A stretch of DNA of 64,000 nucleotides from assembly GCF_026004055.1 (NCBI RefSeq), contig NZ_BPIJ01000001.1, positions 186,001-250,000 of the forward strand, written 5' to 3'. The DNA comes from Meiothermus sp. (lineage in GTDB: Bacteria; Deinococcota; Deinococci; Deinococcales; Thermaceae). This document shows positions 1 to 64,000 of this stretch, in pieces; position 1 is the stretch's first letter, and the number at the start of each line of letters is the position of its first letter. The notes below the pieces were generated by a model. The model worked only from the letters and a program-made list of their open reading frames with translations, did no database searches and was not told where the DNA came from. Both the position numbers and the translations under genes were made by a program.

Positions 1-140
1 GGTACATCTCCGAAAATGCCTTTAATTTCCTGCGAATGGGCTATGCGTCGGCCATGTCGGTGGTGTTGTTCTTGATTCTGATTGCCTTCACCCTCGTGCA
101 GATGCGCCTGTTGCGGGCCAATCAGTCCGACCTGGGATAA
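1..140 (+). CDS. Sugar ABC transporter permease (MalF-like), C-terminal fragment
   Basis: This is the 3' end of a gene that begins before the window. The reading frame from base 3 to the TAA at 138-140 encodes about 45 residues: a short loop, one hydrophobic helix (around SVVLFLILIAFTLV) and a basic tail, as at the C terminus of MalF-type permeases. It lies 9 nt before a MalG-type permease and in the same direction, so it is very likely the partner inner-membrane subunit of one carbohydrate importer. The family is inferred mainly from context because most of the protein, including the EAA loop, is outside the window. Confidence 0.8.
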   Translation, partial: YISENAFNFLRMGYASAMSVVLFLILIAFTLVQMRLLRANQSDLG

Positions 141-149
141 AGGTGTGCT

Positions 150-1058
150 ATGGAACCTACATTTTCCTCTACCAGAGAAGTGCGCAGATTTTCTTGGGGG
201 CTCGCGCTGTCGTGGTTGCTGCTGGTGGTAATGATCTTTGTTACCCTGTTTCCATTGTGGGTAGTACTCAAGACGGCCATTACCCCCGCCAAGGATCTTT
301 TTGCTGAGTCCACCAGGCTTTTCCCCAGCTCGCCGACCCTGATTAATTTTGAGCGGGTACTGGGTTTCTTAAGCCTCGAGCAAAACCAGGCAGCAGGAGG
401 CTCCGGAGCGGTAATCAACTTCGCACACGCACTGCGCAACTCCCTGCTCTTTACCGCCTGTGTGGTGATCTTCCAGACCTTTTTTAGCGCCCTGGCGGCT
501 TATGCCTTTGCCCGCTTGAAATTTCCTGGTCGAGACCTGATTTTCTTTCTGTTTTTATCGGCCACCATGATTCCGGGCGTGGTGCTGTTCATACCCAATT
601 TCATCCTTATGCGCGATCTGGGCTGGCTCAACACCTTCCAGGGAATGGTAGCGCCTTATGTCCTGATGGCGCCTTTTGCGGTGTTCTTCCTGCGGCAGTT
701 TTTCCTTTCGATGCCCAAAGAACTCGAGGAGGCCGCTTACCTGGATGGGGCTTCGCCTTTTTACATCTTCTGGCGGCTGGTGCTGCCTCTTAGCAAAACC
801 CCTATCGCCACCTTAAGTATCCTGACCGCCATTGCTACCTGGAACGAGTTCTTTTGGCCCTACATTGTGGCCAGGGGAGATGAATGGCAGGTGATTACGG
901 TGGCCCTCAAGGCCTTCCAATCGCAGTCGCCCCAGGGTGGTGCGGACTGGACCGGAATTATGGCAGCAACGTCCCTGGCAATCATTCCGGTGATCATCCT
1001 GCTGGTGGTGTTGGGGCGTCAGGTGGTGGAATCGCTGCAATTCAGTGGCGTGAAATGA
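150..1058 (+). CDS. Carbohydrate ABC transporter permease (MalG-like)
   Basis: Inner-membrane permease of 302 aa for a CUT1-type sugar importer. It has an N-terminal helix (about 19-40), five further hydrophobic segments and the EAA loop that contacts the ATPase, seen as EEAAYLDGASPF near residues 193-204. The length and the tail are typical of MalG. An AAAGGTG ribosome site precedes the ATG. It sits between the other permease and the solute-binding protein, so these three genes form the importer. No ATP-binding subunit is encoded here; such systems often borrow a shared MsmK/MalK-type ATPase encoded elsewhere. The substrate is probably an oligosaccharide, judging from the GH4 enzyme downstream. 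Confidence 0.93.
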   Translation: MEPTFSSTREVRRFSWGLALSWLLLVVMIFVTLFPLWVVLKTAITPAKDLFAESTRLFPSSPTLINFERVLGFLSLEQNQAAGGSGAVINFAHALRNSLLFTACVVIFQTFFSALAAYAFARLKFPGRDLIFFLFLSATMIPGVVLFIPNFILMRDLGWLNTFQGMVAPYVLMAPFAVFFLRQFFLSMPKELEEAAYLDGASPFYIFWRLVLPLSKTPIATLSILTAIATWNEFFWPYIVARGDEWQVITVALKAFQSQSPQGGADWTGIMAATSLAIIPVIILLVVLGRQVVESLQFSGVK

Positions 1059-1131
1059 CGTAAAGGAGGCTTGAGAAAAAGCGGAGAGAGATCGGCAAAC
1101 CCGTCCTAGGCTTCTTTTTTGGAGGATAAAC

Positions 1132-2445
1132 ATGAAACAACTGACTCAAAAAGTAGGGATGCTGGCCATTGCAGGTTTCCTGGGTACGGCACTGGCCCAG
1201 ACCGAGGTCTCTTACTGGTTGTGGGATGCCAACCAGAAGCCTGCATACGAAGCTTGTGCGGCCGAGTTCAGCAAGCAAAATCCCAACATCCGTGTAAAGA
1301 TTGAGCAAAAAGGCTGGGATGACTACTGGACCAGCATTACCACGGGCTTCGTTGCGGGTACCGCTCCCGATGTCTTTACCAGCCATCTGGCCAAGTACCC
1401 CGAGTTTGCGCTCAACAACCAGATTGTTGACCTAACCCCTTACATCAAGCGGGATAATCTGGACACCAAAATCTACTATCCCGGCCTCTACGATTTATGG
1501 GGAAAAGACGGCAAGCAGTATGGTTTGCCTAAGGATTGGGACACCGTTGCCATTGTCTACAACAAGAAAATGTTGAGAGAGGCGGGGGTCACAGAAGCGC
1601 AGATCAAGAACTGGACTTGGAATCCCAAGGACGGCGGCACCTTCGGTCAGATTCTGGCCCGTCTAACCAAAGATAAGAACGGCAACAATGCCTTGAGCCC
1701 TCGCTTCGACCCGAAAAACGTGGTGCAGTACGGCTGGGTTAGCCCCAATGGGGGAGGGTACGGTCAGACCGAGTGGAGCTGGCTGGCTGTTTCTAACGGT
1801 TTCAAGTTCAACGATGGTCCGTGGTCGCGCAAGTACTACTACGATAGCCCCAAGCTGGCCGAGACCATCCAGTGGCTAGCCGACCTCGGGCTGAAGCGAG
1901 GTATTGCCGTGCCCTTCAAGGATCTGCCCACCAGCGGTGGTGTTGAGCCGCTTTTTACCTCAGGGAAAGCAGCCATGATGCCCCAGGGCTCTTGGATGAT
2001 TACCTACTTCCGTGACAACACCAAGTTTGAATACGGTTGGGCTCCTTTGCCCATTGGGCCGCTGGGACGCAAGAGCATGTTCAACGGTCTGGCAGACAAC
2101 ATCTGGGTGGGTAGTAAAAAGAAAGAAGAGGCCTGGCGGTGGGTCAGGTTCATGGGTTCTCCGACCTGCCAGAACATCGTGGGGAGCTTCGGGGTGGTCT
2201 TCCCGGCCATCAAGTCTGGGGTGGATGCTGCCCTGAAGGCGCATGCTTCCAAAGGCATTGACGTGAGTGCTTTTACGACCGTGGCCAACACCCCCGGAGC
2301 CACTTTCTTGTTCCCCATCGCCGACAAGGCTTCCGAGGTCAGTAGCATCATGCAAGCTGCGATGGACTCCATCTTCCTGGGCAAGGCCACCGCAGTGGAT
2401 GCCCTGCGCGAAGCCAATGCCAAGGTGAATGCCCTGTTTCGCTAG
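1132..2445 (+). CDS. Extracellular sugar-binding protein of the ABC importer
   Basis: Solute-binding protein of family 1, 437 aa, that captures a sugar outside the cytoplasmic membrane and delivers it to the permeases just upstream. The first 22 residues form a signal peptide ending at LAQ. The mature part starts with a typical VSYWLWDANQKPAYE strand-helix and continues with the aromatic-rich pattern of sugar binders (DWDTVAIVYNKKM, GSWMITYF). A GGAGG site lies 9 nt before the ATG. A stable hairpin directly after the stop may protect its mRNA, so the binder can be made in excess over the membrane subunits. The sugar cannot be named from sequence alone. Confidence 0.93.
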   Translation: MKQLTQKVGMLAIAGFLGTALAQTEVSYWLWDANQKPAYEACAAEFSKQNPNIRVKIEQKGWDDYWTSITTGFVAGTAPDVFTSHLAKYPEFALNNQIVDLTPYIKRDNLDTKIYYPGLYDLWGKDGKQYGLPKDWDTVAIVYNKKMLREAGVTEAQIKNWTWNPKDGGTFGQILARLTKDKNGNNALSPRFDPKNVVQYGWVSPNGGGYGQTEWSWLAVSNGFKFNDGPWSRKYYYDSPKLAETIQWLADLGLKRGIAVPFKDLPTSGGVEPLFTSGKAAMMPQGSWMITYFRDNTKFEYGWAPLPIGPLGRKSMFNGLADNIWVGSKKKEEAWRWVRFMGSPTCQNIVGSFGVVFPAIKSGVDAALKAHASKGIDVSAFTTVANTPGATFLFPIADKASEVSSIMQAAMDSIFLGKATAVDALREANAKVNALFR

Positions 2446-2455
2446 ACTGCCTGGG

Positions 2456-2479
2456 GGGTGGGGAGGACTCTTCCCACCC
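2456..2479 (+). other. Intercistronic hairpin after the sugar-binding protein gene
   Basis: Arms GGGTGGGGAG (2456-2465) and CTTCCCACCC (2470-2479) pair over ten positions with one G-U pair and a 4-nt loop. No T-run follows, so it is not a simple terminator. Hairpins at this position are commonly found 3' of ABC binding-protein genes, where they stabilise the upstream message and lower downstream expression; that role is inferred here. Confidence 0.6.
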
Positions 2480-2505
2480 TAGCCCTATCGGTATGAGGTG
2501 TGGCA

Positions 2506-4137
2506 ATGCGCATGGCTCTATCCAAGGTAACCCTAGCCCTCCTTCTAGGGTCTTTGGGTGCCGGTGCAGCCCCACCTCATGCTCCTTCCGATGTCACGGT
2601 AGCGGTAGCGGTGGATTTTGTGAAACTAGAACAGGGTTTGTGTGGTACTGCTTTTGAAGCCCACGATTTGCCACACACGGCCCAGGGCCGCTGGCCGGTG
2701 CGGGGGTTCGACGGCAATGGCGCAGGGGTGGGCCTAGGCGACCTCAATAACGATGGCCTCATCGAGATCGTGCTGGCTTCCCAGGTCGGCGAGGCTAGTG
2801 TTTTATGGAACCGGGGCCAACTCCGCTTTGAGCGGGAGGCCTTACCGACAGAAGGTACCAAGGCGGTGGCCTTGGTAGATGTGGATGCGGATGGCTGGTT
2901 GGACATCACCTTTACCCACAACAACTTTTATCCCAGTTACTGGCGCAATCAAAATGGGCGGTTTGTACAGCAACGCTTGGAAGGGGTGCGCCAGCCGGCT
3001 TTCGTGTTTTTGTGGGATGACCTATTGGGGCGGGGTCGGTTGGATTTGGTCACCGCCTCCTATGATCCGAGCCTCGAGGCTGAGAACCGCGACGGCTTCT
3101 TGTTTGGCCGGGGAGCCGGGGTGTTTTTATATGAAGCAGGCCCGCAGGGTTACACAGAACAACGTCTATCCCCCAAGGCTTTTGCCCTGGGGCTGGTGGC
3201 CTTCGATGCAGACCTGGACGGGCAGCGCGACTTGATTGTGGGCAACGACTTCGACCTGCCCGATATGGCCTGGCGCTGGGATAATGGAACCTGGCAGCAG
3301 TTTCAACCCTTCCGGCAGTTTAGCAAGCACCCCATGGGTTTTGCCCTGGGCGATATCCAAAACGATGGTGTACCTGAGCTTTTTTCAACCGACATGAAAC
3401 CGGATTTCCGCGACCTCAAGACCCTGGCTACCTGGATGCCCTTGCTGGAGCGGGGCTACAAGAAATTTCGTACGCATGGCCCCCAGAAAACCGAGAACAT
3501 GTTGCAGGTTCGGCAGGCCCAAGGCTTTCGCAATATGGCCTATGCGCTTGGTCTGGATGCTACCGGCTGGAGTTGGTCGGCCAAGTTTGGTGACCTGGAC
3601 AACGACGGCTGGCAAGACCTCTATGTGGTGAACGGCATGATGGATATCGAGCAGTTTCCTTATTTGCCGGGTGGCGAGCTGGTCGAAGAAAACCGGGTCT
3701 TTCGCAACCACAGAAGCCGGTTTGAGCACCGGCCGGACTGGAAACTGGGTTCGAAGCGCAGCGCTCGAGGCATGAGCATGGCAGACCTGGACAATGATGG
3801 CGACCTGGACATTGTGGTGGGCAACCTGAGCAGCCCGGCCCAGCTTTTTGAAAACCGGCTTTGTGGCTACCCCGCCCTGGAAGTGGAGCTTCGCTGGCCC
3901 AAAAGCCAGAACACCCGCGCCATAGGGGCCGAGGTGATTTTGCACAGCAATGGCTGGCGGCAGTGGCGGCAGGTTACGGCTACCAGCGGCTATCTCTCGG
4001 GTGACGCACCCCGGCTGCATTTTGCCCTGCCCCAGGAGGAGGGGTGGCTCGAGGTGGTCTGGCCCGATGGAAAACGTTCCTGGCAGGCAGCAAAGGCCGG
4101 TCAACTGCTGATCCTGACCCGCGGGGAGACCCCATGA
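2506..4137 (+). CDS. Secreted FG-GAP/VCBS beta-propeller protein with UnbV/ASPIC C-terminal domain
   Basis: Predicted exported protein of 543 aa. A signal peptide (about 1-23, ending GAGAA) is followed by about seven FG-GAP/VCBS blades carrying the calcium-loop pattern D-x-D-x-D/N-G (GDLNNDG, VDVDADG, FDADLDG, GDIQNDG, GDLDNDG, ADLDNDG). The last 80 residues match the ASPIC/UnbV pattern: N-x-R-A-I-G-A, then TSGYLSG and VVWPDGK. Such propellers are usually cell-surface or extracytoplasmic binding modules; no enzyme activity is known for the domain. ATG 2506 is preferred because GAGGTG (2495-2500) precedes it; GTG 2500 is possible. The stop overlaps the next start (ATGA), so it is translationally coupled to the membrane protein. 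Its presence in a sugar operon is unusual. Confidence 0.85.
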   Translation: MRMALSKVTLALLLGSLGAGAAPPHAPSDVTVAVAVDFVKLEQGLCGTAFEAHDLPHTAQGRWPVRGFDGNGAGVGLGDLNNDGLIEIVLASQVGEASVLWNRGQLRFEREALPTEGTKAVALVDVDADGWLDITFTHNNFYPSYWRNQNGRFVQQRLEGVRQPAFVFLWDDLLGRGRLDLVTASYDPSLEAENRDGFLFGRGAGVFLYEAGPQGYTEQRLSPKAFALGLVAFDADLDGQRDLIVGNDFDLPDMAWRWDNGTWQQFQPFRQFSKHPMGFALGDIQNDGVPELFSTDMKPDFRDLKTLATWMPLLERGYKKFRTHGPQKTENMLQVRQAQGFRNMAYALGLDATGWSWSAKFGDLDNDGWQDLYVVNGMMDIEQFPYLPGGELVEENRVFRNHRSRFEHRPDWKLGSKRSARGMSMADLDNDGDLDIVVGNLSSPAQLFENRLCGYPALEVELRWPKSQNTRAIGAEVILHSNGWRQWRQVTATSGYLSGDAPRLHFALPQEEGWLEVVWPDGKRSWQAAKAGQLLILTRGETP

Positions 4138-4868
4138 GTCCTATCCCCCCTAAAAGCCTTGCTGGACTGCTTAGCTTCCGGATCTACCGCGAGCTATTGT
4201 TGCTATTGGGGGCTTTGGGGCTGGTGCTGGCCGGGGTAGGGGTATATGGAGCCGGCCTGCCCGTCTGGGGAGGGACGCTGGTTTTTTTGGGTGTGGTGGC
4301 TGTGCCGGTAGGGCTCAAGTGGTGGGACGACTTTAGGCGCTTGGGAGCTGCAGCCTTTGTGCTAAGCGCTTTGCTGATGCTTCAGGGTTTTCACTTTTTA
4401 GAGCACACCGTACAGATGGTGCAGTATTACCTGTTCAATCGTCCTCCCATCCTGTCCCAAGGGCTCATCTCCTCGCTCAATGTTGAATGGGTGCACTTTC
4501 TTTGGAATGTTTTTGTGTTGTCTATGATGGTTTTTTTGCTGCGGCGGGGGCTGCGCGGTTTCTGGGGCTGGGCGCTTTTAGGCTGGACTACGGCACACAC
4601 CCTCGAGCACACCTACCTGCTGCTACGCTACTTGCAACTCCAGGCCGAGCTCGGTGCCCTGGGCCTCTCGGGCTTCCAAGTTGCCCAGGCTCTACCGGGC
4701 ATCCTGGGCCGCGACGGCTGGTTGGCCGAGAACAACCTGTGCACCGGTGTTCCGGGCCTTACAACGTTACCTCGAGTGGCCATCCATTTCCTTTGGAATC
4801 TGGGCGAGACCGGGCTGTTGCTTTTAGCGGCCCATACCCAGCTGGCTCGCCTTATTCAACCCCGCTAA
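4134..4868 (+). CDS. Six-helix membrane protein with duplicated His/Glu motifs, unknown function
   Basis: Unrecognised integral membrane protein of 244 aa. Six hydrophobic segments are visible (about 18-40, 42-62, 71-99, 115-137, 143-166 and 214-238). Two motif pairs recur: HFLEHT (87-92) with HFLWN (121-125), and HTLEHT (155-160) with HFLWN (218-222), the latter followed by E225 and H234. This indicates an internal duplication with eight or more His/Glu residues inside or next to the membrane, as in proteins that bind metal or haem; that function is inferred. The start at 4134 overlaps the FG-GAP stop by ATGA, implying coupled synthesis. An upstream in-frame start at 4044 would lie inside the FG-GAP gene and is rejected. 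Confidence 0.8.
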   Translation: MSPIPPKSLAGLLSFRIYRELLLLLGALGLVLAGVGVYGAGLPVWGGTLVFLGVVAVPVGLKWWDDFRRLGAAAFVLSALLMLQGFHFLEHTVQMVQYYLFNRPPILSQGLISSLNVEWVHFLWNVFVLSMMVFLLRRGLRGFWGWALLGWTTAHTLEHTYLLLRYLQLQAELGALGLSGFQVAQALPGILGRDGWLAENNLCTGVPGLTTLPRVAIHFLWNLGETGLLLLAAHTQLARLIQPR

Positions 4869-4878
4869 GGAGCCTCAT

Positions 4879-6222
4879 ATGCCGAAAATTACCTTCATAG
4901 GTGCAGGAAGCACGGTTTTTGCCAAGAACTTGATCGGCGATATCCTCTCTTTCCCTGAGCTTGCCGAGTCGGAACTGGTGCTGTATGACATTGATGCCGA
5001 AAGGCTGGCAACCTCCGAAATTGTGGCCCACAAAGTAGCCCATGCTCTGGGAGCAAAGCCCCGAATAGTGGCCACCACCGACCGAGAACGTGCTCTGGAC
5101 GGCGCCCACTATGCCATCAATATGATTCAGGTCGGGGGATATAAACCCGCCACAGTTATTGACTTCGAGATTCCCAAGAAATACGGCTTGCGCCAGACCA
5201 TTGCCGACACTTTGGGCATTGGTGGCATTATGCGGGCGGTACGAACCATTCCGGTTCTTTTGGAGATGAGCCGGGACATGGAACGACTCTGTCCCGAGGT
5301 GCTACACCTCAACTATGTCAACCCCATGGCCATGATCATGTGGGCCTTGCAGAAAGCCAGTCCCATCCGCTCTATCGGACTGTGCCATAGTGTGCAGCAC
5401 ACAGCCGGTGAAATTTGCCGTGACATTGGGGTACCGGTGGAGGAGGTCAACTACCTGGTCGCGGGCATCAACCATATGGCCTATTTCTTGAGGCTCGAGC
5501 ACCAAGGCCAAGACCTCTACCCCCGCTTGCGTGCCTTTGCCGAGAGCGGCCAGACCCCATACCGCGACCATGGCGAGGTTCAACTCCCCGACCGGGTACG
5601 CTATGAGATGTTCAAAAGGCTGGGCTACTTTGTCACCGAGAGCAGCGAGCACCACGCGGAGTACCTGCCTTACTTCATCAAGCGGGATCGCCCCGACCTG
5701 ATCGAGCGATACGGGATTCCCCTGGACGAGTATGTTCGCAGGTGCGAGGCCCAGATTGCCGGCTGGGAGACTCAGCGTCAGGAGCTTCTGGGCGAGCACG
5801 CCCCGCTCGAGGTTCGGCGCAGCGTGGAGTATGGCTCGGGCATCATCCACTCCCTCGAGACTGGCCAGCCCAGGGTGGTCTATGGGAATGTGCTGAACCA
5901 TGGCCTGATTGATAACCTGCCCCAGGGCTGCTGTGTGGAAGTGCCCTGTTTGGTGGACAAAAACGGCATTCAGCCTACCAAAATAGGGGCGCTTCCGCCT
6001 CAGCTAGCGGCCTTGATGCGAACCAATATCAACGTGCAAGAGCTCACCGTAGAGGCCATCCTAACCGGTAAACGCGAACACCTCTATCATGCCGCCATGC
6101 TGGATCCGCACACGGCAGCCGAGCTCGACCTCGAGCAAATCTGGAAGCTGGTAGATGAACTGCTGGAGGCACACGGTGAGTTTGTTCCCGCCAACCTCCG
6201 CAGTTATGCAGCAGCCTTCTAG
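4879..6222 (+). CDS. melA: Glycoside hydrolase family 4 alpha-glycosidase (MelA/AglA type)
   Basis: Cytoplasmic GH4 enzyme of 447 aa. This family cleaves glycosides by NAD+- and Mn2+-dependent oxidation and elimination, not by classical hydrolysis. The N-terminal Rossmann motif ITFIGAGST (4-12) and the metal-binding Cys-His pair in CHSV (C169, H170) are present, as is the NPM motif (148-150). A CHSV-type signature is found in members acting on unphosphorylated alpha-galactosides or alpha-glucosides, so a disaccharide brought in by the upstream importer is the likely substrate. Exact specificity is uncertain. An AAGGAG site precedes the ATG, 10 nt after the previous stop. Confidence 0.9.
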   Translation: MPKITFIGAGSTVFAKNLIGDILSFPELAESELVLYDIDAERLATSEIVAHKVAHALGAKPRIVATTDRERALDGAHYAINMIQVGGYKPATVIDFEIPKKYGLRQTIADTLGIGGIMRAVRTIPVLLEMSRDMERLCPEVLHLNYVNPMAMIMWALQKASPIRSIGLCHSVQHTAGEICRDIGVPVEEVNYLVAGINHMAYFLRLEHQGQDLYPRLRAFAESGQTPYRDHGEVQLPDRVRYEMFKRLGYFVTESSEHHAEYLPYFIKRDRPDLIERYGIPLDEYVRRCEAQIAGWETQRQELLGEHAPLEVRRSVEYGSGIIHSLETGQPRVVYGNVLNHGLIDNLPQGCCVEVPCLVDKNGIQPTKIGALPPQLAALMRTNINVQELTVEAILTGKREHLYHAAMLDPHTAAELDLEQIWKLVDELLEAHGEFVPANLRSYAAAF

Positions 6223-6224
6223 AG

Positions 6225-7286
6225 ATGCCTTCTATAATCGAAAAAGGCATGGCCGACCATCGTCCTGTTACCAGTCAACAGGTTGCCAAACGGGCCGGGG
6301 TCTCCCGCACTACCGTCTCCTTTGTCCTCAATGACGTTCCGGGGGCCAACATTAGCGAGGAGACCCGGCAGAAAGTGCTGCGGGCGGCTGCAGAGCTGGG
6401 CTACGTTCCCAACGCGGCGGCCCGCAGCCTGGTGAGTGGACGCACCCTGACAATTGGGCTGGTGGTGGCCTATGCCGAACATCTAAAAGTGGATGCCTTC
6501 ATCCCGCAGCTTTTGTTCAGCATGAGCCAGCATAGCCACCTGCATGGATACCGGGTATTGCTGGAAACAGTTGAGGATGTCTCGCGCCCCGATGCCTACA
6601 CCGACCTGGTAAGGGGCAAGCACATAGATGGGCTTATTGCGGTCAATGTTCGCTCGGATGATCGCCAGCTACCCGAACTGATTCGCCGAAATTATCCCGT
6701 GGTTTTGTTGGGTTTTCCCGGCTGGGAGGGTTACTCGGTTGTTACCGATGGGATTGGCGCGGGTCGGCGGGCTACCGAGCACCTGATCTCCTTGGGGCAT
6801 ACCCGCATTGCCCACATTACCTTTTCGCCCGAGGCGTATGTGGCCACCCGGGATCGCCACCTGGGCTACCGACAAGCCCTGGAGCAGGCCGGGATCGGCT
6901 ACCGCTCGAGCCTGGTGCGCTATGGCAACTACAGCGCAGCCAGTGGCTACCAAGCCATGAAAGAGCTGCTACGGCGCAAACCTTACCCTACGGCGCTGTT
7001 TGCCGGCAACGATACCATTGCCATGGGTGCGATGGCCGCCATCCACGAGCAGGGACTGCGTATTCCGGAAGATATTGCAGTGGTGGGTTACGACGACATC
7101 CCAACCGCGCCCTACATGAACCCGCCCCTAACCACCATTCGGGTCTCGCCGGTTGAACAAGGCCGCATTGCCGTCGAGATGCTCTCGGCCCTAATTCGCG
7201 GCAACCCGCCGCCCGAGCGCCAGGTATTGCTTGAAACACCTTTGGTGATTCGCGAGTCGTGCGGGGCAAGCAAACACAAGAAGTAG
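6225..7286 (+). CDS. LacI-family transcriptional regulator, probably of the sugar operon
   Basis: LacI/GalR-type repressor of up to 353 aa. The N-terminal helix-turn-helix is clear (VTSQQVAKRAGVSRTTVSFV), followed by the hinge region and a periplasmic-binding-protein-like effector domain ending in LETPLVIRESC. The gene starts 2 nt after the GH4 stop, so it is cotranscribed and is the obvious candidate to sense the imported sugar. ATG 6225 gives eight extra residues; ATG 6249 (MADHRPVTSQQ) gives a more typical N terminus. Neither has a strong ribosome site, so coupling to GH4 is likely. No matching operator could be assigned because the operon promoter lies outside the window. Confidence 0.93.
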   Translation: MPSIIEKGMADHRPVTSQQVAKRAGVSRTTVSFVLNDVPGANISEETRQKVLRAAAELGYVPNAAARSLVSGRTLTIGLVVAYAEHLKVDAFIPQLLFSMSQHSHLHGYRVLLETVEDVSRPDAYTDLVRGKHIDGLIAVNVRSDDRQLPELIRRNYPVVLLGFPGWEGYSVVTDGIGAGRRATEHLISLGHTRIAHITFSPEAYVATRDRHLGYRQALEQAGIGYRSSLVRYGNYSAASGYQAMKELLRRKPYPTALFAGNDTIAMGAMAAIHEQGLRIPEDIAVVGYDDIPTAPYMNPPLTTIRVSPVEQGRIAVEMLSALIRGNPPPERQVLLETPLVIRESCGASKHKK

Positions 7287-7287
7287 T

Positions 7288-9666
7288 TCAGCCCAGCTTT
7301 TGGCTTACCAGTTCCTGGACTAGCTGGGGGTTGGCCTGCCCCTGGGTCTCGCGCATGACCTGGCCCACGAAGAAGCCCAGCAATCCGGTTTTGCCGGCGC
7401 GGTAGGCCGAGACCTTGTCGGGGTTTTCGGCCAGGATGCGGTCTATGATGGCTGCCAGGGTTGCTACATCACTCACCTGTTTTAGACCCTTCTTTTGCAC
7501 GATTTCTAACGGGTCTTCTCCGCTTTGCTGGGCTTCGGTCAGTACATCTTTGGCAATGCGCGTATTAATCTCGCCAGCCTCTAAGAGCTTTACCAATCCG
7601 GCGAGCCCAACAGGGGTGACCCTACATTCGCCCGTACGGATGGCGCTTCCTAGGTCGTTGACCACCCAGTTGGCGAGCACGGCTATCGGTGCAGACCGAG
7701 CCGCTTGCAGCAAGAACTCGGCCAGCCTGGGCTCGCGCGCCAGCACTAGGGCCTCGGCCTGGTGGATGCCCTGGGCCAAGAAGCTTTGCAGCCTGGACTG
7801 CTGCTCGGGGGTCAGGTGGGCGGTGGGCGGTGGGGTGACTGGGCTTTCAACTTTTTTCTCTTTGCTGGCGGGCCTGGAGCCTCCGGCTTCACGTCTTTCG
7901 ACCTGCTCGGTGTGCCGACCCCAGGTGTCTTTCAGGGTTACGATGCGGTTGTAAACCAGCGCACCGGGCCTCGAGTCTAGGGGGTCTTGCCAGAAGTAGC
8001 CGTTGCGCTCGAGCTGGTAGCGGGTGTCTTTGGGGTCGCTTAGCACGCTCTTCTCGATATAGCCGTGAACGACTTCGAGGCTTTTGGAGTTCACAAAACG
8101 CAAGAAGTCCTGGTTCTCCGGGGTTTCGTGCTCGTCTTCCTGCTCCTTGGCCTCGGCCTCGGGGTGGGGGACGCTGAAGAGCCGGTCGTAGAGGCGAAAC
8201 TCGGCGGGCACGGCCTCCTGGGCGCTGACCCAGTGAATCACCCCGGCGGCTTTGGTTTCTTCGGGGAGCAGGGTGCAGAAGAGCTCGGTGACGCGCCCGG
8301 CCTCGTCAGTTTGGTAGCGGTCGCAACGGATCACCCCGGCCATTTTGAGGCGCACGGTGCCGCCCGGTGTCAGGCGCTTGAAGCCCTTGGGGGGGGTGAT
8401 GGCAAAGTCGTCCTGCTCGATGTAGAGCTCGGGGGTGAGGGTCATCAGGCGGGTGGCCTTCTCGGGCCGTACGCGCTGGCCGCTGGGCAGGGGCACCAGG
8501 CCGTCGGGCGACTCCTGGATGACATCCTGAGGCCAGTAGGGGAGGGCAACGATGCGAGGCTCGCTTAGGTTGGTGAGTACGACCTTGAGGGGCCGCAGCA
8601 CCGCCATCACGCGGGGAGCGGTGGTGTTCAGGTCGTCGCGGATGGCGCCCTCCAATAGCGCAATATCCACCGTGCGGTTGGTGCGCGAGATGCCGACCTG
8701 ACCGGCAAACCGGCGGATGGCCTGGGGTCTGACCCCACGCCGGCGCTGGCCGGCCAGGGTGGGCATCCGGGGGTCATCCCAGCCCTGGACATATCCTCCC
8801 TCTACCAGCTTTTTCAGCTTGCGCTTGGAAACCACGGTGTACTCCAGGCTGCGACGGCCAAACTCGTACTGGCGGGGGCGGGGGGTTTGGTGTAGCGGGG
8901 GCTCGCCCCAGAGGTGATCCATCAGCCAGTCGTAGATGGCTCGGTTGTCCACGAACTCGAGGCTGCACAGGCTGTGGGTTACCCCGTCGAGGGCGTCGGT
9001 GGTGGCCTGGGCAAAGTCGTAGGAGGGGTAGATGCACCATTGTTTGCCGGTGCGGTAGTGCTCGGCGTGCACAATGCGGTAGAGCACCGGGTCACGCAGC
9101 TTCATGTTGGGGCTGGCCAGATCTATCTTGGCCCGCAGCACATGCTCGCCGTCTTTGAACTCCCCCGCCCGCATCCGGCGGAACAGATCCAGGTTTTCCA
9201 CGATGCTCCGGTCGCGATAGGGGCTGGGGGTGCCGGGCTTGTCTACCGTGCCGCGCAGGCGGGCCATCTCCTCGGGCGAAACGCTGTCCACGTAGGCCAG
9301 GCCCTTCAAAATCAGTTTTTCGGCCATCTGGTAGAGCGCCTCAAAATAGTTGGAAGCATAGCTAACTTCCGGCCCCCAGTCCCAGCCCAGCCAGCGCATG
9401 TCGGCAATCAGGGCCTCGGCGTACTCGGCACGCTCGGCCTCGGGATTGGTGTCGTCCATGCGCAAGCGGCACTCCCCACCATAATCGTGGGCGATGCCGA
9501 AGTCTATATAGCTGGCGATAGCGTGCCCGAGGTGGGCGTAGCCGTTGGGCTCGGGTGGAAAACGGGTCACAATTTTCTGGTAGCGACCGGCTTTTAGATC
9601 TTCATCGATAATCTCGGTGATGAAGTTAGGACTCACAAGGCGGGTCTTGGGGGTAGATGTGCTCAT
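7288..9666 (-). CDS. glnS: Glutaminyl-tRNA synthetase with C-terminal YqeY-like domain
   Basis: Class I synthetase of 792 aa that charges tRNA-Gln with glutamine. The HIGH signature appears as AHLGHA (44-49) after PPEPNG, and the KMSKS equivalent as VSKRK near residue 277. After the beta-barrel anticodon-binding part there is an extra domain of about 175 residues (from LTPEQQSRL onward) resembling YqeY and the tail of GatB. This architecture is known from Deinococcus GlnRS, where the extension helps tRNA binding. ATG 9666 is preferred over an upstream start (9726) because it gives the normal N terminus. A TATTCT box lies 12 nt before it. It is convergent with the LacI gene, with one base between the two stops. 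Confidence 0.95.
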
Positions 9667-9815
9667 GCCAACACGCCAAGAATACACCGTTAGCAGCAAA
9701 GGGCCCAAGTAAAGAATCCCGTGCACAGGCGCCGGCCCCAGCCCAGCATCATTTGCGGGGGGCTACTATGGACTGCTGTAGCGTGCCCTTTACAGACAGC
9801 CAGCCACGGAAGCGA

Positions 9816-9960
9816 GAATGCGTCTGGATCCAGATGCGTGTTACGCACCCAAGCGTGGGGCGGGCCTGTCCCACGGGTGCTTGGGTTTCGAGTTTCCGGG
9901 CGGCACCGTTCAGGACAAAGCCTTCTTGAAGTCGGATGACTCAAAACATGCGAAGAGCGT
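9816..9960. repeat. Repeat family D, copy 1 (left-truncated)
   Basis: This matches the right part of the D repeat seen at 27180, 45169, 48310 and elsewhere: a conserved core with ACGGGTGCTTGGGTTTCGAG and the terminal segment ending in GCGAAGAGCG. The left half with the long internal hairpin is missing. It fills the gap between glnS and mdh (9667-9991); no gene was seen there. Confidence 0.7.
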
Positions 9961-9991
9961 TCTATACTACTGCGATGTCGAGCCTGAAGCC

Positions 9992-10981
9992 CTACTTGAT
10001 GAGCCCAAGTTGCAGCACCGCGTCGCGCTCCTCGGCCAGCTCTTTGGCGGAGGCGTCCATCTTGCTGCGGCTGAACTCGTTGATGTCCAGGCCCTGGACA
10101 ATCTCGAAGTCGCCGTTTTTGCATACGCAAGGGTAGCTATAGACCAGCCCTTCGGGGATGCCATAAGACCCGTCGGAGGGGATGGCCATGCTCACCCAGT
10201 CGCCAGGAGGTGTGCCCAGGGCCCAGTCGCGCATGTGATCGATGGCCGCACTGGCTGCCGAAGCCGCCGATGAAGCGCCGCGAGCTTCGATGATCTCGGC
10301 TCCACGCTTGGCCACTTTGGGGATATAGGTATTGACGTACCAATCGTGGTCGCCCACCAGTTCGTAGGCGCTCTTGCCCCCTACCTCGCAGTGGAAAAGG
10401 TCGGGGTACTGGGTCACCGAGTGGTTGCCCCAGATGGTCATCTTTTTGATGTCGGTGACCGGCACTTTGAGGCGAGCCGCCAGTTGGGAGATGGCCCGGT
10501 TGTGATCCAGCCGGGTCATGGCGTGAATCTGACGAGGGGAAAGGTTGGGAGCGTTTTTATAGGTGATGAGGGCATTGGTATTGGCCGGGTTGCCCACAAC
10601 CAGCACCTTAACGTGCCTGCGGGCATTGTCGGAAAGGGCGCGCCCCTGGGCGGTGAAGATGGCCCCGTTGGCCTGGAGCAAGTCTGCGCGCTCCATGCCT
10701 TGCTTGCGCGGCATGGCCCCAACCAATAGCGCGTAGTCGGCATCGCCAAAGGCTACGTTCGGGTCGTCGGTGGGCACAATCCCGGCCAGAGTCGGGAAAG
10801 CGCAGTCCTCGAGCTCCATAATCACCCCATTCAGGGCCTTAAGGGCCGGGGTAATCTCCAGCAGTTGCAATATTACCGGCTGATCCTTGCCGAGCATTTC
10901 ACCTGCAGCGATGCGAAACAGCAAGCTGTAGCCAATCTGACCGGCTGCACCGGTCACTGCCACACGGACGGGGGGTTTCAT
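9992..10981 (-). CDS. mdh: Malate dehydrogenase
   Basis: NAD-dependent malate dehydrogenase of 329 aa, close to the length of the Thermus enzyme. It interconverts malate and oxaloacetate in the TCA cycle. Visible features are the nucleotide-binding loop TGAAGQIGY (8-16), the NPANTNA segment, the substrate-binding TRLDHNRA and the catalytic histidine in WGNHS. The start at 10981 follows an AAAGGAG ribosome site. An upstream in-frame start at 11026 would add an unusual tail and is rejected. The gene is divergent from a malic enzyme, so two malate-consuming enzymes share one intergenic region of about 220 bp. Confidence 0.96.
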
Positions 10982-11027
10982 CAGGTAACTCCTTTCGCTG
11001 GGGCAAAGCCCATGGTCGCCGTTCACG

Positions 11028-11057
11028 ATAATAACGCGCCCAGGGCCGAATGTCGAA
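11028..11057 (-). promoter_or_regulatory. Candidate mdh promoter
   Basis: On the minus strand TTCGAC (11052-11057) and TATTAT (11028-11033) are separated by 18 bp and placed about 47 nt before the mdh start, leaving room for the ribosome site. This is pattern recognition only. Confidence 0.5.
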
Positions 11058-11200
11058 GGACAAAGGTCGGGGGTAGGTACACCGTTTGGCCTTACAGGGT
11101 GAAAGCAAAAGCCACTTCGCGTTCACTTGCCAAGGCTATGCAAGCACAGACTCTTCCCGCGCCATTTGGCTCTAGACCCTCCACACCCATTGGGCGTAAC

Positions 11201-12943
11201 ATGGCGCACATGACGGTCAGCCGCTACTATGACGTTAAACGGGATGAGCGAGGCAAGCGCTATTTGGAACCCTTTATCGAAGGCGCGTTGCTTTTGGGGC
11301 TCCCCCTTTTGAACAAGGGAACAGCTTTTACCCACGAGGAGCGCAAAGCCCTGAAGCTCGAGGGGCTTCTGCCGCCCCACGTGACCAGCCTCGAGGAGCA
11401 AAAAGAACGTAACTACCGGCGGTATCGCCTGATCGAAAACGACCTGGAAAAACACATCTTTCTGCGCAACCTGCAAGATCGCAACGAGGTGCTGTTTTTT
11501 GCCCTCTTTGCCGACCATATGAGCGAGATGCTGCCCATCCTCTACACCCCTACGGTGGGTGAAGCGGTAAAGCAGTTCTCACACATCTACCGCTACCCGA
11601 GGGGTTTTGCGGCCTCCACCGACAATATTCACGAGATTGACCAGGCTCTTGCCAACGTGCCCCTCAACGACGTACGCCTGGCCGTTGCCACCGATTCCTC
11701 GGCCATTCTCGGCATCGGCGACCAGGGGTTTGGAGGCATGGCCATTTCAATTGGCAAACTGGCCATCTATACAGCTGCGGGGGGGCTGGGCCCGGACAAA
11801 GCCCTGCCCATCGAACTAGATGTAGGAACCAACCGTGCCGACCTGATCAACGACCCCCTCTACCTGGGGGTGCGCCACCGCAGGCTTACGGGGGAGGAGT
11901 ACTTTGCCTTCATGGATCGCTTTGTGGAAGCCTTCCGCAAGCGCTACCCCAACGCCGTGATGCAATGGGAAGACTTTGGCAAGGACACGGCTTTTGCGGT
12001 GCTCGAGCGCTATCGCAAGGTTCTGCCTTCCTTCAACGACGACATCCAAGGCACCGGCGCGGTCACCCTGGCCGGGGTCTTGTCGGCCTGTCGCATCAAG
12101 GGCGAAAACCTGTCCGATCAGCGCATCCTGGTTTATGGCGCAGGGGCCGGGGGGGCCGGGGTAGCGCAGGCCCTGTTGGATGGCCTGATGCGAGAGGGTC
12201 TTGGTCAGGACGAAGCCCTGGAGCGCCTGTTTGTGCTGGATTCCAAAGGCTTGTTGCTCAGCAACCGTAGCATGGAGGCTTACAAGCAGAAATTCGCCAA
12301 AGACCCGGCCTCGATTCGGGGGTGGTCGGTTTCAGGAGAGACCCCAAACCTGTATGAGACCATTGTCAATGGCAAGGTCACGGTTTTGCTGGGTTTGTCG
12401 GGGCAGCCGGGTTCTTTTACCGAGCCCATTGTGGAGGCGGTGCAGGCCCATACCGCGCATCCGGTCATCTTCCCTTTGTCCAACCCTACGAGCTCCTCGG
12501 AGGCCATTCCCGAAGACATCCTGCGCTGGACCCAGGGCAAGGCTCTAGTAGCGGCCGGGAGCCCCTTCGCACCGGTTGAACTTGCGGGAAAAACGTATGA
12601 CATTGGGCAGGGCAACAACGCTTTTGTGTTTCCGGGACTGGGCTTTGGCACGGTGCTCTCCAAAGCCCGCGAGGTTTCGGATGCCATGGTGCTGGAGGCC
12701 GCCTATGCCCTTTACGACTACACCAGCAAACACCATCCCGGCCGCATATATCCTCCTACCTCGGAACTACGCGAGGTAAGCCAGTATGTGGCCTCGAGGG
12801 TGATCCGCCAGGCCATGAAAGAAGGGCTGGCCCGTGAGGAGCGCCTGGCGGGGCTTGGCATGGAGGCCATCCAGGCCTATGTGGCCGAGCGCTTCTGGCT
12901 GCCTAAATACCTGCCCTATAAGACAGCGGGCGTGGGTAGGTAG
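11201..12943 (+). CDS. maeA: NAD-type malic enzyme (oxaloacetate-decarboxylating malate dehydrogenase)
   Basis: Large-subunit malic enzyme of 580 aa that converts malate to pyruvate and CO2 with reduction of NAD(P)+. Family signatures in order are YTPTVGEAV, the malic motif [10 protein letters not shown], the metal-binding [17 protein letters not shown] and the Rossmann loop [10 protein letters not shown]. The length fits the SfcA/MaeA group, which mostly uses NAD. ATG 11201 starts the conserved region; a longer ORF from 10865 would run across the mdh start and is rejected. No ribosome site is visible, so a leaderless message is possible. The repeat at 12945 begins one base after the stop codon. 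Confidence 0.94.
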
Positions 12944-12944
12944 A

Positions 12945-13031
12945 GCGGTTCCCACGAATAGTCCCTCCAGCGGTTTTTGCTGTAGGGACTACAATACGAG
13001 CCACCGCGTGGGCCCTTTTGGTGGGAACCGC
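12945..13031. repeat. Repeat family B, copy 1 (about 87 bp palindromic element)
   Basis: The ends are inverted repeats, GCGGTTCCCAC and GTGGGAACCGC. Inside, a second dyad (AGTCCCT...AGC / GCTGTAGGGACT) flanks a short GGTTTTT spacer. The element begins one base after the malic enzyme stop and could act as a transcription terminator, though that is inferred. Other copies are near 39253, 45439, 56476, 60139 and 63769. Confidence 0.85.
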
Positions 13032-13239
13032 GATAAGAGCCTAAAACCCTGGAAGAGTTTGTGCTGAAATGCCGTCTCCCCAAAGTAGGGTCAAGGATTT
13101 TCTGGCCCGGATGAAGCCTTGGACTGTAGTTCTGAAAGTCGTCTCGACCAGACATAATTTTACTCCCTTGCTCAAAGCCCCCGCGGAAAGCGTTTATTCG
13201 GGTACCGATGGCAAGCTTCGTTGGGCCATCCCTGGACGT

Positions 13240-13382
13240 GAAGCAATCCAGAATCTCTGGCCCGGCTAGCCCAGCCAACTCTATCTGGATTGCTTCGTCG
13301 GTGGGGGCCTCCTCGCAATGACAAGGGGGTCACATTTGGATTTGTAGGAACAAAGTGACGTAAATTCAGATTGCCAGACCAT
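13240..13382. repeat. Repeat family C, copy 1, with a degenerate right terminal repeat
   Basis: The core reads GAAGCAATCCAGA... to ...TCTGGATTGCTTCGTCGG followed by CTCCTCGCAATGAC, forming a large imperfect palindrome. It ends near 13382 in GATTGCCAGACCAT, a decayed form of the CTTACCAGACCAC end seen in intact modules. Bases 13032-13239, between copies B1 and C1, contain no recognisable gene. Confidence 0.75.
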
Positions 13383-13410
13383 TTAGCTCAGGGCTAGCAC
13401 TCCGACTATA

Positions 13411-13448
13411 GATATTCGTATACTACATATATCAAGGGCTTTTAGCCC
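13411..13448 (+). promoter_or_regulatory. Candidate promoter and operator of the tandem MerR gene
   Basis: A -10 box TATACT (13419-13424) lies inside an AT-rich dyad with GATAT (13411-13415) and ATATC (13429-13433). A second dyad, GGGCT-TTT-AGCCC (13436-13448), lies between it and the start codon. Either could be an autoregulatory site, as MerR-family proteins usually bind their own promoters. No good -35 box is visible. Confidence 0.45.
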
Positions 13449-13457
13449 GTATTGTTT

Positions 13458-14183
13458 ATGGATAACAAAGACCGCCCTGTGTACATCATTTCGGTAGCCG
13501 CCGAACTGGTGGATATGCACCCCCAGACCTTGCGGTTGTACGAGCGCAAGGGCCTGATTCAGCCGAAGCGTTCGGGGGGCAAGACCCGGCTGTACTCCGA
13601 GCGGGACGTAGAGAAGCTCCGGGAAATTCGCCGCCTGACCCAAGAGCTCGGGGTCAACCTGGCGGGGGTGGAAGAAATTATGAAGCTGCGCGATGAGCTA
13701 TGGGCGCTCGAGCAGCGTTTCCGGGAGGAAGCCGAACGCCTCAAGCAGGAACTCGGCGAAAAACTGGAGGCCCTCAAAACCCCCCCGGCCTTGCCGGCCC
13801 CCGGCGAGAGCAAGAAGAAAATCGACGATAAAGAACGGCCTGTGTACATCATCTCTGTGGCGGCCGAGCTGGTAGGCATGCATCCCCAGACCCTACGCCT
13901 CTACGAACGCGAGGGCTTGGTCGCACCGAGCCGCACCTCCGGCAAGACCCGCCTTTATTCCGAACGAGATGTGGAAAAGCTCCGGGAAATTCGCCGCCTG
14001 ACCCAAGAGTTGGGCGTTAACTTGGCCGGGGTAGAAGAGATTATCCGTTTACGGGACGAGCTCGACATTCAGCAGAACCGCCTCGAGTCCGAGATTGCCC
14101 GCCTGCGCCTGGCCTTGCTGCGTGAACTCACGCCGGCCCAGAAGAGCGAAGCGCAAAAGAAGGCCAAGACCAAAGCGGGCTAA
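13458..14183 (+). CDS. Tandem-duplicated MerR/HspR-like transcriptional regulator
   Basis: A 241-aa protein made of two nearly identical MerR-type DNA-binding domains (about 6-81 and 127-202), each with [22 protein letters not shown] and [17 protein letters not shown]. The two 76-residue blocks differ at only nine positions. The VAAELxxMHPQTLRxYER pattern is that of HspR-like repressors of chaperone genes, although no chaperone gene is nearby. A charged coiled-coil linker (about 82-108) follows the first domain and a second helix (about 203-225) follows the other. MerR proteins normally dimerise through such helices, so this may be a covalent pseudo-dimer. ATG 13458 is chosen over TTG 13452. 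It is convergent with murJ. Confidence 0.88.
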
Positions 14184-14190
14184 CCGCTTT
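14172..14190. terminator. Short hairpin at the convergent merR/murJ ends
   Basis: AAAGCGG (14172-14178) and CCGCTTT (14184-14190) pair around GCTAA and cover the stop region of both convergent genes. No long T-run follows on either side, so termination would be weak; the call is tentative. Confidence 0.4.
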
Positions 14191-15692
14191 CAGCGTAGTT
14201 TGAGTGGCAGCCTGAGCAAATAGGCCAGCCCTACAAATACCCCCAGCCCTGCCAGGCCTCCCAGAACCAAGGGCAAGAGATTGTGCACAAAAAAAGCCGG
14301 CCTGCCAAACTGCATGGCTAGCGTGTAGGCCACCCAACCTGCGGGGGCGGCTGCCAATACTGCTTTGCCTACCACCCAGCCCAACTCTTTTAGCCCCACC
14401 ATGCCCAACGTCTGCAGGCGCCGAGTATAAATTGCCAGGCCCAGCCAGCCGGCAATGGCCGTGGCCAGGTTGAGCACAAACAGACCCTGTTCGCGCAACA
14501 GCCAGTAGCCAAAGGTGTTCAGCAGGGCCACCATTACCGTTACGCTGACCGCCTGACCCACCTGCCCCACCGCGTAGAAACCCCGTAGTAGCAGTTGATT
14601 CAAGCCCCAGGGCAGCAGGGCCAAGCCCAGCGCCATTACGGTCTGGGTGGTGAAGGCCCGGTTGGCCTCGGAGAAGTTGGCGGTGATGGCGTATAAGGTT
14701 CCCACGATCCAGGGCGAAAGTGCCACCATCATGGCGGCCGCAAAGGCCAAGGGCACCGCCAGCCGCGCCATCATGCGGCGGAGCAGCTCGCGTGCTGCCG
14801 GTAGGTCGCCGCCGCCCGCCAGTGCAGAGAGCCGGGGAAAGGCGGCCATGGCGGGGGAGACGGCCAGCAAACCCAATGCGGTGGTAAAGATGAGTTCCCC
14901 ATTCTGAAAGCCCGTGACGGCGGCCGAGGGGTAGGCGGCCAGAATGCTAAGCAGAACCAGGTTCAGAAACTGCCGCACGGAGGTGGTGAAGGCAAAGGGC
15001 CCGATGCGGGCCAGGGCCAGGCGGAAGGCTGGGTGCCACCTAAACTCGAGCCCGTACCCCTTGAGGGCGGGCAGCTGCACCAGGGCTTGCAGTGCGCCCC
15101 CCAGCGTGACCGATAGGCCCAGCGCCACCACGCTGCCGGGAAAAAGCAGCATGAGCACGATGGAACCCACATTGAAGGCGATGGGGCTGAAGCTGGTCAG
15201 GCCAAAACGCTCGCCCGACTGGAGCATCGAGGAAAAGAGCGAAGCCATCGAGATCGAGAGCAAAAAAGGCATCACCAGGCGAATTAGGAGTACCAGTTGC
15301 TCGAAGACCGCCGGGTCACGTAGGGGGCTGGCCTGGGCCAGGGACAGTTCGGAGAGCCACAGCAGGGCGCCGGCAATCTGGGGCGCAAACACCAGGCCCA
15401 GGCCCAGGATGACCAGATTAACCCCCAACAAAAAGGCGCCAAAACGGCGGGCGAAGCGCTGGGCTTCCTCGGGGGGCAGGCTGGTGAGCACCGGAATCAG
15501 GGCGTTTTGGATGGCCCCTTCGGCCAGCAGTTCGCGCAGCAGGTTGGGAATGCGGTAGGCCACCCAGAAAGCATCTTTGAGGGTGTCAGGGAGCGGAAGG
15601 TTGGTCAGGATGGTCTGGCGCACCTGGCCCAGCAGGCGGCTGGACAGGGTGCCGGCCATGACCAGGAAGGTGTTGCGAACGATGCGGGACAT
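14190..15692 (-). CDS. murJ: Lipid II flippase MurJ
   Basis: MurJ/MviN-type membrane protein of 500 aa that flips lipid-linked peptidoglycan precursors across the cytoplasmic membrane. It starts with the family pattern IVRNTFLVMAGTLSSRLLGQVRQ and continues with about 13-14 hydrophobic segments; the functionally important RIPNLLRELLAEGAI region is present. ATG 15692 (MSRIVRNTF) is preferred over the upstream 15737. A promoter TTGCAG-16 bp-TATCCT lies about 80 nt before it, so murJ can be expressed independently of the sbcCD genes upstream on the same strand. Confidence 0.94.
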   Translation of the reverse strand: MSRIVRNTFLVMAGTLSSRLLGQVRQTILTNLPLPDTLKDAFWVAYRIPNLLRELLAEGAIQNALIPVLTSLPPEEAQRFARRFGAFLLGVNLVILGLGLVFAPQIAGALLWLSELSLAQASPLRDPAVFEQLVLLIRLVMPFLLSISMASLFSSMLQSGERFGLTSFSPIAFNVGSIVLMLLFPGSVVALGLSVTLGGALQALVQLPALKGYGLEFRWHPAFRLALARIGPFAFTTSVRQFLNLVLLSILAAYPSAAVTGFQNGELIFTTALGLLAVSPAMAAFPRLSALAGGGDLPAARELLRRMMARLAVPLAFAAAMMVALSPWIVGTLYAITANFSEANRAFTTQTVMALGLALLPWGLNQLLLRGFYAVGQVGQAVSVTVMVALLNTFGYWLLREQGLFVLNLATAIAGWLGLAIYTRRLQTLGMVGLKELGWVVGKAVLAAAPAGWVAYTLAMQFGRPAFFVHNLLPLVLGGLAGLGVFVGLAYLLRLPLKLR

Positions 15693-15773
15693 GGGTGAGT
15701 GAGTCGGTCGAATGCTGGTAGCGGGTTGTATGGTCAAATGCCGAAAGCCTAGAGCCGAAGGCCAGCCAGAAAA

Positions 15774-15801
15774 AGGATACCCCGTAACCTGAGCCCTGCA
15801 A
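15774..15801 (-). promoter_or_regulatory. Candidate murJ promoter
   Basis: On the minus strand TTGCAG (15796-15801) and TATCCT (15774-15779) are 16 bp apart, in the gap between sbcC and murJ. Spacing and orientation fit a housekeeping-sigma promoter. Confidence 0.55.
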
Positions 15802-15819
15802 CATGTGACCTATCGCCTG

Positions 15820-18537
15820 CTAATCCTTCCAGCGCACTTTACTTCCCGCCGGCGACTTCTCGACCTGCAAGCGGGCGGGCAAGCGTTCGGCCAGGGCCTC
15901 CACGTGGGTCACGATGCCGACCAGGCGGCCCTGGGTGGGCAGGGCTTCCAGAATTCCTGCGACCTGCTCGAGCGTCTCGGCGTCCAGGGTGCCAAAACCC
16001 TCGTCCAGGAAAAGCGCCCCGATGCGGCCACGCGAAAGGTGCTCCGAGAGGGAAAGGGCCAGTGAGAGGCTGGCCATAAAACTTTCGCCGCCGGAGAGGG
16101 TGCGCACGGGGCGCAAGGTCTCGGTCCAGCGGTCGAATACCTTGTACTCGCCCTCCTCGAGGCGCAGGTTGTAGCGGTTTTGCGAGAGGGACTGCATCAG
16201 TTCGGAGGCCCGGCTAAGCAGGCCGGACTGGTAGCGCTCCAGCAAGAAGTCCTGGAAGCGGTCACCCTTGAGATCCTGGGCTAGTTGTTCCCAGAGGTCG
16301 ATTTGTTTGTCCAGCTCGGCTTTTTCCTTCTGGGCCTGGCGTTTTCGGGCCAGCTGCTGTTGCAGCCGCCCCACCTCTCCCTTTTTGGCGCCCAGACGCT
16401 CTCTGACCTGAGCCAGGGAGGTTTTGAGGGCAGTCACGCGATTTTTTTGCTCGGCGACCTGGGATTCTGTGACCGGCTCTTTACCGGCCAGGGCGGGCTC
16501 GAGCTTGCCAAGCAGTGAGGCAATTTCCACCCCTTCACGCTCGTGGGCTTTTTGTCGTTCTTGTAGGGACTCTGTCTCCTCAAGGGTAAGGCGGGCACGC
16601 TGGACGGATTCCCGGTCGCTGAACCCCGCTCCTTGAACCAGGGCTTCTACAGCTGCTTCCTGGCGTGCGTGGTTGGCTTGCAGAACCCGCACTATCTCAA
16701 GCTGACTGGAGACTTTGTTTCGGGTATCACTCAAGCGGGCCTCGAGTTCGTCAATTTGCTGCTTCAGGGCCTCCAGGGTTTGCAGTTGATTTTGCAGGCT
16801 TCGGGCATAAGCCTCGACCCCCTGACCGTCGGTGGCCTCACGAATCTCGGCGGCCAGTGCCGCCAGGCGCTGGGTGCGCTCCTCGCGGACTTTTTCTGGT
16901 GAACCCAGTTCACGAACCTGGGCCTGAATCGCCTCTAGTTCGGCTCTGGCTTCGGCTTCTTCCTGTTGCCGGGTGTTGAACTGCTCTTGCAGCCTGGGCA
17001 GACTTTCCTCGAGTTGTTTGCGACGGTCTTGCCTGACCTTGTATTCGGAGCGTAGCTCCTCAAGGGCCTGGGCCTTGGCCTTCAGGTCAGCTTCCATGGG
17101 CGTCAGGTCGAGCAGGTCGGTGGTCTGGGGTAGCAGTTCTACCGGATGCCCGCAGAGGGGGCAGGGTTCCCCCAGCTTGAGGTGGCGGTGATACTGATGG
17201 ATGCCCTGGCGGGTTCTTTCTTTCTCGAGGGCCTGCTCGAGCTGTTCGTACTCGATCCGGGCGGACACACCAGCGGCTTTGAGCTGCTCCAGCTCCTGGT
17301 TCAGCGCCTGGGAGGTTTGCTGTGAAGTTTGTAGATCGGCCTGTAACTGCTTAAGGGCCGCAGCCACGCGCTGGTAGCGTTCGGTTAGTTTGTGCAGTTG
17401 GTCGAACTGCCCTTCAGCAAGGCGCAGAGCATCCAGGCGGTCTTCGTCGAAGGGCAGGGGCGCTTTGTGCTGCAGGTTCAAGGTGCCGCCATAGCGTTTG
17501 AGCCGGGCTTCTTTGGTTTGCAAGAGGGGTACCTGGGATTGCTTCGCCTTGAGGGTTTCTAACCGGTCTGGCTCAAAACCCTGGCGCAAGGCGGCCAGTT
17601 GGGCCTCGAGTTTTGCCAACGCCTCCTGGTCGCGCCCCAGGGTGTTCTGGGCTTGTTGGAGGTCGTTCTGGGCGGCCTGTAGGGCTTCCAACTGCGGCCA
17701 GATGCGCTCGGCTTTTTCGGCCCGCTCCAGCCGGGCCTTAATTTCGGCGATGCGGGACTCTTCTTGCTGCCAGGTAGCCTGGCGGCGGCGCAGAGACTCG
17801 AGTTCGGCAAAAAGCCGTTGCTGCTCCTCGAGGGTTTTGAGGGCCTGCTCCACGCTTTGAAGCTGGCGGCTTAAGTCTTGCTCGCTGCGTTCTAAGCCTT
17901 CAATTTCCCCTTGCAGCGCCGAAATTCGATCTTCCTCCGCCTCCGCCAGCCCATCGAGTTCGCCTTGCAGGCGAGCCCGTTCCTCGCCCAGGGTTTTGAG
18001 CCGGACGGCTACCCACTCCCGCATGTCTTTTAGCGTTTTCAGACCGTAGAGCTTGATCAGGGTTTCACGGCGTTCTTTGGGCGAGCCCCGCAAGAACAAG
18101 TCGAACTGGCCCTGCGGCAGCAGGATGGCCCGGGTAAAGGTCTCGTAGTCCATGCCCAGAATTTGGGTCAGCCTGGCATCGAGGTCTTTGACTTTTTCGG
18201 AGGCGGGGTCGGTTTTCCAGTCGGTTTGCAGGAGGTACTCGAGGCGGTTCTGGTTCTCCTTGCCCACCACCCGTACCACCCGCCAGGTCTGTTCGCCCAG
18301 GGCAAAGGTAAGTTCTACCTTGGCGCTGTCGGCCTGTGGGTGCTTGAGTTCCTTCAAGCCGGTCGAACCGATACGCGGGGTGGCCTTGTAGAGGGCGTAG
18401 GTGATGGCATCCAGCAGGGTGCTCTTGCCCGCGCCGGTCGGGCCGGTGATGGCGAACAGTTCAACGTCGTCGAAAATGATTTCTTGAGGCTCGGCGTAGG
18501 CGCCGAAGCCTTCTAAGCGTAGTTTTAGAGGTCTCAT
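15820..18537 (-). CDS. sbcC: Exonuclease SbcCD, ATPase subunit SbcC
   Basis: SMC/Rad50-like ATPase of 905 aa that works with SbcD to open and cut DNA hairpins and protein-blocked ends. The N-terminal head has Walker A GPTGAGKST (about 32-40). Two long coiled-coil arms surround a zinc hook CPLCGHPV near residues 457-464. The C-terminal head has the signature LSGGE and Walker B LFLDEGFGTLD. It starts at the conserved MRPLKLRLEGFGAY, 21 nt after the sbcD stop, so the two genes form an operon. Confidence 0.96.
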   Translation of the reverse strand: MRPLKLRLEGFGAYAEPQEIIFDDVELFAITGPTGAGKSTLLDAITYALYKATPRIGSTGLKELKHPQADSAKVELTFALGEQTWRVVRVVGKENQNRLEYLLQTDWKTDPASEKVKDLDARLTQILGMDYETFTRAILLPQGQFDLFLRGSPKERRETLIKLYGLKTLKDMREWVAVRLKTLGEERARLQGELDGLAEAEEDRISALQGEIEGLERSEQDLSRQLQSVEQALKTLEEQQRLFAELESLRRRQATWQQEESRIAEIKARLERAEKAERIWPQLEALQAAQNDLQQAQNTLGRDQEALAKLEAQLAALRQGFEPDRLETLKAKQSQVPLLQTKEARLKRYGGTLNLQHKAPLPFDEDRLDALRLAEGQFDQLHKLTERYQRVAAALKQLQADLQTSQQTSQALNQELEQLKAAGVSARIEYEQLEQALEKERTRQGIHQYHRHLKLGEPCPLCGHPVELLPQTTDLLDLTPMEADLKAKAQALEELRSEYKVRQDRRKQLEESLPRLQEQFNTRQQEEAEARAELEAIQAQVRELGSPEKVREERTQRLAALAAEIREATDGQGVEAYARSLQNQLQTLEALKQQIDELEARLSDTRNKVSSQLEIVRVLQANHARQEAAVEALVQGAGFSDRESVQRARLTLEETESLQERQKAHEREGVEIASLLGKLEPALAGKEPVTESQVAEQKNRVTALKTSLAQVRERLGAKKGEVGRLQQQLARKRQAQKEKAELDKQIDLWEQLAQDLKGDRFQDFLLERYQSGLLSRASELMQSLSQNRYNLRLEEGEYKVFDRWTETLRPVRTLSGGESFMASLSLALSLSEHLSRGRIGALFLDEGFGTLDAETLEQVAGILEALPTQGRLVGIVTHVEALAERLPARLQVEKSPAGSKVRWKD

Positions 18538-18558
18538 AGGAAAGTCAGAAAAGGAGGG

Positions 18559-19713
18559 TCAGTGGTCGCCGGCTGCGTGAGCCTCTTCGAAGACCTGCCG
18601 AAACGCGGCTAAAAGCTCGGGGTGGACTTCCTGGCCGGTGGTTTCCTGGCGGTACTGGGCATACGCCTCGACCCAGTCCAGGTTTTCTACCGCGACCGCG
18701 GTGGGGACAGCCTGCTCCGATTCGGGGGTGTGAAACTCGACCTCGAGCAAGTCCGGCAGCTCCTTGAACAATCGTTCGCGCAGCGCCGGGTTGCCCTTGC
18801 CTTCAATCACCACCTTGCTGTAGCCCTGGAACTTCTCGATTTCGCTCCAGCGCCGATCCAGCGAGTCCCGATTGACCCGGAAGGTCTTGAGGGGCTTGCC
18901 CCAGCGCTCCTTCACCTCGTGTATCCTGGGGCGTTGCCCTGGCTCCACCTCCACAATGAGCGCCCCTCGAGGGCCGTCCTCACTCTCGCCGAAGTCGAGC
19001 TGGATGAGCGAGCCTGCATACCAGGCCTCCGGTGCCTCGGATACTCGCTGTTGGCGGTGCAGGTGGCCCAGGGCCACATAGCTCAGATTCAGGGGAAAAT
19101 GCGCTGACGGAACGGCGTAGCTATTGGTGGTATAGAAAGTGAACTCACCCCCGCCCAGCTTGGCGCCTTCCACGGTCAGATGACCCATGAGCAGGTTGAT
19201 GTTTGCATCGCAGCCTTGCGCGAGGTGGGCGATGACCTGGCGCATGCCATCGGAATAGATGCCCTTCCACCGGGAGGTATCACCACTCAACAGATGGTGG
19301 GCCTTGACCAAACGGCGCTCCGAGAGGAAGGGGAGCAGGGCTATTTTGGCCCCCTTGCTCTGAGCCACTCCGCCCTCCTCGACAAAGCGCAGGTTGCCAA
19401 ATACGGTGGCTCCGGTGAGCGAGAGCAGGGGCGAGAGGGCCTCGAGGCGTTCGCGGCTGTCGTGGTTACCGGCAATCACCAACGCCGGCACTTTGCGTTC
19501 AAGCAACCCCACAAAAAACTCGAAGGCCGCCGCCTCGGCCTCTGTAGAGACGATGCTGCGGTCAAACAGGTCGCCCGCTACCAGCACCAGGTCTATCCGC
19601 TCCGAGCGTACGAGCTCGAGCAAACCCTGCAAGGCCTGCCGAATCTCCGGGGTTCGCTCGCGCCCTTTGAGCACCTTGCCCAGGTGCCAGTCTGCTGTGT
19701 GCAGAATACGCAT
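18559..19713 (-). CDS. sbcD: Exonuclease SbcCD, nuclease subunit SbcD
   Basis: Mre11-type Mn2+-dependent nuclease of 384 aa. All phosphoesterase motifs are seen in order: LHTADWHLGK (4-13), AGDLFDR, AGNHDSRERL, and the later GHLT and GHLHRQQ histidines. It is the partner of SbcC immediately downstream. The small gene at 19778-20035 is upstream on the same strand and probably shares the transcript. Confidence 0.96.
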   Translation of the reverse strand: MRILHTADWHLGKVLKGRERTPEIRQALQGLLELVRSERIDLVLVAGDLFDRSIVSTEAEAAAFEFFVGLLERKVPALVIAGNHDSRERLEALSPLLSLTGATVFGNLRFVEEGGVAQSKGAKIALLPFLSERRLVKAHHLLSGDTSRWKGIYSDGMRQVIAHLAQGCDANINLLMGHLTVEGAKLGGGEFTFYTTNSYAVPSAHFPLNLSYVALGHLHRQQRVSEAPEAWYAGSLIQLDFGESEDGPRGALIVEVEPGQRPRIHEVKERWGKPLKTFRVNRDSLDRRWSEIEKFQGYSKVVIEGKGNPALRERLFKELPDLLEVEFHTPESEQAVPTAVAVENLDWVEAYAQYRQETTGQEVHPELLAAFRQVFEEAHAAGDH

Positions 19714-19777
19714 GGGCCGATTGTACTTTTTCCGGCCCGTTTTGGGTATTTGCAGGGCCTACTTTGCCATCATCGCT

Positions 19778-20035
19778 TTATTTCTTTAGCTTCAGCACGC
19801 CTTTGGTTATTTCCTGCTCGAGGCCGAGCTCGAGGCGCATCTTTTCTAGGCGATCCAAGAGCGCTTCGGGCGAAACTCCCAGCCGTTTGGCCATGGCCTC
19901 GATCTTCTGTCGGTCGTAGAGGGTGCCGAGGGTGACGGCCATGGCCTCGCGGTACTTGGGCCCTAGCATGACCTCGATGGTCTTGATGCGTAGCTGGATT
20001 TCGAACCACTCGAGTTTTTCGGTTTCGTTGGACAT
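19778..20035 (-). CDS. Small conserved-looking protein upstream of sbcD, unknown function
   Basis: An 85-aa, charged, helical protein (MSNETEKLEWFEIQL...) that I do not recognise. The pattern IEAMAKRLGVSPEALLDRLEKM (split around residues 52-73) looks like a helix-turn-helix or a short coiled coil, which is an inference. ATG 20035 follows a good AAAGGAG ribosome site; the upstream extension to 20236 would run into polA and is rejected. It is divergent from polA, 136 bp away, and 64 nt ahead of sbcD, so a link to DNA repair is possible by context. Confidence 0.8.
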   Translation of the reverse strand: MSNETEKLEWFEIQLRIKTIEVMLGPKYREAMAVTLGTLYDRQKIEAMAKRLGVSPEALLDRLEKMRLELGLEQEITKGVLKLKK

Positions 20036-20149
20036 AAGCTCCTTTCGTAGCGCGTGACCGCCCGGACACAGCCCTCTAATCCTACCAGTACCCCATCTGC
20101 CTTTGGGCCTTTCGGCAAGCAAAACCCCGCCCGCCTTTCTGCTAACAAC

Positions 20150-20170
20150 CGAATATGGGTAGAATATTCG
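20150..20170 (+). promoter_or_regulatory. polA leaderless promoter inside a 21-bp dyad
   Basis: CGAATAT (20150-20156) and ATATTCG (20164-20170) form a perfect 7-7-7 inverted repeat. A -10 box TAGAAT (20160-20165) lies inside it, 6 nt before the GTG start of polA at 20172. The mRNA would therefore be almost leaderless, and a protein bound to the dyad would block transcription. Confidence 0.55.
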
Positions 20171-20171
20171 G

Positions 20172-22700
20172 GTGGAGCAACCCGCCTTGTTTTCCAACGA
20201 ACCATCCCCCGGCGAACTGCCCAAGCCGGATCGCATCTGGTTGGTAGATGGCCATCACCTGGCCTACCGCAGCTATTTTGCCTTTGAGAAACTCAGCACC
20301 TCGAGGGGGGAGCCAACCCAGGCGGTGTACGGGTTTTTGCGCACCTTGCTCAAACTGCTCAAAGAAGACGGCGACTGCGTTATTGTGGTCTTCGACGCCC
20401 CCGCCAAGACTTTCCGACACGATGCCTTCGAGGGCTACAAGGCCGGCCGGGCCCCCACCCCCGAGGATTTTCACCCCCAGCTCGAGAAGATCAAAGAACT
20501 AGTAGATCTGATGGGGCTGCGACGGCTGGAAGTGCCGGGCTATGAGGCCGATGATGTAATCGGTACCCTGGCCAAGAAGGCCGAGCTCGAGGGCTATCCG
20601 GTGCGCATTCTGACCGGCGACCGCGACAGCTTTCAGTTGGTCTCGCAGGCGGTGCAGGTCATGCTGCCGGATGGGCGGTTGATGAACCCCCAGGCGGTGC
20701 AGGAAAAATACGGGGTATCGGTTGCGCAATGGGTGGATTACCGCTCCTTGGTCGGCGACACGTCCGATAACCTGCCGGGAGCCAAGGGCATCGGGGAGAA
20801 AACCGCCGCCAAGCTCCTGCAGGAATGGGGCTCCCTGGAAGGGCTTTACGCCAACCTGGAGCACCTGCCCCCCAAGGTGCGCTCGAGCCTGCTGGAAAGC
20901 CGCGATAACATCCAGCTTTCCCAGGCCCTTTCACAGATTCACACCGACTTACCCATCGAACTCGACTTCCGCGACTGCCACCGTCGCGAGCCCAATCGCC
21001 CGGCCCTGCGTGAGGCCCTAGAAAGGCTCGAGTTTGGCTCCATTATGCGCGAGCTGAACCTGTTGACGGCCCCGCCTGCCGCCGAAGAGGCGGCCTGGCC
21101 ACCCCCGCCCGATGCCTTTTTGGGCTACACCCTCGACCGGGCCCAGCCGATGTGGGCCAACTGGGTGGGTTTTGCGGCGTGCGCCCAAGGCAAGATTTAT
21201 CGGGGCCAGCCCAGTTTGCAAGAACTTGGGCGGTTCCCCGAGATTCGCAGCATTGTCGCCAAAGACCTATCGGTGCTGGCCCTGAAGGAGGGTCTTTGGG
21301 TTCCCCCCGGCGACGACCCTTTGCTGCTGGCCTACCTCTACGACCCTTCCAACACCGACCCCGCCAGCACCGTGCGGCGCTATGGCGCAGGGGACTGGAG
21401 CAACGACCCGGTTGGGCGCGCACAGGCGGCCCAGACCCTTTGGGAAACCTTAGGGCGTCGCATCGGCGAGAACCCTCAGATCGAGTGGCTCTATCATAAG
21501 ATCGAGAAGCCCCTCTCGGCGGTGCTGGCCCAGATGGAGGCCCGGGGTATCTCGCTTGACACCGCCTACCTCGAGCAGCTTTCCGAAGAGCTGGGCAAGG
21601 AAATCTCCTACCTCGAGGCCCAGATTCACCGGCTGGCGGGACACCCCTTTAATGTCAACTCGAGAGACCAACTCGAGGTCGTCCTCTACGATGAACTCAA
21701 ACTCTCGGCCTCGGGGCGAAGAACCCAGACCGGCAAGCGCTCTACTGCGGCCAGTGCTCTGGAAGAGCTCCAGGGCCAGCACGAAATAATTGACCGTATC
21801 CTGGCCTACCGCGAGCTCACCAAGCTCAAAAACACCTACCTAGACCCCCTGCCCAAGCTAATCCACCCCAAAACCGGTCGCCTGCACACCCGCTTCAACC
21901 AGACCGGCACTGCGACCGGGCGGCTTTCTTCGGTAGATCCCAACCTGCAAAACATCCCTGTTCGCACCGAAATTGGCCGACGCATTCGTAAGGCTTTCCG
22001 TGCGGCCCCCGGGATGAAGCTGATTGTGGCCGATTACTCCCAGATCGAACTGCGGGTGCTGGCGCACCTGTCCGGCGACGAAAACCTAATTCGGGTCTTC
22101 CGTGAGGGCCAGGACATCCATACCCAGACCGCAGCCTGGATGTTTGGGCTCGAGCCGCCTCAGGTAGGGCCCGAGCAGCGCCGGGCCGCCAAAACCATCA
22201 ATTTCGGCGTGCTTTATGGGATGTCGGCGCACCGCTTGTCGAACGAGCTGGCCATCCCCTATGCCGAGGCGGAAAACTTCATCGAGCGCTATTTTGCCTC
22301 CTACCCCAAGGTGCGGGCCTGGATCGAGCGGGTGCTCGACGAGGCCCGGCAGAAGGGCTATGTGGAGACCCTTTTTGGCCGGCGCCGCTTTGTGGCCGAC
22401 TTGGACGCCCGCATCCGCAGTGTGCGGGAAGCTGCCGAGCGCATGGCCTTCAACATGCCGGTGCAGGGTACGGCCGCCGACCTGATCAAGCTGGCCATGG
22501 TCAAGCTACGGCCCGAGCTAGAGCACCGGGGGGCCCATCTGGTGTTGCAGGTGCACGACGAGCTTCTGGTAGAGGCTGCCGAGGATAAAGCCGAGGCGGT
22601 GGCAGAGGTAGTGCGGGAGGTTATGCAGAGCGCCTGGGAGCTTTTGGTGCCGCTCGAGGTCGGTATTGGCCTGGGAGAGAACTGGCTCGAGGCCAAATAG
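20172..22700 (+). CDS. polA: DNA polymerase I (Taq type, no active proofreading domain)
   Basis: DNA polymerase I of 842 aa, close to Taq polymerase (832). The N-terminal 5'-nuclease domain shows VDGHHLAYRSYFA, YEADDVIGT and GDTSDNLPGAKGIGEKTA. The middle domain lacks the carboxylate motifs of an active 3'-5' exonuclease. The polymerase domain has motif A DYSQIELRVLAHLSGD, the O-helix RRAAKTINFGVLYG with phenylalanine as in Taq, and motif C VHDE. It joins Okazaki fragments and fills repair gaps. The GTG start at 20172 lies 6 nt after a -10 box, so initiation is probably leaderless. Confidence 0.97.
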   Translation: MEQPALFSNEPSPGELPKPDRIWLVDGHHLAYRSYFAFEKLSTSRGEPTQAVYGFLRTLLKLLKEDGDCVIVVFDAPAKTFRHDAFEGYKAGRAPTPEDFHPQLEKIKELVDLMGLRRLEVPGYEADDVIGTLAKKAELEGYPVRILTGDRDSFQLVSQAVQVMLPDGRLMNPQAVQEKYGVSVAQWVDYRSLVGDTSDNLPGAKGIGEKTAAKLLQEWGSLEGLYANLEHLPPKVRSSLLESRDNIQLSQALSQIHTDLPIELDFRDCHRREPNRPALREALERLEFGSIMRELNLLTAPPAAEEAAWPPPPDAFLGYTLDRAQPMWANWVGFAACAQGKIYRGQPSLQELGRFPEIRSIVAKDLSVLALKEGLWVPPGDDPLLLAYLYDPSNTDPASTVRRYGAGDWSNDPVGRAQAAQTLWETLGRRIGENPQIEWLYHKIEKPLSAVLAQMEARGISLDTAYLEQLSEELGKEISYLEAQIHRLAGHPFNVNSRDQLEVVLYDELKLSASGRRTQTGKRSTAASALEELQGQHEIIDRILAYRELTKLKNTYLDPLPKLIHPKTGRLHTRFNQTGTATGRLSSVDPNLQNIPVRTEIGRRIRKAFRAAPGMKLIVADYSQIELRVLAHLSGDENLIRVFREGQDIHTQTAAWMFGLEPPQVGPEQRRAAKTINFGVLYGMSAHRLSNELAIPYAEAENFIERYFASYPKVRAWIERVLDEARQKGYVETLFGRRRFVADLDARIRSVREAAERMAFNMPVQGTAADLIKLAMVKLRPELEHRGAHLVLQVHDELLVEAAEDKAEAVAEVVREVMQSAWELLVPLEVGIGLGENWLEAK

Positions 22701-22810
22701 AGCGCTCTTCGCATATTTTAAGAGCGGTTCCCACGAATGCCCCCAACAGCGGTGTGCGCTGGTGGTGGCCGACCGGATGAGCGGAGTGTAGCTGAAGAGC
22801 GCCCTAGGAT
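22701..22810. repeat. Decayed mixture of repeats B and D after polA
   Basis: AGCGCTCTTCGC (D-like end) is followed by GCGGTTCCCACGAAT (B-like end, 22724) and a degenerate B interior, and then GAAGAGCGCC near 22794. CGCTCTT (22703-22709) and AAGAGCG (22720-22726) can form a hairpin just after the polA stop. The gap to the next gene contains nothing else recognisable. Confidence 0.55.
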
Positions 22811-22924
22811 TCAGTCTGCTATCCCACCGTCCGTTCAGGAAGCCGGGATGGATCGGCGTCGGTGTAAGCGCCTTTGGGTCTGTTATGCTGGGCCATGCAG
22901 GGGCCTGCCCCAAGGAGGTTTACC

Positions 22925-23728
22925 GTGGCCGAAACTTTTGAGCTCGAGTTACCCGAATTTGAGTTTCTCAAATACCAGGTGGAAGAAGGTCTGGGCATCG
23001 TTACCATCAGCCGCCCCGAGGCCCTGGGCGCCCTCAACCAAGACTTACTGATCGAGCTGGCCAGTGTGACCGAGGTCATCACCCAAGACCCCGAGGTCAA
23101 GGTGGCCATTTTTACCGGCGAGGGCAAGGCTTTTGTGGCCGGGGCCGACATCAGCCAGATTGCCGAGCTGGAGGACGTGTTCGCCGCCCGCGAGTTTGCC
23201 ATTATGGGGCAGTCGGTCTTCAACGAGATAGCGGCTCTGCCGGTTCCCAGCATCGCCGCTATCAACGGCTTTGCCCTAGGGGGTGGCCTCGAGCTGGCCC
23301 TGGCCTGCGACCTACGGGTAGCCAGCCACAAAGCCAAGCTGGGGCTGCCCGAGGTGGGCCTGGGCATTATTCCCGGTTTTGGTGGAACCCAGCGCCTGCC
23401 GCGCCTTATTGGCCGCGGAAGGGCCTTTGACCTGATCTTTACAGGCCGCCACGTGACCGCCGAAGAAGCGCTGCAACTGGGTTTGGTCAACCGGGTGGGG
23501 GAGGATGCCTTGCAAACGGCCAAAGAGCTGGCCGCCATAATTCTCAAAAACGGGCCGGTGGCCTTGGCGCTGGCCAAGGAAGCTGTGGGACGGGGCGAGA
23601 ACCTGGATTTGCAGGAGGCCCTCGAGATCGAGGCCGATCTGTTCGGCCTGGCATGCGCCACCAAAGACATGCGTGAAGGCACCCGGGCGTTCCTGGAGAA
23701 GCGGCCCGCGCAGTTCAAGGGAGAGTGA
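22925..23728 (+). CDS. Enoyl-CoA hydratase/isomerase family protein
   Basis: Crotonase-fold protein of 267 aa. It has the oxyanion-hole segments FVAGADISQI and AAINGFALGGGLELALACD, plus LPEVGLGIIPGFGG; the two glutamates used in hydration (in GGGLE and PEVGLG) are both present. It probably hydrates enoyl-CoA in fatty-acid beta-oxidation or a related catabolic route. GTG 22925 is chosen because AAGGAGG lies 6 nt before it; a longer form from 22874 is unlikely. It stands alone, without other beta-oxidation genes nearby, so the exact substrate is unknown. Confidence 0.9.
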   Translation: MAETFELELPEFEFLKYQVEEGLGIVTISRPEALGALNQDLLIELASVTEVITQDPEVKVAIFTGEGKAFVAGADISQIAELEDVFAAREFAIMGQSVFNEIAALPVPSIAAINGFALGGGLELALACDLRVASHKAKLGLPEVGLGIIPGFGGTQRLPRLIGRGRAFDLIFTGRHVTAEEALQLGLVNRVGEDALQTAKELAAIILKNGPVALALAKEAVGRGENLDLQEALEIEADLFGLACATKDMREGTRAFLEKRPAQFKGE

Positions 23729-23778
23729 GTTGTGCAAGAGAGGGCCTTACCGAATAGACCTGCCTGTTCGTGTGGCCC

Positions 23779-23806
23779 TTGTCACGGCCTCTTAGCGCAA
23801 TAGGCT
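23779..23806 (+). promoter_or_regulatory. Candidate promoter of the HD-domain gene
   Basis: TTGTCA (23779-23784) and TAGGCT (23801-23806) are 16 bp apart, with the ATG at 23820, giving a leader of only a few bases. Confidence 0.5.
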
Positions 23807-23819
23807 CTACCATCAGGGT

Positions 23820-24710
23820 ATGAGCGAGGGCAGTACGGTTATGAATGAGCGCACAGTACAAGTTGCCCAGCCCAAGGCCAAGCTATACGTCGAGGCCGAT
23901 CTGGCCATCCGGGAGGGTTTGCAGCGCTATCCTAAGGCGTTGGCGGCCTACGAGATGCTCACCACCGATGCCGAGGCCCGGGGCCACTGGGACATGGCCA
24001 ACTACATTACCGTGCGCAAGCTAGGCTACAACGACCACGGACGGGTGCATGCGCTCCTGACCGGGGCGGCCAGCGTAACTATCCTTCAGCTCCTTACCGA
24101 GCATGGGGTCAAGCCCGATGTAATGGAGAGCGGCGTGGGCGACCTCGACGATACCTTCCTTACCGTGCTGCTTTCCACCATGCTGCATGATATTGGCAAC
24201 CAAGTGCACCGGTTTCGCCACGAATCCTTTAGCGTGATGCTGGCTATTCCCATTCTGGACAGAATTTTAGAGAAGCTCTACCGCGACCCCGAACAGCGTA
24301 TCGAGTTGCGGGCTTTTATGCTGCACGCCATCTACAGTCACGACCTCGAGCCCGAGCCGCTCACCATCGAAGCAGGCATCACCGCCGTGGCCGATGGCAC
24401 CGACATCACCAAAGGCCGTGGGCGTAAAGCCTTTGCTCTGGGTTCGGTGGACATTCACTCCATCAGCGCCCTGGCCGTTGACGAGGTGCAGATTTTGAAA
24501 GGCGAACAGGTGCCGGTGGAGATTCGGGTCGTCATGAACAACTCCGCCGGTATTTTCCAGGTGGAAGAGGTGCTGACCAAAAAGGTGTTGCGGAGCCCTA
24601 TCCGCGACTATGTAACCGTAATTGCCAGTACCCACGATACCGAGCACGACCAGCGCATTATTCGGCGGGTTCGCCTGCACGAGTCGGAACCCCGCTTCAC
24701 GCTGGATTAG
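23820..24710 (+). CDS. HD-domain metal-dependent phosphohydrolase
   Basis: A 296-aa protein with a complete HD metal site: H77, the H123-D124 pair in MLHDIGNQVHRFRHE, nearby histidines, and a later VADGTD aspartate. Such proteins cleave phosphate esters of nucleotides or other small molecules; the substrate cannot be told. The C-terminal third (about 230-296) is beta-rich and may be a separate regulatory part. ATG 23820 follows a plausible promoter; ATG 23841 is an alternative. It is probably cytosolic, as no signal peptide is seen. The LCP gene begins 43 nt downstream. Confidence 0.85.
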   Translation: MSEGSTVMNERTVQVAQPKAKLYVEADLAIREGLQRYPKALAAYEMLTTDAEARGHWDMANYITVRKLGYNDHGRVHALLTGAASVTILQLLTEHGVKPDVMESGVGDLDDTFLTVLLSTMLHDIGNQVHRFRHESFSVMLAIPILDRILEKLYRDPEQRIELRAFMLHAIYSHDLEPEPLTIEAGITAVADGTDITKGRGRKAFALGSVDIHSISALAVDEVQILKGEQVPVEIRVVMNNSAGIFQVEEVLTKKVLRSPIRDYVTVIASTHDTEHDQRIIRRVRLHESEPRFTLD

Positions 24711-24753
24711 AATCGGGCTTTTCTCACCCTAGGTAGGCTAAACTGGCAAGGAT

Positions 24754-25923
24754 ATGCGCCGTCTTGTTCCCTTGTTGTTGCTAGTCCTCCTAGTTGGTGC
24801 GGCCTGGTGGGCCTTTCCCTTGCTCCAACCGCTTCTGCGCTACGGCTCACTACCGCGCAATCTAGACCGCCCCCTCACCCTTCTGGTGCTGGGGGTAGCA
24901 CCTGAGTACAAGTACTATCACCAGCGCGCTCCGGAAGACTTTCGCGGCCTTTCGGATGTGAATTTGCTGGTGCGCTTTGATCCTGCGAGCAAGCGCATGG
25001 CTGTCCTTTCTATTCCCAGAGATGTCTGGGTGCGCATTCCCGGCTACGGCTGGTATATCCTTAACCACGCCAACAAATTTGGCGGGCCGGAGCTGGCCAA
25101 GCAGGTCGTGACCGACCTCACAGGCGTCAACATAGATGCTTACGTTGCGGTGAGCGTGGAGGCTATTCGCAACGGGGTCGATGCCCTAGGCGGCCTCACG
25201 GTTTGTGTGGAAAAACCCATGCGGTACAAGGATACCGCTGCCAAGCTGGACATCAACCTCGAGCCCGGCTGCCAACACCTAAACGGTGTGCAAGCTGAAG
25301 GATATCTGCGTTTTCGCCACGATGCGCTGGGCGATATTGGCCGTATCCAGCGACAGCAGAACTTCTTCAATGCCCTCAAACAGCAGGTGCTAACCCCTGC
25401 CGGCCTCTTGCGCATTCCTCAGGCCATTGCCCGGGTAGAACAACACATCCGCACCGACCTGACCCGCGAGCAGATTGCCAGCCTGATGGGGTTTTTGATA
25501 CAGCAACCCCAACTGGTTTCCTTGCTTACCCCAGGGCAGTTTGGCCAGGGCTGGGAGGTGAACCGGGCCGAACTCAACCAACTGGTACAGCGCTACTTTA
25601 GCGATGCACCTACGGCTGTGCAGGCCAGGCTCGAGGATTTGCAAGGACAGCAGGCCGTGGTGCTCTATGCTGCGCCGCAGGAAGCGGCAGCCATCGAGAT
25701 GCGGCGCAAACTGCGAGAACTGGGGTTGCGGGTGCTGTTGCGCGAGGTGGAGAGCGCACCGCCCCTTAGCGAGGTGATCTCTAACGGAAACCTGGAGCTA
25801 GCCCAGTTGCTCGGCGAGGCTATTGGTTTGCCCTATAGGGTGTCGGGAGAAGCCGTCTTGTATGCCGACCTTACGGTACGACTGGGCGCAGATGCGACCA
25901 GTCCCAAGGGTGAAAACCAGTAG
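24754..25923 (+). CDS. LytR-CpsA-Psr (LCP) family protein with LytR C-terminal domain
   Basis: Membrane-anchored LCP protein of 389 aa. An N-terminal anchor (about 2-22) is followed by the catalytic domain with DVNLLVRFDPASKRMAVLSIPRD, a GGL turn and the RFRHDALGDIGRIQRQQ motif, in which arginines and aspartates bind pyrophosphate lipids. A LytR_C domain covers about 290-365. In other bacteria LCP enzymes attach glycopolymers to peptidoglycan; here the polymer could be a secondary cell-wall polysaccharide. A TAAACT box 9 nt before the ATG suggests a leaderless message. Confidence 0.9.
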   Translation: MRRLVPLLLLVLLVGAAWWAFPLLQPLLRYGSLPRNLDRPLTLLVLGVAPEYKYYHQRAPEDFRGLSDVNLLVRFDPASKRMAVLSIPRDVWVRIPGYGWYILNHANKFGGPELAKQVVTDLTGVNIDAYVAVSVEAIRNGVDALGGLTVCVEKPMRYKDTAAKLDINLEPGCQHLNGVQAEGYLRFRHDALGDIGRIQRQQNFFNALKQQVLTPAGLLRIPQAIARVEQHIRTDLTREQIASLMGFLIQQPQLVSLLTPGQFGQGWEVNRAELNQLVQRYFSDAPTAVQARLEDLQGQQAVVLYAAPQEAAAIEMRRKLRELGLRVLLREVESAPPLSEVISNGNLELAQLLGEAIGLPYRVSGEAVLYADLTVRLGADATSPKGENQ

Positions 25924-25942
25924 CCAGAGGGACTTGACGGGC

Positions 25943-25976
25943 AAAAAATAACTGCTCCGGGAGGCGCGGAGCAGTT
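25943..25976 (-). terminator. Intrinsic terminator of the 60-aa minus-strand gene
   Basis: AACTGCTCC (25950-25958) and GGAGCAGTT (25968-25976) form a perfect 9-bp stem. On the minus strand the stem is followed by TATTTTTT, the pattern of a strong intrinsic terminator. On the plus strand no T-run follows, so it mainly serves the minus-strand gene ending at 25993. Confidence 0.8.
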
Positions 25977-25992
25977 ACTGGCGGGGAATGGC

Positions 25993-26175
25993 TCAGGCCA
26001 GGTGACGGGGACGCGAGCGGGCGGCCCGGTTACGCGAGATATGGCCGCTGAACTCGATAGGTGCGGGCAACAACCAGTTGCGAACCGATAAACGAATACT
26101 GCCCATTGGATGAGGCCGCAACCGGCAAGGATGGGCACTGCTCAATTCTGTCATCAATACACGCTCTCTGCTCAT
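25993..26175 (-). CDS. Small 60-aa basic protein with its own terminator, unknown function
   Basis: A short ORF (MSRERVLMTELSSAHPC... ending RNRAARSRPRHLA) that I do not recognise. It is arginine-rich at the C terminus and has no membrane helix. Two signs favour a real gene: a perfect terminator begins 17 nt after its stop, and a -10-like TACTCT (26182-26187, minus strand) lies 6 nt before the ATG, as in leaderless genes here. The same transcript could instead be a non-coding RNA of about 230 nt. It is convergent with the LCP gene. Confidence 0.5.
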   Translation of the reverse strand: MSRERVLMTELSSAHPCRLRPHPMGSIRLSVRNWLLPAPIEFSGHISRNRAARSRPRHLA

Positions 26176-26226
26176 GCCTGTAGAGTAACCGCTGCGGCGT
26201 TACAGGCGCGTTACATTTGCACCAAA

Positions 26227-26250
26227 AAACATTAAGAAACCTTAATGTTT
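26227..26250 (-). other. Perfect 10-bp AT-rich inverted repeat
   Basis: AAACATTAAG (26227-26236) and CTTAATGTTT (26241-26250) are exact complements around a 4-nt loop. On the minus strand the stem is followed by TTT, so it may be a weak terminator for the 96-aa gene that ends at 26273. Its position just upstream of the 60-aa gene also allows an operator role. Confidence 0.6.
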
Positions 26251-26272
26251 TGACCCTGGCCGGTTTGCCTGA

Positions 26273-26563
26273 TCAGGCTTGCATCGGCTTGGGCGATGAT
26301 CCTTCGCCGGGTTCCTCCCAGGCCAGTTCGACTAGATCGATCAGCTCTTCTATGGGGACTTTGTAGCGGCGGGCTACTCGAGCGATCTCGTGCCCCAGGC
26401 GCTTGATCTGGTTCACGTATCTATCGGGTGGTTCGCTGGACTCGGCCTCGAGGTCTTCCACAATGCCGATCAGCCAGCCCAACAACTCACTGGCATCTTC
26501 ATCGGTGAGTCCTTCGGTAAGGGCTTCGTCCTCGAGGAGCTGCTCAGTCAGACGTTCAACCAT
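26273..26563 (-). CDS. Acidic 96-aa protein, unknown function
   Basis: A 96-aa, strongly acidic, helical protein (MVERLTEQLLEDEALTEG...). The N-terminal 50 residues are rich in Glu and Asp. A second helical part (IKRLGHEIARVARRYKVP, about 54-71) resembles the recognition-helix region of small DNA-binding proteins, but this is weak. No signal or membrane segment is seen. Even codon use over the whole length supports a real gene. It is followed by an inverted repeat and lies upstream of the 60-aa gene on the same strand. Confidence 0.7.
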   Translation of the reverse strand: MVERLTEQLLEDEALTEGLTDEDASELLGWLIGIVEDLEAESSEPPDRYVNQIKRLGHEIARVARRYKVPIEELIDLVELAWEEPGEGSSPKPMQA

Positions 26564-26651
26564 AGATGGCCTTCATACTATGCCGAACTGGGAAGAATTG
26601 AAATTTGTCACAGGTGCAGCTACTCATTCCGCCCCCCACTAGACTAACCAG

Positions 26652-26735
26652 CGAACGCCCTCCCTTCGCCGAAGGGAGGGTCACAGAGGGCATTCGGCAA
26701 GGCCCCCAATCCGCTGGTTGCGTGTAGGGCTAGGC
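26652..26735. repeat. Fragment of repeat module A
   Basis: It carries the motif GCCCTCCCTTCG / CGAAGGGAGGG (perfect 11-bp arms at 26658-26668 and 26670-26680) followed by GGCAAGGCCCCCAATCCGCTGG, written here as two parts of the interior of the 342-bp A module (27422, 44484, 44827). The terminal repeats are absent. The hairpin could also terminate transcription. The rest of 26564-26798 shows no gene. Confidence 0.65.
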
Positions 26736-26798
26736 GGGGTTGATTTACTTCGTTGACCGTGCGGGTATGGCTGTATGGGCTTTTATGCGACACTGTAC

Positions 26799-27095
26799 TC
26801 AGTTTGAAGAGTTGGGCGTGGGAACTTTGAGCGGATGCAAATAGAGCAGTTCATCTTTGAGCACGTATCCCATCTGCCGAACCAAACCTTCGCGGTAGCG
26901 GGCATCGGCAGCAATTTGCAGCTCGTCGTAAAGTTTTTGGTTGCGCTTCTCCAACGCCTCTAATCGCCTTTGGACGGTTGCAATGGCCTGCTGGGTTTGA
27001 AAGTATCGCTGAGTTTCCAGACCCGCCAATACCAGAAGATGTAAAGTTCCAAACGCAAAAATCAAATGCAAGAAGCGGTAAATTGGCCTCTCCAC
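26799..27095 (-). CDS. FtsB/DivIC-like septum formation initiator protein
   Basis: A 98-aa bitopic membrane protein: one N-terminal helix (about 8-26, FLHLIFAFGTLHLLVLAGL) followed by a coiled coil (about 30-62, with TVQRRLEALEKRNQKLYDEL) and a short extracytoplasmic tail (GYVLKDELLYLHPL). This layout and size are those of FtsB/DivIC, which join FtsL in the cell-division complex. Sequence identity in this family is low, so the call rests on architecture. It stands alone between repeats. Confidence 0.75.
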   Translation of the reverse strand: MERPIYRFLHLIFAFGTLHLLVLAGLETQRYFQTQQAIATVQRRLEALEKRNQKLYDELQIAADARYREGLVRQMGYVLKDELLYLHPLKVPTPNSSN

Positions 27096-27156
27096 AGTAC
27101 AAACAGTATAACACCTTTCATCCTTGCGTGCTGGTGTTATTTACCAAAAGAGGAGT

Positions 27157-27178
27157 TAGTGGTTTGGTAAGCTGATTT
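27157..27178. repeat. Solo terminal repeat of the TIR module family
   Basis: TAGTGGTTTGGTAAGCTGAT here is nearly the reverse complement of the right end of the module at 53980-54185 (ATCAGCTTACCAGACCAC). The rest of the element is gone, leaving a remnant next to repeat D2. Confidence 0.6.
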
Positions 27179-27179
27179 T

Positions 27180-27800
27180 CGCCACCTTACAGCGCTCTTC
27201 ACAGACGTGGCCGCCCACGAAAACGAGAAGGGACAAGCAGACGTGCCTCACCTCGGTGAGGCACGCTTGTCTGCGTTGCGTCTGGGCCAGGTTAGCCACG
27301 TTGTGGCTATGGCATAAGCCATTCCCTGGCAGACGCATGTTACGCACTGGGGCGTGGGCCACGGGTGCTTGGGTTTCGAGTTTCCCGGCGGCCACTGTTT
27401 TGTCCAGGACAAAAGATTCTTAGTGGTCTGGTAACTAAATTTCCGAAGTTTTGTACCGCACCCCGAATACATCGATGTAGAGATTCCATCCCACTTCGGC
27501 CCCCGAGATGGCCTAAAAACGCCCTCCCTACCGCGTAGGGAGGGTGGGGGAGGGTATCAGGCAAGGCCCCCAATCCGCTGGGTGAAGGGCCAGGTCAGCC
27601 ACCCCACCTGGCCTCCCCTACGCAGTAGGGGAGGAAAGGGACGAAGCGGGGTGGGGTGCTTTTTGCATGACCGTACAGGCAAGGCACCGAAGGCCCAGGT
27701 TTACGAGACACGGCGCGTTCTGAAGGCTAAACCCCATACTGCGTATTTTGTTACCAGAGCACTTAGTCCCCGATGGCTCGATATTTGTGAAGAGCGCTCT
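27180..27800. repeat. Repeat family D, copy 2, interrupted by an A module
   Basis: The left part (27180-27421) runs from AGCGCTCTTCACAGACGTGG through a long hairpin (AGACGTGCCTCAC / GTGAGGCACGCTTGTCT) to GGACAAAAGATTCT. After the 342-bp A module the right part resumes at 27764-27800 with GATGGCTCGATATTTGTGAA and ends in GAGCGCTCT. The two ends are inverted (AGCGCTCTTCACA / TGTGAAGAGCGCT). No gene is present. Confidence 0.75.
27422..27763. mobile_element. TIR module A, copy 1 (342 bp), inserted in repeat D2
   Basis: It is bounded by GTGGTCTGGTAAC (27423-27435) and GTTACCAGAGCAC (27750-27762), with TA on the left and TTA on the right. The interior is nearly identical to the copies at 44484 and 44827, all exactly 342 bp. 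It contains several hairpins (for example CCTCCCTACCGCGTAGGGAGG) but no protein gene; the open frame inside is shared by all copies and shows no protein-like features. It interrupts repeat D2, so it has moved. MITE-like, non-autonomous. Confidence 0.8.
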
Positions 27801-28006
27801 ATTGCTCTGGTAAGTAAGATTTTGTGTCATTCCGAACGAAGCGAAGCGAAGTGAGGAATCTGATGCGCCTCAGTCCACCGCATTCACCGCCCCTTTGCAG
27901 TACCAGATTCCTCGTTGCACTGCGTGCGCCTCGGAATGACAGCAAGAAGTGAGGGTAAGTCAGGTTCATTGGAGGTATCCCGATTACTTTGTTACCAGAG
28001 CACTAT
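27799..28006. mobile_element. TIR module E (about 205 bp)
   Basis: The ends TTGCTCTGGTAA and TTACCAGAGCAC match the module family, with TA directly after the right end. The interior is different from A and C: CATTCCGAACGAAGCGAAG, GAGGAATCTGATG..., CAGATTCCTCG...CCTCGGAATGAC, a palindromic repeat. No coding potential. Confidence 0.65.
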
Positions 28007-28038
28007 ATACAGATCGGCTGTTTTATTGACCAGCGCCT

Positions 28039-28188
28039 CGTCATTGCGAGGAGGCCAAAAGCCGACGAAGCAATCCAGATAGCCTTGCCCAGGCTGGCTG
28101 GGCCAGAGATTCTGGATTGCTTCGCATCCTGCGGATGCTCGCAATGACGGGAGAAGTGGGATCACATACTTTGTTACCAGACCAGTAC
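28039..28188. repeat. Repeat family C, copy 2, with right module end
   Basis: CGTCATTGCGAGGAGGC... to ...GATGCTCGCAATGACG forms the large C palindrome around GAAGCAATCCAGA / TCTGGATTGCTTC. The right end GTTACCAGACCAGTA (28172-28186) belongs to the module family; the left end is decayed. Bases 28190-28410 show no gene. Confidence 0.7.
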
Positions 28189-28410
28189 GGCTCGTTCGGA
28201 GGGCTAAAGCGCTTATGGCGCACATTGTTACCATTCCGGTTAGTACCCCAAGGAGAGCTTCTTGCGGGTTGGTGTTTCCTATGGGGCCTCAGATGAGGAG
28301 AAAAACAAACCAAAAGCACTCAATTGCCCGCCAAACAAGGGGGCCGGGGACATCCTACCTGGACACATAGCACAGGGCGGATGTCTTGCTCGAGCTTGAA
28401 TATCTCAACG

Positions 28411-28446
28411 GTGTTATTTTTCTGAAAATGTTTTATAGTAGAAAAA
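28411..28446 (+). promoter_or_regulatory. Candidate promoter and autoregulatory dyad of the Fur-family gene
   Basis: A -10 box TATAGT (28434-28439) is covered by a dyad TTTTTCT (28417-28423) / AGAAAAA (28440-28446). AT-rich dyads over the promoter are usual for Fur/PerR-type autoregulation, so this is the probable operator. Confidence 0.5.
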
Positions 28447-28466
28447 GTTGTACAAGGGGGTTCGAG

Positions 28467-28907
28467 ATGGCAAAGACCAAAGAGCGAGAGGTCAATCGGT
28501 CAAAGCTAAAAGCCGTTGGACTGCGCCATACCCTGCCTAGGGAGCGGATTCTGGCCTACCTCGACCGCAAGAATACCCACCCAACCCCAGAAGAGTTATA
28601 CCAGGGCCTAAAGAAAAAGGGCTACGATATCGGACTATCAACGGTCTACCTGAACCTTCAGGTGTTACGCGACGCGGGTCTGCTGTGGGAGTTCAAGGAT
28701 CAGCGGGGCAACACCCGCTACGACGGCTTTAATGAGCGGCACCACCATCTTTTTTGCATTCAGTGCGGCAGTATAGAAGATGTGTTGGTCAAGGATTTGC
28801 CCGAGTTTGACCCCGAGCCCATCAAGAAAGCCATAGAGGCCAAAAACGGTTGGTTTGTGGAGGATGCCCGCCTCGAGCTGCGCGGGGTTTGTCCGGCGTG
28901 CCAGTAG
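28467..28907 (+). CDS. Fur-family metalloregulator (Fur/PerR type)
   Basis: A 146-aa repressor of the Fur family. An N-terminal winged helix (TLPRERILAYL, HPTPEELYQGLKKKGYDIGLSTVY as adjoining segments) is followed by the metal site ERHHHLFCIQCG and a second Cys pair CPAC at the end, giving the structural zinc site (CxxC x2). Whether it senses Fe, Mn/peroxide or Zn cannot be decided. ATG 28467 is preferred because AAGGGGG precedes it and it gives the normal length; the upstream in-frame start at 28386 lies before the promoter. Downstream, 119 nt away, is a thioredoxin-like gene. Confidence 0.93.
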   Translation: MAKTKEREVNRSKLKAVGLRHTLPRERILAYLDRKNTHPTPEELYQGLKKKGYDIGLSTVYLNLQVLRDAGLLWEFKDQRGNTRYDGFNERHHHLFCIQCGSIEDVLVKDLPEFDPEPIKKAIEAKNGWFVEDARLELRGVCPACQ

Positions 28908-29025
28908 CCCATTTGATTTTTGCTGTAGATAAAGCCCTGTAACGAAATCTCGCTGCGTTTATACCCGCTGGTATGTGGGTTGCATTGCTTCGTCAGTTAG
29001 AAGTATCCCTTAAGCTGAATCTGCG

Positions 29026-29505
29026 ATGAAGCCCTGGATGTGGTTTATGTTGCCGGCATTGGTGCTGGGGGGGGGTTGGCTGTTGCAGCCTCGAGCGACT
29101 ACCCAGGAAGTACTACCCGCCCTGGTGCTCCAACAAATAGATGGCCAGCACGCCAATCTGGCCGATTTCAAGGGGAAACCAATGGTGCTTAATGCCTGGG
29201 CGACCTGGTGTGGGCCCTGCCGTCGGGAGATGCCCCTGCTGGTAAAGGCTGCCGAGGCCAATCCCGAAGTGCGTTTTGTGTTTTTAAACATCAGCGATGG
29301 CCCAGAGGCGGTGCGGGCCTTTGAGAGCGAACTGGGGCTCAAGATTCCCAACGTCTTGCTCGACCCCGAGGCCAGACTAAGCGACCCTCTCCGTATTCAG
29401 GGCTTGCCGGTTACGCTTTTCTACAATGCCGAGGGTGTGTTGGTAGACCGGCACATCGGCGAGATAAGTGCGTCCGAACTCGAGGCACGTCTGAAGGCGT
29501 TTTAG
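29026..29505 (+). CDS. Membrane-anchored thioredoxin-like protein (TlpA/ResA type)
   Basis: A 159-aa protein with an N-terminal membrane anchor or signal (about 4-20) and a thioredoxin fold facing outside. The redox motif WCGPC is present (about 63-67, in NAWATWCGPCRREMP) as is the cis-proline region GLPVTLF. Such proteins reduce or exchange disulfides of extracytoplasmic proteins, often for cytochrome c maturation. No cytochrome biogenesis gene is adjacent. A TAAGCT box 9 nt before the ATG suggests leaderless expression. Confidence 0.92.
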   Translation: MKPWMWFMLPALVLGGGWLLQPRATTQEVLPALVLQQIDGQHANLADFKGKPMVLNAWATWCGPCRREMPLLVKAAEANPEVRFVFLNISDGPEAVRAFESELGLKIPNVLLDPEARLSDPLRIQGLPVTLFYNAEGVLVDRHIGEISASELEARLKAF

Positions 29506-29672
29506 CTGCCGGTAGCCAAATAGCCGCACGGTTCCGCTTCCTACCGGGGTGATTCACTGCAACGGTGCATTTGTTTCACCGGGTGACGATGGCTATCTTT
29601 GCCAAGCCGAGCTGGGTGCCGGCCAATCCAAGACGTGAAGCTTTATGGGCACCTGCTGCCCAAGCAAAAGGC

Positions 29673-29702
29673 TTGACACGGTATACCAAACACCTGTAAG
29701 CT
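29673..29702 (+). promoter_or_regulatory. Promoter of the ilv-leu operon
   Basis: TTGACA (29673-29678, consensus) and TAAGCT (29697-29702) are 18 bp apart. The leader peptide start codon follows at 29713, so the transcript starts within a few bases of it. The remaining sequence from 29506 to 29672 shows no gene. Confidence 0.75.
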
Positions 29703-29712
29703 CTTTCACAAG

Positions 29713-29787
29713 ATGATTTTGTCTGGTCGCCTAACCCTAGCTCTAGTAGGCCTAGTAATTATCGGGCCTATGGGGGGTTGGGTGTAG
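29713..29787 (+). CDS. Branched-chain-amino-acid leader peptide (attenuator control)
   Basis: A 24-codon ORF reading MILSGRLTLALVGLVIIGPM plus GGWV. Eleven of 24 residues are Leu, Val or Ile, including four CTA leucine codons, which should be rare in a high-GC genome. It starts just after a consensus promoter and is followed by a terminator hairpin before ilvB. When charged branched-chain tRNAs run short the ribosome would stall in the CTA/GTA/ATT cluster. The stretch GGGGGG at 29772-29777 then stays free to pair with CCCCCC of the terminator (29812-29817) and read-through follows. This is the classical ilv/leu attenuation design; the mechanism is inferred from sequence. Confidence 0.85.
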   Translation: MILSGRLTLALVGLVIIGPMGGWV

Positions 29788-29810
29788 CCAAGAGCTTTAC
29801 GCTTCCTAAA

Positions 29811-29839
29811 GCCCCCCGAAACTCGGGGGGCCGTTTTTT
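29811..29839 (+). terminator. Attenuator terminator of the ilv-leu operon
   Basis: GCCCCCCGA (29811-29819) pairs perfectly with TCGGGGGGC (29823-29831) around a 3-nt loop, followed by CG and six T. It lies between the leader peptide and ilvB. The competing antiterminator would use the GGGGGG run at 29772-29777. Confidence 0.88.
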
Positions 29840-29851
29840 GAAGGAGAGTCT

Positions 29852-31537
29852 ATGAACGGAGCCGCCGCCATCCTGAAAGCCCTGGAGATGCAGGGTGTAG
29901 ATACCATTTTTGGGCACCCAGGGGGCACCATTATGCCCACCTACGATGCCCTCTACGACTCGCCCATCCGGCATATTTTGGTGCGCCACGAGCAGGCCGG
30001 GGTTCACGCCGCTACCGCCTATGCCCGGGCCTCGGGCCGGGTAGGGGTGTGTATGGCTACCTCGGGTCCGGGTGCCTTGAACCTGGTGACGGGCTTGCAG
30101 GATGCCCTGATGGACTCCACCCCTGTGGTGGCCCTGACCGGCAACGTGCCACAACACTTGATCGGCACCGACGCTTTTCAGGAAGCCGATGTGGTCGGTA
30201 TTACTCAGCCGGTGACCAAGCACAACTTCCAGGTGCGCAACGTCAACGATATTCCCCGGGTGATTGCCGAGGCTTTTTACATCGCCTCTACAGGCCGGCC
30301 CGGCCCGGTGCTAATCGACTTTCCCAAGGACGTGCAGCAAGCCGAGTTCACCGGTAGCTTTGAGGTAGAGATAGACCTACCGGGCTACAAGCCCACCTAC
30401 AAAGGACACCCGCGTCAAATAGAGCGCGCGCTCGAGGCTTTGCAAAAAGCCGAGAAGCCCGTTCTGATGGTGGGCGGTGGGGCCCAGCATGCCGCACCGG
30501 AAATCCTGGCTCTGGCCGAGAAAACCGGCATCCCGGTAATTCCGACCCTGATGGGGCTGGGGGCTTTCCCCGGAACCCATCCCCAGTGTCTGGGGATGCC
30601 GGGCATGCACGGTTCGGTGGCGGCCAACCGGGCCATTCACCACGCCGATACCATCCTGGCCATTGGCTTGCGTTTCGATGACCGCGTCACCGGAAAGGTC
30701 TCGCGCTTTGCCCCCCATGCCCACACCATCATTCACGTGGACATCGACCCCGCCGAGATCGGCAAGCTGGTCAAGACTGCCATCCCGGTGGTGGGCGATG
30801 CCAAGTGGGTGGCGGCAGAGCTGGCCAAGGGGGCCAAAAAGCTGAACCTGAGCAAGTGGTGGGGGCAGCTCGAGGACTGGAAAACCAAGCACCCCTTCGC
30901 CTGGAAGCCCAAGCCCCACCTGCAAAGCCAGGAAGTCATCCAGGCCTTCTGGGAGGCCACACAGGGTAAAGCGGTGGTGACCTCGGGGGTGGGCCAGCAC
31001 CAGATGTTTGCGGCCCAGTTCTACAAGTTTGACAAGCCGCGTTCCTGGATCAACTCCGGAGGTCTGGGCACCATGGGGGTGGGCCTGCCCTTTGCCATCG
31101 GCGCAGCCCTGGCCCGCCCCGGCGAGCTGGTAATTGACTTCGACGGCGACGGCAGCTTCCAGATGACCCTGCAAGAGCTGGCCACCCTCAAAAAACACGA
31201 CCTGAACGTCAAAATTGTGATTCTCAACAACGGCTTTCTGGGCATGGTGCGGCAGTGGCAAGACCTCTTCCATGCCAAGCGCTATAGCGAGGTCTACCTG
31301 GCCGACTCCAACCCCGACTTTGCCAAGCTGGCCGAAGCCTACGGCATCAAGGGCATTACCCTTACCGACAAGGCCAAGCTGCACGAGACGGTGAAGGAGG
31401 TGCTGGCCCACCCCGGCCCGGTGCTGCTGGAGGCCCGGGTCTACCACGAGGAGGGGGTCTTCCCCATGATTCCTTCGGGCGGTGCGGCGGAGGACATGAT
31501 TATCGAGAACCCACGGGAGACGGTGGCGGGCGATTAG
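29852..31537 (+). CDS. ilvB: Acetolactate synthase, large catalytic subunit
   Basis: ThDP-dependent enzyme of 561 aa that makes 2-acetolactate or 2-aceto-2-hydroxybutyrate, the first step of valine and isoleucine synthesis. Signatures in order: catalytic Glu in VRHEQAG, ATSGPGALN, the FAD-binding region around GLRFDDRVTG, and the ThDP-binding GDGSFQMTLQEL...NN motif near 430-455. An AAGGAG site precedes the ATG. It is the first structural gene after the attenuator and is paired with ilvN 60 nt downstream. Confidence 0.97.
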   Translation: MNGAAAILKALEMQGVDTIFGHPGGTIMPTYDALYDSPIRHILVRHEQAGVHAATAYARASGRVGVCMATSGPGALNLVTGLQDALMDSTPVVALTGNVPQHLIGTDAFQEADVVGITQPVTKHNFQVRNVNDIPRVIAEAFYIASTGRPGPVLIDFPKDVQQAEFTGSFEVEIDLPGYKPTYKGHPRQIERALEALQKAEKPVLMVGGGAQHAAPEILALAEKTGIPVIPTLMGLGAFPGTHPQCLGMPGMHGSVAANRAIHHADTILAIGLRFDDRVTGKVSRFAPHAHTIIHVDIDPAEIGKLVKTAIPVVGDAKWVAAELAKGAKKLNLSKWWGQLEDWKTKHPFAWKPKPHLQSQEVIQAFWEATQGKAVVTSGVGQHQMFAAQFYKFDKPRSWINSGGLGTMGVGLPFAIGAALARPGELVIDFDGDGSFQMTLQELATLKKHDLNVKIVILNNGFLGMVRQWQDLFHAKRYSEVYLADSNPDFAKLAEAYGIKGITLTDKAKLHETVKEVLAHPGPVLLEARVYHEEGVFPMIPSGGAAEDMIIENPRETVAGD

Positions 31538-31597
31538 ACTACCCTCTCGGGTCGCAGGCCGGGTGCTTTTAAGCCCCAGACTTAAGACAGGAGATTT

Positions 31598-32107
31598 ATG
31601 CGACATCTGGTTTCGGTTTTGGTTCAGGATAACCCCGGCGTTCTACAGCGCATTGCAGGGCTAATTGCCCGGCGGGGTTTCAACATCGAGTCGCTGGCGG
31701 TAGGGCGTACCCACCAGCCGGGCCTCTCGCGCATCTCGCTGGTGGTCTCGGGCGACGATGCGGTCTTGGAGCAGGTCGAAAAACAGCTCAACCGGCTGAT
31801 TGAGGTGATTAAGGTCACCGACCACTCCGAGCCCCACGTGGAGCGGGAACTGGCGCTGGTCAAGGTGAGCATCGCCGGGATGGAGGAGCGGCTCGAGGTC
31901 AAAGATATTGCCGAAGCCTTCCGGGCCCGCATTGTGGACGTGGCCAAAAAATCCATCATCTTCGAACTGACCGGCGACTCTACCAAGGTCAACAACTTTG
32001 TGGAGGCCATGCGGCCCTACGGGCTCCTGGAGGTTATGCGCACCGGCGCCGTCGGGATGTCCCGCGGCGAGCAGGTACTCAAGGTACGTGAGAAAAAAGC
32101 AGTCTAG
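31598..32107 (+). CDS. ilvN: Acetolactate synthase, small regulatory subunit
   Basis: Regulatory subunit of 169 aa that activates IlvB and confers feedback inhibition by valine. The ACT domain (about 3-75) has VLVQDNPGVLQRIAGLIARRGFNIESLAVG, given here as a run of the usual glycine-centred valine site (N-P-G-V-L). The C-terminal domain ends with MSRGEQVLKVREK. An AGGAG site lies 7 nt before the ATG. A terminator hairpin begins 3 nt after its stop, so expression of the rest of the operon may be reduced. Confidence 0.96.
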   Translation: MRHLVSVLVQDNPGVLQRIAGLIARRGFNIESLAVGRTHQPGLSRISLVVSGDDAVLEQVEKQLNRLIEVIKVTDHSEPHVERELALVKVSIAGMEERLEVKDIAEAFRARIVDVAKKSIIFELTGDSTKVNNFVEAMRPYGLLEVMRTGAVGMSRGEQVLKVREKKAV

Positions 32108-32109
32108 CG

Positions 32110-32133
32110 GGTGGGTTTGGGCCCACCTTTTTT
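32110..32133 (+). terminator. Intra-operon terminator between ilvN and ilvC
   Basis: GGTGGG (32110-32115) pairs with CCCACC (32122-32127) around TTTGGG, followed by six T (32128-32133). This looks like a functional intrinsic terminator in mid-operon. Downstream (32169-32228) a purine-rich stretch GGGGAAAGG can pair with CCTTTTCCC before another T-run, possibly a second control point; that part is weak. No clear new promoter for ilvC is visible. Confidence 0.7.
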
Positions 32134-32187
32134 ATGTGGAGATGTCGAAGGCGAGGTTTAGGTAAGGAGGGGAAAGGAAAAGCATAA

Positions 32188-33291
<1,104 letters not shown>

Positions 33292-33374
33292 TGTCTATGG
33301 CCTATGGTCGACGGTCAAAAGTCTAGACTGCAATGCGCCATCGGCCATCGACTATGAGCAGAACCGGAGGTTCT

Positions 33375-34934
<1,560 letters not shown>

Positions 34935-34936
34935 CG

Positions 34937-36523
34937 ATGATTGAAATCCTCGACACCACCCTGCGCGACGGCACCCAGGGCGAAGCGGTGAGCCTTTCGT
35001 CCGACGACAAAGTGGCCATCGCCAAGCGCCTGGCGGCCTTTGGCATTCCCCTCATCGAGGGCGGCTGGCCGGGCAGTAACCCCAAGGACGCCGAGTTTTT
35101 TGCCCGCATGAAGGGGGTGGACTTGGGGGCTAGCCGACTCTGTGCTTTTGGCTCCACCCGGCGCAAGGGGGTCAGGCCGGAAGAAGATGCCTCGGTGCGG
35201 GCCATGCTGGAGGCGGGTACCCCGGTCGTGACCGTAGTGGCCAAGAGCTGGGACTTCCACGTGACCCAGGCCCTCGAGGTCTCTTTGGAAGAAAACCTCC
35301 GCATGATCGAGGAGACCTACCGCTACCTGGTGGGGGAGGGCAGGCGGGTCATCCACGACGCCGAACACTTCTTCGACGGCTACAAGGCTAACCGGGGCTA
35401 TGCGATGGAAACCCTGAAGGCGGCGGTACGTGGAGGCGCCGACACCCTGTGCTTGTGCGACACCAACGGGGGTAGCTTACCGGAGGAGGTCTACGAGATT
35501 ACCAGGGCGGTGCTCGAGGCCTTCCCCGGGGTGACCATCGGCATCCACCCCCATAACGACGCCGAGCTGGCGGTGGCCAACGCCCTCGCGGCAGTGCGGG
35601 CCGGGGCTACGCACGTGCAGGGCACCATCAACGGTTACGGAGAGCGCTGCGGCAACCTGAACCTAACCAGCGCCATCCCCAACCTGATGTTGAAATATGG
35701 GCTCGCGCTGGGAGGCCTCTCCCCCGAAAAACTCACCGAGCTGCGGGAGGTCTCGCACTTTGTGGATGAGCGGGCCAACCTGGCTCCCAACCTGCGGGCG
35801 CCTTATGTGGGCGACGCAGCTTTTGCCCATAAGGGCGGTATTCACGTTTCGGCAGTCCTCAAAGACCCCCGCACCTACGAACACGTGCCGCCCGAGGCGG
35901 TGGGCAACACCCGACGGGTGCTGGTCTCCGATCTATCGGGCCGAAGCAACCTGCTGGCCAAGCTGGCCGAGTCAGGGGTCAACGTACCCAAGGAGATGGC
36001 CGGGGCTTTGCTCGAGGAAGTGAAGCAGCTCGAGCACGCCGGCTACGCCTTTGAGGGGGCCGAGGCCAGCTTTTTCCTGCTGGCCCACCGGCTGCGGGGG
36101 GGCGCCATGCCTTTTGGTGTGGAAGGTTTTACGGTTTTTGTGCACGTCAACGATGCCAACCCCGAGACCCCTACCTGGGCCGAGGCCACCGTGCGGGTGC
36201 GGGTGGGCGATACCCTGCAACACACCGCTGCCGAAAGCCAGCACGGCCCGGTATCGGCCCTGGACAAGGCTTTCCGCAAGGCCATCGAGCCTTTTTACCC
36301 CGAAATTGCCGAGATCGAGCTGGCAGATTACAAGGTGCGCATCCTCTCGGGTCAGGAGGCCGGTACGGCCTCGGGGGTGCGGGTGATGATCGAGATGCAC
36401 CGCGCCGGGGAGCGCTGGAGCACCGTGGGGGCCAGCAAAAACAACCTCGAGGCCTCGCTCAAGGCCCTGACCGATGGCTACGCCTACGCCCTGGTCAAAA
36501 GCCAGCCCATACCGCAGGACTAG
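34937..36523 (+). CDS. cimA: Citramalate synthase-like enzyme (CimA family)
   Basis: A 528-aa relative of LeuA with the same barrel motifs (EILDTTLRDGTQGEAV, the HPHNDAELAVANAL metal site, NGYGERCGN) and a LeuA-type C-terminal domain. The pattern GGWPGSNPKD and the overall length place it with CimA, which condenses acetyl-CoA with pyruvate to citramalate and so feeds isoleucine synthesis without threonine. It begins 2 nt after leuA, so it is part of the ilv-leu operon and under the same attenuator. Substrate choice between pyruvate and other keto acids needs assay. Confidence 0.9.
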   Translation: MIEILDTTLRDGTQGEAVSLSSDDKVAIAKRLAAFGIPLIEGGWPGSNPKDAEFFARMKGVDLGASRLCAFGSTRRKGVRPEEDASVRAMLEAGTPVVTVVAKSWDFHVTQALEVSLEENLRMIEETYRYLVGEGRRVIHDAEHFFDGYKANRGYAMETLKAAVRGGADTLCLCDTNGGSLPEEVYEITRAVLEAFPGVTIGIHPHNDAELAVANALAAVRAGATHVQGTINGYGERCGNLNLTSAIPNLMLKYGLALGGLSPEKLTELREVSHFVDERANLAPNLRAPYVGDAAFAHKGGIHVSAVLKDPRTYEHVPPEAVGNTRRVLVSDLSGRSNLLAKLAESGVNVPKEMAGALLEEVKQLEHAGYAFEGAEASFFLLAHRLRGGAMPFGVEGFTVFVHVNDANPETPTWAEATVRVRVGDTLQHTAAESQHGPVSALDKAFRKAIEPFYPEIAEIELADYKVRILSGQEAGTASGVRVMIEMHRAGERWSTVGASKNNLEASLKALTDGYAYALVKSQPIPQD

Positions 36524-36529
36524 CCAGGG

Positions 36530-37057
36530 TCAAGCGTTTTGCTCAGGGTTAGCTGCCAGCTCGCCAAGGGCCTTTTCTTCGGCGGGAATGCGAATGAACA
36601 ACAGTAAGAGAGCGTTCAGAAAAGAGGCTACCAAGGCTGTAATCCAGGCGTTGAAAACGAGCGGCAAGGAGAACAGTTCCAGCGCCACGGCCAAGTAGTT
36701 GGGATGGGCGATGTAGCGGTAGGGCCCGGTGGTGACCTTTTTTGCACCGGGTACGATGATGATGCGGGTGTTCCAGTACCGCCCCAGGCTCTGGATAGCC
36801 CAGTAGCGCAGGCCCTGAGCCAGCAAAAATAGGGCCAGCCAGAACCCCCAGAAGGGGGAGAGCTGGTTCCGTGCCAGGCCTTCTGCCAGCCACCCCAGCA
36901 TCCAGCCGATGTGCAGGAGAAAAAAAAGCGGATAGTGTTCCTTGCCGTACTCCCTGCCCCCTCGCGCCAACGCCCAGCGGAGGTTGGCCTGGGCCAGGCG
37001 CAGTTCCAGCAAGCGCTGAAGGGCCACCCAGGCCAGCGCGACCCAGACCGTTACCAT
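36530..37057 (-). CDS. Isoprenylcysteine methyltransferase-family membrane protein (YpbQ/BpsB-like)
   Basis: A 175-aa integral membrane protein with four to five helices and the C-terminal ICMT signature TGPYRYIAHPNYLAVALELF (about 111-130). Homologues next to type III polyketide synthases (BpsB of Bacillus) methylate alkylpyrone products using S-adenosylmethionine. Its start overlaps the end of the polyketide synthase gene by 7 nt, so the two are coupled and the same role is inferred here. It is convergent with cimA. Confidence 0.88.
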   Translation of the reverse strand: MVTVWVALAWVALQRLLELRLAQANLRWALARGGREYGKEHYPLFFLLHIGWMLGWLAEGLARNQLSPFWGFWLALFLLAQGLRYWAIQSLGRYWNTRIIIVPGAKKVTTGPYRYIAHPNYLAVALELFSLPLVFNAWITALVASFLNALLLLFIRIPAEEKALGELAANPEQNA

Positions 37058-38106
37058 TGCAAGACCACCCCTTCGGCGGCAAAGCCCGGCCCCAAGGCCA
37101 GCAGCACCCCTTTGCTGCCGGGCAGGGGCTGCTGCTGGTACATCTGGCGGGCCAACACAAAAAGCACCGTGGGGCTCGACATATTGCCAAACTTCTTGAG
37201 TACGCAGAGGGAGGCCTCGAGGCTCTTTTCATCCACCCCCATCCCGCTCCGGTAGGCCGAGAGTACCTTGGCCCCGCCGGGGTGGAGGCTCCAGGTGCAC
37301 ACGTCTTTGGCCGACAGGCCGTAGCTTGCCAGCCCATCCCGGATCAGGTTCCCCAGTTCGCCTTCGACCAGGGCCGGAATGCTTTGGGCAAAGCGTACTT
37401 GCAGGCCCTCGGGGATCACATCCCAGCCCATTACCTCGTAGCTCTCGGGCAGCAGCCGACTAAAACCGCCCAGCACCGCGGGGCCAACCGACCTGCCGGC
37501 GGTGGGCATACCCAGCACGACGGCCGCGGCCCCATCGGCAAACAGGCTGGTGGCTACTAGGTTGCTTTTGCTTAGGTCGCCCCGCACAAAGGTCAGGCTA
37601 CACAACTCAACGGCCACCATCAGCACAGCCTGTTCAGGTCGGTGTTGGACTAGCTCGGCGGCCCGGGCCAGCCCGGCGGCGCCCCCCGCGCAGCCCAGCC
37701 CCCAGATGGGGAGGCGAACCGTCGAGAGCGGGAGGCCCAGGCGCTGCACTAAGTGGGCCTCGAGGCTGGGGGTGGCAATGCCGGTGGTGGTCACGAGCAC
37801 CACCGCCCCCACCTGATTGGGGCGAATACCGGCTTGCTCGAGGGCCTCGAGGCTGGCCTTTTCACAAAGGTCTAGCGCGGTCTCGAACCACAACCGGTTT
37901 TTTTCGGCAAAGCTGTGGGGTTCGGTGAACCATTCCAGCGGCGCGGCAAGGTAGCGCGACTCGATGCCGGTGTTTTCAAAAACCGTAATCAGACGCTCCA
38001 AGCCAGAGAGCCGCTCAAACATGACCCTCACCAGGTCGCGCACTTCCGGCTGCCCTACCCTGTAGGGCGGGTTGGCGGTGGCGATGCTCAGAATTCTGGA
38101 ATGCAT
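37051..38106 (-). CDS. Type III polyketide synthase (alkylpyrone/chalcone synthase family)
   Basis: A 351-aa ketosynthase of the chalcone/stilbene synthase family. The catalytic triad is complete: Cys in GLGCAGGAAG, His in WSLHPGGAKVL and Asn in FGNMSSPTV. Such bacterial enzymes extend fatty acyl-CoA with malonyl-CoA to alkylpyrones or alkylresorcinols that sit in membranes. The methyltransferase-like gene overlapping its 3' end fits a BpsA-BpsB pair. It follows a nitroreductase in a four-gene minus-strand cluster. The product is unknown. Confidence 0.93.
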   Translation of the reverse strand: MHSRILSIATANPPYRVGQPEVRDLVRVMFERLSGLERLITVFENTGIESRYLAAPLEWFTEPHSFAEKNRLWFETALDLCEKASLEALEQAGIRPNQVGAVVLVTTTGIATPSLEAHLVQRLGLPLSTVRLPIWGLGCAGGAAGLARAAELVQHRPEQAVLMVAVELCSLTFVRGDLSKSNLVATSLFADGAAAVVLGMPTAGRSVGPAVLGGFSRLLPESYEVMGWDVIPEGLQVRFAQSIPALVEGELGNLIRDGLASYGLSAKDVCTWSLHPGGAKVLSAYRSGMGVDEKSLEASLCVLKKFGNMSSPTVLFVLARQMYQQQPLPGSKGVLLALGPGFAAEGVVLQW

Positions 38107-38115
38107 TGCAAAACC

Positions 38116-38901
38116 TCAAGCATCGCTTTCGGGGGTGGCGCACGAATCGCGGAAGACAAACTGTGAGATGCGCTTGCGATGGTCGGACTTCCAGTCAATA
38201 CGAGGGCGAGGCTTTTCTGGAGGTACATAGCCCAGCCGATAGACGGCCATCAGCTCCAGGTGCTCGGGCACTTCCAAGAGCCTTTTTAGCTCTTCCCAGG
38301 CCTCGGGCACCTCCATGGGCGTAGAGACAAACTGAATGCCCATGCCCAGCTCTACCGTGGTCAGCCAGATATTCTCGATGGCCATGCCCAGGCCCAGTAC
38401 GCTGTAGAAGCCCGAAAGTTCGCCCGGTCGGTACTCCTGCTTATCCAGTAGAGCAGCCAGCAGCAAGGGCGAGCCTGCCACCAGCTTGCGGTTGTCCTCG
38501 CCCAGAATTTGCGGCACCCTCAGGGTGCGCAACAGCCCCAGGGCCGAAGGACTCATGATCTGACGGGTAAAGGGGCGCAAGGGGCCGGGTAATTGGTCAA
38601 TTAGAATGCCGTCGCGGCGTTCGTCCATCTCTTTTTCGCTAAAGCGAAAGTAGGGGCGGTAGCGCTCGAAGAACCTGCCATCGGCGAGAAGCTGCTGCAT
38701 GGTGCGCCCGCCGATCTCGGCAATTTTTTCCCGCTTGGCTTTGTCTTCAATCAAGATGAAGCGCCAGGGCTGCGAGTTAAAGTGGCTGGGCGCTCGGCTG
38801 GCAGCTTCCATCAGCAGGTGCTGGTGTTCCCGAGAGACCGGCTTGTCCAGAAAGGGGCCATTGGTGGTTTTGCGTTTTCGGATAACCTCCAGGAACTCCA
38901 T
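38116..38901 (-). CDS. Nitroreductase-family flavoprotein
   Basis: A 261-aa FMN-dependent oxidoreductase of the nitroreductase family. The first segment has the FMN-binding pattern [13 protein letters not shown] and [16 protein letters not shown]; the C-terminal part has [17 protein letters not shown]. The natural substrate is unknown; members reduce quinones, nitro groups or enones. It is 9 nt upstream of the polyketide synthase gene on the same strand, so it may act on the polyketide product; that is contextual. Confidence 0.9.
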
Positions 38902-38902
38902 A

Positions 38903-39184
38903 TTATCCCCCTACCGCCAATAAGTATCCCACCAAGCCCCCCAGGCCCAGTGTGGGGTGGAGCCAGGTACGGGGCCGGGCTTTAGGAAATAAGGCCAGGC
39001 AACCCAGGGTGAGTAAAAGCCACCATTCCCTGGTAAAAACCAGTGCCAGGACAGTGCTGACAAAAACCACCAGATAAAGCCCATGGTGCCAGATGCCAAA
39101 GTGGGCCAGGCGAAATTGGGCGGCCAGCCCTACCAGTATGTTGAGCGCATAAAGACCAAAACCCACTGCCAAAAAGGGGGACAT
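38903..39184 (-). CDS. Small membrane protein heading the polyketide cluster
   Basis: A hydrophobic protein of 93 aa ([17 protein letters not shown]...) with three probable helices (about 5-22, 36-56 and 71-91) that I cannot assign. It ends 1 nt before the nitroreductase start, so it is part of the polyketide operon. ATG 39184 lies 7 nt after a TATGCT box, giving a leaderless message; ATG 39196 is an alternative but would overlap the -10 box. Confidence 0.7.
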
Positions 39185-39191
39185 TGGCCCT

Positions 39192-39222
39192 AGCATAGCG
39201 CTATGCCAACGGCGATGTGCAA
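39192..39222 (-). promoter_or_regulatory. Promoter and palindromic operator of the polyketide operon
   Basis: On the minus strand TTGCAC (39217-39222) and TATGCT (39192-39197) are 19 bp apart. A perfect 14-bp palindrome GCATAGCGCTATGC (39193-39206) covers the -10 box. A 19-bp spacer with a dyad is reminiscent of MerR-type control, but the regulator is unknown. Confidence 0.55.
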
Positions 39223-39252
39223 GCTGTCTTAAGGTCAAACTCGGCCTTTATC

Positions 39253-39340
39253 GCGGCTCCCACCAAAAGGGCCCACGCGGTGGCTCGTATTGTAGTCCCC
39301 GCAGCAAAAACCGCTGGAGGGACTATTTGTGGGAACCGCT
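39253..39340. repeat. Repeat family B, copy 3
   Basis: GCGGCTCCCAC at the left and GTGGGAACCGC at the right bracket the usual interior dyad (AGTCCCCGCAGC / GCTGGAGGGACT, somewhat diverged). Orientation is opposite to the copy at 12945. Confidence 0.8.
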
Positions 39341-39366
39341 CTAGGTGGGAGAGCGGTGGGCCATGG

Positions 39367-39942
39367 CTACCTGCGTTCACAGCTCGAGCCGGTCCAGCGG
39401 CCTCCTCGGGCCTGGCACTCCCGTCGCAGGTTTTCTTCCGGGGCCCGCAGCGCTACCAGCACCAGCCCGGCCGGATAGCCGCCTGCTCCGGCCCCGAGTC
39501 CTAGCTCCAGACGCGATAGGGTAAAGGTTTCGCGGGTGCTGGGCACCTGGGTGCTAACATAACCCTTCCCATCCCAGAGGTAGATTGTACTTCGGATGAC
39601 GCGGCCCCCCGGTTGGTAGGGGGGGTTCACCCGCAACTCAATCTCTAGGGGTTTGAGGAAGTTGGTCGCGCTCGAGGAAAGCCGGTAGATCCCCACTACC
39701 TCGCGTTCGGGCAGGGTCTGGATAAAAAATACTTCATTCTGGGGTGGGGAAGTGGGTACCGCCTGGAGGCGCTCGAGGCGGAAACGCACCGAGGAAACCA
39801 GTGCGCCGGGGGGAACTACTACCTGAATGCCGGGCAGACCAAGCACCCCGCCCTGGGCGCCGATGCGCTGCTCGACCACGCGTGCATTTTGGGCCAGCCC
39901 CCAACCTGCCAGAAGACCCAGTAGCAGTACCAGCCGCATCAT
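39367..39942 (-). CDS. Secreted protein with a ZU5-like start, unknown function
   Basis: A 191-aa exported protein. Residues 1-17 form a signal peptide ending GLAQ. The mature start, IGAQGGVLGLPGIQVVVPPG plus AL, resembles the first strands of ZU5-like beta-sandwich domains. The rest is beta-rich, with a Cys pair near the C terminus (REC...SSC). No enzyme motif is seen. It lies downstream of the phosphohexomutase gene on the same strand, about 100 nt away, and probably has its own promoter. Confidence 0.78.
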   Translation of the reverse strand: MMRLVLLLGLLAGWGLAQNARVVEQRIGAQGGVLGLPGIQVVVPPGALVSSVRFRLERLQAVPTSPPQNEVFFIQTLPEREVVGIYRLSSSATNFLKPLEIELRVNPPYQPGGRVIRSTIYLWDGKGYVSTQVPSTRETFTLSRLELGLGAGAGGYPAGLVLVALRAPEENLRRECQARGGRWTGSSCERR

Positions 39943-40041
39943 CGCTTTATCCCTTTCCCGGTTTTAGACTAAGGCACAACTGTCTGAGAAAATCCAGGTC
40001 AAGCACGGGTTGTCCATCGCAAGCACTGGACTATAGCGGGC

Positions 40042-41457
40042 CTAGCCGCCTACCAGTTTTCGGGCCTCACTCAGAACAGCCTTTACGGTTTTATCGTCTT
40101 GGGCCTCACAGTAGATGCGCAGCACCGGTTCGGTGCCGGAGGCCCTAAAGAGCAGCCAGCCGGTTTCGCCGAAGAGCCACTTGATGCCGTCTAGCTGCTC
40201 GGTGCCGCTTACCTGCTGGCCGGCAAGGGTCTGGGGGGTTTGCACCCGGGCCATGGCGGTTTGGATCTGCTCCATGGAAGGCAGATGCAAGTCTATCCGG
40301 TCGTAGGCGTGTTTGAAACCCACCTCGGCTTCGATCTCGGCAAACTGTTGTCCCAGGCTTTTTCCGCTATGTACCACCGACTCCAGGAGCAGCAACGCGT
40401 TCAGGAGCCCGTCGCGCTCGGGGATGTGGCCGGCTACGCCGATACCGCCCGACTCCTCCCCCCCAATCAAGACCCCTCCTTTGAGCATCTCATCGGTGAT
40501 GTACTTGAACCCGATGGGCGTGACCACCAGCTCGAGCCCCAGTTTGTGCGCGAGCTTGTCCACAATCTGGGAGGTCGAGAAGGTCTTAACTACCCGACCT
40601 CTGAGCCCTTTGCTGTGCAGATGCTTGAGCAGCACCGCAAAAATCTGATGGCTGTTAAAGTAGCGCCCCCCGGCCAGCACCACTCCGATACGGTCGGCAT
40701 CGCCGTCGTTTACGACGGCGAAAGTAGGGTCTTGCTCAGCTTTGAGAACGGTCATGATGGTGAACTGGTTTTGCGGGATGGGCTCGGGGTTCACGCCGTA
40801 GAACAAAGGGTCGGGCACGGCGTGTAACTCGCGCAGCTCGAGCTTCAGCCCGGTGTGCTTGGCAAAGCCGGACAGCCAGCCGGCGCCGGCCCCGCCCAGG
40901 CTGTCGTGGTACATCACCCCTTCGTAGGCCCGCAGGGCCTCCATATTCAACTGGCTGGCCAGAAAGTCGTAGTAGGCTTTGCGCACATCGAAGATGTGTA
41001 CCGTAGCATTGCCCTGTTTGGGGGGCTGGCCCAGCTTGGCTTCTACCAGCGCGGTGATCTCCGGGGTGGCCGAGCCCCCATAGCGGCCTTTGATCTTGAA
41101 ACCCAGGTACTCAGGGGGGTTGTGGCTGGCCGTAATCATCACCCCGCCATCGGCCTGCAGGTGCTTCACTGCAAAGGACAGTACTGGAGTCGGCACATAG
41201 GACTTGCTCAGATGGACTTCCAGCCCGTTAGCCGCGAGTACCTCGGCAGCTTTACGGGCAAACTTATCGGCCATGAAGCGTGTGTCGTAGCCCACCACCA
41301 CCTTTTTACCTTGTTGCTCCAGCAGATACTCGGCGTAGGCTTGAGCCACCCGTGCAAGGTTGTCAAAGGTGAATTGGTCGCCGATAATGGCCCGCCAGCC
41401 GTCGGTGCCGAACTGGATGCCTAAACTGGATTGGTTGCTGGCGATTGCATCTGCCAT
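40042..41457 (-). CDS. Phosphoglucomutase/phosphomannomutase family enzyme
   Basis: Alpha-D-phosphohexomutase of 471 aa. The phosphoserine loop ITASHNPPEYLGFK, the metal loop DGDADRIG, the sugar-binding GGEESGGIG and the phosphate-binding RASGTEPVLRIY are all present in order. It interconverts hexose 1- and 6-phosphates for glycan or glycogen metabolism. Preference for glucose, mannose or glucosamine is not decided by these motifs, though GEESGG is common to glucose/mannose enzymes. The start is ATG 41457 or 41463; no strong ribosome site distinguishes them. Confidence 0.93.
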   Translation of the reverse strand: MADAIASNQSSLGIQFGTDGWRAIIGDQFTFDNLARVAQAYAEYLLEQQGKKVVVGYDTRFMADKFARKAAEVLAANGLEVHLSKSYVPTPVLSFAVKHLQADGGVMITASHNPPEYLGFKIKGRYGGSATPEITALVEAKLGQPPKQGNATVHIFDVRKAYYDFLASQLNMEALRAYEGVMYHDSLGGAGAGWLSGFAKHTGLKLELRELHAVPDPLFYGVNPEPIPQNQFTIMTVLKAEQDPTFAVVNDGDADRIGVVLAGGRYFNSHQIFAVLLKHLHSKGLRGRVVKTFSTSQIVDKLAHKLGLELVVTPIGFKYITDEMLKGGVLIGGEESGGIGVAGHIPERDGLLNALLLLESVVHSGKSLGQQFAEIEAEVGFKHAYDRIDLHLPSMEQIQTAMARVQTPQTLAGQQVSGTEQLDGIKWLFGETGWLLFRASGTEPVLRIYCEAQDDKTVKAVLSEARKLVGG

Positions 41458-41623
41458 ATCCATACCTGCCACACTATACAGGGGGTAGGGAACAGGGCAC
41501 AGGGGGAAGAGAACTCGAGCCGGAGCAGCGTTGGGCGACGGTCAGATATCTTGTTTGTTGAAAGGGGCATTGCTCTCCTGCTCACCCCCCATCACGGACG
41601 GGGTGATAGACTTCTAGGGTTTT

Positions 41624-43747
41624 ATGTCCGACCTCCTTTCTTCCCTCAATCCCTCCCAACAGGAGGCCGTTTTGCACTTTGAAGGCCCGGCCTTGGTAGT
41701 GGCCGGGGCCGGCTCGGGCAAGACCCGCACGGTGGTGCACCGGATTGCCTATTTGCTGCGCGAACGGCGGGTGTATCCGGCCGAGATCCTGGCCGTAACA
41801 TTCACCAACAAAGCCGCCGGCGAGATGAAAGAGCGGCTGGAAAAGATGGTGGGGCGTGCGGCCAAAGACCTGTGGGTTTCGACCTTCCACTCGGCTTCGG
41901 TGCGCATCTTACGCGCCTACGGCGAGTTTGTGGGGCTCAAGCCGGGGTTTGTCATCTACGATGACGACGACCAAAATGCGCTTTTGAAGGAGATTTTGAA
42001 AGAACTCGAGGTTGAGGCCAAGCCGGGCCCGTTCCGGGCCATGATAGATCGCATCAAGAACCGGGGCGATGGACTCTTGGAGTTCATGCGCGACGCCCCG
42101 GACTTTATCGGGGGCGTGCCCAAGGACGTGGCGGCCGAGGTCTATCGCAAATACCAGAGTGGGCTGCGGATGCAAGGCGCGTTGGACTTCAACGACCTTT
42201 TGCTGCTGACCATCGAGCTCTTCGAGCAGCAGCCGGAAATCCTCCACAAGGTGCGCCAACGGGCCCGCTTTATTCACGTAGACGAGTATCAGGACACCAA
42301 CCCGGTGCAGTATCGGCTAACCCGGCTGCTGGCCGGCGAGAAGCCCAACCTGATGGTGGTGGGCGACCCCGACCAGAGCATCTATGGTTTTCGTAACGCC
42401 GACATCAACAACATCCTCGACTTCAGCAAGGACTACCCGGGTGCCAAGGTAATCCGCCTGGAAGAAAACTACCGCTCGAGCAGCGCCATTCTACGGGTGG
42501 CCAATGCCGTGATTGAAAAAAACGCTCTGCGGCTGGAAAAAGTCTTGCGCCCTACCAAAGAAGGGGGTGAACCGGTACGGCTGTATCGAGCCCCCAACGC
42601 CCGTGAGGAAGCAGCCTTTGTGGCGCGGGAGATCGTCCGGCTGGGGGATTTCAAAAGTATTGCCGTGCTTTACCGCACCAACGCCCAGTCGCGCTTGCTA
42701 GAGGAGCACCTACGCCGGGCCCAGATTCCTGTACGGCTGGTGGGGGCGGTGGGGTTTTTTGAGCGGCGGGAGGTCAAGGATCTGCTGGCCTATGGGCGGG
42801 TGGCCATCAACCCTGCCGACTCCATCAACCTGCGCCGCATCGTCAACACCCCACCTCGGGGCATCGGGGCGACCACGGTCGCCCGGCTGCTCGAGCACGC
42901 CCAGAAGACGGGCACCACGCTCTTTGAAGCCTTCCGCGCTGCCGAGCAGGTGATTAGCCGGCCTCAGCAGGTGCAGGCTTTTATCCGGCTTCTGGAAGAG
43001 CTGATGGAAGCGGCGTTTGAGACCGGCCCGGCTGCTTTCTTCGAGCGGGTACTGGACGCAACCGGCTTCCGCGAGGCACTCAAACAGGAGCAGGACGGTG
43101 AAGACCGCTTGCAAAACGTGGAAGAACTGTTGCGGGCGGCGCGGGACTGGGAGGAGGAAGAAGGCGGCAGTCTGGCCGACTTCCTGGATGCGGTAGCCCT
43201 GACCGCCAAAGCCGAAGAACCGCAGGGCGAAGTACCGGAGGAAGCCGTCACGCTCATGACCCTACACAACGCCAAGGGCCTCGAGTTCCCCACGGTGTTC
43301 CTGGTGGGTCTGGAGGAAAACCTGCTTCCCCACCGCAATAGCCTGAATCGCCTGGAAGACCTGGAAGAGGAGCGGCGCCTCTTTTACGTGGGGATTACCC
43401 GAGCGCAGGACAGGCTCTACTTATCCTATGCTGAAGAACGCGAGACCTACGGCAAGCGCGAGTTCACCCGCCCGAGCCGCTTTCTGGAGGATATCCCGCC
43501 GGATTTGCTCAAGGAGGTGGGGGCCTTTGGCGATAGCGCTGTGCCGGTACTGTCCTACAGCCGCCCCGAACCCAAGCCCAAAACCCAACTGTCCGAGTTT
43601 AGAGGCGGGGAAAAGGTCAGACACCCCAAGTTTGGCAGCGGCACGGTGGTGGCCGCCATGGGCGGCGAGGTCACGGTGATGTTCCCTGGCCTGGGCCTGA
43701 AAAAGCTGGCGGTGAAGTTTGCCGGACTCGAACGACTGGATGGATGA
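41624..43747 (+). CDS. pcrA: ATP-dependent DNA helicase PcrA/UvrD
   Basis: Superfamily 1A 3'-5' helicase of 707 aa used in repair and replication-fork clearance. Walker A GAGSGKTRT (about 28-36), motif Ia, the Walker B region VDEYQDTNPVQ, motif III GDPDQSIYGFR, and motifs V and VI (TLHNAKGLEFP, VGITRAQDRLYL) are all visible. The C terminus carries the RHPKFGSGTVV Tudor-like element that in UvrD/PcrA binds RNA polymerase. A TAGGGT box immediately before the ATG suggests leaderless initiation. Divergent from the phosphohexomutase gene. Confidence 0.96.
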   Translation: MSDLLSSLNPSQQEAVLHFEGPALVVAGAGSGKTRTVVHRIAYLLRERRVYPAEILAVTFTNKAAGEMKERLEKMVGRAAKDLWVSTFHSASVRILRAYGEFVGLKPGFVIYDDDDQNALLKEILKELEVEAKPGPFRAMIDRIKNRGDGLLEFMRDAPDFIGGVPKDVAAEVYRKYQSGLRMQGALDFNDLLLLTIELFEQQPEILHKVRQRARFIHVDEYQDTNPVQYRLTRLLAGEKPNLMVVGDPDQSIYGFRNADINNILDFSKDYPGAKVIRLEENYRSSSAILRVANAVIEKNALRLEKVLRPTKEGGEPVRLYRAPNAREEAAFVAREIVRLGDFKSIAVLYRTNAQSRLLEEHLRRAQIPVRLVGAVGFFERREVKDLLAYGRVAINPADSINLRRIVNTPPRGIGATTVARLLEHAQKTGTTLFEAFRAAEQVISRPQQVQAFIRLLEELMEAAFETGPAAFFERVLDATGFREALKQEQDGEDRLQNVEELLRAARDWEEEEGGSLADFLDAVALTAKAEEPQGEVPEEAVTLMTLHNAKGLEFPTVFLVGLEENLLPHRNSLNRLEDLEEERRLFYVGITRAQDRLYLSYAEERETYGKREFTRPSRFLEDIPPDLLKEVGAFGDSAVPVLSYSRPEPKPKTQLSEFRGGEKVRHPKFGSGTVVAAMGGEVTVMFPGLGLKKLAVKFAGLERLDG

Positions 43748-43813
43748 AGCCTGTCTAAGCAGCGCTTTAGTCTTGCCTCGTCCAAACCGCACTTTGCTGA
43801 ATAGGGTGAGGAT

Positions 43814-44269
43814 ATGAAACGCCACCTTGGTCGTCTGGGAGCAGTATTTGTACTATTCGGTATGGCCTTTGCTGGTGGGGCCGATATTGGCTTCTCGGTG
43901 CGCAACGGGCCCAATGGCAATTTCATGGGGCATCTGGGGCTTTATCTGGACGGCTATCCCATCGATTTCCGTTCGCACCTAGTAATTGGTTCTCCCGGTG
44001 GCCTCTACCTGAGCGGTGAGGTGGTGTACACGCTGCCGTTCTTTTTGCTGGTGCGGCCCTATCTGGCCGGTGGTTTGGCAGTGGGAATTACCGGCTACAC
44101 CGCGCAAAACGAGCTTCGCTTGCGTTTTGGAGAGCGGTTTTATGCTATCTTCTCGGCGGGCCTTCAGTTCCCCGACCGGGGCTACCGGCCTTACCTCGAG
44201 GTCAGCCAGATTATCGGTTCGGAGAGCTTCCAGCGCTTTACCGTGGGCTTTATTGTCGAGGGTTTTTAG
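43814..44269 (+). CDS. Small exported beta-barrel-like protein, unknown function
   Basis: A 151-aa protein with a signal peptide (about 1-20, ending AFA) followed by alternating hydrophobic/polar strands and a C-terminal phenylalanine, as in small outer-membrane barrels. The family is not recognised. A GTGAGGA ribosome site precedes the ATG. The last two bases of its TAG stop are also the first bases of the repeat module starting at 44268, so the natural C terminus may have been altered by the insertion. Confidence 0.78.
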   Translation: MKRHLGRLGAVFVLFGMAFAGGADIGFSVRNGPNGNFMGHLGLYLDGYPIDFRSHLVIGSPGGLYLSGEVVYTLPFFLLVRPYLAGGLAVGITGYTAQNELRLRFGERFYAIFSAGLQFPDRGYRPYLEVSQIIGSESFQRFTVGFIVEGF

Positions 44270-44483
44270 TGGTCTGGTAACAAAGTATGCGACCCCACTT
44301 TTTCCGTTATTGCGAGCTTCCGAAAGATGCGAAGCAATCCAGAATCAGAATCTCTGGCCTGGCTAGCCCAGTTAACACATCTGGATTACTTCGTTGGCCT
44401 TAGGCTTCCTCGCAATGACGAGGCGTTCGTCAAGAAAACATCGTATCTGCATAAAGTGGCAAGAATCGGCTTACCAGACCACT
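44268..44483. mobile_element. TIR module with C interior (216 bp), copy 3
   Basis: Left end AGTGGTCTGGTAAC (44268-44281), right end CTTACCAGACCACT (44470-44483). The interior is the C palindrome (44305-44420). It sits head to tail with two A modules. Confidence 0.8.
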
Positions 44484-44825
44484 AGTGGTCTGGTAACTAA
44501 ATTTCCGAAGTTTTGTACCGCACCCCGAATACATCGTTGTAGAGATTCCATCCCACTTCGGCTCCCGAGATGGCCTAAAAACGCCCTCCCTACCGCGTAG
44601 GGAGGGTGGGGGAGGGTATCAGGCAAGGCCCCCAATCCGCTGGGTGAAGGGCCAGGTCAGCCACCCCACCTGGCCTCCCCTACGCAGTAGGGGAGGGAAG
44701 GGGCGAAGCGGGGTGGGGTGCTTTTTGCATGACCGTACAGGCAAGGCACCGAAGGCCCAGGTTTACGAGACACGGCGCGTTCTGAAGGCTAAACCCCATA
44801 CTGCGTATTTTTTTACCAGACCACT
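44484..44825. mobile_element. TIR module A, copy 2 (342 bp)
   Basis: Left AGTGGTCTGGTAAC (44484-44497), right TTACCAGACCACT (44813-44825). It is nearly identical to copies at 27422 and 44827. No protein gene; conserved open frames inside reflect the DNA repeat. Confidence 0.82.
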
Positions 44826-44826
44826 T

Positions 44827-45168
44827 AGTGGTCTGGTAACTAAATTTCCGAAGTTTTGTACCGTACACCGAATACATCGATGTAGAGATTCCATCCCACT
44901 TCGGCCCCCGAGATGGCCTAAAAACGCCCTCCCTACCGCGTAGGGAGGGTGGGGGAGGGTATCAGGCAAGGCCCCCAATCCGCTGCGTGAAGGGCCAGGT
45001 CAGCCACCCCACCTGGCCTCCCCTACGCAGTAGGGGAGGAAAGGGGCGAAGCGGGGTGGGGTGCTTTTTGCATGACCGTACAGGCAAGACACCGAAGGCC
45101 CAGGTTTACGAGACACGGCGCGTTCTGAAGGCTAAACCCCATACTGCGTATTTTGTTACCAGAGCACT
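44827..45168. mobile_element. TIR module A, copy 3 (342 bp)
   Basis: Left AGTGGTCTGGTAAC (44827-44840), right GTTACCAGAGCACT (45155-45168). One T separates it from copy 2. Its right end directly meets an inverted D repeat, mirroring the D2/A1 junction at 27421. Confidence 0.82.
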
Positions 45169-45404
45169 AAGAATCTTTTGTCCTGGACTGAACAGTAGCC
45201 GCCGGGAAACTCGAAACCCAAGCACCCGTGGCCCACGCCCCAGTGCGTAACATGCGTCTGCCAGGGAATGGCTTATGCCATAGCCACAACGTGGCTAACC
45301 TGGCCCAGACGCAACGCAGACAAGCGTGCCTCACCTCGGTGAGGCACGTCTGCTTGTCCCTTCTCGTTTTCGTGGGCGGCCACGTCTGTGAAGAGCGCTG
45401 TAAG
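45169..45404. repeat. Repeat family D, copy 3 (inverted)
   Basis: Reverse-complement copy of the 27180-27421 segment, from AAGAATCTTTTGTCC to GGCCACGTCTGTGAAGAGCG, including the internal long hairpin. The rest of 45405-45717 holds repeat B4 and no clear gene. Confidence 0.75.
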
Positions 45405-45438
45405 CAGAGTTCGGCCGCGGGGGTGTTATGCTGCTCGG

Positions 45439-45525
45439 CCGGTTCCCACCAAAAGGGCCCACGCGGTGGCTCGTACTGTAGTCCCTACAGCGGTTTTTGC
45501 TGTAGGGACTATTCGTGGGAACCGC
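45439..45525. repeat. Repeat family B, copy 4
   Basis: CCGGTTCCCAC to GTGGGAACCGC with the perfect interior dyad AGTCCCTACAGC / GCTGTAGGGACT. Same orientation as the copy at 39253. Confidence 0.85.
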
Positions 45526-45717
45526 TCTGGATATTGTCGTTGTGGGTTGTCCCTGGAACGGGGGTGCGCGTAAAGGGAGCCGCAGGCGAGTGCCCCACAC
45601 ACGTTAGAGCCTGTGTGGATGGTCGCGCGAAACTCCAACCAGACGCAGTTGGTTGCGAGTAGTTTATTCCGAAATAACTCAAGGGTCATCTGCCCTCGAG
45701 TTGGCCTTGTTCCAAAC

Positions 45718-45792
45718 TGGAGCCGGTGGTCGGATTTGAACCGACGACCGCTCGATTACGAATCGAGTGCTCTACCGCTGAGCTACACCGGC
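45718..45792 (-). tRNA. tRNA-Thr (anticodon CGU)
   Basis: The minus strand folds into a full cloverleaf. The acceptor stem GCCGGTG/CACCGGC, D-arm with GCTC...GAGC, anticodon arm CTCGA-TTCGTAA-TCGAG with anticodon CGT (45758-45760), and T-arm GTCGG-TTCAAAT-CCGAC are all seen. A discriminator T and an encoded CCA (45718-45720) follow. It decodes ACG threonine codons. Confidence 0.95.
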
Positions 45793-45827
45793 ACGCTTTG
45801 CCATTTTAGCGGTAATGCCTCATATGG

Positions 45828-45833
45828 TAAAGT
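45828..45833 (+). promoter_or_regulatory. -10 box of rph (leaderless)
   Basis: TAAAGT ends 7 nt before the rph ATG at 45841, and no ribosome site is present, consistent with a leaderless transcript. Confidence 0.5.
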
Positions 45834-45840
45834 CTCGGCG

Positions 45841-46557
45841 ATGAAGCGCAAGGATGGCCGAACCGCCCAGGAGCTACGCCCTTTGGCTCTGCGAATGGGT
45901 TATGTACAGTATGCCGAGGGTTCTGCCCTGGTCGAGCTAGGCAACACCCGGGTTCTGGTGAACGTTTCCCTGACCGAGGGGGTGCCGCGTCATGTCTCGG
46001 GCCGGGCAGGCTGGCTGATGGCCGAGTACAATCTGCTGCCCCGCTCGACCAAAGAACGCAAAGAGCGCGAGCGCCAAAAAATTACCGGCCGCACAGCCGA
46101 AATTCAGCGTTTTTTGGGCCGGGCCTTCCGGGCCGTTTTGGACTTGAGCCTGCTGCCCAACAAAACCGTGGTGGTGGATGCCGATGTGCTTCAGGCCGAC
46201 GGTGGCACCCGGGTGGCTTCGCTACTCGGTGGTTATGCGGCTCTCCACATGGCCATGGATCGGCTGGTAAACCAGGGCAAACTAGATGAGTGGCCCCTGA
46301 CCGAGTTCGCTGCGGTGAGCGTGGGCTGGATGAGCGATGATAGCCTCTTGCTCGACCTAAGCCAGCTCGAGGACGAAAATGCCTGGGCCGATTTGACCGT
46401 GGTGGCTACGCCTTCTGGGGACATTATCGAACTGCACGGAGCCGGGGAGGGCCGCCCGGTGCCAAAAGCTACCTACCAGGCCATGCTGGAGCTGGGTCTG
46501 GCGCATATCCCCGAGATGGTGCGGCGGGTACACGCCCAGCTCAAAAACCGCCTTTGA
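45841..46557 (+). CDS. rph: Ribonuclease PH
   Basis: Phosphate-dependent 3'-5' exoribonuclease of 238 aa that trims tRNA 3' ends. It shows the family start KRKDGRTAQELRPL, the NVSLTEGVPR region, the GRTAEIQRFLGR arginine motif for phosphate binding and CDVLQADGGTR-like VDADVLQADGGTR near 113-125. ATG 45841 is the natural start, since upstream in-frame codons would run into the divergent tRNA gene. It is followed 56 nt later by rdgB, a pairing often seen in bacteria. Confidence 0.96.
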   Translation: MKRKDGRTAQELRPLALRMGYVQYAEGSALVELGNTRVLVNVSLTEGVPRHVSGRAGWLMAEYNLLPRSTKERKERERQKITGRTAEIQRFLGRAFRAVLDLSLLPNKTVVVDADVLQADGGTRVASLLGGYAALHMAMDRLVNQGKLDEWPLTEFAAVSVGWMSDDSLLLDLSQLEDENAWADLTVVATPSGDIIELHGAGEGRPVPKATYQAMLELGLAHIPEMVRRVHAQLKNRL

Positions 46558-46600
46558 GGGCCTCGAGGCTCCAAAAACCCAAGGGTTGGCCAAACTTGGA

Positions 46601-46606
46601 TAAGAT
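46601..46606 (+). promoter_or_regulatory. -10 box of rdgB (leaderless)
   Basis: TAAGAT ends 7 nt before the ATG at 46614 with no ribosome site between them, suggesting that rdgB has its own leaderless promoter in addition to any read-through from rph. Confidence 0.5.
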
Positions 46607-46613
46607 GGGATAG

Positions 46614-47225
46614 ATGCGCTTGTTAATTGCTACCTCCAATCCAGGTAAGTTCCGCGAGATCAAAGAAGGGCTCGCGCCGCTGGGCTGGACGCTTTTTTCC
46701 TTGCTCGACTACCCCTTTAAGATGCCGCCCGAGGAGGGCTTTACCTTTGAGGACAACGCGGTGCTCAAGGCGGCCTTTGCCGCCAAGCACAGCGGGATGC
46801 CCACCCTGGCCGATGACTCGGGCCTCGAGGTAGCTGCTTTGGGCGGCGAGCCCGGGGTGTACTCGGCCCGGTACGGTAACAAGAAAACCGACACCGAGCG
46901 CAACGTGTATCTGCTCGAGCGCCTCAAGGGTATTCCTGTGGGTGAGCGCCAAGCCAAGTTTGTGGCCGTGGTGGTAATTGCCTATCCCGATGGCTACATG
47001 GAACTCTACCGGGGCGAAACCGAAGGGGAAATCCTCGAGGCCCCCCGGGGGGAGTGGGGTTTTGGCTACGATCCCTTGTTCTATCTGCCCGCAGCCGGCA
47101 AGACCTTTGCCGAGATGACCCTGGAAGAAAAAGCTGCCCACTCCCACCGCGGTAAGGCCTTGCGACAGCTTTTAAAGGCCCACAAGTTTGGCCTGCCGCG
47201 CAAGGAGCAACCCCTGCAAGAATAA
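46614..47225 (+). CDS. rdgB: Non-canonical purine NTP pyrophosphatase (RdgB/HAM1)
   Basis: Nucleotide-sanitising pyrophosphatase of 203 aa that removes ITP, dITP and XTP. The signatures ATSNPGKFREI (6-16), FEDNAVLKA, ADDSGLEV, GEPGVYSARYG and the late GFGYDPLFY...SHRGKAL are all present. The length is typical. Located just downstream of rph. Confidence 0.95.
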   Translation: MRLLIATSNPGKFREIKEGLAPLGWTLFSLLDYPFKMPPEEGFTFEDNAVLKAAFAAKHSGMPTLADDSGLEVAALGGEPGVYSARYGNKKTDTERNVYLLERLKGIPVGERQAKFVAVVVIAYPDGYMELYRGETEGEILEAPRGEWGFGYDPLFYLPAAGKTFAEMTLEEKAAHSHRGKALRQLLKAHKFGLPRKEQPLQE

Positions 47226-47314
47226 ATCTGCCTCAACCCCGCGTGCCTTAGAACGGTCGCCAGGCCTACAGGCTGGGGCTCAAACTAAGGTTTTGAATCC
47301 AGTTGCCTGCCTCA

Positions 47315-47366
47315 TGCGTAACCTGGGTAGGAGGAACCCAAGATGAAACGATGTTCCCGTTACGCA
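47315..47366 (+). other. Possible structured RNA region before the cupredoxin gene
   Basis: TGCGTAAC (47315-47322) and GTTACGCA (47359-47366) are perfect 8-nt complements. Inside, TGGGT (47324-47328) pairs with ACCCA (47336-47340), giving a branched fold. It lies in the 227-nt gap between rdgB and the cupredoxin gene. No known riboswitch consensus was recognised; a repeat remnant or terminator is also possible. Confidence 0.35.
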
Positions 47367-47452
47367 CAGGCCTAGGCCGTGACCTGCGGAGGTAAGGGTT
47401 TTTATGCTTAGGTAACAGGGTTTGTTGCTGGTTACTTGGCTACTATGGAGGT

Positions 47453-47839
47453 ATGCGCAGTCTGGTTCTGGGGGTATTGGGGTTGTTGCTCGCGGCGTGT
47501 CAGCCAAAGGCATCGGACGCCTGTACGGTAATTCGGGCGCTGAGCGTAGAGGAGGGTTTTAGGGCAGGCTATACCAACAGCCCCGACGTAACCATCAAAA
47601 AAGGCGGCTGCATCGAGTTTGTAAACGAAGACCCCTCCGGAACCATCCACCTGGCTCAAAGCAAACCGACCACGCCGGAAGAACTAAAGTTCAACACGCC
47701 AAACCTGCTACCCAACCCAGAATACAAAGCAAAAGTTGTGTTCAACATAGCAGGCGAGATCGAATACATCTGCGGACTGAATACGGGCACCGTTGTTCAT
47801 GCTCGAACCATGTACGGCAAGATTACGGTGCTCCCCTAA
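47453..47839 (+). CDS. Cupredoxin-like lipoprotein
   Basis: A 128-aa exported lipoprotein: the lipobox LAAC places the acylated cysteine at residue 16. The mature domain has a cupredoxin-like arrangement with candidate copper ligands H66, C107, H116 and M120 (in YICGLNTGTVVHARTM). The C-x8-H spacing is longer than in plastocyanin or azurin, so copper binding is inferred. C24 and C53 could form a disulfide. A TACTAT box lies 6 nt before the ATG, overlapping a GGAGG site. The next gene, 11 nt on, encodes a CxxCH protein, suggesting an electron-transfer pair. Confidence 0.78.
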   Translation: MRSLVLGVLGLLLAACQPKASDACTVIRALSVEEGFRAGYTNSPDVTIKKGGCIEFVNEDPSGTIHLAQSKPTTPEELKFNTPNLLPNPEYKAKVVFNIAGEIEYICGLNTGTVVHARTMYGKITVLP

Positions 47840-47850
47840 AAGGAGTCTTT

Positions 47851-48261
47851 ATGCGAAAAGCAGCGTTTTGGATGCTGATGGTTGCAGTAGTGCTTGCACC
47901 TTTTGCGGCTGCTCGCCCGCCCTACCGCTTGCAAGCCATCAACCAGTTCAACCTGGTGGCCGACCGCGGCGATGTGCGCACGGTAAGCTGCCAGTACTGC
48001 CATGTGAATGCCAACGGCGGGGCGCCTTGGAATGCCTTTGGCAACGAGCTTCGCGCCAACTTCAAAGGCAATATAGGCGATGCGCTTTACGAAACCCTCA
48101 AAGCCATGAAAGACTCCGATGGCGATGGCTATGCCGATGTGCTCGAGGTCTTCGCGGGCACCCTGCCGGGCGATGCCAACAGCAAACCCTTGGTTAGCGT
48201 GCAATTCCTCATGCAAAACCTAGAAAAAGCCGGTGGGGTGGATATTTACAAAGCTAAGTGA
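47851..48261 (+). CDS. Exported protein with one CxxCH haem motif and an EF-hand-like loop
   Basis: A 136-aa protein with a signal peptide (about 1-21). One haem-attachment motif, CQYCH (47-51), and one calcium-loop pattern, DSDGDGYADVLE (88-99), are visible. The short length and lone motif fit a small c-type cytochrome or haem-binding protein, but no clear distal methionine is placed. AAAGGAG precedes the ATG. Cotranscribed with the cupredoxin gene; a strong terminator follows. Confidence 0.78.
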   Translation: MRKAAFWMLMVAVVLAPFAAARPPYRLQAINQFNLVADRGDVRTVSCQYCHVNANGGAPWNAFGNELRANFKGNIGDALYETLKAMKDSDGDGYADVLEVFAGTLPGDANSKPLVSVQFLMQNLEKAGGVDIYKAK

Positions 48262-48280
48262 GCCCGGCACCTCGATACTC

Positions 48281-48308
48281 AATGCGGTAGCCAGGCTACC
48301 GCATTTTT
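48281..48308 (+). terminator. Intrinsic terminator after the CxxCH gene
   Basis: AATGCGGTAGC (48281-48291) and GCTACCGCATT (48295-48305) form a perfect 11-bp stem with a 3-nt loop, running into TTTTT (48304-48308). Confidence 0.9.
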
Positions 48309-48309
48309 A

Positions 48310-48537
48310 TCACGCCCTTCACCGACGTGGCCGCCACAAAAACGGGAAGGGACAAGCAGACGTGCCTCACCGAAGTGAGGCACGCTTGTCTGCGTTGCCT
48401 CTGGGTTCAGAGGCATGTTACGTACCCAAGCCTGGGCTGGGCCCGGCCCATGGGTGCTTGGGTTTCAAGTTTTCAGGCGACCACGGTTCTGTTCAGGACA
48501 AAGCTTTCTTGACGCCGGATGGCTCCAAAAGGGCAAG
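48310..48537. repeat. Repeat family D, copy 4
   Basis: It runs from CGCCCTTCACCGACGTGG through the hairpin AGACGTGCCTCAC / GTGAGGCACGCTTGTCT to GACGCCGGATGGCTCC. It ends at the stop codon of the SDR gene and has the same orientation as copy 5 on the other side of that gene. Confidence 0.78.
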
Positions 48538-49239
48538 CTATTTTTTGGGCGGTTGGCTGGGGCGCAGATCGAGCTGGCTGGGTATGATGCGGGGATCGCT
48601 TTGCAGCAGGTACAGCACTGCCTGAGCAATATCTTGCGGTTGAATTTTCCAGGCAGCGCCGGTGTTGTTGCCGGCAAAAGGCGTATCTACCGAGCCGGGC
48701 AGGATGCTGCTGACCCGAATACCGTAGTAGCGCAGATCGAGCATGGAGGCTTCGGAAAAGCCCAACAGGCCAAACTTGCTAGCATTGTAGGCGGCCCCGT
48801 TGGCAAAGGCATTTTTGCCGGCAAGCGAGCCGATATTGATGATGTGCCCCCCACCCCGTTTTTGCATGAGCGGTACAGCAGCTTTGGTAGCGAAAAACGG
48901 CCCGGTCAGGTTGGTTTGCAGCACCTGTTGCCACTCTTCTGGGGTTAGTTCGTGTACGGGTTTGAAAATGCCGATGCCAGCGTTGTTGATCAGAAAGTCC
49001 AGGCCACCAAAGTGGGCCTCGAGCTGCACTACGGCTTTTTCTACCTCTTCGTAACGGGTAACGTCTCCGGGCAAGGCCAGGCTGTTGCCTAGCTCCTCGG
49101 CCAGGCGGGCCAGTTTGGCCTGGCTACGGGCAAAAAGCCCTACCCCCACACCATTTGCTACGAGTTGCTTGGCCACCTCGAGGCCTATCCCTGAAGAAGC
49201 TCCGGTTACCAGCGCGACTTTTCCTCTAAGGTTTGTCAT
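48538..49239 (-). CDS. Short-chain dehydrogenase/reductase
   Basis: Classical SDR of 233 aa. The cofactor loop TGASSGIGLEV (14-24), the NNAG motif (LINNAGIG), the catalytic Ser in INIGSLAG, and the YNASK active-site motif are visible. The substrate is unknown. The start lies 6 nt after a TAGAAT box (49246-49251, minus strand), giving a leaderless mRNA. The gene is bracketed by D repeats 4 and 5. Confidence 0.93.
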   Translation of the reverse strand: MTNLRGKVALVTGASSGIGLEVAKQLVANGVGVGLFARSQAKLARLAEELGNSLALPGDVTRYEEVEKAVVQLEAHFGGLDFLINNAGIGIFKPVHELTPEEWQQVLQTNLTGPFFATKAAVPLMQKRGGGHIINIGSLAGKNAFANGAAYNASKFGLLGFSEASMLDLRYYGIRVSSILPGSVDTPFAGNNTGAAWKIQPQDIAQAVLYLLQSDPRIIPSQLDLRPSQPPKK

Positions 49240-49252
49240 GACCCGATTCTAT

Positions 49253-49440
49253 CGCGCCCTTCACCGGCGTAGCCGCCCATGAAACCGAGAAGGGACAAGC
49301 AGACGTGCCTCACCGAGGTGAGGCACGCTTGTCTGCGTTGCGTCTGGGCCCAGAGGCATGTTACAAACCCAAGCGTAGGCCGGATTCGTCTCGCGGGTGC
49401 TTGGGTCTCGAGTTTCCAGGCGGCCACGGTTCTGTTCAGC
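49253..49440. repeat. Repeat family D, copy 5 (right end truncated)
   Basis: Starts CGCCCTTCACCGGCG, includes the long hairpin, and stops at GTTCTGTTCAG before an unrelated sequence. It has the same orientation as copy 4. Confidence 0.75.
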
Positions 49441-49510
49441 CCATGCATACACATCTCCCGCAGCTTTGGGTGAAATGTTACCCTGCTGGACGGGCAAAAC
49501 TCGGTTGTAA

Positions 49511-50851
49511 TCAATCGGCAGCGGCACCCACAACGCCCAGGGCCTGATCGACCAGGGCCAGCCCCTCTTCGATGATGTCCAGGCCGTATTTGAGTTCTTC
49601 GCGGTTGATGACCAGCGGAGGGCAGACCCAGAGCATGTTGAAGCGGCTGAAGGCGTAGATGTGTTTGGACTTGAGGTAGCCCGCCAGCTTCTGCATCTCG
49701 GGGGAGGTGCCGTTGAAGGGGGCCAGGGGCTCCTTGGTGGCTTTGTCCTTGACCAGCTCGAGCACACTAAATAGCCCGATGTAGCGCACATCGCCCACAC
49801 AGGCGTACTTCTTACGCATGGCCTCGAGGCGCTCGCCTAAGTACCGGCCTTGTTCCTGGGTGTTTTCGAACAGGTGCTCTTCTTCGTAGACCGAGAGGTT
49901 GGCCACGGCAGCCGCACAAGAAACTGGATGGCCGGAGTAGGTTAGACCGCCCCAGAGCATGTGGTCTTCGAAGAAGTCGGCAATCGGCTGGGAGACAATC
50001 ACCGCTCCCAACGGCATGTAGCCGCTGGTGAGGCCCTTGGCGCAAGTCACGATGTCGGGCTTGATGTCGTAGTGCTGGGTGGAGAGCCACTTGCCGGTGC
50101 GCCCGAAACCGCTCATCACCTCGTCGGTAATGAGCAGAATGCCGTACTTGTCGCACAGCGCCCGCAGCTTGGGGTAGTAGTCGTCCGGGGGTACCAGTAG
50201 CCCGTTGGAGCCGGTGATGCCCTCGACCAGGATGGCTGCGATGGTGTGGGGGCCTTCCAGCTGAATAATTTCTTCGATGTGGCTTACGCATTCCCGCCGA
50301 CAACTATCCGGGGTCTTGCCAAAGGGGCAACGGTAGCAGTAGGGATCAAAAGCCCGCACGATACCCGGAATGCCCGGCTCCACCGGCCAGCGCCGGGGGT
50401 CGCCCGAGGCGGTCATGGCGCCCATGGTAGCGCCGTGGTAGCTGCGGTAGCGGGTGATGATTTTGTCGCGGCCCGTGTAAAGGCGGGCTATCTTCATGGC
50501 GTTTTCGTTGGCCTCGGCCCCTCCCAGGCAGAAAAACGACTTGGCCAGGCCGGTTACTTCGGCCAGCTTTTTGCCCAGTTGCCCCCTGGGCTCGGTAGCA
50601 AAGCTGGGGCCTGCAAAGCAAAGCTCGTCTACCTGCTTTTTGATGGCCTCGAGCACCTTGGGGTGCTGGTGGCCCACGTTGATGTTGATGAGCTGGCTGC
50701 TAAAGTCGAGCCACTTGTTGCCATCGCCGTCCCAGAACCACACGCCCTGCGCCTTGGCCATGTGGATGGGGTTCGAGGTGCTTTGCACCGACCACGAAAA
50801 GAGGGTATAGTCGCGGTTCTCCTGGATTACTTCCTTGGACGGGCGTTCCAT
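49511..50851 (-). CDS. Class III omega-aminotransferase (PLP-dependent)
   Basis: A 446-aa transaminase. The segments FFCLGGAEANENAMKIAR, RYRSYHGATMGAM, LITDEVMSGFGRTGKW and the PLP-lysine region CAKGLTSGYMPLGAV are typical of the class. Close families act on beta-alanine, taurine, putrescine or similar omega-amino compounds with pyruvate; specificity is not resolved. A Cys cluster (CYRCPFGKTPDSCRREC, about 173-189) also found in some taurine/beta-alanine enzymes is present. A clear promoter and operator-like dyad precede it. Confidence 0.92.
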   Translation of the reverse strand: MERPSKEVIQENRDYTLFSWSVQSTSNPIHMAKAQGVWFWDGDGNKWLDFSSQLININVGHQHPKVLEAIKKQVDELCFAGPSFATEPRGQLGKKLAEVTGLAKSFFCLGGAEANENAMKIARLYTGRDKIITRYRSYHGATMGAMTASGDPRRWPVEPGIPGIVRAFDPYCYRCPFGKTPDSCRRECVSHIEEIIQLEGPHTIAAILVEGITGSNGLLVPPDDYYPKLRALCDKYGILLITDEVMSGFGRTGKWLSTQHYDIKPDIVTCAKGLTSGYMPLGAVIVSQPIADFFEDHMLWGGLTYSGHPVSCAAAVANLSVYEEEHLFENTQEQGRYLGERLEAMRKKYACVGDVRYIGLFSVLELVKDKATKEPLAPFNGTSPEMQKLAGYLKSKHIYAFSRFNMLWVCPPLVINREELKYGLDIIEEGLALVDQALGVVGAAAD

Positions 50852-50868
50852 GCTGGGCCTCCTATAAC

Positions 50869-50911
50869 TTTAGATGCTCTAAATGGTAGTCCGCCCCCCG
50901 GGCTGAAGCAA
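50869..50911 (-). promoter_or_regulatory. Aminotransferase promoter with operator-like dyad
   Basis: On the minus strand TTGCTT (50906-50911) and TACCAT (50883-50888) are 17 bp apart. Immediately downstream, at the predicted start of transcription, is the dyad TTTAGA-TGC-TCTAAA (50869-50883). A GGAGG site follows before the ATG. A repressor site is a reasonable reading. Confidence 0.6.
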
Positions 50912-50996
50912 TGGTCAGAGTGTCAAAGAAGATAAGTATTTCTTACCAGTTGCAAAATATTTTTTAGAGTTTTTCTTCCCAAACCTGCTCACATCA

Positions 50997-51082
50997 TCGC
51001 GCTTTTCACAGACGTGGCCGCCCGGATGGGCGGCTGCTGTTCTGTCCAGGAAAAAGTTTTCTCAACAATGTGAAGAGTGCTC
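50997..51082. repeat. Repeat family D, copy 6 (internally deleted)
   Basis: Both ends of D are present (GCGCTTTTCACAGACGTGG and TGTGAAGAGTGCTCTG) but the hairpin interior is missing, leaving about 86 bp. The remaining gap up to 51233 shows no gene. Confidence 0.65.
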
Positions 51083-51233
51083 TGTGGTTTTGCTGGTACT
51101 GCTCCCCCTAAAGCGGGTATGCGCGGAGCGTCTACAAGCAAAAACCAGGTGGCCTAGAACAATCCGACTCGAAGCCTGTGAGAAGACGCTCATGACACTG
51201 CCACAATCGTTTTTTTGTGGGACTTTCAAACCA

Positions 51234-51261
51234 TTTACTTTGCCCTGAAATGTAGTAAGAT
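51234..51261 (+). promoter_or_regulatory. Candidate malE promoter
   Basis: TTTACT (51234-51239) and TAAGAT (51256-51261) are 16 bp apart, about 130 nt before malE. The leader contains the operator-like palindrome at 51313. Confidence 0.5.
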
Positions 51262-51312
51262 ACCCCGTGACGCAGAAGGTGGCCATTCTAAAATCCAGCG
51301 TTTGGAACGCTA

Positions 51313-51326
51313 TGGAAGCGCTGCCA
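51313..51326 (+). promoter_or_regulatory. LacI-type operator-like palindrome in the malE leader
   Basis: TGGAAGCGCTGCCA differs at one base from the perfect palindrome TGGAAGCGCTTCCA. A sister site (TAGAAGCGCTTCCA, also one mismatch) lies before malQ at 54229. LacI-family maltose repressors bind sites of this kind. Confidence 0.5.
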
Positions 51327-51389
51327 ACAACTGCTGTCTAGGCTCATTGCAAGCCGTACGATGCTGCGGCTACCACCGAGGAGGAAGCT

Positions 51390-52592
51390 ATGAGAAAAGG
51401 TGTTTTGGTAACGGCTGTAGCAGCCCTGGCAATGCTGGGCTCTGCCATGGCCCAGGGCAAACTAACTGTATGGACGCACTACGGCGGCCCCGAGCTGGCC
51501 TGGCTCAAGCAGACCGCGGCCAATTTTTCCAAAAGCAGCGGCACCCAGGTCGAGGTAGTAGAGGTGCCCTTTGGCGATATCCAGAACAAGTTCATCCTGG
51601 GAGCGCCCCAGGGCCAGGCCGCCGATCTGGTGGTGAGCATTCCCCACGACTGGGTGGGAGCCATGGCGGCGGCGGGTGTACTCGAGCCCATGGGCAAGTA
51701 CGCTACCAGTAGCTATGTGCAAAGCCTCTCGGACGTGGCCGTAGATGCGCTTACGTACCGCAACCAGCTCTTTGCGCTGCCTATGTTTGCCGAGTCGGTG
51801 GCCCTGATTTACAACAAGAAGCTGGTCAAGGAAGCCCCCAAAACCTGGGATGAATTCCTCAAGATTGCCCAGGAGAACACCAAGGGCAACTCGTTTGGCT
51901 TCCTCTACGACCTGGCCAACCCCTACTTCAACTATGGCTGGTTTACCGCTTATGGAGCTTCGGTGTTTGGCCGCACTGCTCAAGGAGTAGACGCCAGCCA
52001 GACCCGGCTGGGGGGCGAGGCAGGCATTCGTGCGGTGAGCTTCATCAAAGACCTGCGCTACCGCTACCGCCTGATTCCCGAGGGCGTAGACTACGGCGTG
52101 GCCGACAGCGCCTTCAAAGAAGGGGCCCTGGCCATGATTCTCAACGGCCCCTGGGCCATTGGCGACTACAAGAAGGCCAACATCGACTTCGGCATCGCGC
52201 CCATGCCCAACCCACCAGGCGGCGGGCAGTGGCGTCCATTTGTGGGTGTGCAGGGTGTGGCCATGAACGCCTACTCGCGCAATAAGACGGCGGCCGCCAA
52301 CTTTGCCAAACTGCTGGTAAGCCCTCAGAACCAGATTGCTTTCAACAAGGCCGGGGGCCGTCTGCCGGTTTCTAAGCAAGCCGTCCAGCAGCTGCGCAAC
52401 GACCCCGTTGTGGCCGGCTTCTCGGCTACCATTGCACTGGGTACGCCCATGCCAAATATCCCCGAGATGGGCAAGGTTTGGGGTCCTTGGGGCAACGCCC
52501 TCTCGCAGGCGGTTCAAAAAGCAGACACCAACGTAGCCCAGATCGTGGCTGCTATGGTCGCAGAAATTAACCGAGGCCTTTCGGGCCGGTAA
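51390..52592 (+). CDS. malE: Maltose/maltodextrin-binding protein of an ABC importer
   Basis: Solute-binding protein of 400 aa. A signal peptide (about 1-21, ending AMA) precedes the mature start KLTVWTHYGGPELAWL. The segments LPMFAESVALIYNKKLV and the MILNGPWAIGDYKK region match maltodextrin binders (MalE family). GGAGGA precedes the ATG. It is monocistronic here: a strong terminator follows and no permease genes are next to it, so the permeases must be elsewhere. The operator in its leader and malQ nearby support maltose/maltodextrin use. Confidence 0.9.
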   Translation: MRKGVLVTAVAALAMLGSAMAQGKLTVWTHYGGPELAWLKQTAANFSKSSGTQVEVVEVPFGDIQNKFILGAPQGQAADLVVSIPHDWVGAMAAAGVLEPMGKYATSSYVQSLSDVAVDALTYRNQLFALPMFAESVALIYNKKLVKEAPKTWDEFLKIAQENTKGNSFGFLYDLANPYFNYGWFTAYGASVFGRTAQGVDASQTRLGGEAGIRAVSFIKDLRYRYRLIPEGVDYGVADSAFKEGALAMILNGPWAIGDYKKANIDFGIAPMPNPPGGGQWRPFVGVQGVAMNAYSRNKTAAANFAKLLVSPQNQIAFNKAGGRLPVSKQAVQQLRNDPVVAGFSATIALGTPMPNIPEMGKVWGPWGNALSQAVQKADTNVAQIVAAMVAEINRGLSGR

Positions 52593-52608
52593 GCTTTCTC
52601 ACTCAGAC

Positions 52609-52633
52609 CCCCCTTCAGCCGAAGGGGGTTTTT
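52609..52633 (+). terminator. Intrinsic terminator after malE
   Basis: CCCCCTTC (52609-52616) and GAAGGGGG (52621-52628) with loop AGCC, followed by five T (52629-52633). Confidence 0.9.
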
Positions 52634-52727
52634 CTTTGCTGGGAAAGTGTGCATCCCAACATCAAAAGCCGATGCCGAATACGCTAAGCTGGGTAAAGTG
52701 CCCTGGCGCATGAACGGGAGACTCTCT

Positions 52728-53762
52728 ATGCGGCGTTCCTGGTTGTTTATTACCGCCCTGGCCTGCCTTGGCCTGCTGACTACGCTGATTCGGGCCCAGC
52801 CGGTACCCACACCCCGAACCCTGACTGCCGAGGCCAGGAGCGCCCTCGAGCAAGTTTATAACCAAGCCCTTCCGGCTGCGCTGCGCATCGAGACCGTTCC
52901 TGAGGGCACCGGCTCCGGCTTTTATATCAGCGCGGACGGGTTGGTCATGACCGCCTATCATGTGATCGAGGATACCCGCAGCTTTCGGGTGGTCAATGCT
53001 CAGCGCGGGTCGTTTCCGGCCGAGCTAGTAGGCTACGACGAGTTCCGCGACCTGGCCGTCTTGCGGGCTAAGGTGAACGGCCCGGTGCCGTTCCTGGCGC
53101 TCGAGACCACCACCGGGCCACAGGTAGGCGAGCCCCTGCTGGCTATCGGGAACTCGAGGGGGGCTTTCATCGCACCGCGCTATGGCCTGGTCAATACCGT
53201 AGAGCGCGATATTTTCCCCTTTTTTAACTCCATCGCCATCTCTACCACCATTCCCCTGGCTCCCGGCGACTCGGGTGGCCCGGTGCTCAACCAGGCTGGG
53301 CGGGTGGTGGCGGTGGTAGTGGCCATTGGCCAGCCCAACGGGGTATTTGAGAGCTTTCTCTCGCCTTTACAAGGTCTAGACGGGGTAATCGGCCAGCTTA
53401 AGGCAGGCCGCAAACGCGATGTCCCCTATATTGGGGTACAACTTTTCCAGATCGACGATGAGATCGCCGCTACCCTAAACATCCCCAGGGAAGGCGTTTT
53501 GATCCAGGGACTATTGCGCGGGGGTGCGGCCGAACAGGCCGGTCTGCAGGGCTTTTCCATCCGTCGCGAAAACGGCCGGGAGATCTACAACTTCGACGTG
53601 ATCCTCGAGGCCGACGGGCGCCCCTTCAACGATGTGACCCAGCTCCAGCGCTACATCCGCAGCAAAGAGGTGGGCGACAGCGTAACCCTTACCATTCGGC
53701 GGGGTACCCAGACCCTCAAGGTGGAGCTCAAACTAACGCCAAACCCCACCAGGCGTGGATAG
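52728..53762 (+). CDS. HtrA/Deg-like serine protease with PDZ domain
   Basis: An exported or membrane-anchored trypsin-fold protease of 344 aa. A signal/anchor (about 4-20) precedes the protease domain with catalytic His in TAYHVIED, Asp in FRDLAVLR and Ser in PGDSGGPV. A C-terminal PDZ domain (about 225-335) starts near YIGVQL and has the GLLRGGAAEQAGLQ pattern. Such proteases degrade misfolded proteins outside the cytoplasm. ATG 52728 follows GGGAG; ATG 52710 is also possible. Confidence 0.93.
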   Translation: MRRSWLFITALACLGLLTTLIRAQPVPTPRTLTAEARSALEQVYNQALPAALRIETVPEGTGSGFYISADGLVMTAYHVIEDTRSFRVVNAQRGSFPAELVGYDEFRDLAVLRAKVNGPVPFLALETTTGPQVGEPLLAIGNSRGAFIAPRYGLVNTVERDIFPFFNSIAISTTIPLAPGDSGGPVLNQAGRVVAVVVAIGQPNGVFESFLSPLQGLDGVIGQLKAGRKRDVPYIGVQLFQIDDEIAATLNIPREGVLIQGLLRGGAAEQAGLQGFSIRRENGREIYNFDVILEADGRPFNDVTQLQRYIRSKEVGDSVTLTIRRGTQTLKVELKLTPNPTRRG

Positions 53763-53869
53763 CGCTCGAGATGCTCCGGCTAGTGCGCTGGCTTGATTTT
53801 TTTCTGAGGATGCAGTCCACAAATTTGCCGACGTTGAGGTAGTCTGCTTGTTTATCACAAAACGAGACT

Positions 53870-54226
53870 GCACCTAGACCCAGATGCATGTTACTCACCT
53901 AAGCGTGGGCCAAGCTCGGCCCACGGGTGCTTGGGTTTCGAGTTTCCAGGCGATCACTGTTCTGTTCAAGACATAGCTAGTGGTCTGGTAACACAGTACG
54001 TGATGCCGGCCTTTTCCCATCACTGTGAGCATCCGCTGGATGCGAAGCAATCCGGAATCTCTGGTCTGGCTCGCCCAGCCAACCCTATCAGGATTGCTTC
54101 GTCGGCGGGGGCCTCCTCGCAATGACAAGGGGCTCACATTTGGATTTGTAAGGGCAAAATTACAAAAATCAGCTTACCAGACCACTGCCTCAAAGTCGAA
54201 TGGCTCAAAATGTGTGAAGAGGGCTC
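53870..54226. repeat. Repeat family D, copy 7, interrupted by a TIR module
   Basis: The left part (53870-53978) carries the CACGGGTGCTTGGGTTTCGAG core, split here as CACGGGTGCTTGGG and TTTCGAG, and ends at GTTCAAGACATAGC. After the module the right D end resumes at 54186 with CAAAGTCGAATGGCTCAAAA and GTGTGAAGAGGGCTCT. Alignment with the uninterrupted copy at 9816 shows the module sits inside the repeat. Confidence 0.7.
53980..54185. mobile_element. TIR module with C interior (206 bp), copy 4, inside D7
   Basis: GTGGTCTGGTAAC (53980-53992) and CTTACCAGACCAC (54173-54185) bound the C palindrome (GAAGCAATCCGGA / GGATTGCTTC, CTCGCAATGAC). TA precedes the left end and TG follows the right end. 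Confidence 0.78.
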
Positions 54227-54228
54227 TA

Positions 54229-54271
54229 TAGAAGCGCTTCCATCCCAGGGGTTTCTGGGATAGACTACGCT
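54229..54271 (+). promoter_or_regulatory. malQ promoter region with LacI-type operator
   Basis: The palindrome TAGAAGCGCTTCCA (54229-54242) overlaps the expected -35 region. It is followed by a hairpin ATCCCAG-GGGTTT-CTGGGAT (54242-54261, with shared bases) and -10 candidates TAGACT (54261-54266) or TACGCT (54266-54271), just before the ATG at 54276. This fits a repressed, leaderless promoter. Confidence 0.5.
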
Positions 54272-54275
54272 AGCC

Positions 54276-55787
54276 ATGCAAATTGAGCGCTCCTTTGGAA
54301 TTTTGCTCCACCCCACCAGCTTTCCGGGGCGCTGGGGGATTGGGGCTTTGGGCCTGGAGGCCGAGCGGTTTTTGGACTGGCTGGCTTCGGCTGGGGGCCG
54401 TTGGTGGCAGGTCTTGCCTCTGGGTCCTACCAGCTACGGCGATTCGCCCTATCAGTCCTTTTCGGCTTTTGCGGGCAACCCCTACCTGGTAGACCCGGAA
54501 ATGCTCATCGAGAAGGGCTGGCTGGACAAAACCGAAGAACCGCCGCAGTACGAGGCCCACCGCGTGAATTATGGCTGGCTCTACGAGACCCGCTGGCCTC
54601 TGCTGCGGCGGGCCTTTGCCGGGTTTCAGGCCAAAGCAACGGCTCGAGACAAAGCCCAGATGGAGGCTTTTATTCAGGCCGAGCGCTTTTGGCTGGAGGA
54701 TTACGCGCTCTTCATGGCGCTCAAGACCCGCTTTGGCGGCAAGCCCTGGAACGAGTGGAGCCCCGAGTTGCGCGATCGGAATACCGCGGCTTTGGCTAAA
54801 GCCCGCGAGGAACTGGCCTACGAGGTGGCCCTGCACGAGTGGACGCAGTGGCTGTTTTATTCCGAATGGAGTAAGACCAAGGCTTATGCCGAGAACAAAG
54901 GCATTCGGATTATCGGGGATATGCCCATCTTTGTGGCTTTCGACTCCTCGGACGTGTGGGCCCACCGGCGGTATTTTTACCTCGACGACCAGGGCAACCC
55001 CACCGTGGTGGCGGGGGTTCCGCCGGACTACTTTTCCGAAACCGGCCAGCTTTGGGGCAACCCCTTGTACCGCTGGGAAGTGATGGAGCAGGAAAACTTC
55101 GCCTGGTGGGTTGCCCGCATTCAGCAGTCGCTCAAGCAGTGCCACCTGGTGCGCATAGACCACTTTCGCGGTTTTGAAGCCTACTGGGAAATTCCCTTCG
55201 GCATGCCCAATGCAGTGAAGGGGCGCTGGGTTAAAGCGCCGGGTGAACAGCTTTTCAAGGCGGTGCAGGCTGCGCTGGGAGATGCGCCGATTATTGCCGA
55301 AGATCTAGGGGTCATCACGCCCGAGGTGGAGGCCCTGCGCGATGGCTTTGGATTCCCTGGCATGAAGATTCTCCAGTTTGCTTTTTCCGATGAAAACAAT
55401 GTCTTCCTGCCACACAACTACCCACCGCATGGCAATGTGGTTGTATATAGTGGAACCCACGACAACGATACCAGCCTGGGGTGGTTTCGAACTGCCCCTG
55501 AAGCGGAGCGAACCTTTATGCGTGCGTACCTTGCTCGCTATGGGATTCGCTGCCTTTCGGAATATGAAGTAGCCGGGGCCTTGATCGAGCTGGCCTTTAA
55601 GAGCCCGGCCAGGCTGGCGATAGCACCGCTACAGGATGTGTTGGGTTTGGGCTCTGAGGCCCGCATGAACTTCCCTGGGCGGCTGGGGGGGAACTGGTCT
55701 TGGCGTTACACCGAAGGTACCCTCGAGCTTGGTCTGGCCACAGGGCTTAGGGCCCTGGCCAAGGTGCATGAGCGCTTGGGCTTATGA
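54276..55787 (+). CDS. malQ: 4-alpha-glucanotransferase (amylomaltase, GH77)
   Basis: Amylomaltase of 503 aa, close to the Thermus enzyme (about 500). It transfers glucan chains between maltodextrins. GH77 features in order: GILLHPTSFPG and GDSPYQSFSAFAGNPYL early, the VRIDHFRGFEAYWEIP nucleophile region with catalytic Asp in RIDHF, the acid/base Glu in IIAEDLGVI, and SGTHDNDTSLGW with the transition-state Asp. Together with malE it forms the maltodextrin-use locus. It has no ribosome site, consistent with a leaderless mRNA. Confidence 0.96.
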   Translation: MQIERSFGILLHPTSFPGRWGIGALGLEAERFLDWLASAGGRWWQVLPLGPTSYGDSPYQSFSAFAGNPYLVDPEMLIEKGWLDKTEEPPQYEAHRVNYGWLYETRWPLLRRAFAGFQAKATARDKAQMEAFIQAERFWLEDYALFMALKTRFGGKPWNEWSPELRDRNTAALAKAREELAYEVALHEWTQWLFYSEWSKTKAYAENKGIRIIGDMPIFVAFDSSDVWAHRRYFYLDDQGNPTVVAGVPPDYFSETGQLWGNPLYRWEVMEQENFAWWVARIQQSLKQCHLVRIDHFRGFEAYWEIPFGMPNAVKGRWVKAPGEQLFKAVQAALGDAPIIAEDLGVITPEVEALRDGFGFPGMKILQFAFSDENNVFLPHNYPPHGNVVVYSGTHDNDTSLGWFRTAPEAERTFMRAYLARYGIRCLSEYEVAGALIELAFKSPARLAIAPLQDVLGLGSEARMNFPGRLGGNWSWRYTEGTLELGLATGLRALAKVHERLGL

Positions 55788-55867
55788 TGGGCTCGAGACT
55801 TCGGCCTAACCGGACTGCTCGGCAAACAGAGGTTTGTATAGCGGCATGGCTAGGTGGAGGTGCGGCC

Positions 55868-56272
55868 ATGAAAATTGCAGGGGTGCTGGAAACCTGTGTG
55901 TATGTCTCCGACCTGGAAGCTGCCAAGGGCTTTTACCAGGGGTTGTTGGGCCTCGAGCTTTTTGCCGAGCAGCCAGGGCGGCACTTATTTTTCCGCGTGG
56001 GGCCGGGGGTTTTTCTGGTGTTTAACCCTGTAGCCACCCGGCAGGAAACCCTCCTGCCCCCGCACGGGGCGGAGGGAAGTGTGCACGTGTGTTTTAGGGT
56101 GCCCGCAGCGGATCTGCAAAGTTGGGCCGAGCGGCTCTTGAGTCAGGGCTACAGGATTGCCTGGGCCGAATGGACAGCGGGTCGGAGCCTGTATGTGCGC
56201 GACCCGGCGGGAAACCTGGTAGAGCTGGCCCCGGCGGCAATTTGGGGCTTGGAGCAAGGGGATGGGGGGTGA
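55868..56272 (+). CDS. VOC-family (glyoxalase-fold) protein
   Basis: A 134-aa protein of the vicinal-oxygen-chelate superfamily: ETCVYVSDLEAAKGFYQGLLGLEL at the start (given as the two segments TCVYVSDLEAAKGFY and GLLGLEL) and YVRDPAGNLVEL at the end. Such folds bind a metal for isomerase, dioxygenase or resistance activities; which one is unknown. ATG 55868 follows GGTGGAGG and gives the canonical N terminus; the frame extends upstream into malQ but that start is rejected. Confidence 0.88.
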   Translation: MKIAGVLETCVYVSDLEAAKGFYQGLLGLELFAEQPGRHLFFRVGPGVFLVFNPVATRQETLLPPHGAEGSVHVCFRVPAADLQSWAERLLSQGYRIAWAEWTAGRSLYVRDPAGNLVELAPAAIWGLEQGDGG

Positions 56273-56475
56273 TTCGATTTTGCAACCTTTTTTGAAATAT
56301 ACGGATTGAGGAGAAAATGCTGATATATAAGGGGAGCCTGTTGTATCTTGCCCTTAACCGAACATAGACTTGGATTGCTAAGTACCCCACGGGAAGCTTC
56401 ACTTCTTGGGATCGGCTCAACATTATCAATATCCTTGGTCAACAAAGGAACCAACGCTTCCCGCAGGGGCCTCAT

Positions 56476-56562
56476 CGCGTTCCCACCAAAAGGGGCCACG
56501 CGGTGGCTCGTATTGTAGTCCCTACAGCAAAAACCGCTGTAGGGACTATTCGTGGGAATCGC
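56476..56562. repeat. Repeat family B, copy 5
   Basis: CGCGTTCCCAC to GTGGGAATCGC around AGTCCCTACAGC-AAAAACC-GCTGTAGGGACT. It lies in the 435-nt gap before the large cyclase gene; the remainder of that gap contains no gene. Confidence 0.85.
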
Positions 56563-56707
56563 TCTCAGATGAGGGAAAACCTGACGAAGGCCCCTTGGTT
56601 TTACTTGTGCTAAGCTCTTCGTGGAGTAACCTGGCAAGTTGCCGTAGCGTATACTTGGCAATATCGGCTGTTGCTCGGAAAAGCATTTTTAGTAGTGGTT
56701 TTCTTCT

Positions 56708-59700
56708 ATGATTTGTCCCCGCTGTGGCCACACCAATGTTGCTGGTGAAGAGAACTGTGTCCGCTGTGGCAATCCACTGCTGCCCGGAGGCACTTTTGTA
56801 CAGGAGCGCCGCTGGGTAAGTGCGGTTTTTTTCGACCTCTCGCGCTTTACCGAGTACGCCCTGGCCCACCCACTGGAGGATACCTGGCAGGCTGCCAACA
56901 CCGCCCTCCAGACAGCGGCCAATCATGTGCGGCTTTTTGGGGGACACATAGACAAGTTTTTTGGCGATGGCTTTCTGGCGGTGTTTGGGGTTCCGCGTAG
57001 CCAGGAGTCCGATGCACGGGCGGCATTAGAAGCTGCGCAGGCCATGGTGGCCTCGAGTACCCTGCCGGGGCGGGCCGGGGTGGCCAGTGGACTGGTACTG
57101 CGGACGCCCCTGGGCGGGGGATTGGCGGGGGATCAGACCGTGCTGGGGCCTGCGGTCAATCTCTCGCAGCGTTTGTCGCAAGCAGCGCCCCCCGGCGAGG
57201 TCTGGTGTGATGCCACCACCATGCGGCTGGTGCCGGGGATACTGACCGAAGCCCTTCCCCCTCAACCCCTCAAGGGATATGCCGAACCGCTGGTGCCCTT
57301 TCGCTACCTCGGTTTGCGCTCCGATCCACCCGATGCCTTGGGCCGTGATCGGGAGGTTCAGATTCTGCGGCAGGCGCTGGAGGCCGTGCGGGCAGGAGCC
57401 GGGCGGCGGGTGGTGCTTTTTGGCCCCATGGGGGTGGGCAAGTCGCACCTGGCCCAGCACTTTGTCGAAACCCTGCCCGAAGGGGTACGCGGGGTGGTGG
57501 CCCCACGCCTGACCACCGGCGTGGCCCTACGCTACGCCCTGCGCCAGGGATTGCAGAAACTGCTGGTGGACGGCCTTTCAAGGCTGCGGCAGCTCGAGCT
57601 GCCCGAACACCTGCGCACCATTTTGGACTATAGCATCGGCATCGAGGAGCATCCCGGCCTGCCCAGCGCTGAACTCGATAACCTGCTGATCCAGACCTGG
57701 CGGACTTTGTTGGCGGGGATTGCCCAGGATTACCCCATCGTGGTGGTGCTAGACGATTTGCACAACGCCGATCCCACCGTGCTCGAGTTCACCCGGCGGC
57801 CCGCGCCCCCGGGGGTCATGCTTCTTTTGGTGGCCCGACAGAACCGTTGGGAACCTGCCGAGGATCTGGTACTCCTACCCGTGGGGCCTTTATCGCTGGA
57901 GGATACCCAGCGTCTTATTTTGCGTGCTCGCCCCGACCTGGGGCCCGCGAACAGCCTGCATCTGGCGGAGGCCAGCGGGGGTTTTCCCCTGGCGGTACAG
58001 GCCCTAAGCCTCACCAGCAACGGCGAGCCCGAGCCCATCCCGCTCTACCAGCCCCGGCTGGATAGCCTGCCGCGGCTGGCCCGGGTGGCCCTGCAAGCGG
58101 CGGCGGTGTTGGGTTCGACCGCTCCACCCGAACTGGTGCGACACCTGGTGGGAGAGGAGGCCGACCTGGCGCGCCTGGTGGGGGAGGGTTTCCTCGAGGC
58201 TGACGAACAGGGGCAGTTGCGCTTTGCCATCCCCTGGTTGCGCGAGGCCACCCTGGGTCAGGTGGGGGGGCAGCAAGTGCAGAACTGGCACCAGCAGGCC
58301 GCCCGTTGGTACCAGCGACAGGGGCGTCTGGCCGAGGCCGCCACTCACCTCGAGGCGGCCGGTGATACCGCCACAGCCTACCGGATGTGGCGGGTGGTGG
58401 CCCAACAAGCCTGGAACGAAGCACGCTACCAAGGCGCTATTCTGGGCTACCTCGAGGCCCTGCGGCTGGCCGAGGGTAAGGTGCGCTGGCAGGCCGCGCT
58501 CGAGGCCGCCGAGGCTCACCTGGCCCTGGGCCGCTACGGCGAGGCTCTCGAGCTGGCCAGTTTTCCTTTGCGGGCAGAGGATTTGCCGCCGGCACTGCGG
58601 CAACGGGCCTGGGCCCTCCGCTTGGAGGCCAGCCTGGCCCTGGGCCAGACCGACCTGATGGAACGCCCCGGGTTCGACGAGATTGCCGAACCACGCCTGA
58701 CCCTAGCAGTGGCCCGCACCCTTCCAGTGGATGAGGCCTGCAGGATGTTAGAGGGGCTTCCGGCTCACCTCGAGGGTTCGGCCCGGCTGGTGCGGGCCCG
58801 AGCCTGGCTGCGCGCGGGTCGGCCTGAAAAGGCCCAAATGGAGGGCCAGGCCTACCTGAGCGAACCCCCCAATAGCCCCGCCGAAGTTTTTGAAGCTCGG
58901 CTGGTTTTTTCCGAGGCGCTTTGGCGGCAGTACAAGCTGAGCGATGCCCTGAGCGCTCTGGGCCAGCCCCCTGGCGATGTGCTGCCGGCTTGGTTTAGCA
59001 GCCTGCATCACAGCGCCGAGGCAGCCCTAAGGTTGGATTTGGGCCAGTTTGAAGCGGCGGCGGCCTTGCTGGAAGAAAGCTTGATTTTGCTCGAGGGCGC
59101 ACCTCCTGGGGTAATTGAACAGGTGAGCCGGGTTCGCCTGCGCTACTTAATCGAATCGGGCCAGCTCGACGATGCGCTCTACTTTGGCGAAACCGCTGTG
59201 GCCCGAGCGCCCTCACCCGCTCTTTTGTCGCACCTGGCGCTGGTCTATGCCCTGGCTCCTGGAGCGCAGAACTGGCTTATGCTCCAACGCCTGATTCGGG
59301 GTCTGGAGGGGATAGATAACCCGGAAGTTAGAACGGTCTGCGAACTGGCCTTGGGGCTGCGTAAATGGTATCAGAACCAGGAAGGGGACGCCCATCTGCG
59401 CAAGGCAGTATTCCTCGCACGGCGGAGCCACAACCCAACCTTCTATTTCTATGCCTTGTTGGCCCTGGGGCTGGCTCTGCAAACCCAAAACCCCAAAAAG
59501 GCTTTGGCACTCTCGCACTATCTGCTAAGCCAAACAGCGGCTCGAGGTTTTGAAGCTCAGCACGGCTATGCGCGTCTTTTGCGGACACAGCTATTGCTGG
59601 CCGAGGGCCGGGAACCCTCGAGCCTTTTAGACTTTGAGCCCCGAACACCCTTGGCCCAACTCTGGAAAACCCTTTTGCTAGGGATTGTTCAAGGAGAAAA

Positions 59701-59815
59701 GCCGGGTCTAACGACCTACCATTTCCGAGGGTACGGAATCCTGGGTATCTGGGCCAGATGGTTTGCCTCTAGGCCCGTCGTTGGCTTGAAACTGCGCTCC
59801 GAACTGCCGGAGTGA
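56708..59815 (+). CDS. Zinc-ribbon / class III nucleotidyl cyclase / AAA-type ATPase / TPR-like protein
   Basis: A 1035-aa multidomain protein. A zinc ribbon (C3, C6, C17, C20) is followed by a class III cyclase domain (about 36-200). Metal aspartates D43 (FFDLSRFT) and D87 (KFFGDGF), the adenine-selecting K83, and the catalytic Asn/Arg in VLGPAVNLSQRL are all present, so cAMP synthesis is plausible. Next comes an AAA/STAND-like ATPase (about 215-420) with Walker A GPMGVGKS and Walker B VVVLDDLH. The rest (about 500-1035) is helical repeats of TPR type. The layout is known among bacterial signalling ATPases: ligand or protein binding by the repeats could gate the cyclase through ATP. The partner and signal are unknown. 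The neighbouring TPR-like gene is convergent. Confidence 0.9.
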   Translation: MICPRCGHTNVAGEENCVRCGNPLLPGGTFVQERRWVSAVFFDLSRFTEYALAHPLEDTWQAANTALQTAANHVRLFGGHIDKFFGDGFLAVFGVPRSQESDARAALEAAQAMVASSTLPGRAGVASGLVLRTPLGGGLAGDQTVLGPAVNLSQRLSQAAPPGEVWCDATTMRLVPGILTEALPPQPLKGYAEPLVPFRYLGLRSDPPDALGRDREVQILRQALEAVRAGAGRRVVLFGPMGVGKSHLAQHFVETLPEGVRGVVAPRLTTGVALRYALRQGLQKLLVDGLSRLRQLELPEHLRTILDYSIGIEEHPGLPSAELDNLLIQTWRTLLAGIAQDYPIVVVLDDLHNADPTVLEFTRRPAPPGVMLLLVARQNRWEPAEDLVLLPVGPLSLEDTQRLILRARPDLGPANSLHLAEASGGFPLAVQALSLTSNGEPEPIPLYQPRLDSLPRLARVALQAAAVLGSTAPPELVRHLVGEEADLARLVGEGFLEADEQGQLRFAIPWLREATLGQVGGQQVQNWHQQAARWYQRQGRLAEAATHLEAAGDTATAYRMWRVVAQQAWNEARYQGAILGYLEALRLAEGKVRWQAALEAAEAHLALGRYGEALELASFPLRAEDLPPALRQRAWALRLEASLALGQTDLMERPGFDEIAEPRLTLAVARTLPVDEACRMLEGLPAHLEGSARLVRARAWLRAGRPEKAQMEGQAYLSEPPNSPAEVFEARLVFSEALWRQYKLSDALSALGQPPGDVLPAWFSSLHHSAEAALRLDLGQFEAAAALLEESLILLEGAPPGVIEQVSRVRLRYLIESGQLDDALYFGETAVARAPSPALLSHLALVYALAPGAQNWLMLQRLIRGLEGIDNPEVRTVCELALGLRKWYQNQEGDAHLRKAVFLARRSHNPTFYFYALLALGLALQTQNPKKALALSHYLLSQTAARGFEAQHGYARLLRTQLLLAEGREPSSLLDFEPRTPLAQLWKTLLLGIVQGEKPGLTTYHFRGYGILGIWARWFASRPVVGLKLRSELPE

Positions 59816-59921
59816 GTGCGAAGCCTATTGACTTCATGCGCTTTTGCTGGGCGTACCCGTCGAGCAGCGTTTGGCTAAAGGTCCTTTAAGCTGTCGTTGG
59901 CAGGCTATGACGACTGATACC

Positions 59922-59978
59922 GGATTCAAAAAGATAGTCTTCAAAACAAACCACCCTGGGGGCTATCTTTTTGAATCC
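59922..59978. repeat. 16-bp perfect inverted repeat after the cyclase gene
   Basis: GGATTCAAAAAGATAG (59922-59937) and CTATCTTTTTGAATCC (59963-59978) are exact complements with a 25-nt spacer. It may terminate the cyclase transcript (TTTTT lies inside the arm) or be the end of another short element. Confidence 0.6.
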
Positions 59979-60068
59979 TAGAGCACACCCCTCCCTGACG
60001 GTCGGCAAAAAAAACGTCTCCCTTCCAAGGGGCGGTATCGCCCTCCGCTACGCGGATAACTTCGGTCG

Positions 60069-60102
60069 GGTTAGTTCGTTACCGAAGGGTGACGAACTAA
60101 CC
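60069..60102. repeat. 11-bp inverted repeat between the convergent helical-repeat genes
   Basis: GGTTAGTTCGT (60069-60079) and ACGAACTAACC (60092-60102) are exact complements, with further partial pairing outside (TTCGG / CGAA). No gene is visible in 59979-60138. Confidence 0.55.
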
Positions 60103-60138
60103 GAATCTGGTATGACATCGGCATCCCGATACCTGATC

Positions 60139-60225
60139 GCGGTTCCCACCAAAACGGCCCACGCGGTGGCTCGTATTGTAGTCCCTACAGCAAAAACCGC
60201 TGTAGGAACAATTCGTGGGAACCGT
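60139..60225. repeat. Repeat family B, copy 6
   Basis: GCGGTTCCCAC to GTGGGAACCGT around AGTCCCTACAGC-AAAAACC-GCTGTAGGAAC. It ends 10 nt before the stop codon of the minus-strand gene at 60235. Confidence 0.85.
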
Positions 60226-60234
60226 TCCAGACCA

Positions 60235-61725
60235 CTACTCGTCATACGAAAAGGCCTGGGCATAGCGGGTGCGAACCTCCCGCCACAGCGCAGCGTCCTC
60301 GGCGCTCTCGGCCAGGTGCTGGATGGTTTTCCAGACCGATCGCCCCCGCACCACGGCAGGCTGCCCAAACTGCTGCAAGAACAGGTGGAGGCGGTGCCGG
60401 TGGGTACGCAGGGCGCCGGGGGTCATGCCCTCGGTGTCGCCCTCGAGCAGCTTCACCAGGGCTTTGGTGTGGGTGTGGGTTACGCCTGCAATGCAAAGGC
60501 CGGCTGGGTTGACCAACAAAAGCTGCGTCCAGGCCGATTCCTTTAAGGCCGCGCAGGGCTCGGGCAGCGCCAGCAGTAGCGCGGTGGCATGGGGCATCCC
60601 CCGGGGAATCAGGCGCAAGATAAGCGACTGTGGGTTGATGCGCTTGGTCAAAAGGACTTGGGCTTCCTGGATGAGCGGCTCGAGGTCGTATTCGGCCATA
60701 ATCTCCGGGGCCAGCACACCTAGCTCCACCAGGCCCATGTCGCGCACAAAGCGGAGATCCCACTCGCAGCGCGGCACAAAAGCGGCCTGGAAGTGCTCGA
60801 GCGCAGCCCCGTACTCGCCCCGGCTCAACCGGGCCCAACCAAAGGCGATGTTCCACTCGGCCCCGGGCCGGGGGTGAAAACCGGGGTCGGGCGGCGGGCC
60901 ACTCAGGATGAAGGCGGCATCCAGGCTTAACAACCCCTTGATGGCATGCAGGCGGCCCCGGTAACGGGGCTCGAGCCTGGCCCAGTCACTCTCATCGTCG
61001 AGCTTGTTAACCACCAGCATCAGCTCGACGAAGTGCTGCCCGTTGAGCGGCCTGGGAACCTCCAGGGTAAAGCGCATGGCCTTGTCGTAGAGGCCCTGCC
61101 GCACCAGCAACCGTACCAGTGCCAGGTAGGCCATCACCCGCGACTCCTGCGAGAACGCGGTACGAACCTGCAAGCGCAGGGCCTGCTCATAGCGGGAGAG
61201 CTCGAGGCCGGTCTCATCCAGAGCGGTACGGCACTCCTCGGCATGAAGTTGGCACACCTGCGCCAGGGAAAGCATGCCAAGCCCCTGGGCCCGATCCGCT
61301 GCCAGACCCGCCAGTTTGTAGGCTTCGCGGTACTGGCAGAGGTGAAAGTGCGCCTTGGACTGCTCGAGCCAGACCCGCGCCTGGGCCTCGAGGCGCAAAG
61401 AGTAGGGTAGGCTCTCGAGGTTGCCAGGCGTAGCCCCCAAAACCTGCGTAAAACGGTGCTGCTCTACCCAGATGGCCATCTGCACGACCTCGAGCAGCGG
61501 ATGCCGGCCCGCTTGATCCAACAGTTGTTGCGCCTCGTCCAAACGCCCTAGCATCAGCAACACATACGCCAGCCGGGCTTCCCGTAGCGGCGAGGCAGGG
61601 AGGGATTGCAACGTGGCCAGTAAACCCAGGTTGGGCTCCGCGCTCAGCGCGTCCCATAGGTGCGGCGAAGAGAGGCGCTCGAGGGTGCTCATGGCCATCC
61701 AGGCAAGATACCTTTGCAAGTTCAC
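60235..61725 (-). CDS. Helical-repeat (TPR-like) protein with HTH-like C-terminal part, unknown function
   Basis: A 496-aa soluble protein, mostly pairs of amphipathic helices rich in Leu, Ala and Arg (for example ARLAYVLLMLGRLDEAQQLL, about 51-70), as in TPR arrays. A stretch near residues 430-470 (ALVKLLEGD...TPGALRTHRHRL) resembles a winged-helix or response-regulator-type DNA-binding segment, weakly. The start is a GTG at 61725, 8 nt after TACGCT (61734-61739, minus strand), so leaderless. It is convergent with the large cyclase protein, which also ends in helical repeats; shared ancestry of the two repeat regions is possible but not shown. Confidence 0.75.
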   Translation of the reverse strand: MNLQRYLAWMAMSTLERLSSPHLWDALSAEPNLGLLATLQSLPASPLREARLAYVLLMLGRLDEAQQLLDQAGRHPLLEVVQMAIWVEQHRFTQVLGATPGNLESLPYSLRLEAQARVWLEQSKAHFHLCQYREAYKLAGLAADRAQGLGMLSLAQVCQLHAEECRTALDETGLELSRYEQALRLQVRTAFSQESRVMAYLALVRLLVRQGLYDKAMRFTLEVPRPLNGQHFVELMLVVNKLDDESDWARLEPRYRGRLHAIKGLLSLDAAFILSGPPPDPGFHPRPGAEWNIAFGWARLSRGEYGAALEHFQAAFVPRCEWDLRFVRDMGLVELGVLAPEIMAEYDLEPLIQEAQVLLTKRINPQSLILRLIPRGMPHATALLLALPEPCAALKESAWTQLLLVNPAGLCIAGVTHTHTKALVKLLEGDTEGMTPGALRTHRHRLHLFLQQFGQPAVVRGRSVWKTIQHLAESAEDAALWREVRTRYAQAFSYDE

Positions 61726-61786
61726 TGTGGTCTAGCGTAACCCCATTTTATCGCACTTTTCACTTGATATTATCGGCTACGACGGC

Positions 61787-61805
61787 CACTTCGAGCCTCG
61801 AAGTG
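61787..61805 (-). promoter_or_regulatory. Palindrome between dnaG and the helical-repeat gene
   Basis: CACTTCGAG (61787-61795) and CTCGAAGTG (61797-61805) form a perfect 9-bp dyad. It lies about 60 bp upstream of the helical-repeat gene and downstream of dnaG; it may be an operator or a weak terminator. Confidence 0.45.
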
Positions 61806-61851
61806 AACTGCATTTTTGGAGCGGTATTGCGGAGTCCCTGACCGGTAATGA

Positions 61852-63642
61852 TCAGCGCTTGTAGACCCGTCGCTCGGCCTCGATGGCCTGCAAGACTTCC
61901 TGGATGTCTTTGGTGAGGGCCCGAATCTCGTCCAGGTCTGTGGTGCTTTTGAGCTGGGTTTTGAGTTTGTCCAGGCGCATTTCGTAGTACACCTCGCGCA
62001 GCCGGGCCATGGCCACGGTCAGGTGGGCCTCGAGGTTGGCCCGTTCAAAGCTGGGGCTTTTCATCAGCACATCAATCAGCCGGGCCCCCTCCCCCCGCTG
62101 CTCAAAGTGCTTGAGGATGCGGTTCTTACCCTGTTCGGAGCGGGCCGCCTGCATGAAGTCGGCCAGCAGGCTGCCCTCCGGCGGCCAGGTGTGGTCTTCG
62201 ACGTAGAGCGCCCACTCTACAAACTCCTCCTCGGGCACCGAGTACAGCAGGGCAATCACGTCCAACTCGCGCAGCAGGCGCTTTTCGGTGAGGTCGGGGC
62301 GGTTTAGCCCCAGGTGGGCCGAGCTATCGGGCCGCCGCGGTGTACGAGCCATCCGGCCCGCAGAAGAGGATCGCTCTTTGGCCAGGTAGTCTTCCAGCGC
62401 ACGCGGCGAAAGCTCCAATGCCCCAATCACCTTGGCCTTCAGCTTCTCCACCACCCGGTCGAAGGGCTCGCTCGAGATCAGGCGTGGCTTGAGGGCCTCC
62501 AGGACTTTTTGCTTGTGTTCCGGACGCCGCAAGTCCAGCCCGCTGGCGGCCACCTCAAAGCGGTACTCCACTTCCGGCAACGCCGAGTCCAGGGCTTTTG
62601 CAAAGCGGTCTTTGCCATCCGGTACAAGCAGCAAGTCGCCGGGGTCTTTGCCGCCCTCGAGCAGCACCGCATACACCACAAAGCTACGGGCAATCTCCAG
62701 GTTCAGGCTTTGCAGGGTGGCCTTGCGCCCGGCCTCGTCGGCATCGAAGGCCAGGTAAAGTTCTGCTGCATCGGCCCGCTTTAAGAGGTGGGCCTGCTCG
62801 GCCGAAAGCGAGGAACCCAGTACCGCTACCGCCTCGCCAAAGCCCATCTGGTGCAGGGCAATTACATCGAAAAGCCCTTCCACCACCACTGCCCGCCCCC
62901 GCTCCCGGATGGCAGGGCGGGCCTGGGGATAGCCATAAAGCAGCAAGCTTTTCTTGAACAGGGCGGTTTCGGGCGAGTTGAGATACTTGGGATTATCGTC
63001 TTTCGTCAGGGCCCGGGCCGTGAAGGCCACGATGCGGCCCAGGGGATCCTGGATGGGAAAGGTGATGCGATTTCGGAAGCGATCCAAAAAGCGACCCTCG
63101 CGCTCCATCAGCACCCCCGCCTCCAGGGCCTCCTGGGGACTCACCCCCTGGCCGTGAAGGTACTTGAGCAGGCCGTCCCAGCTTGCCGGGGCATAGCCCA
63201 GGCCAAACTGCTCGATAGATTCGGGGGTCAGACCGCGGGCTTGCAGGTACTGCAGGGCCTCGCCCCCCAGACAGGAACGAAAGTAGGCCTGGGTCAGCTC
63301 GAGGACTTGCAGGGTTTCCTTGCGTGCAGAAGAGCGTCCTTTGTACTGTGGCAGCTCCACGCCGGTTTCCTGGGCAAGTCGCTCCAGGGCCTCCCGAAAC
63401 TCGATGCCCTCAATCTTTTGCAAAAAAGCAAAGATGTCGCCCCCGTTCTTACAGCCAAAGCAGTAGCACAGTCCTTTGGCCTCATTGACCTGAAACGACG
63501 GGGTTTTTTCCTGGTGAAAAGGGCACAAGCCCTTCCAGGTGCCCTTGCCACTGGGTTTGAGTGTCACATACCGCCCCACCAGCTCCTGAATGGGCATCCG
63601 GGAGCGAATCAGTTCGATGGCCTGGGCAGTCTGGGCATCCAT
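61852..63642 (-). CDS. dnaG: DNA primase
   Basis: Primase of 596 aa that makes RNA primers at the replication fork. The N-terminal zinc-binding domain has CPFH (about 40-43) and CYCFGC (about 60-65); the RNA-polymerase (TOPRIM) core shows the glutamate in VVVEGLFDVIAL and the acidic AFDADEAG. The C-terminal part would bind the DnaB helicase. ATG 63642 is preferred over an in-frame TTG at 63651. Confidence 0.96.
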   Translation of the reverse strand: MDAQTAQAIELIRSRMPIQELVGRYVTLKPSGKGTWKGLCPFHQEKTPSFQVNEAKGLCYCFGCKNGGDIFAFLQKIEGIEFREALERLAQETGVELPQYKGRSSARKETLQVLELTQAYFRSCLGGEALQYLQARGLTPESIEQFGLGYAPASWDGLLKYLHGQGVSPQEALEAGVLMEREGRFLDRFRNRITFPIQDPLGRIVAFTARALTKDDNPKYLNSPETALFKKSLLLYGYPQARPAIRERGRAVVVEGLFDVIALHQMGFGEAVAVLGSSLSAEQAHLLKRADAAELYLAFDADEAGRKATLQSLNLEIARSFVVYAVLLEGGKDPGDLLLVPDGKDRFAKALDSALPEVEYRFEVAASGLDLRRPEHKQKVLEALKPRLISSEPFDRVVEKLKAKVIGALELSPRALEDYLAKERSSSAGRMARTPRRPDSSAHLGLNRPDLTEKRLLRELDVIALLYSVPEEEFVEWALYVEDHTWPPEGSLLADFMQAARSEQGKNRILKHFEQRGEGARLIDVLMKSPSFERANLEAHLTVAMARLREVYYEMRLDKLKTQLKSTTDLDEIRALTKDIQEVLQAIEAERRVYKR

Positions 63643-63683
63643 AGCGGGCAAGTAACAAAGGGGTCAGACAAAATCAGACCCTT

Positions 63684-63713
63684 ATTCTAACGCGCAGCAG
63701 ACTCGAGGTCTGC
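63684..63713 (-). promoter_or_regulatory. dnaG promoter region with dyads
   Basis: On the minus strand a -10-like TAGAAT (63684-63689) lies about 42 nt before the ATG. A dyad GCAGAC-TCGAG-GTCTGC (63697-63713) lies just upstream, where a repressor would block the promoter. TCAGAC occurs twice (63664-63669 and 63675-63680) in the leader. Confidence 0.4.
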
Positions 63714-63768
63714 AAAAGTAAAGATACAGAGAATTTTCCCATGGAGGATGTGATTCGCACTTGTCAGA

Positions 63769-63830
63769 GCGGTTCCCACGAATAGTCCCTACAGCGGTTT
63801 TTGCGGTAGGGACTTACAATACGAGCCACC
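63769..63830. repeat. Repeat family B, copy 7, right end missing
   Basis: It starts GCGGTTCCCAC and carries the interior dyad but stops at ACGAGCCACC, where it joins a C repeat directly. The normal right end (GTGGGAACCGC) is absent. Confidence 0.75.
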
Positions 63831-63831
63831 T

Positions 63832-63990
63832 TGTCATTGCGAGGAGGCCCCCACCGACGAAGCAATCCAGATAGGGTTGGCTGGGCGAGCCAGACCAGAG
63901 ATTCTGGATTGCTTCGCCTCCGCAGGATGCGAAGCAATGATGGGAGGAGACTGGCGTCACATACTTTGTTACCAGAGCAGTAACTTTAAA
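63832..63990. repeat. Repeat family C, copy 5, with right module end
   Basis: TGTCATTGCGAGGAGGCC... to ...GCGAAGCAATGATGG forms the C palindrome; the right end GTTACCAGAGCAG (63968-63980) belongs to the TIR module family. The left module end has been lost at the junction with repeat B7. Confidence 0.7.
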
Positions 63991-64000
63991 TTTTGTAGTC

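Follow-up and report, generated by a model that had tools for sequence, protein, structure and literature searches.

Linked genes for a CRTAC1-like propeller and an unnamed six-helix membrane protein in importer-GH4 operons of Deinococcota: a possible accessory unit of alpha-galactoside uptake

Propellers of the ASPIC/UnbV family, of which mouse CRTAC1 (9etn) is a member, combine FG-GAP repeats (PF13517) with a UnbV_ASPIC domain (PF07593). Vertebrate CRTAC1 is an extracellular matrix protein. Many bacteria encode UnbV/CRTAC1 propellers, which also occur in vertebrates, but few of their ligands are known. CRTAC1 itself is not known as a lectin, and not every member of the wider VCBS group binds sugar. 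At the level of this superfamily, the propeller described here is related to other VCBS-type propellers, including the sugar-binding PVL lectins and aldos-2-ulose dehydratase (PMC8023676). In enediyne clusters, as at the present locus, the direct neighbour of the UnbV propeller gene encodes a membrane protein with several helices, there UnbU. Both the propeller family and the alpha-galactoside operon composed of a CUT1 ABC importer, a GH4 enzyme and a LacI regulator are already known. The literature searched, which misses most subscription journals, yielded nothing on the pairing of the two genes, on the family of the membrane protein or on a phylum-wide link between UnbV propellers and sugar importers.

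The window, the whole stretch of DNA that was analysed, comprises 64,000 nucleotides of a 3.18-Mb Meiothermus genome of the phylum Deinococcota. The nearest relative in the comparison is Meiothermus sp. SKYG110, with 96% identity in the membrane protein and 98% in GH4. A single plus-strand operon extends from 150 to 7286, its first permease lying just upstream of the window start, and contains the following genes:

150..1058, + strand: ABC sugar permease, the second of two of CUT1 type (BPD_transp_1, 9.6e-20; operon order in L024)
1132..2445, + strand: ABC solute-binding protein, SBP (SBP_bac_1, 1.2e-30)
2506..4137, + strand: secreted FG-GAP/UnbV (CRTAC1-like) seven-bladed propeller with a C-terminal ASPIC/UnbV domain (Pfam; structural match to CRTAC1 9etn_A)
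4134..4868, + strand: membrane protein with six helices and invariant His/Glu motifs, family unnamed (nine-homologue alignment; AlphaFold model)
4879..6222, + strand: GH4 glycosidase of alpha-galactosidase type (Glyco_hydro_4 and 4C; NCBIfam PRK15076)
6225..7286, + strand: LacI-family regulator, last gene of the operon (LacI and Peripla_BP_3)

The operon differs from the ordinary CUT1/GH4/LacI kind by the extra pair of genes between SBP and GH4; the rest of it is of that kind. The propeller ORF begins at an ATG at 2506, with an in-frame GTG at 2500, and ends with a stop at 4137; it overlaps by ATGA the membrane-protein ORF, which begins at an ATG at 4134 and has its stop at 4868. Coordinates, gene order and overlap had been given correctly in a preliminary description of this DNA, as had the position of the pair between a sugar importer (permeases and SBP upstream) and a GH4 enzyme (followed by LacI). 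The genes of the operon are closely spaced, and nothing inside it could convincingly be taken for a terminator or promoter. A hairpin at about 2455-2479, behind the SBP gene, was rejected, as it was not clearly stronger than shuffled sequences (z -1.5).

The GH4 protein scored 684 bits against the NCBIfam alpha-galactosidase model PRK15076 (cut-off 486). GalT and GalK genes were located downstream in two related loci (L020 and L021) and also adjoin other GH4 copies; their recurrence beside several related operons agrees with the predicted alpha-galactosidase assignment. As the GH4 enzyme is of alpha-galactosidase type, alpha-galactoside is a more exact term than the alpha-glycoside of the earlier description. 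Our best explanation, which taken as a whole we place a little short of an even chance, is that the locus is a melibiose- or raffinose-type alpha-galactoside import and hydrolysis operon carrying an optional two-gene envelope accessory unit.

The distribution of the pair was determined across genomes. A protein search of 111 Deinococcota genomes gave hits to the membrane protein in 10, nine of them with an intact copy. A profile search of about 390 genomes, about 280 of which lie outside the phylum, found no full-length membrane protein outside the importer-GH4 operons, and none was found on plasmids; a weak match in one genome (G119) was judged by eye to be an unrelated membrane protein. The pair was present in nine operons from three families, two of them cut by contig ends, with the order permease-permease-SBP-[propeller-membrane protein]-GH4-LacI. 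In all nine intact cases the membrane-protein gene comes immediately after that of the propeller, with SBP before the two and GH4 behind them, and in most homologues the stop of the first gene and the start of the second still overlap or nearly do so. The gene order recurs in other families of the phylum at 40-95% identity of the FG-GAP protein, which excludes chance.

Exactly these two genes are missing, with SBP joined directly to GH4, from a minimum of four complete operons (L145, L147, L149 and L153), and among the Deinococcota operons compared there was no importer-GH4 operon with one gene of the pair alone. The existence of operons without the pair indicates that it is optional and is not needed for import and hydrolysis in general. 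The trees of the membrane protein, the propeller and GH4 have 3-4 of 5 splits in common, and presence or absence of the pair changes at least four times on the GH4 tree when complete operons only are considered. Tree agreement, together with joint presence and absence, therefore indicates joint inheritance of pair and operon, the two genes being lost or gained as a unit. Thus, the earlier proposal that the two genes form a unit tied to a sugar operon was upheld. In the tenth genome (L022:7780-8778), both genes are reduced to a single ORF, in which the N-terminal half of the propeller runs in frame into the final 50 residues of the membrane protein; this is either what a natural deletion left behind or an artefact of assembly.

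Orthologous propellers that lack the membrane protein and lie outside GH4 operons were found in three loci (L069, L070 and L071), and these count against a role of the pair in uptake. The refuting outcome named beforehand, with the pair found mostly apart or in unrelated contexts, was not seen for the membrane protein and for the most part not for the propeller. The solo propellers of two genomes adjoin the same PIG-L-type deacetylase gene (L070:1078-1887 and L071:9852-10661). The use of the membrane protein as a mere anchor for the propeller was also considered; this idea was weakened by the finding that solo propellers, inspected by eye, are likewise without a lipobox.

Comparison of the propeller with Pfam yielded FG-GAP_3 (8e-34, six stretches, 116 bits against a cut-off of 26.9) and UnbV_ASPIC (1e-13, 51 bits against 23.4). 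FG-GAP repeats and a C-terminal UnbV_ASPIC domain, the combination that marks the ASPIC/UnbV (CRTAC1) family, are therefore both present above the curated cut-offs. A Sec-type signal sequence without a lipobox was recognized by eye at the N terminus, and six DxDxDG-like loops were present, in agreement with the prior description of a secreted FG-GAP/UnbV propeller with calcium loops. The propeller model (pLDDT 81) matched mouse CRTAC1 (9etn_A) over its full length (Z 36.2, 2.7 A, 427 residues; profile 2.8e-31), and the next structural matches were ADAM22 and then aldos-2-ulose dehydratase (Z 29). The window propeller thus has the domain order and full-length fold of CRTAC1, from which it differs in its sequence (about 20% identity) and in being a bacterial, periplasmic protein encoded in a sugar operon.

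The genomic context of UnbV propellers was then quantified across the phylum, which contains 41 UnbV_ASPIC matches in 28 genomes; 40 readable loci were counted. A CUT1 or CUT2 sugar importer was present within 6 kb of 28 of the 40 UnbV loci, as compared with 3 of 40 random stretches of similar length (Fisher 4e-9, a value that is overstated because many of the 40 loci are orthologous). The propellers form three deep clades, and the importer link holds in all three, with alpha-galactoside, xylose and arabinose operons. Clade I comprises the GH4 operons and the three solo copies. Clade II genes adjoin XylF-XylH-XylG, in many cases together with a haloperoxidase/PAP2-like gene, and clade III genes lie in arabinose operons (arabinofuranosidase, AraA) and other CUT1 operons. 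In clade III the propeller is also found fused to a GH43 glycosidase (L134:5983-8505, by Pfam; L140:6373-8895, by close homology to L134) and, in an arabinose-type operon, to a PAP2/haloperoxidase-like domain (L131:5794-8634). The sugar-operon context of UnbV propellers in this phylum is therefore not accidental, as they lie beside sugar importers as a rule, and the view that this setting is odd for such a gene was not supported. An importer link repeated within one phylum, together with glycosidase fusions, offers a concrete ligand class to test in culturable thermophiles.

The genome containing the window encodes a second UnbV propeller, of clade II (L023:7284-8861; C1 near 273 kb), about 83 kb away and outside the window. 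It lies directly before XylF-XylH-XylG and is divergent from a vanadium-haloperoxidase/PAP2-like gene. Such sets of propeller, Xyl and haloperoxidase genes recur in other genomes of the genus.

These distributions bear on whether the two genes are passengers with no part in sugar use. The optional nature of the pair, its state changes among complete operons on the GH4 tree and the solo propellers elsewhere would all fit passenger genes; however, position and order are the same across three families, and independent UnbV clades also associate with sugar importers, and we consider passenger status very unlikely.

The membrane protein was examined by modelling and alignment. The AlphaFold model (mean pLDDT 83) contains six helices (residues 19-39, 44-70, 72-100, 118-137, 143-175 and 214-240), as had been predicted from the sequence. 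The paired His/Glu motifs that had been pointed out are real, and residues H87, E90, H91, E118, H121, H155, E158, H159, H218 and E225 are invariant in an alignment of nine homologues. Conserved motifs are HxxEHxxQ, ExxHxxW, HxxEH, LPGxLGRDG (in a loop) and HFxWNxGE. No Pfam family scored over its cut-off for the window protein or its nine homologues, no NCBIfam model did so for the window protein or the four-helix set described below, and no PDB relative was identified, the fold search yielding nothing significant. Matches to Ldh_2 and DUF6008 were weak, fell below cut-off and were rejected. Loop charges suggest that both termini are inside and that two long conserved loops are outside, a pattern that would place the His/Glu set in the outer half of the membrane. 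An internal duplication into two HxxEH...HxxW/YN halves, seen by eye, is modestly supported, as shuffling gave 8/1000 for two sequences and was weaker for the rest.

From the observed linkage of the two genes to each other and to the operon, and from their predicted folds and families, we tentatively favor, at slightly below even probability, the reading that the pair is an optional accessory unit, located in the periplasm or envelope, that serves the uptake of alpha-galactosides. The calcium propeller of CRTAC1 type, secreted into the periplasm, would most likely bind or present oligosaccharide next to the ABC binding protein, and the cotranslated six-helix inner-membrane protein would be its physical partner. 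The conserved His/Glu residues and conserved loops would face the periplasmic side, where they probably hold a metal ion or haem. Evidence counted in favor of this uptake role comprises the nine operons, the joint absence, the joint reduction in L022, the overlap of the two ORFs, the shared splits, GalT and GalK, the importer link at 28 of 40 loci, the GH43 fusions, the clade III members in arabinose operons, the outside-facing loops and the existence of sugar-binding lectins among VCBS propellers (PMC8023676). Counted against it are the operons without the pair, the solo propellers, and the fact that sugar binding does not extend to all VCBS propellers and is not known for CRTAC1 as a lectin.

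The same His/Glu-rich helices resemble metal-transport sites. GH4 enzymes require NAD together with a divalent metal, for example Mn, and the pair could instead be a metal-handling unit that supplies this metal to GH4. However, at least four complete GH4 operons do without the pair, and PDB and Pfam comparisons revealed no similarity to metal transporters; we regard metal supply as no more probable than passenger status.

More distant relatives of the membrane protein were identified in a four-helix HxxEH family (hhalign probability 98%, E 2.6e-13), from which a reciprocal genome search recovered the window protein (E 3.6e-6). The motifs HxxEHxxQxxQ, ExxH, HxxEH and PRxxxHFx(W/Y)N are common to both, and six His and three Glu are invariant in the four-helix family. 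The window membrane protein is thus homologous to this family, and with it an unnamed superfamily comes into view, marked by a striking set of conserved His and Glu residues, members of which also occur in enediyne clusters.

One six-helix homologue is fused to a cyclic-nucleotide-binding (cNMP) domain (L076:5549-6892). In all five loci examined (L072, L073, L075, L097 and L098), from Deinococcota and Nonomuraea, the four-helix gene lies a few kilobases from a large BTAD/AAA/TPR regulator. Both observations would suit a membrane sensor, in which the membrane protein would relay the binding of sugar by the propeller. This is quite unlikely for the window pair, if marginally less so than metal supply, as the operon already has a LacI regulator and the window membrane protein has no cytoplasmic output domain.

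The four-helix family also occurs on Streptomyces plasmids, and all 12 of those Streptomyces records contain an enediyne UnbV gene; in the four records examined, the four-helix gene is inside the enediyne cluster, with UnbV some 3-13 kb away. Some enediyne clusters therefore contain a cousin of the window membrane protein in addition to UnbV and UnbU. UnbU itself is RnfD-like, and a UnbU-like identity of the window membrane protein was rejected because it is not similar to UnbU (BLASTP against C-1027 UnbU, best E 1.3). Unlike enediyne clusters, the window operon has no PKS, and the enediyne UnbV is a very distant branch.

Taken with these clusters, the evidence could also be read as a periplasmic oxidoreductase or sugar-modifying unit, in which the propeller would serve as the catalytic or substrate component while electrons move through haem or metal in the membrane protein, for example to form or handle keto-sugars. 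The invariant residues of the membrane protein, six His and several Glu, and a similar set in the four-helix cousins speak for such chemistry, as does the match of the propeller to aldos-2-ulose dehydratase, a keto-sugar enzyme, next after CRTAC1 and ADAM22. Other UnbV genes are also paired with a haloperoxidase/PAP2-type protein or, in enediyne clusters, with the RnfD-like protein. However, none of the homologues of the membrane protein has a known function, redox or other, and the redox role suggested beforehand is therefore a guess from the His/Glu motifs; its fold matches are weak, that to Dcytb, considered in view of membrane oxidoreductases such as cytochrome b561 (Z 6.7), lying among unrelated helical rows and within the noise for helical bundles (Z < 8 in VIA-align); and GH4 has no need of periplasmic oxidation. 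We judge this reading unlikely, although less so than a sensor.

A broader proposal, which we consider similarly doubtful, is that the pair is an undescribed periplasm-facing enzyme or sensor complex, in which the propeller would take the imported galactoside as substrate or ligand together with an intramembrane His/Glu metal protein of a new class that has cousins in enediyne clusters. If this were true, UnbV propellers would generally be carbohydrate-linked partners of membrane proteins.

Within the Streptomyces enediyne clusters, the four-helix HxxEH gene (L078:5953-6516, L080:5956-6513, L081:5953-6513 and L099:12953-13516) is followed by a gene for a second small conserved membrane protein.
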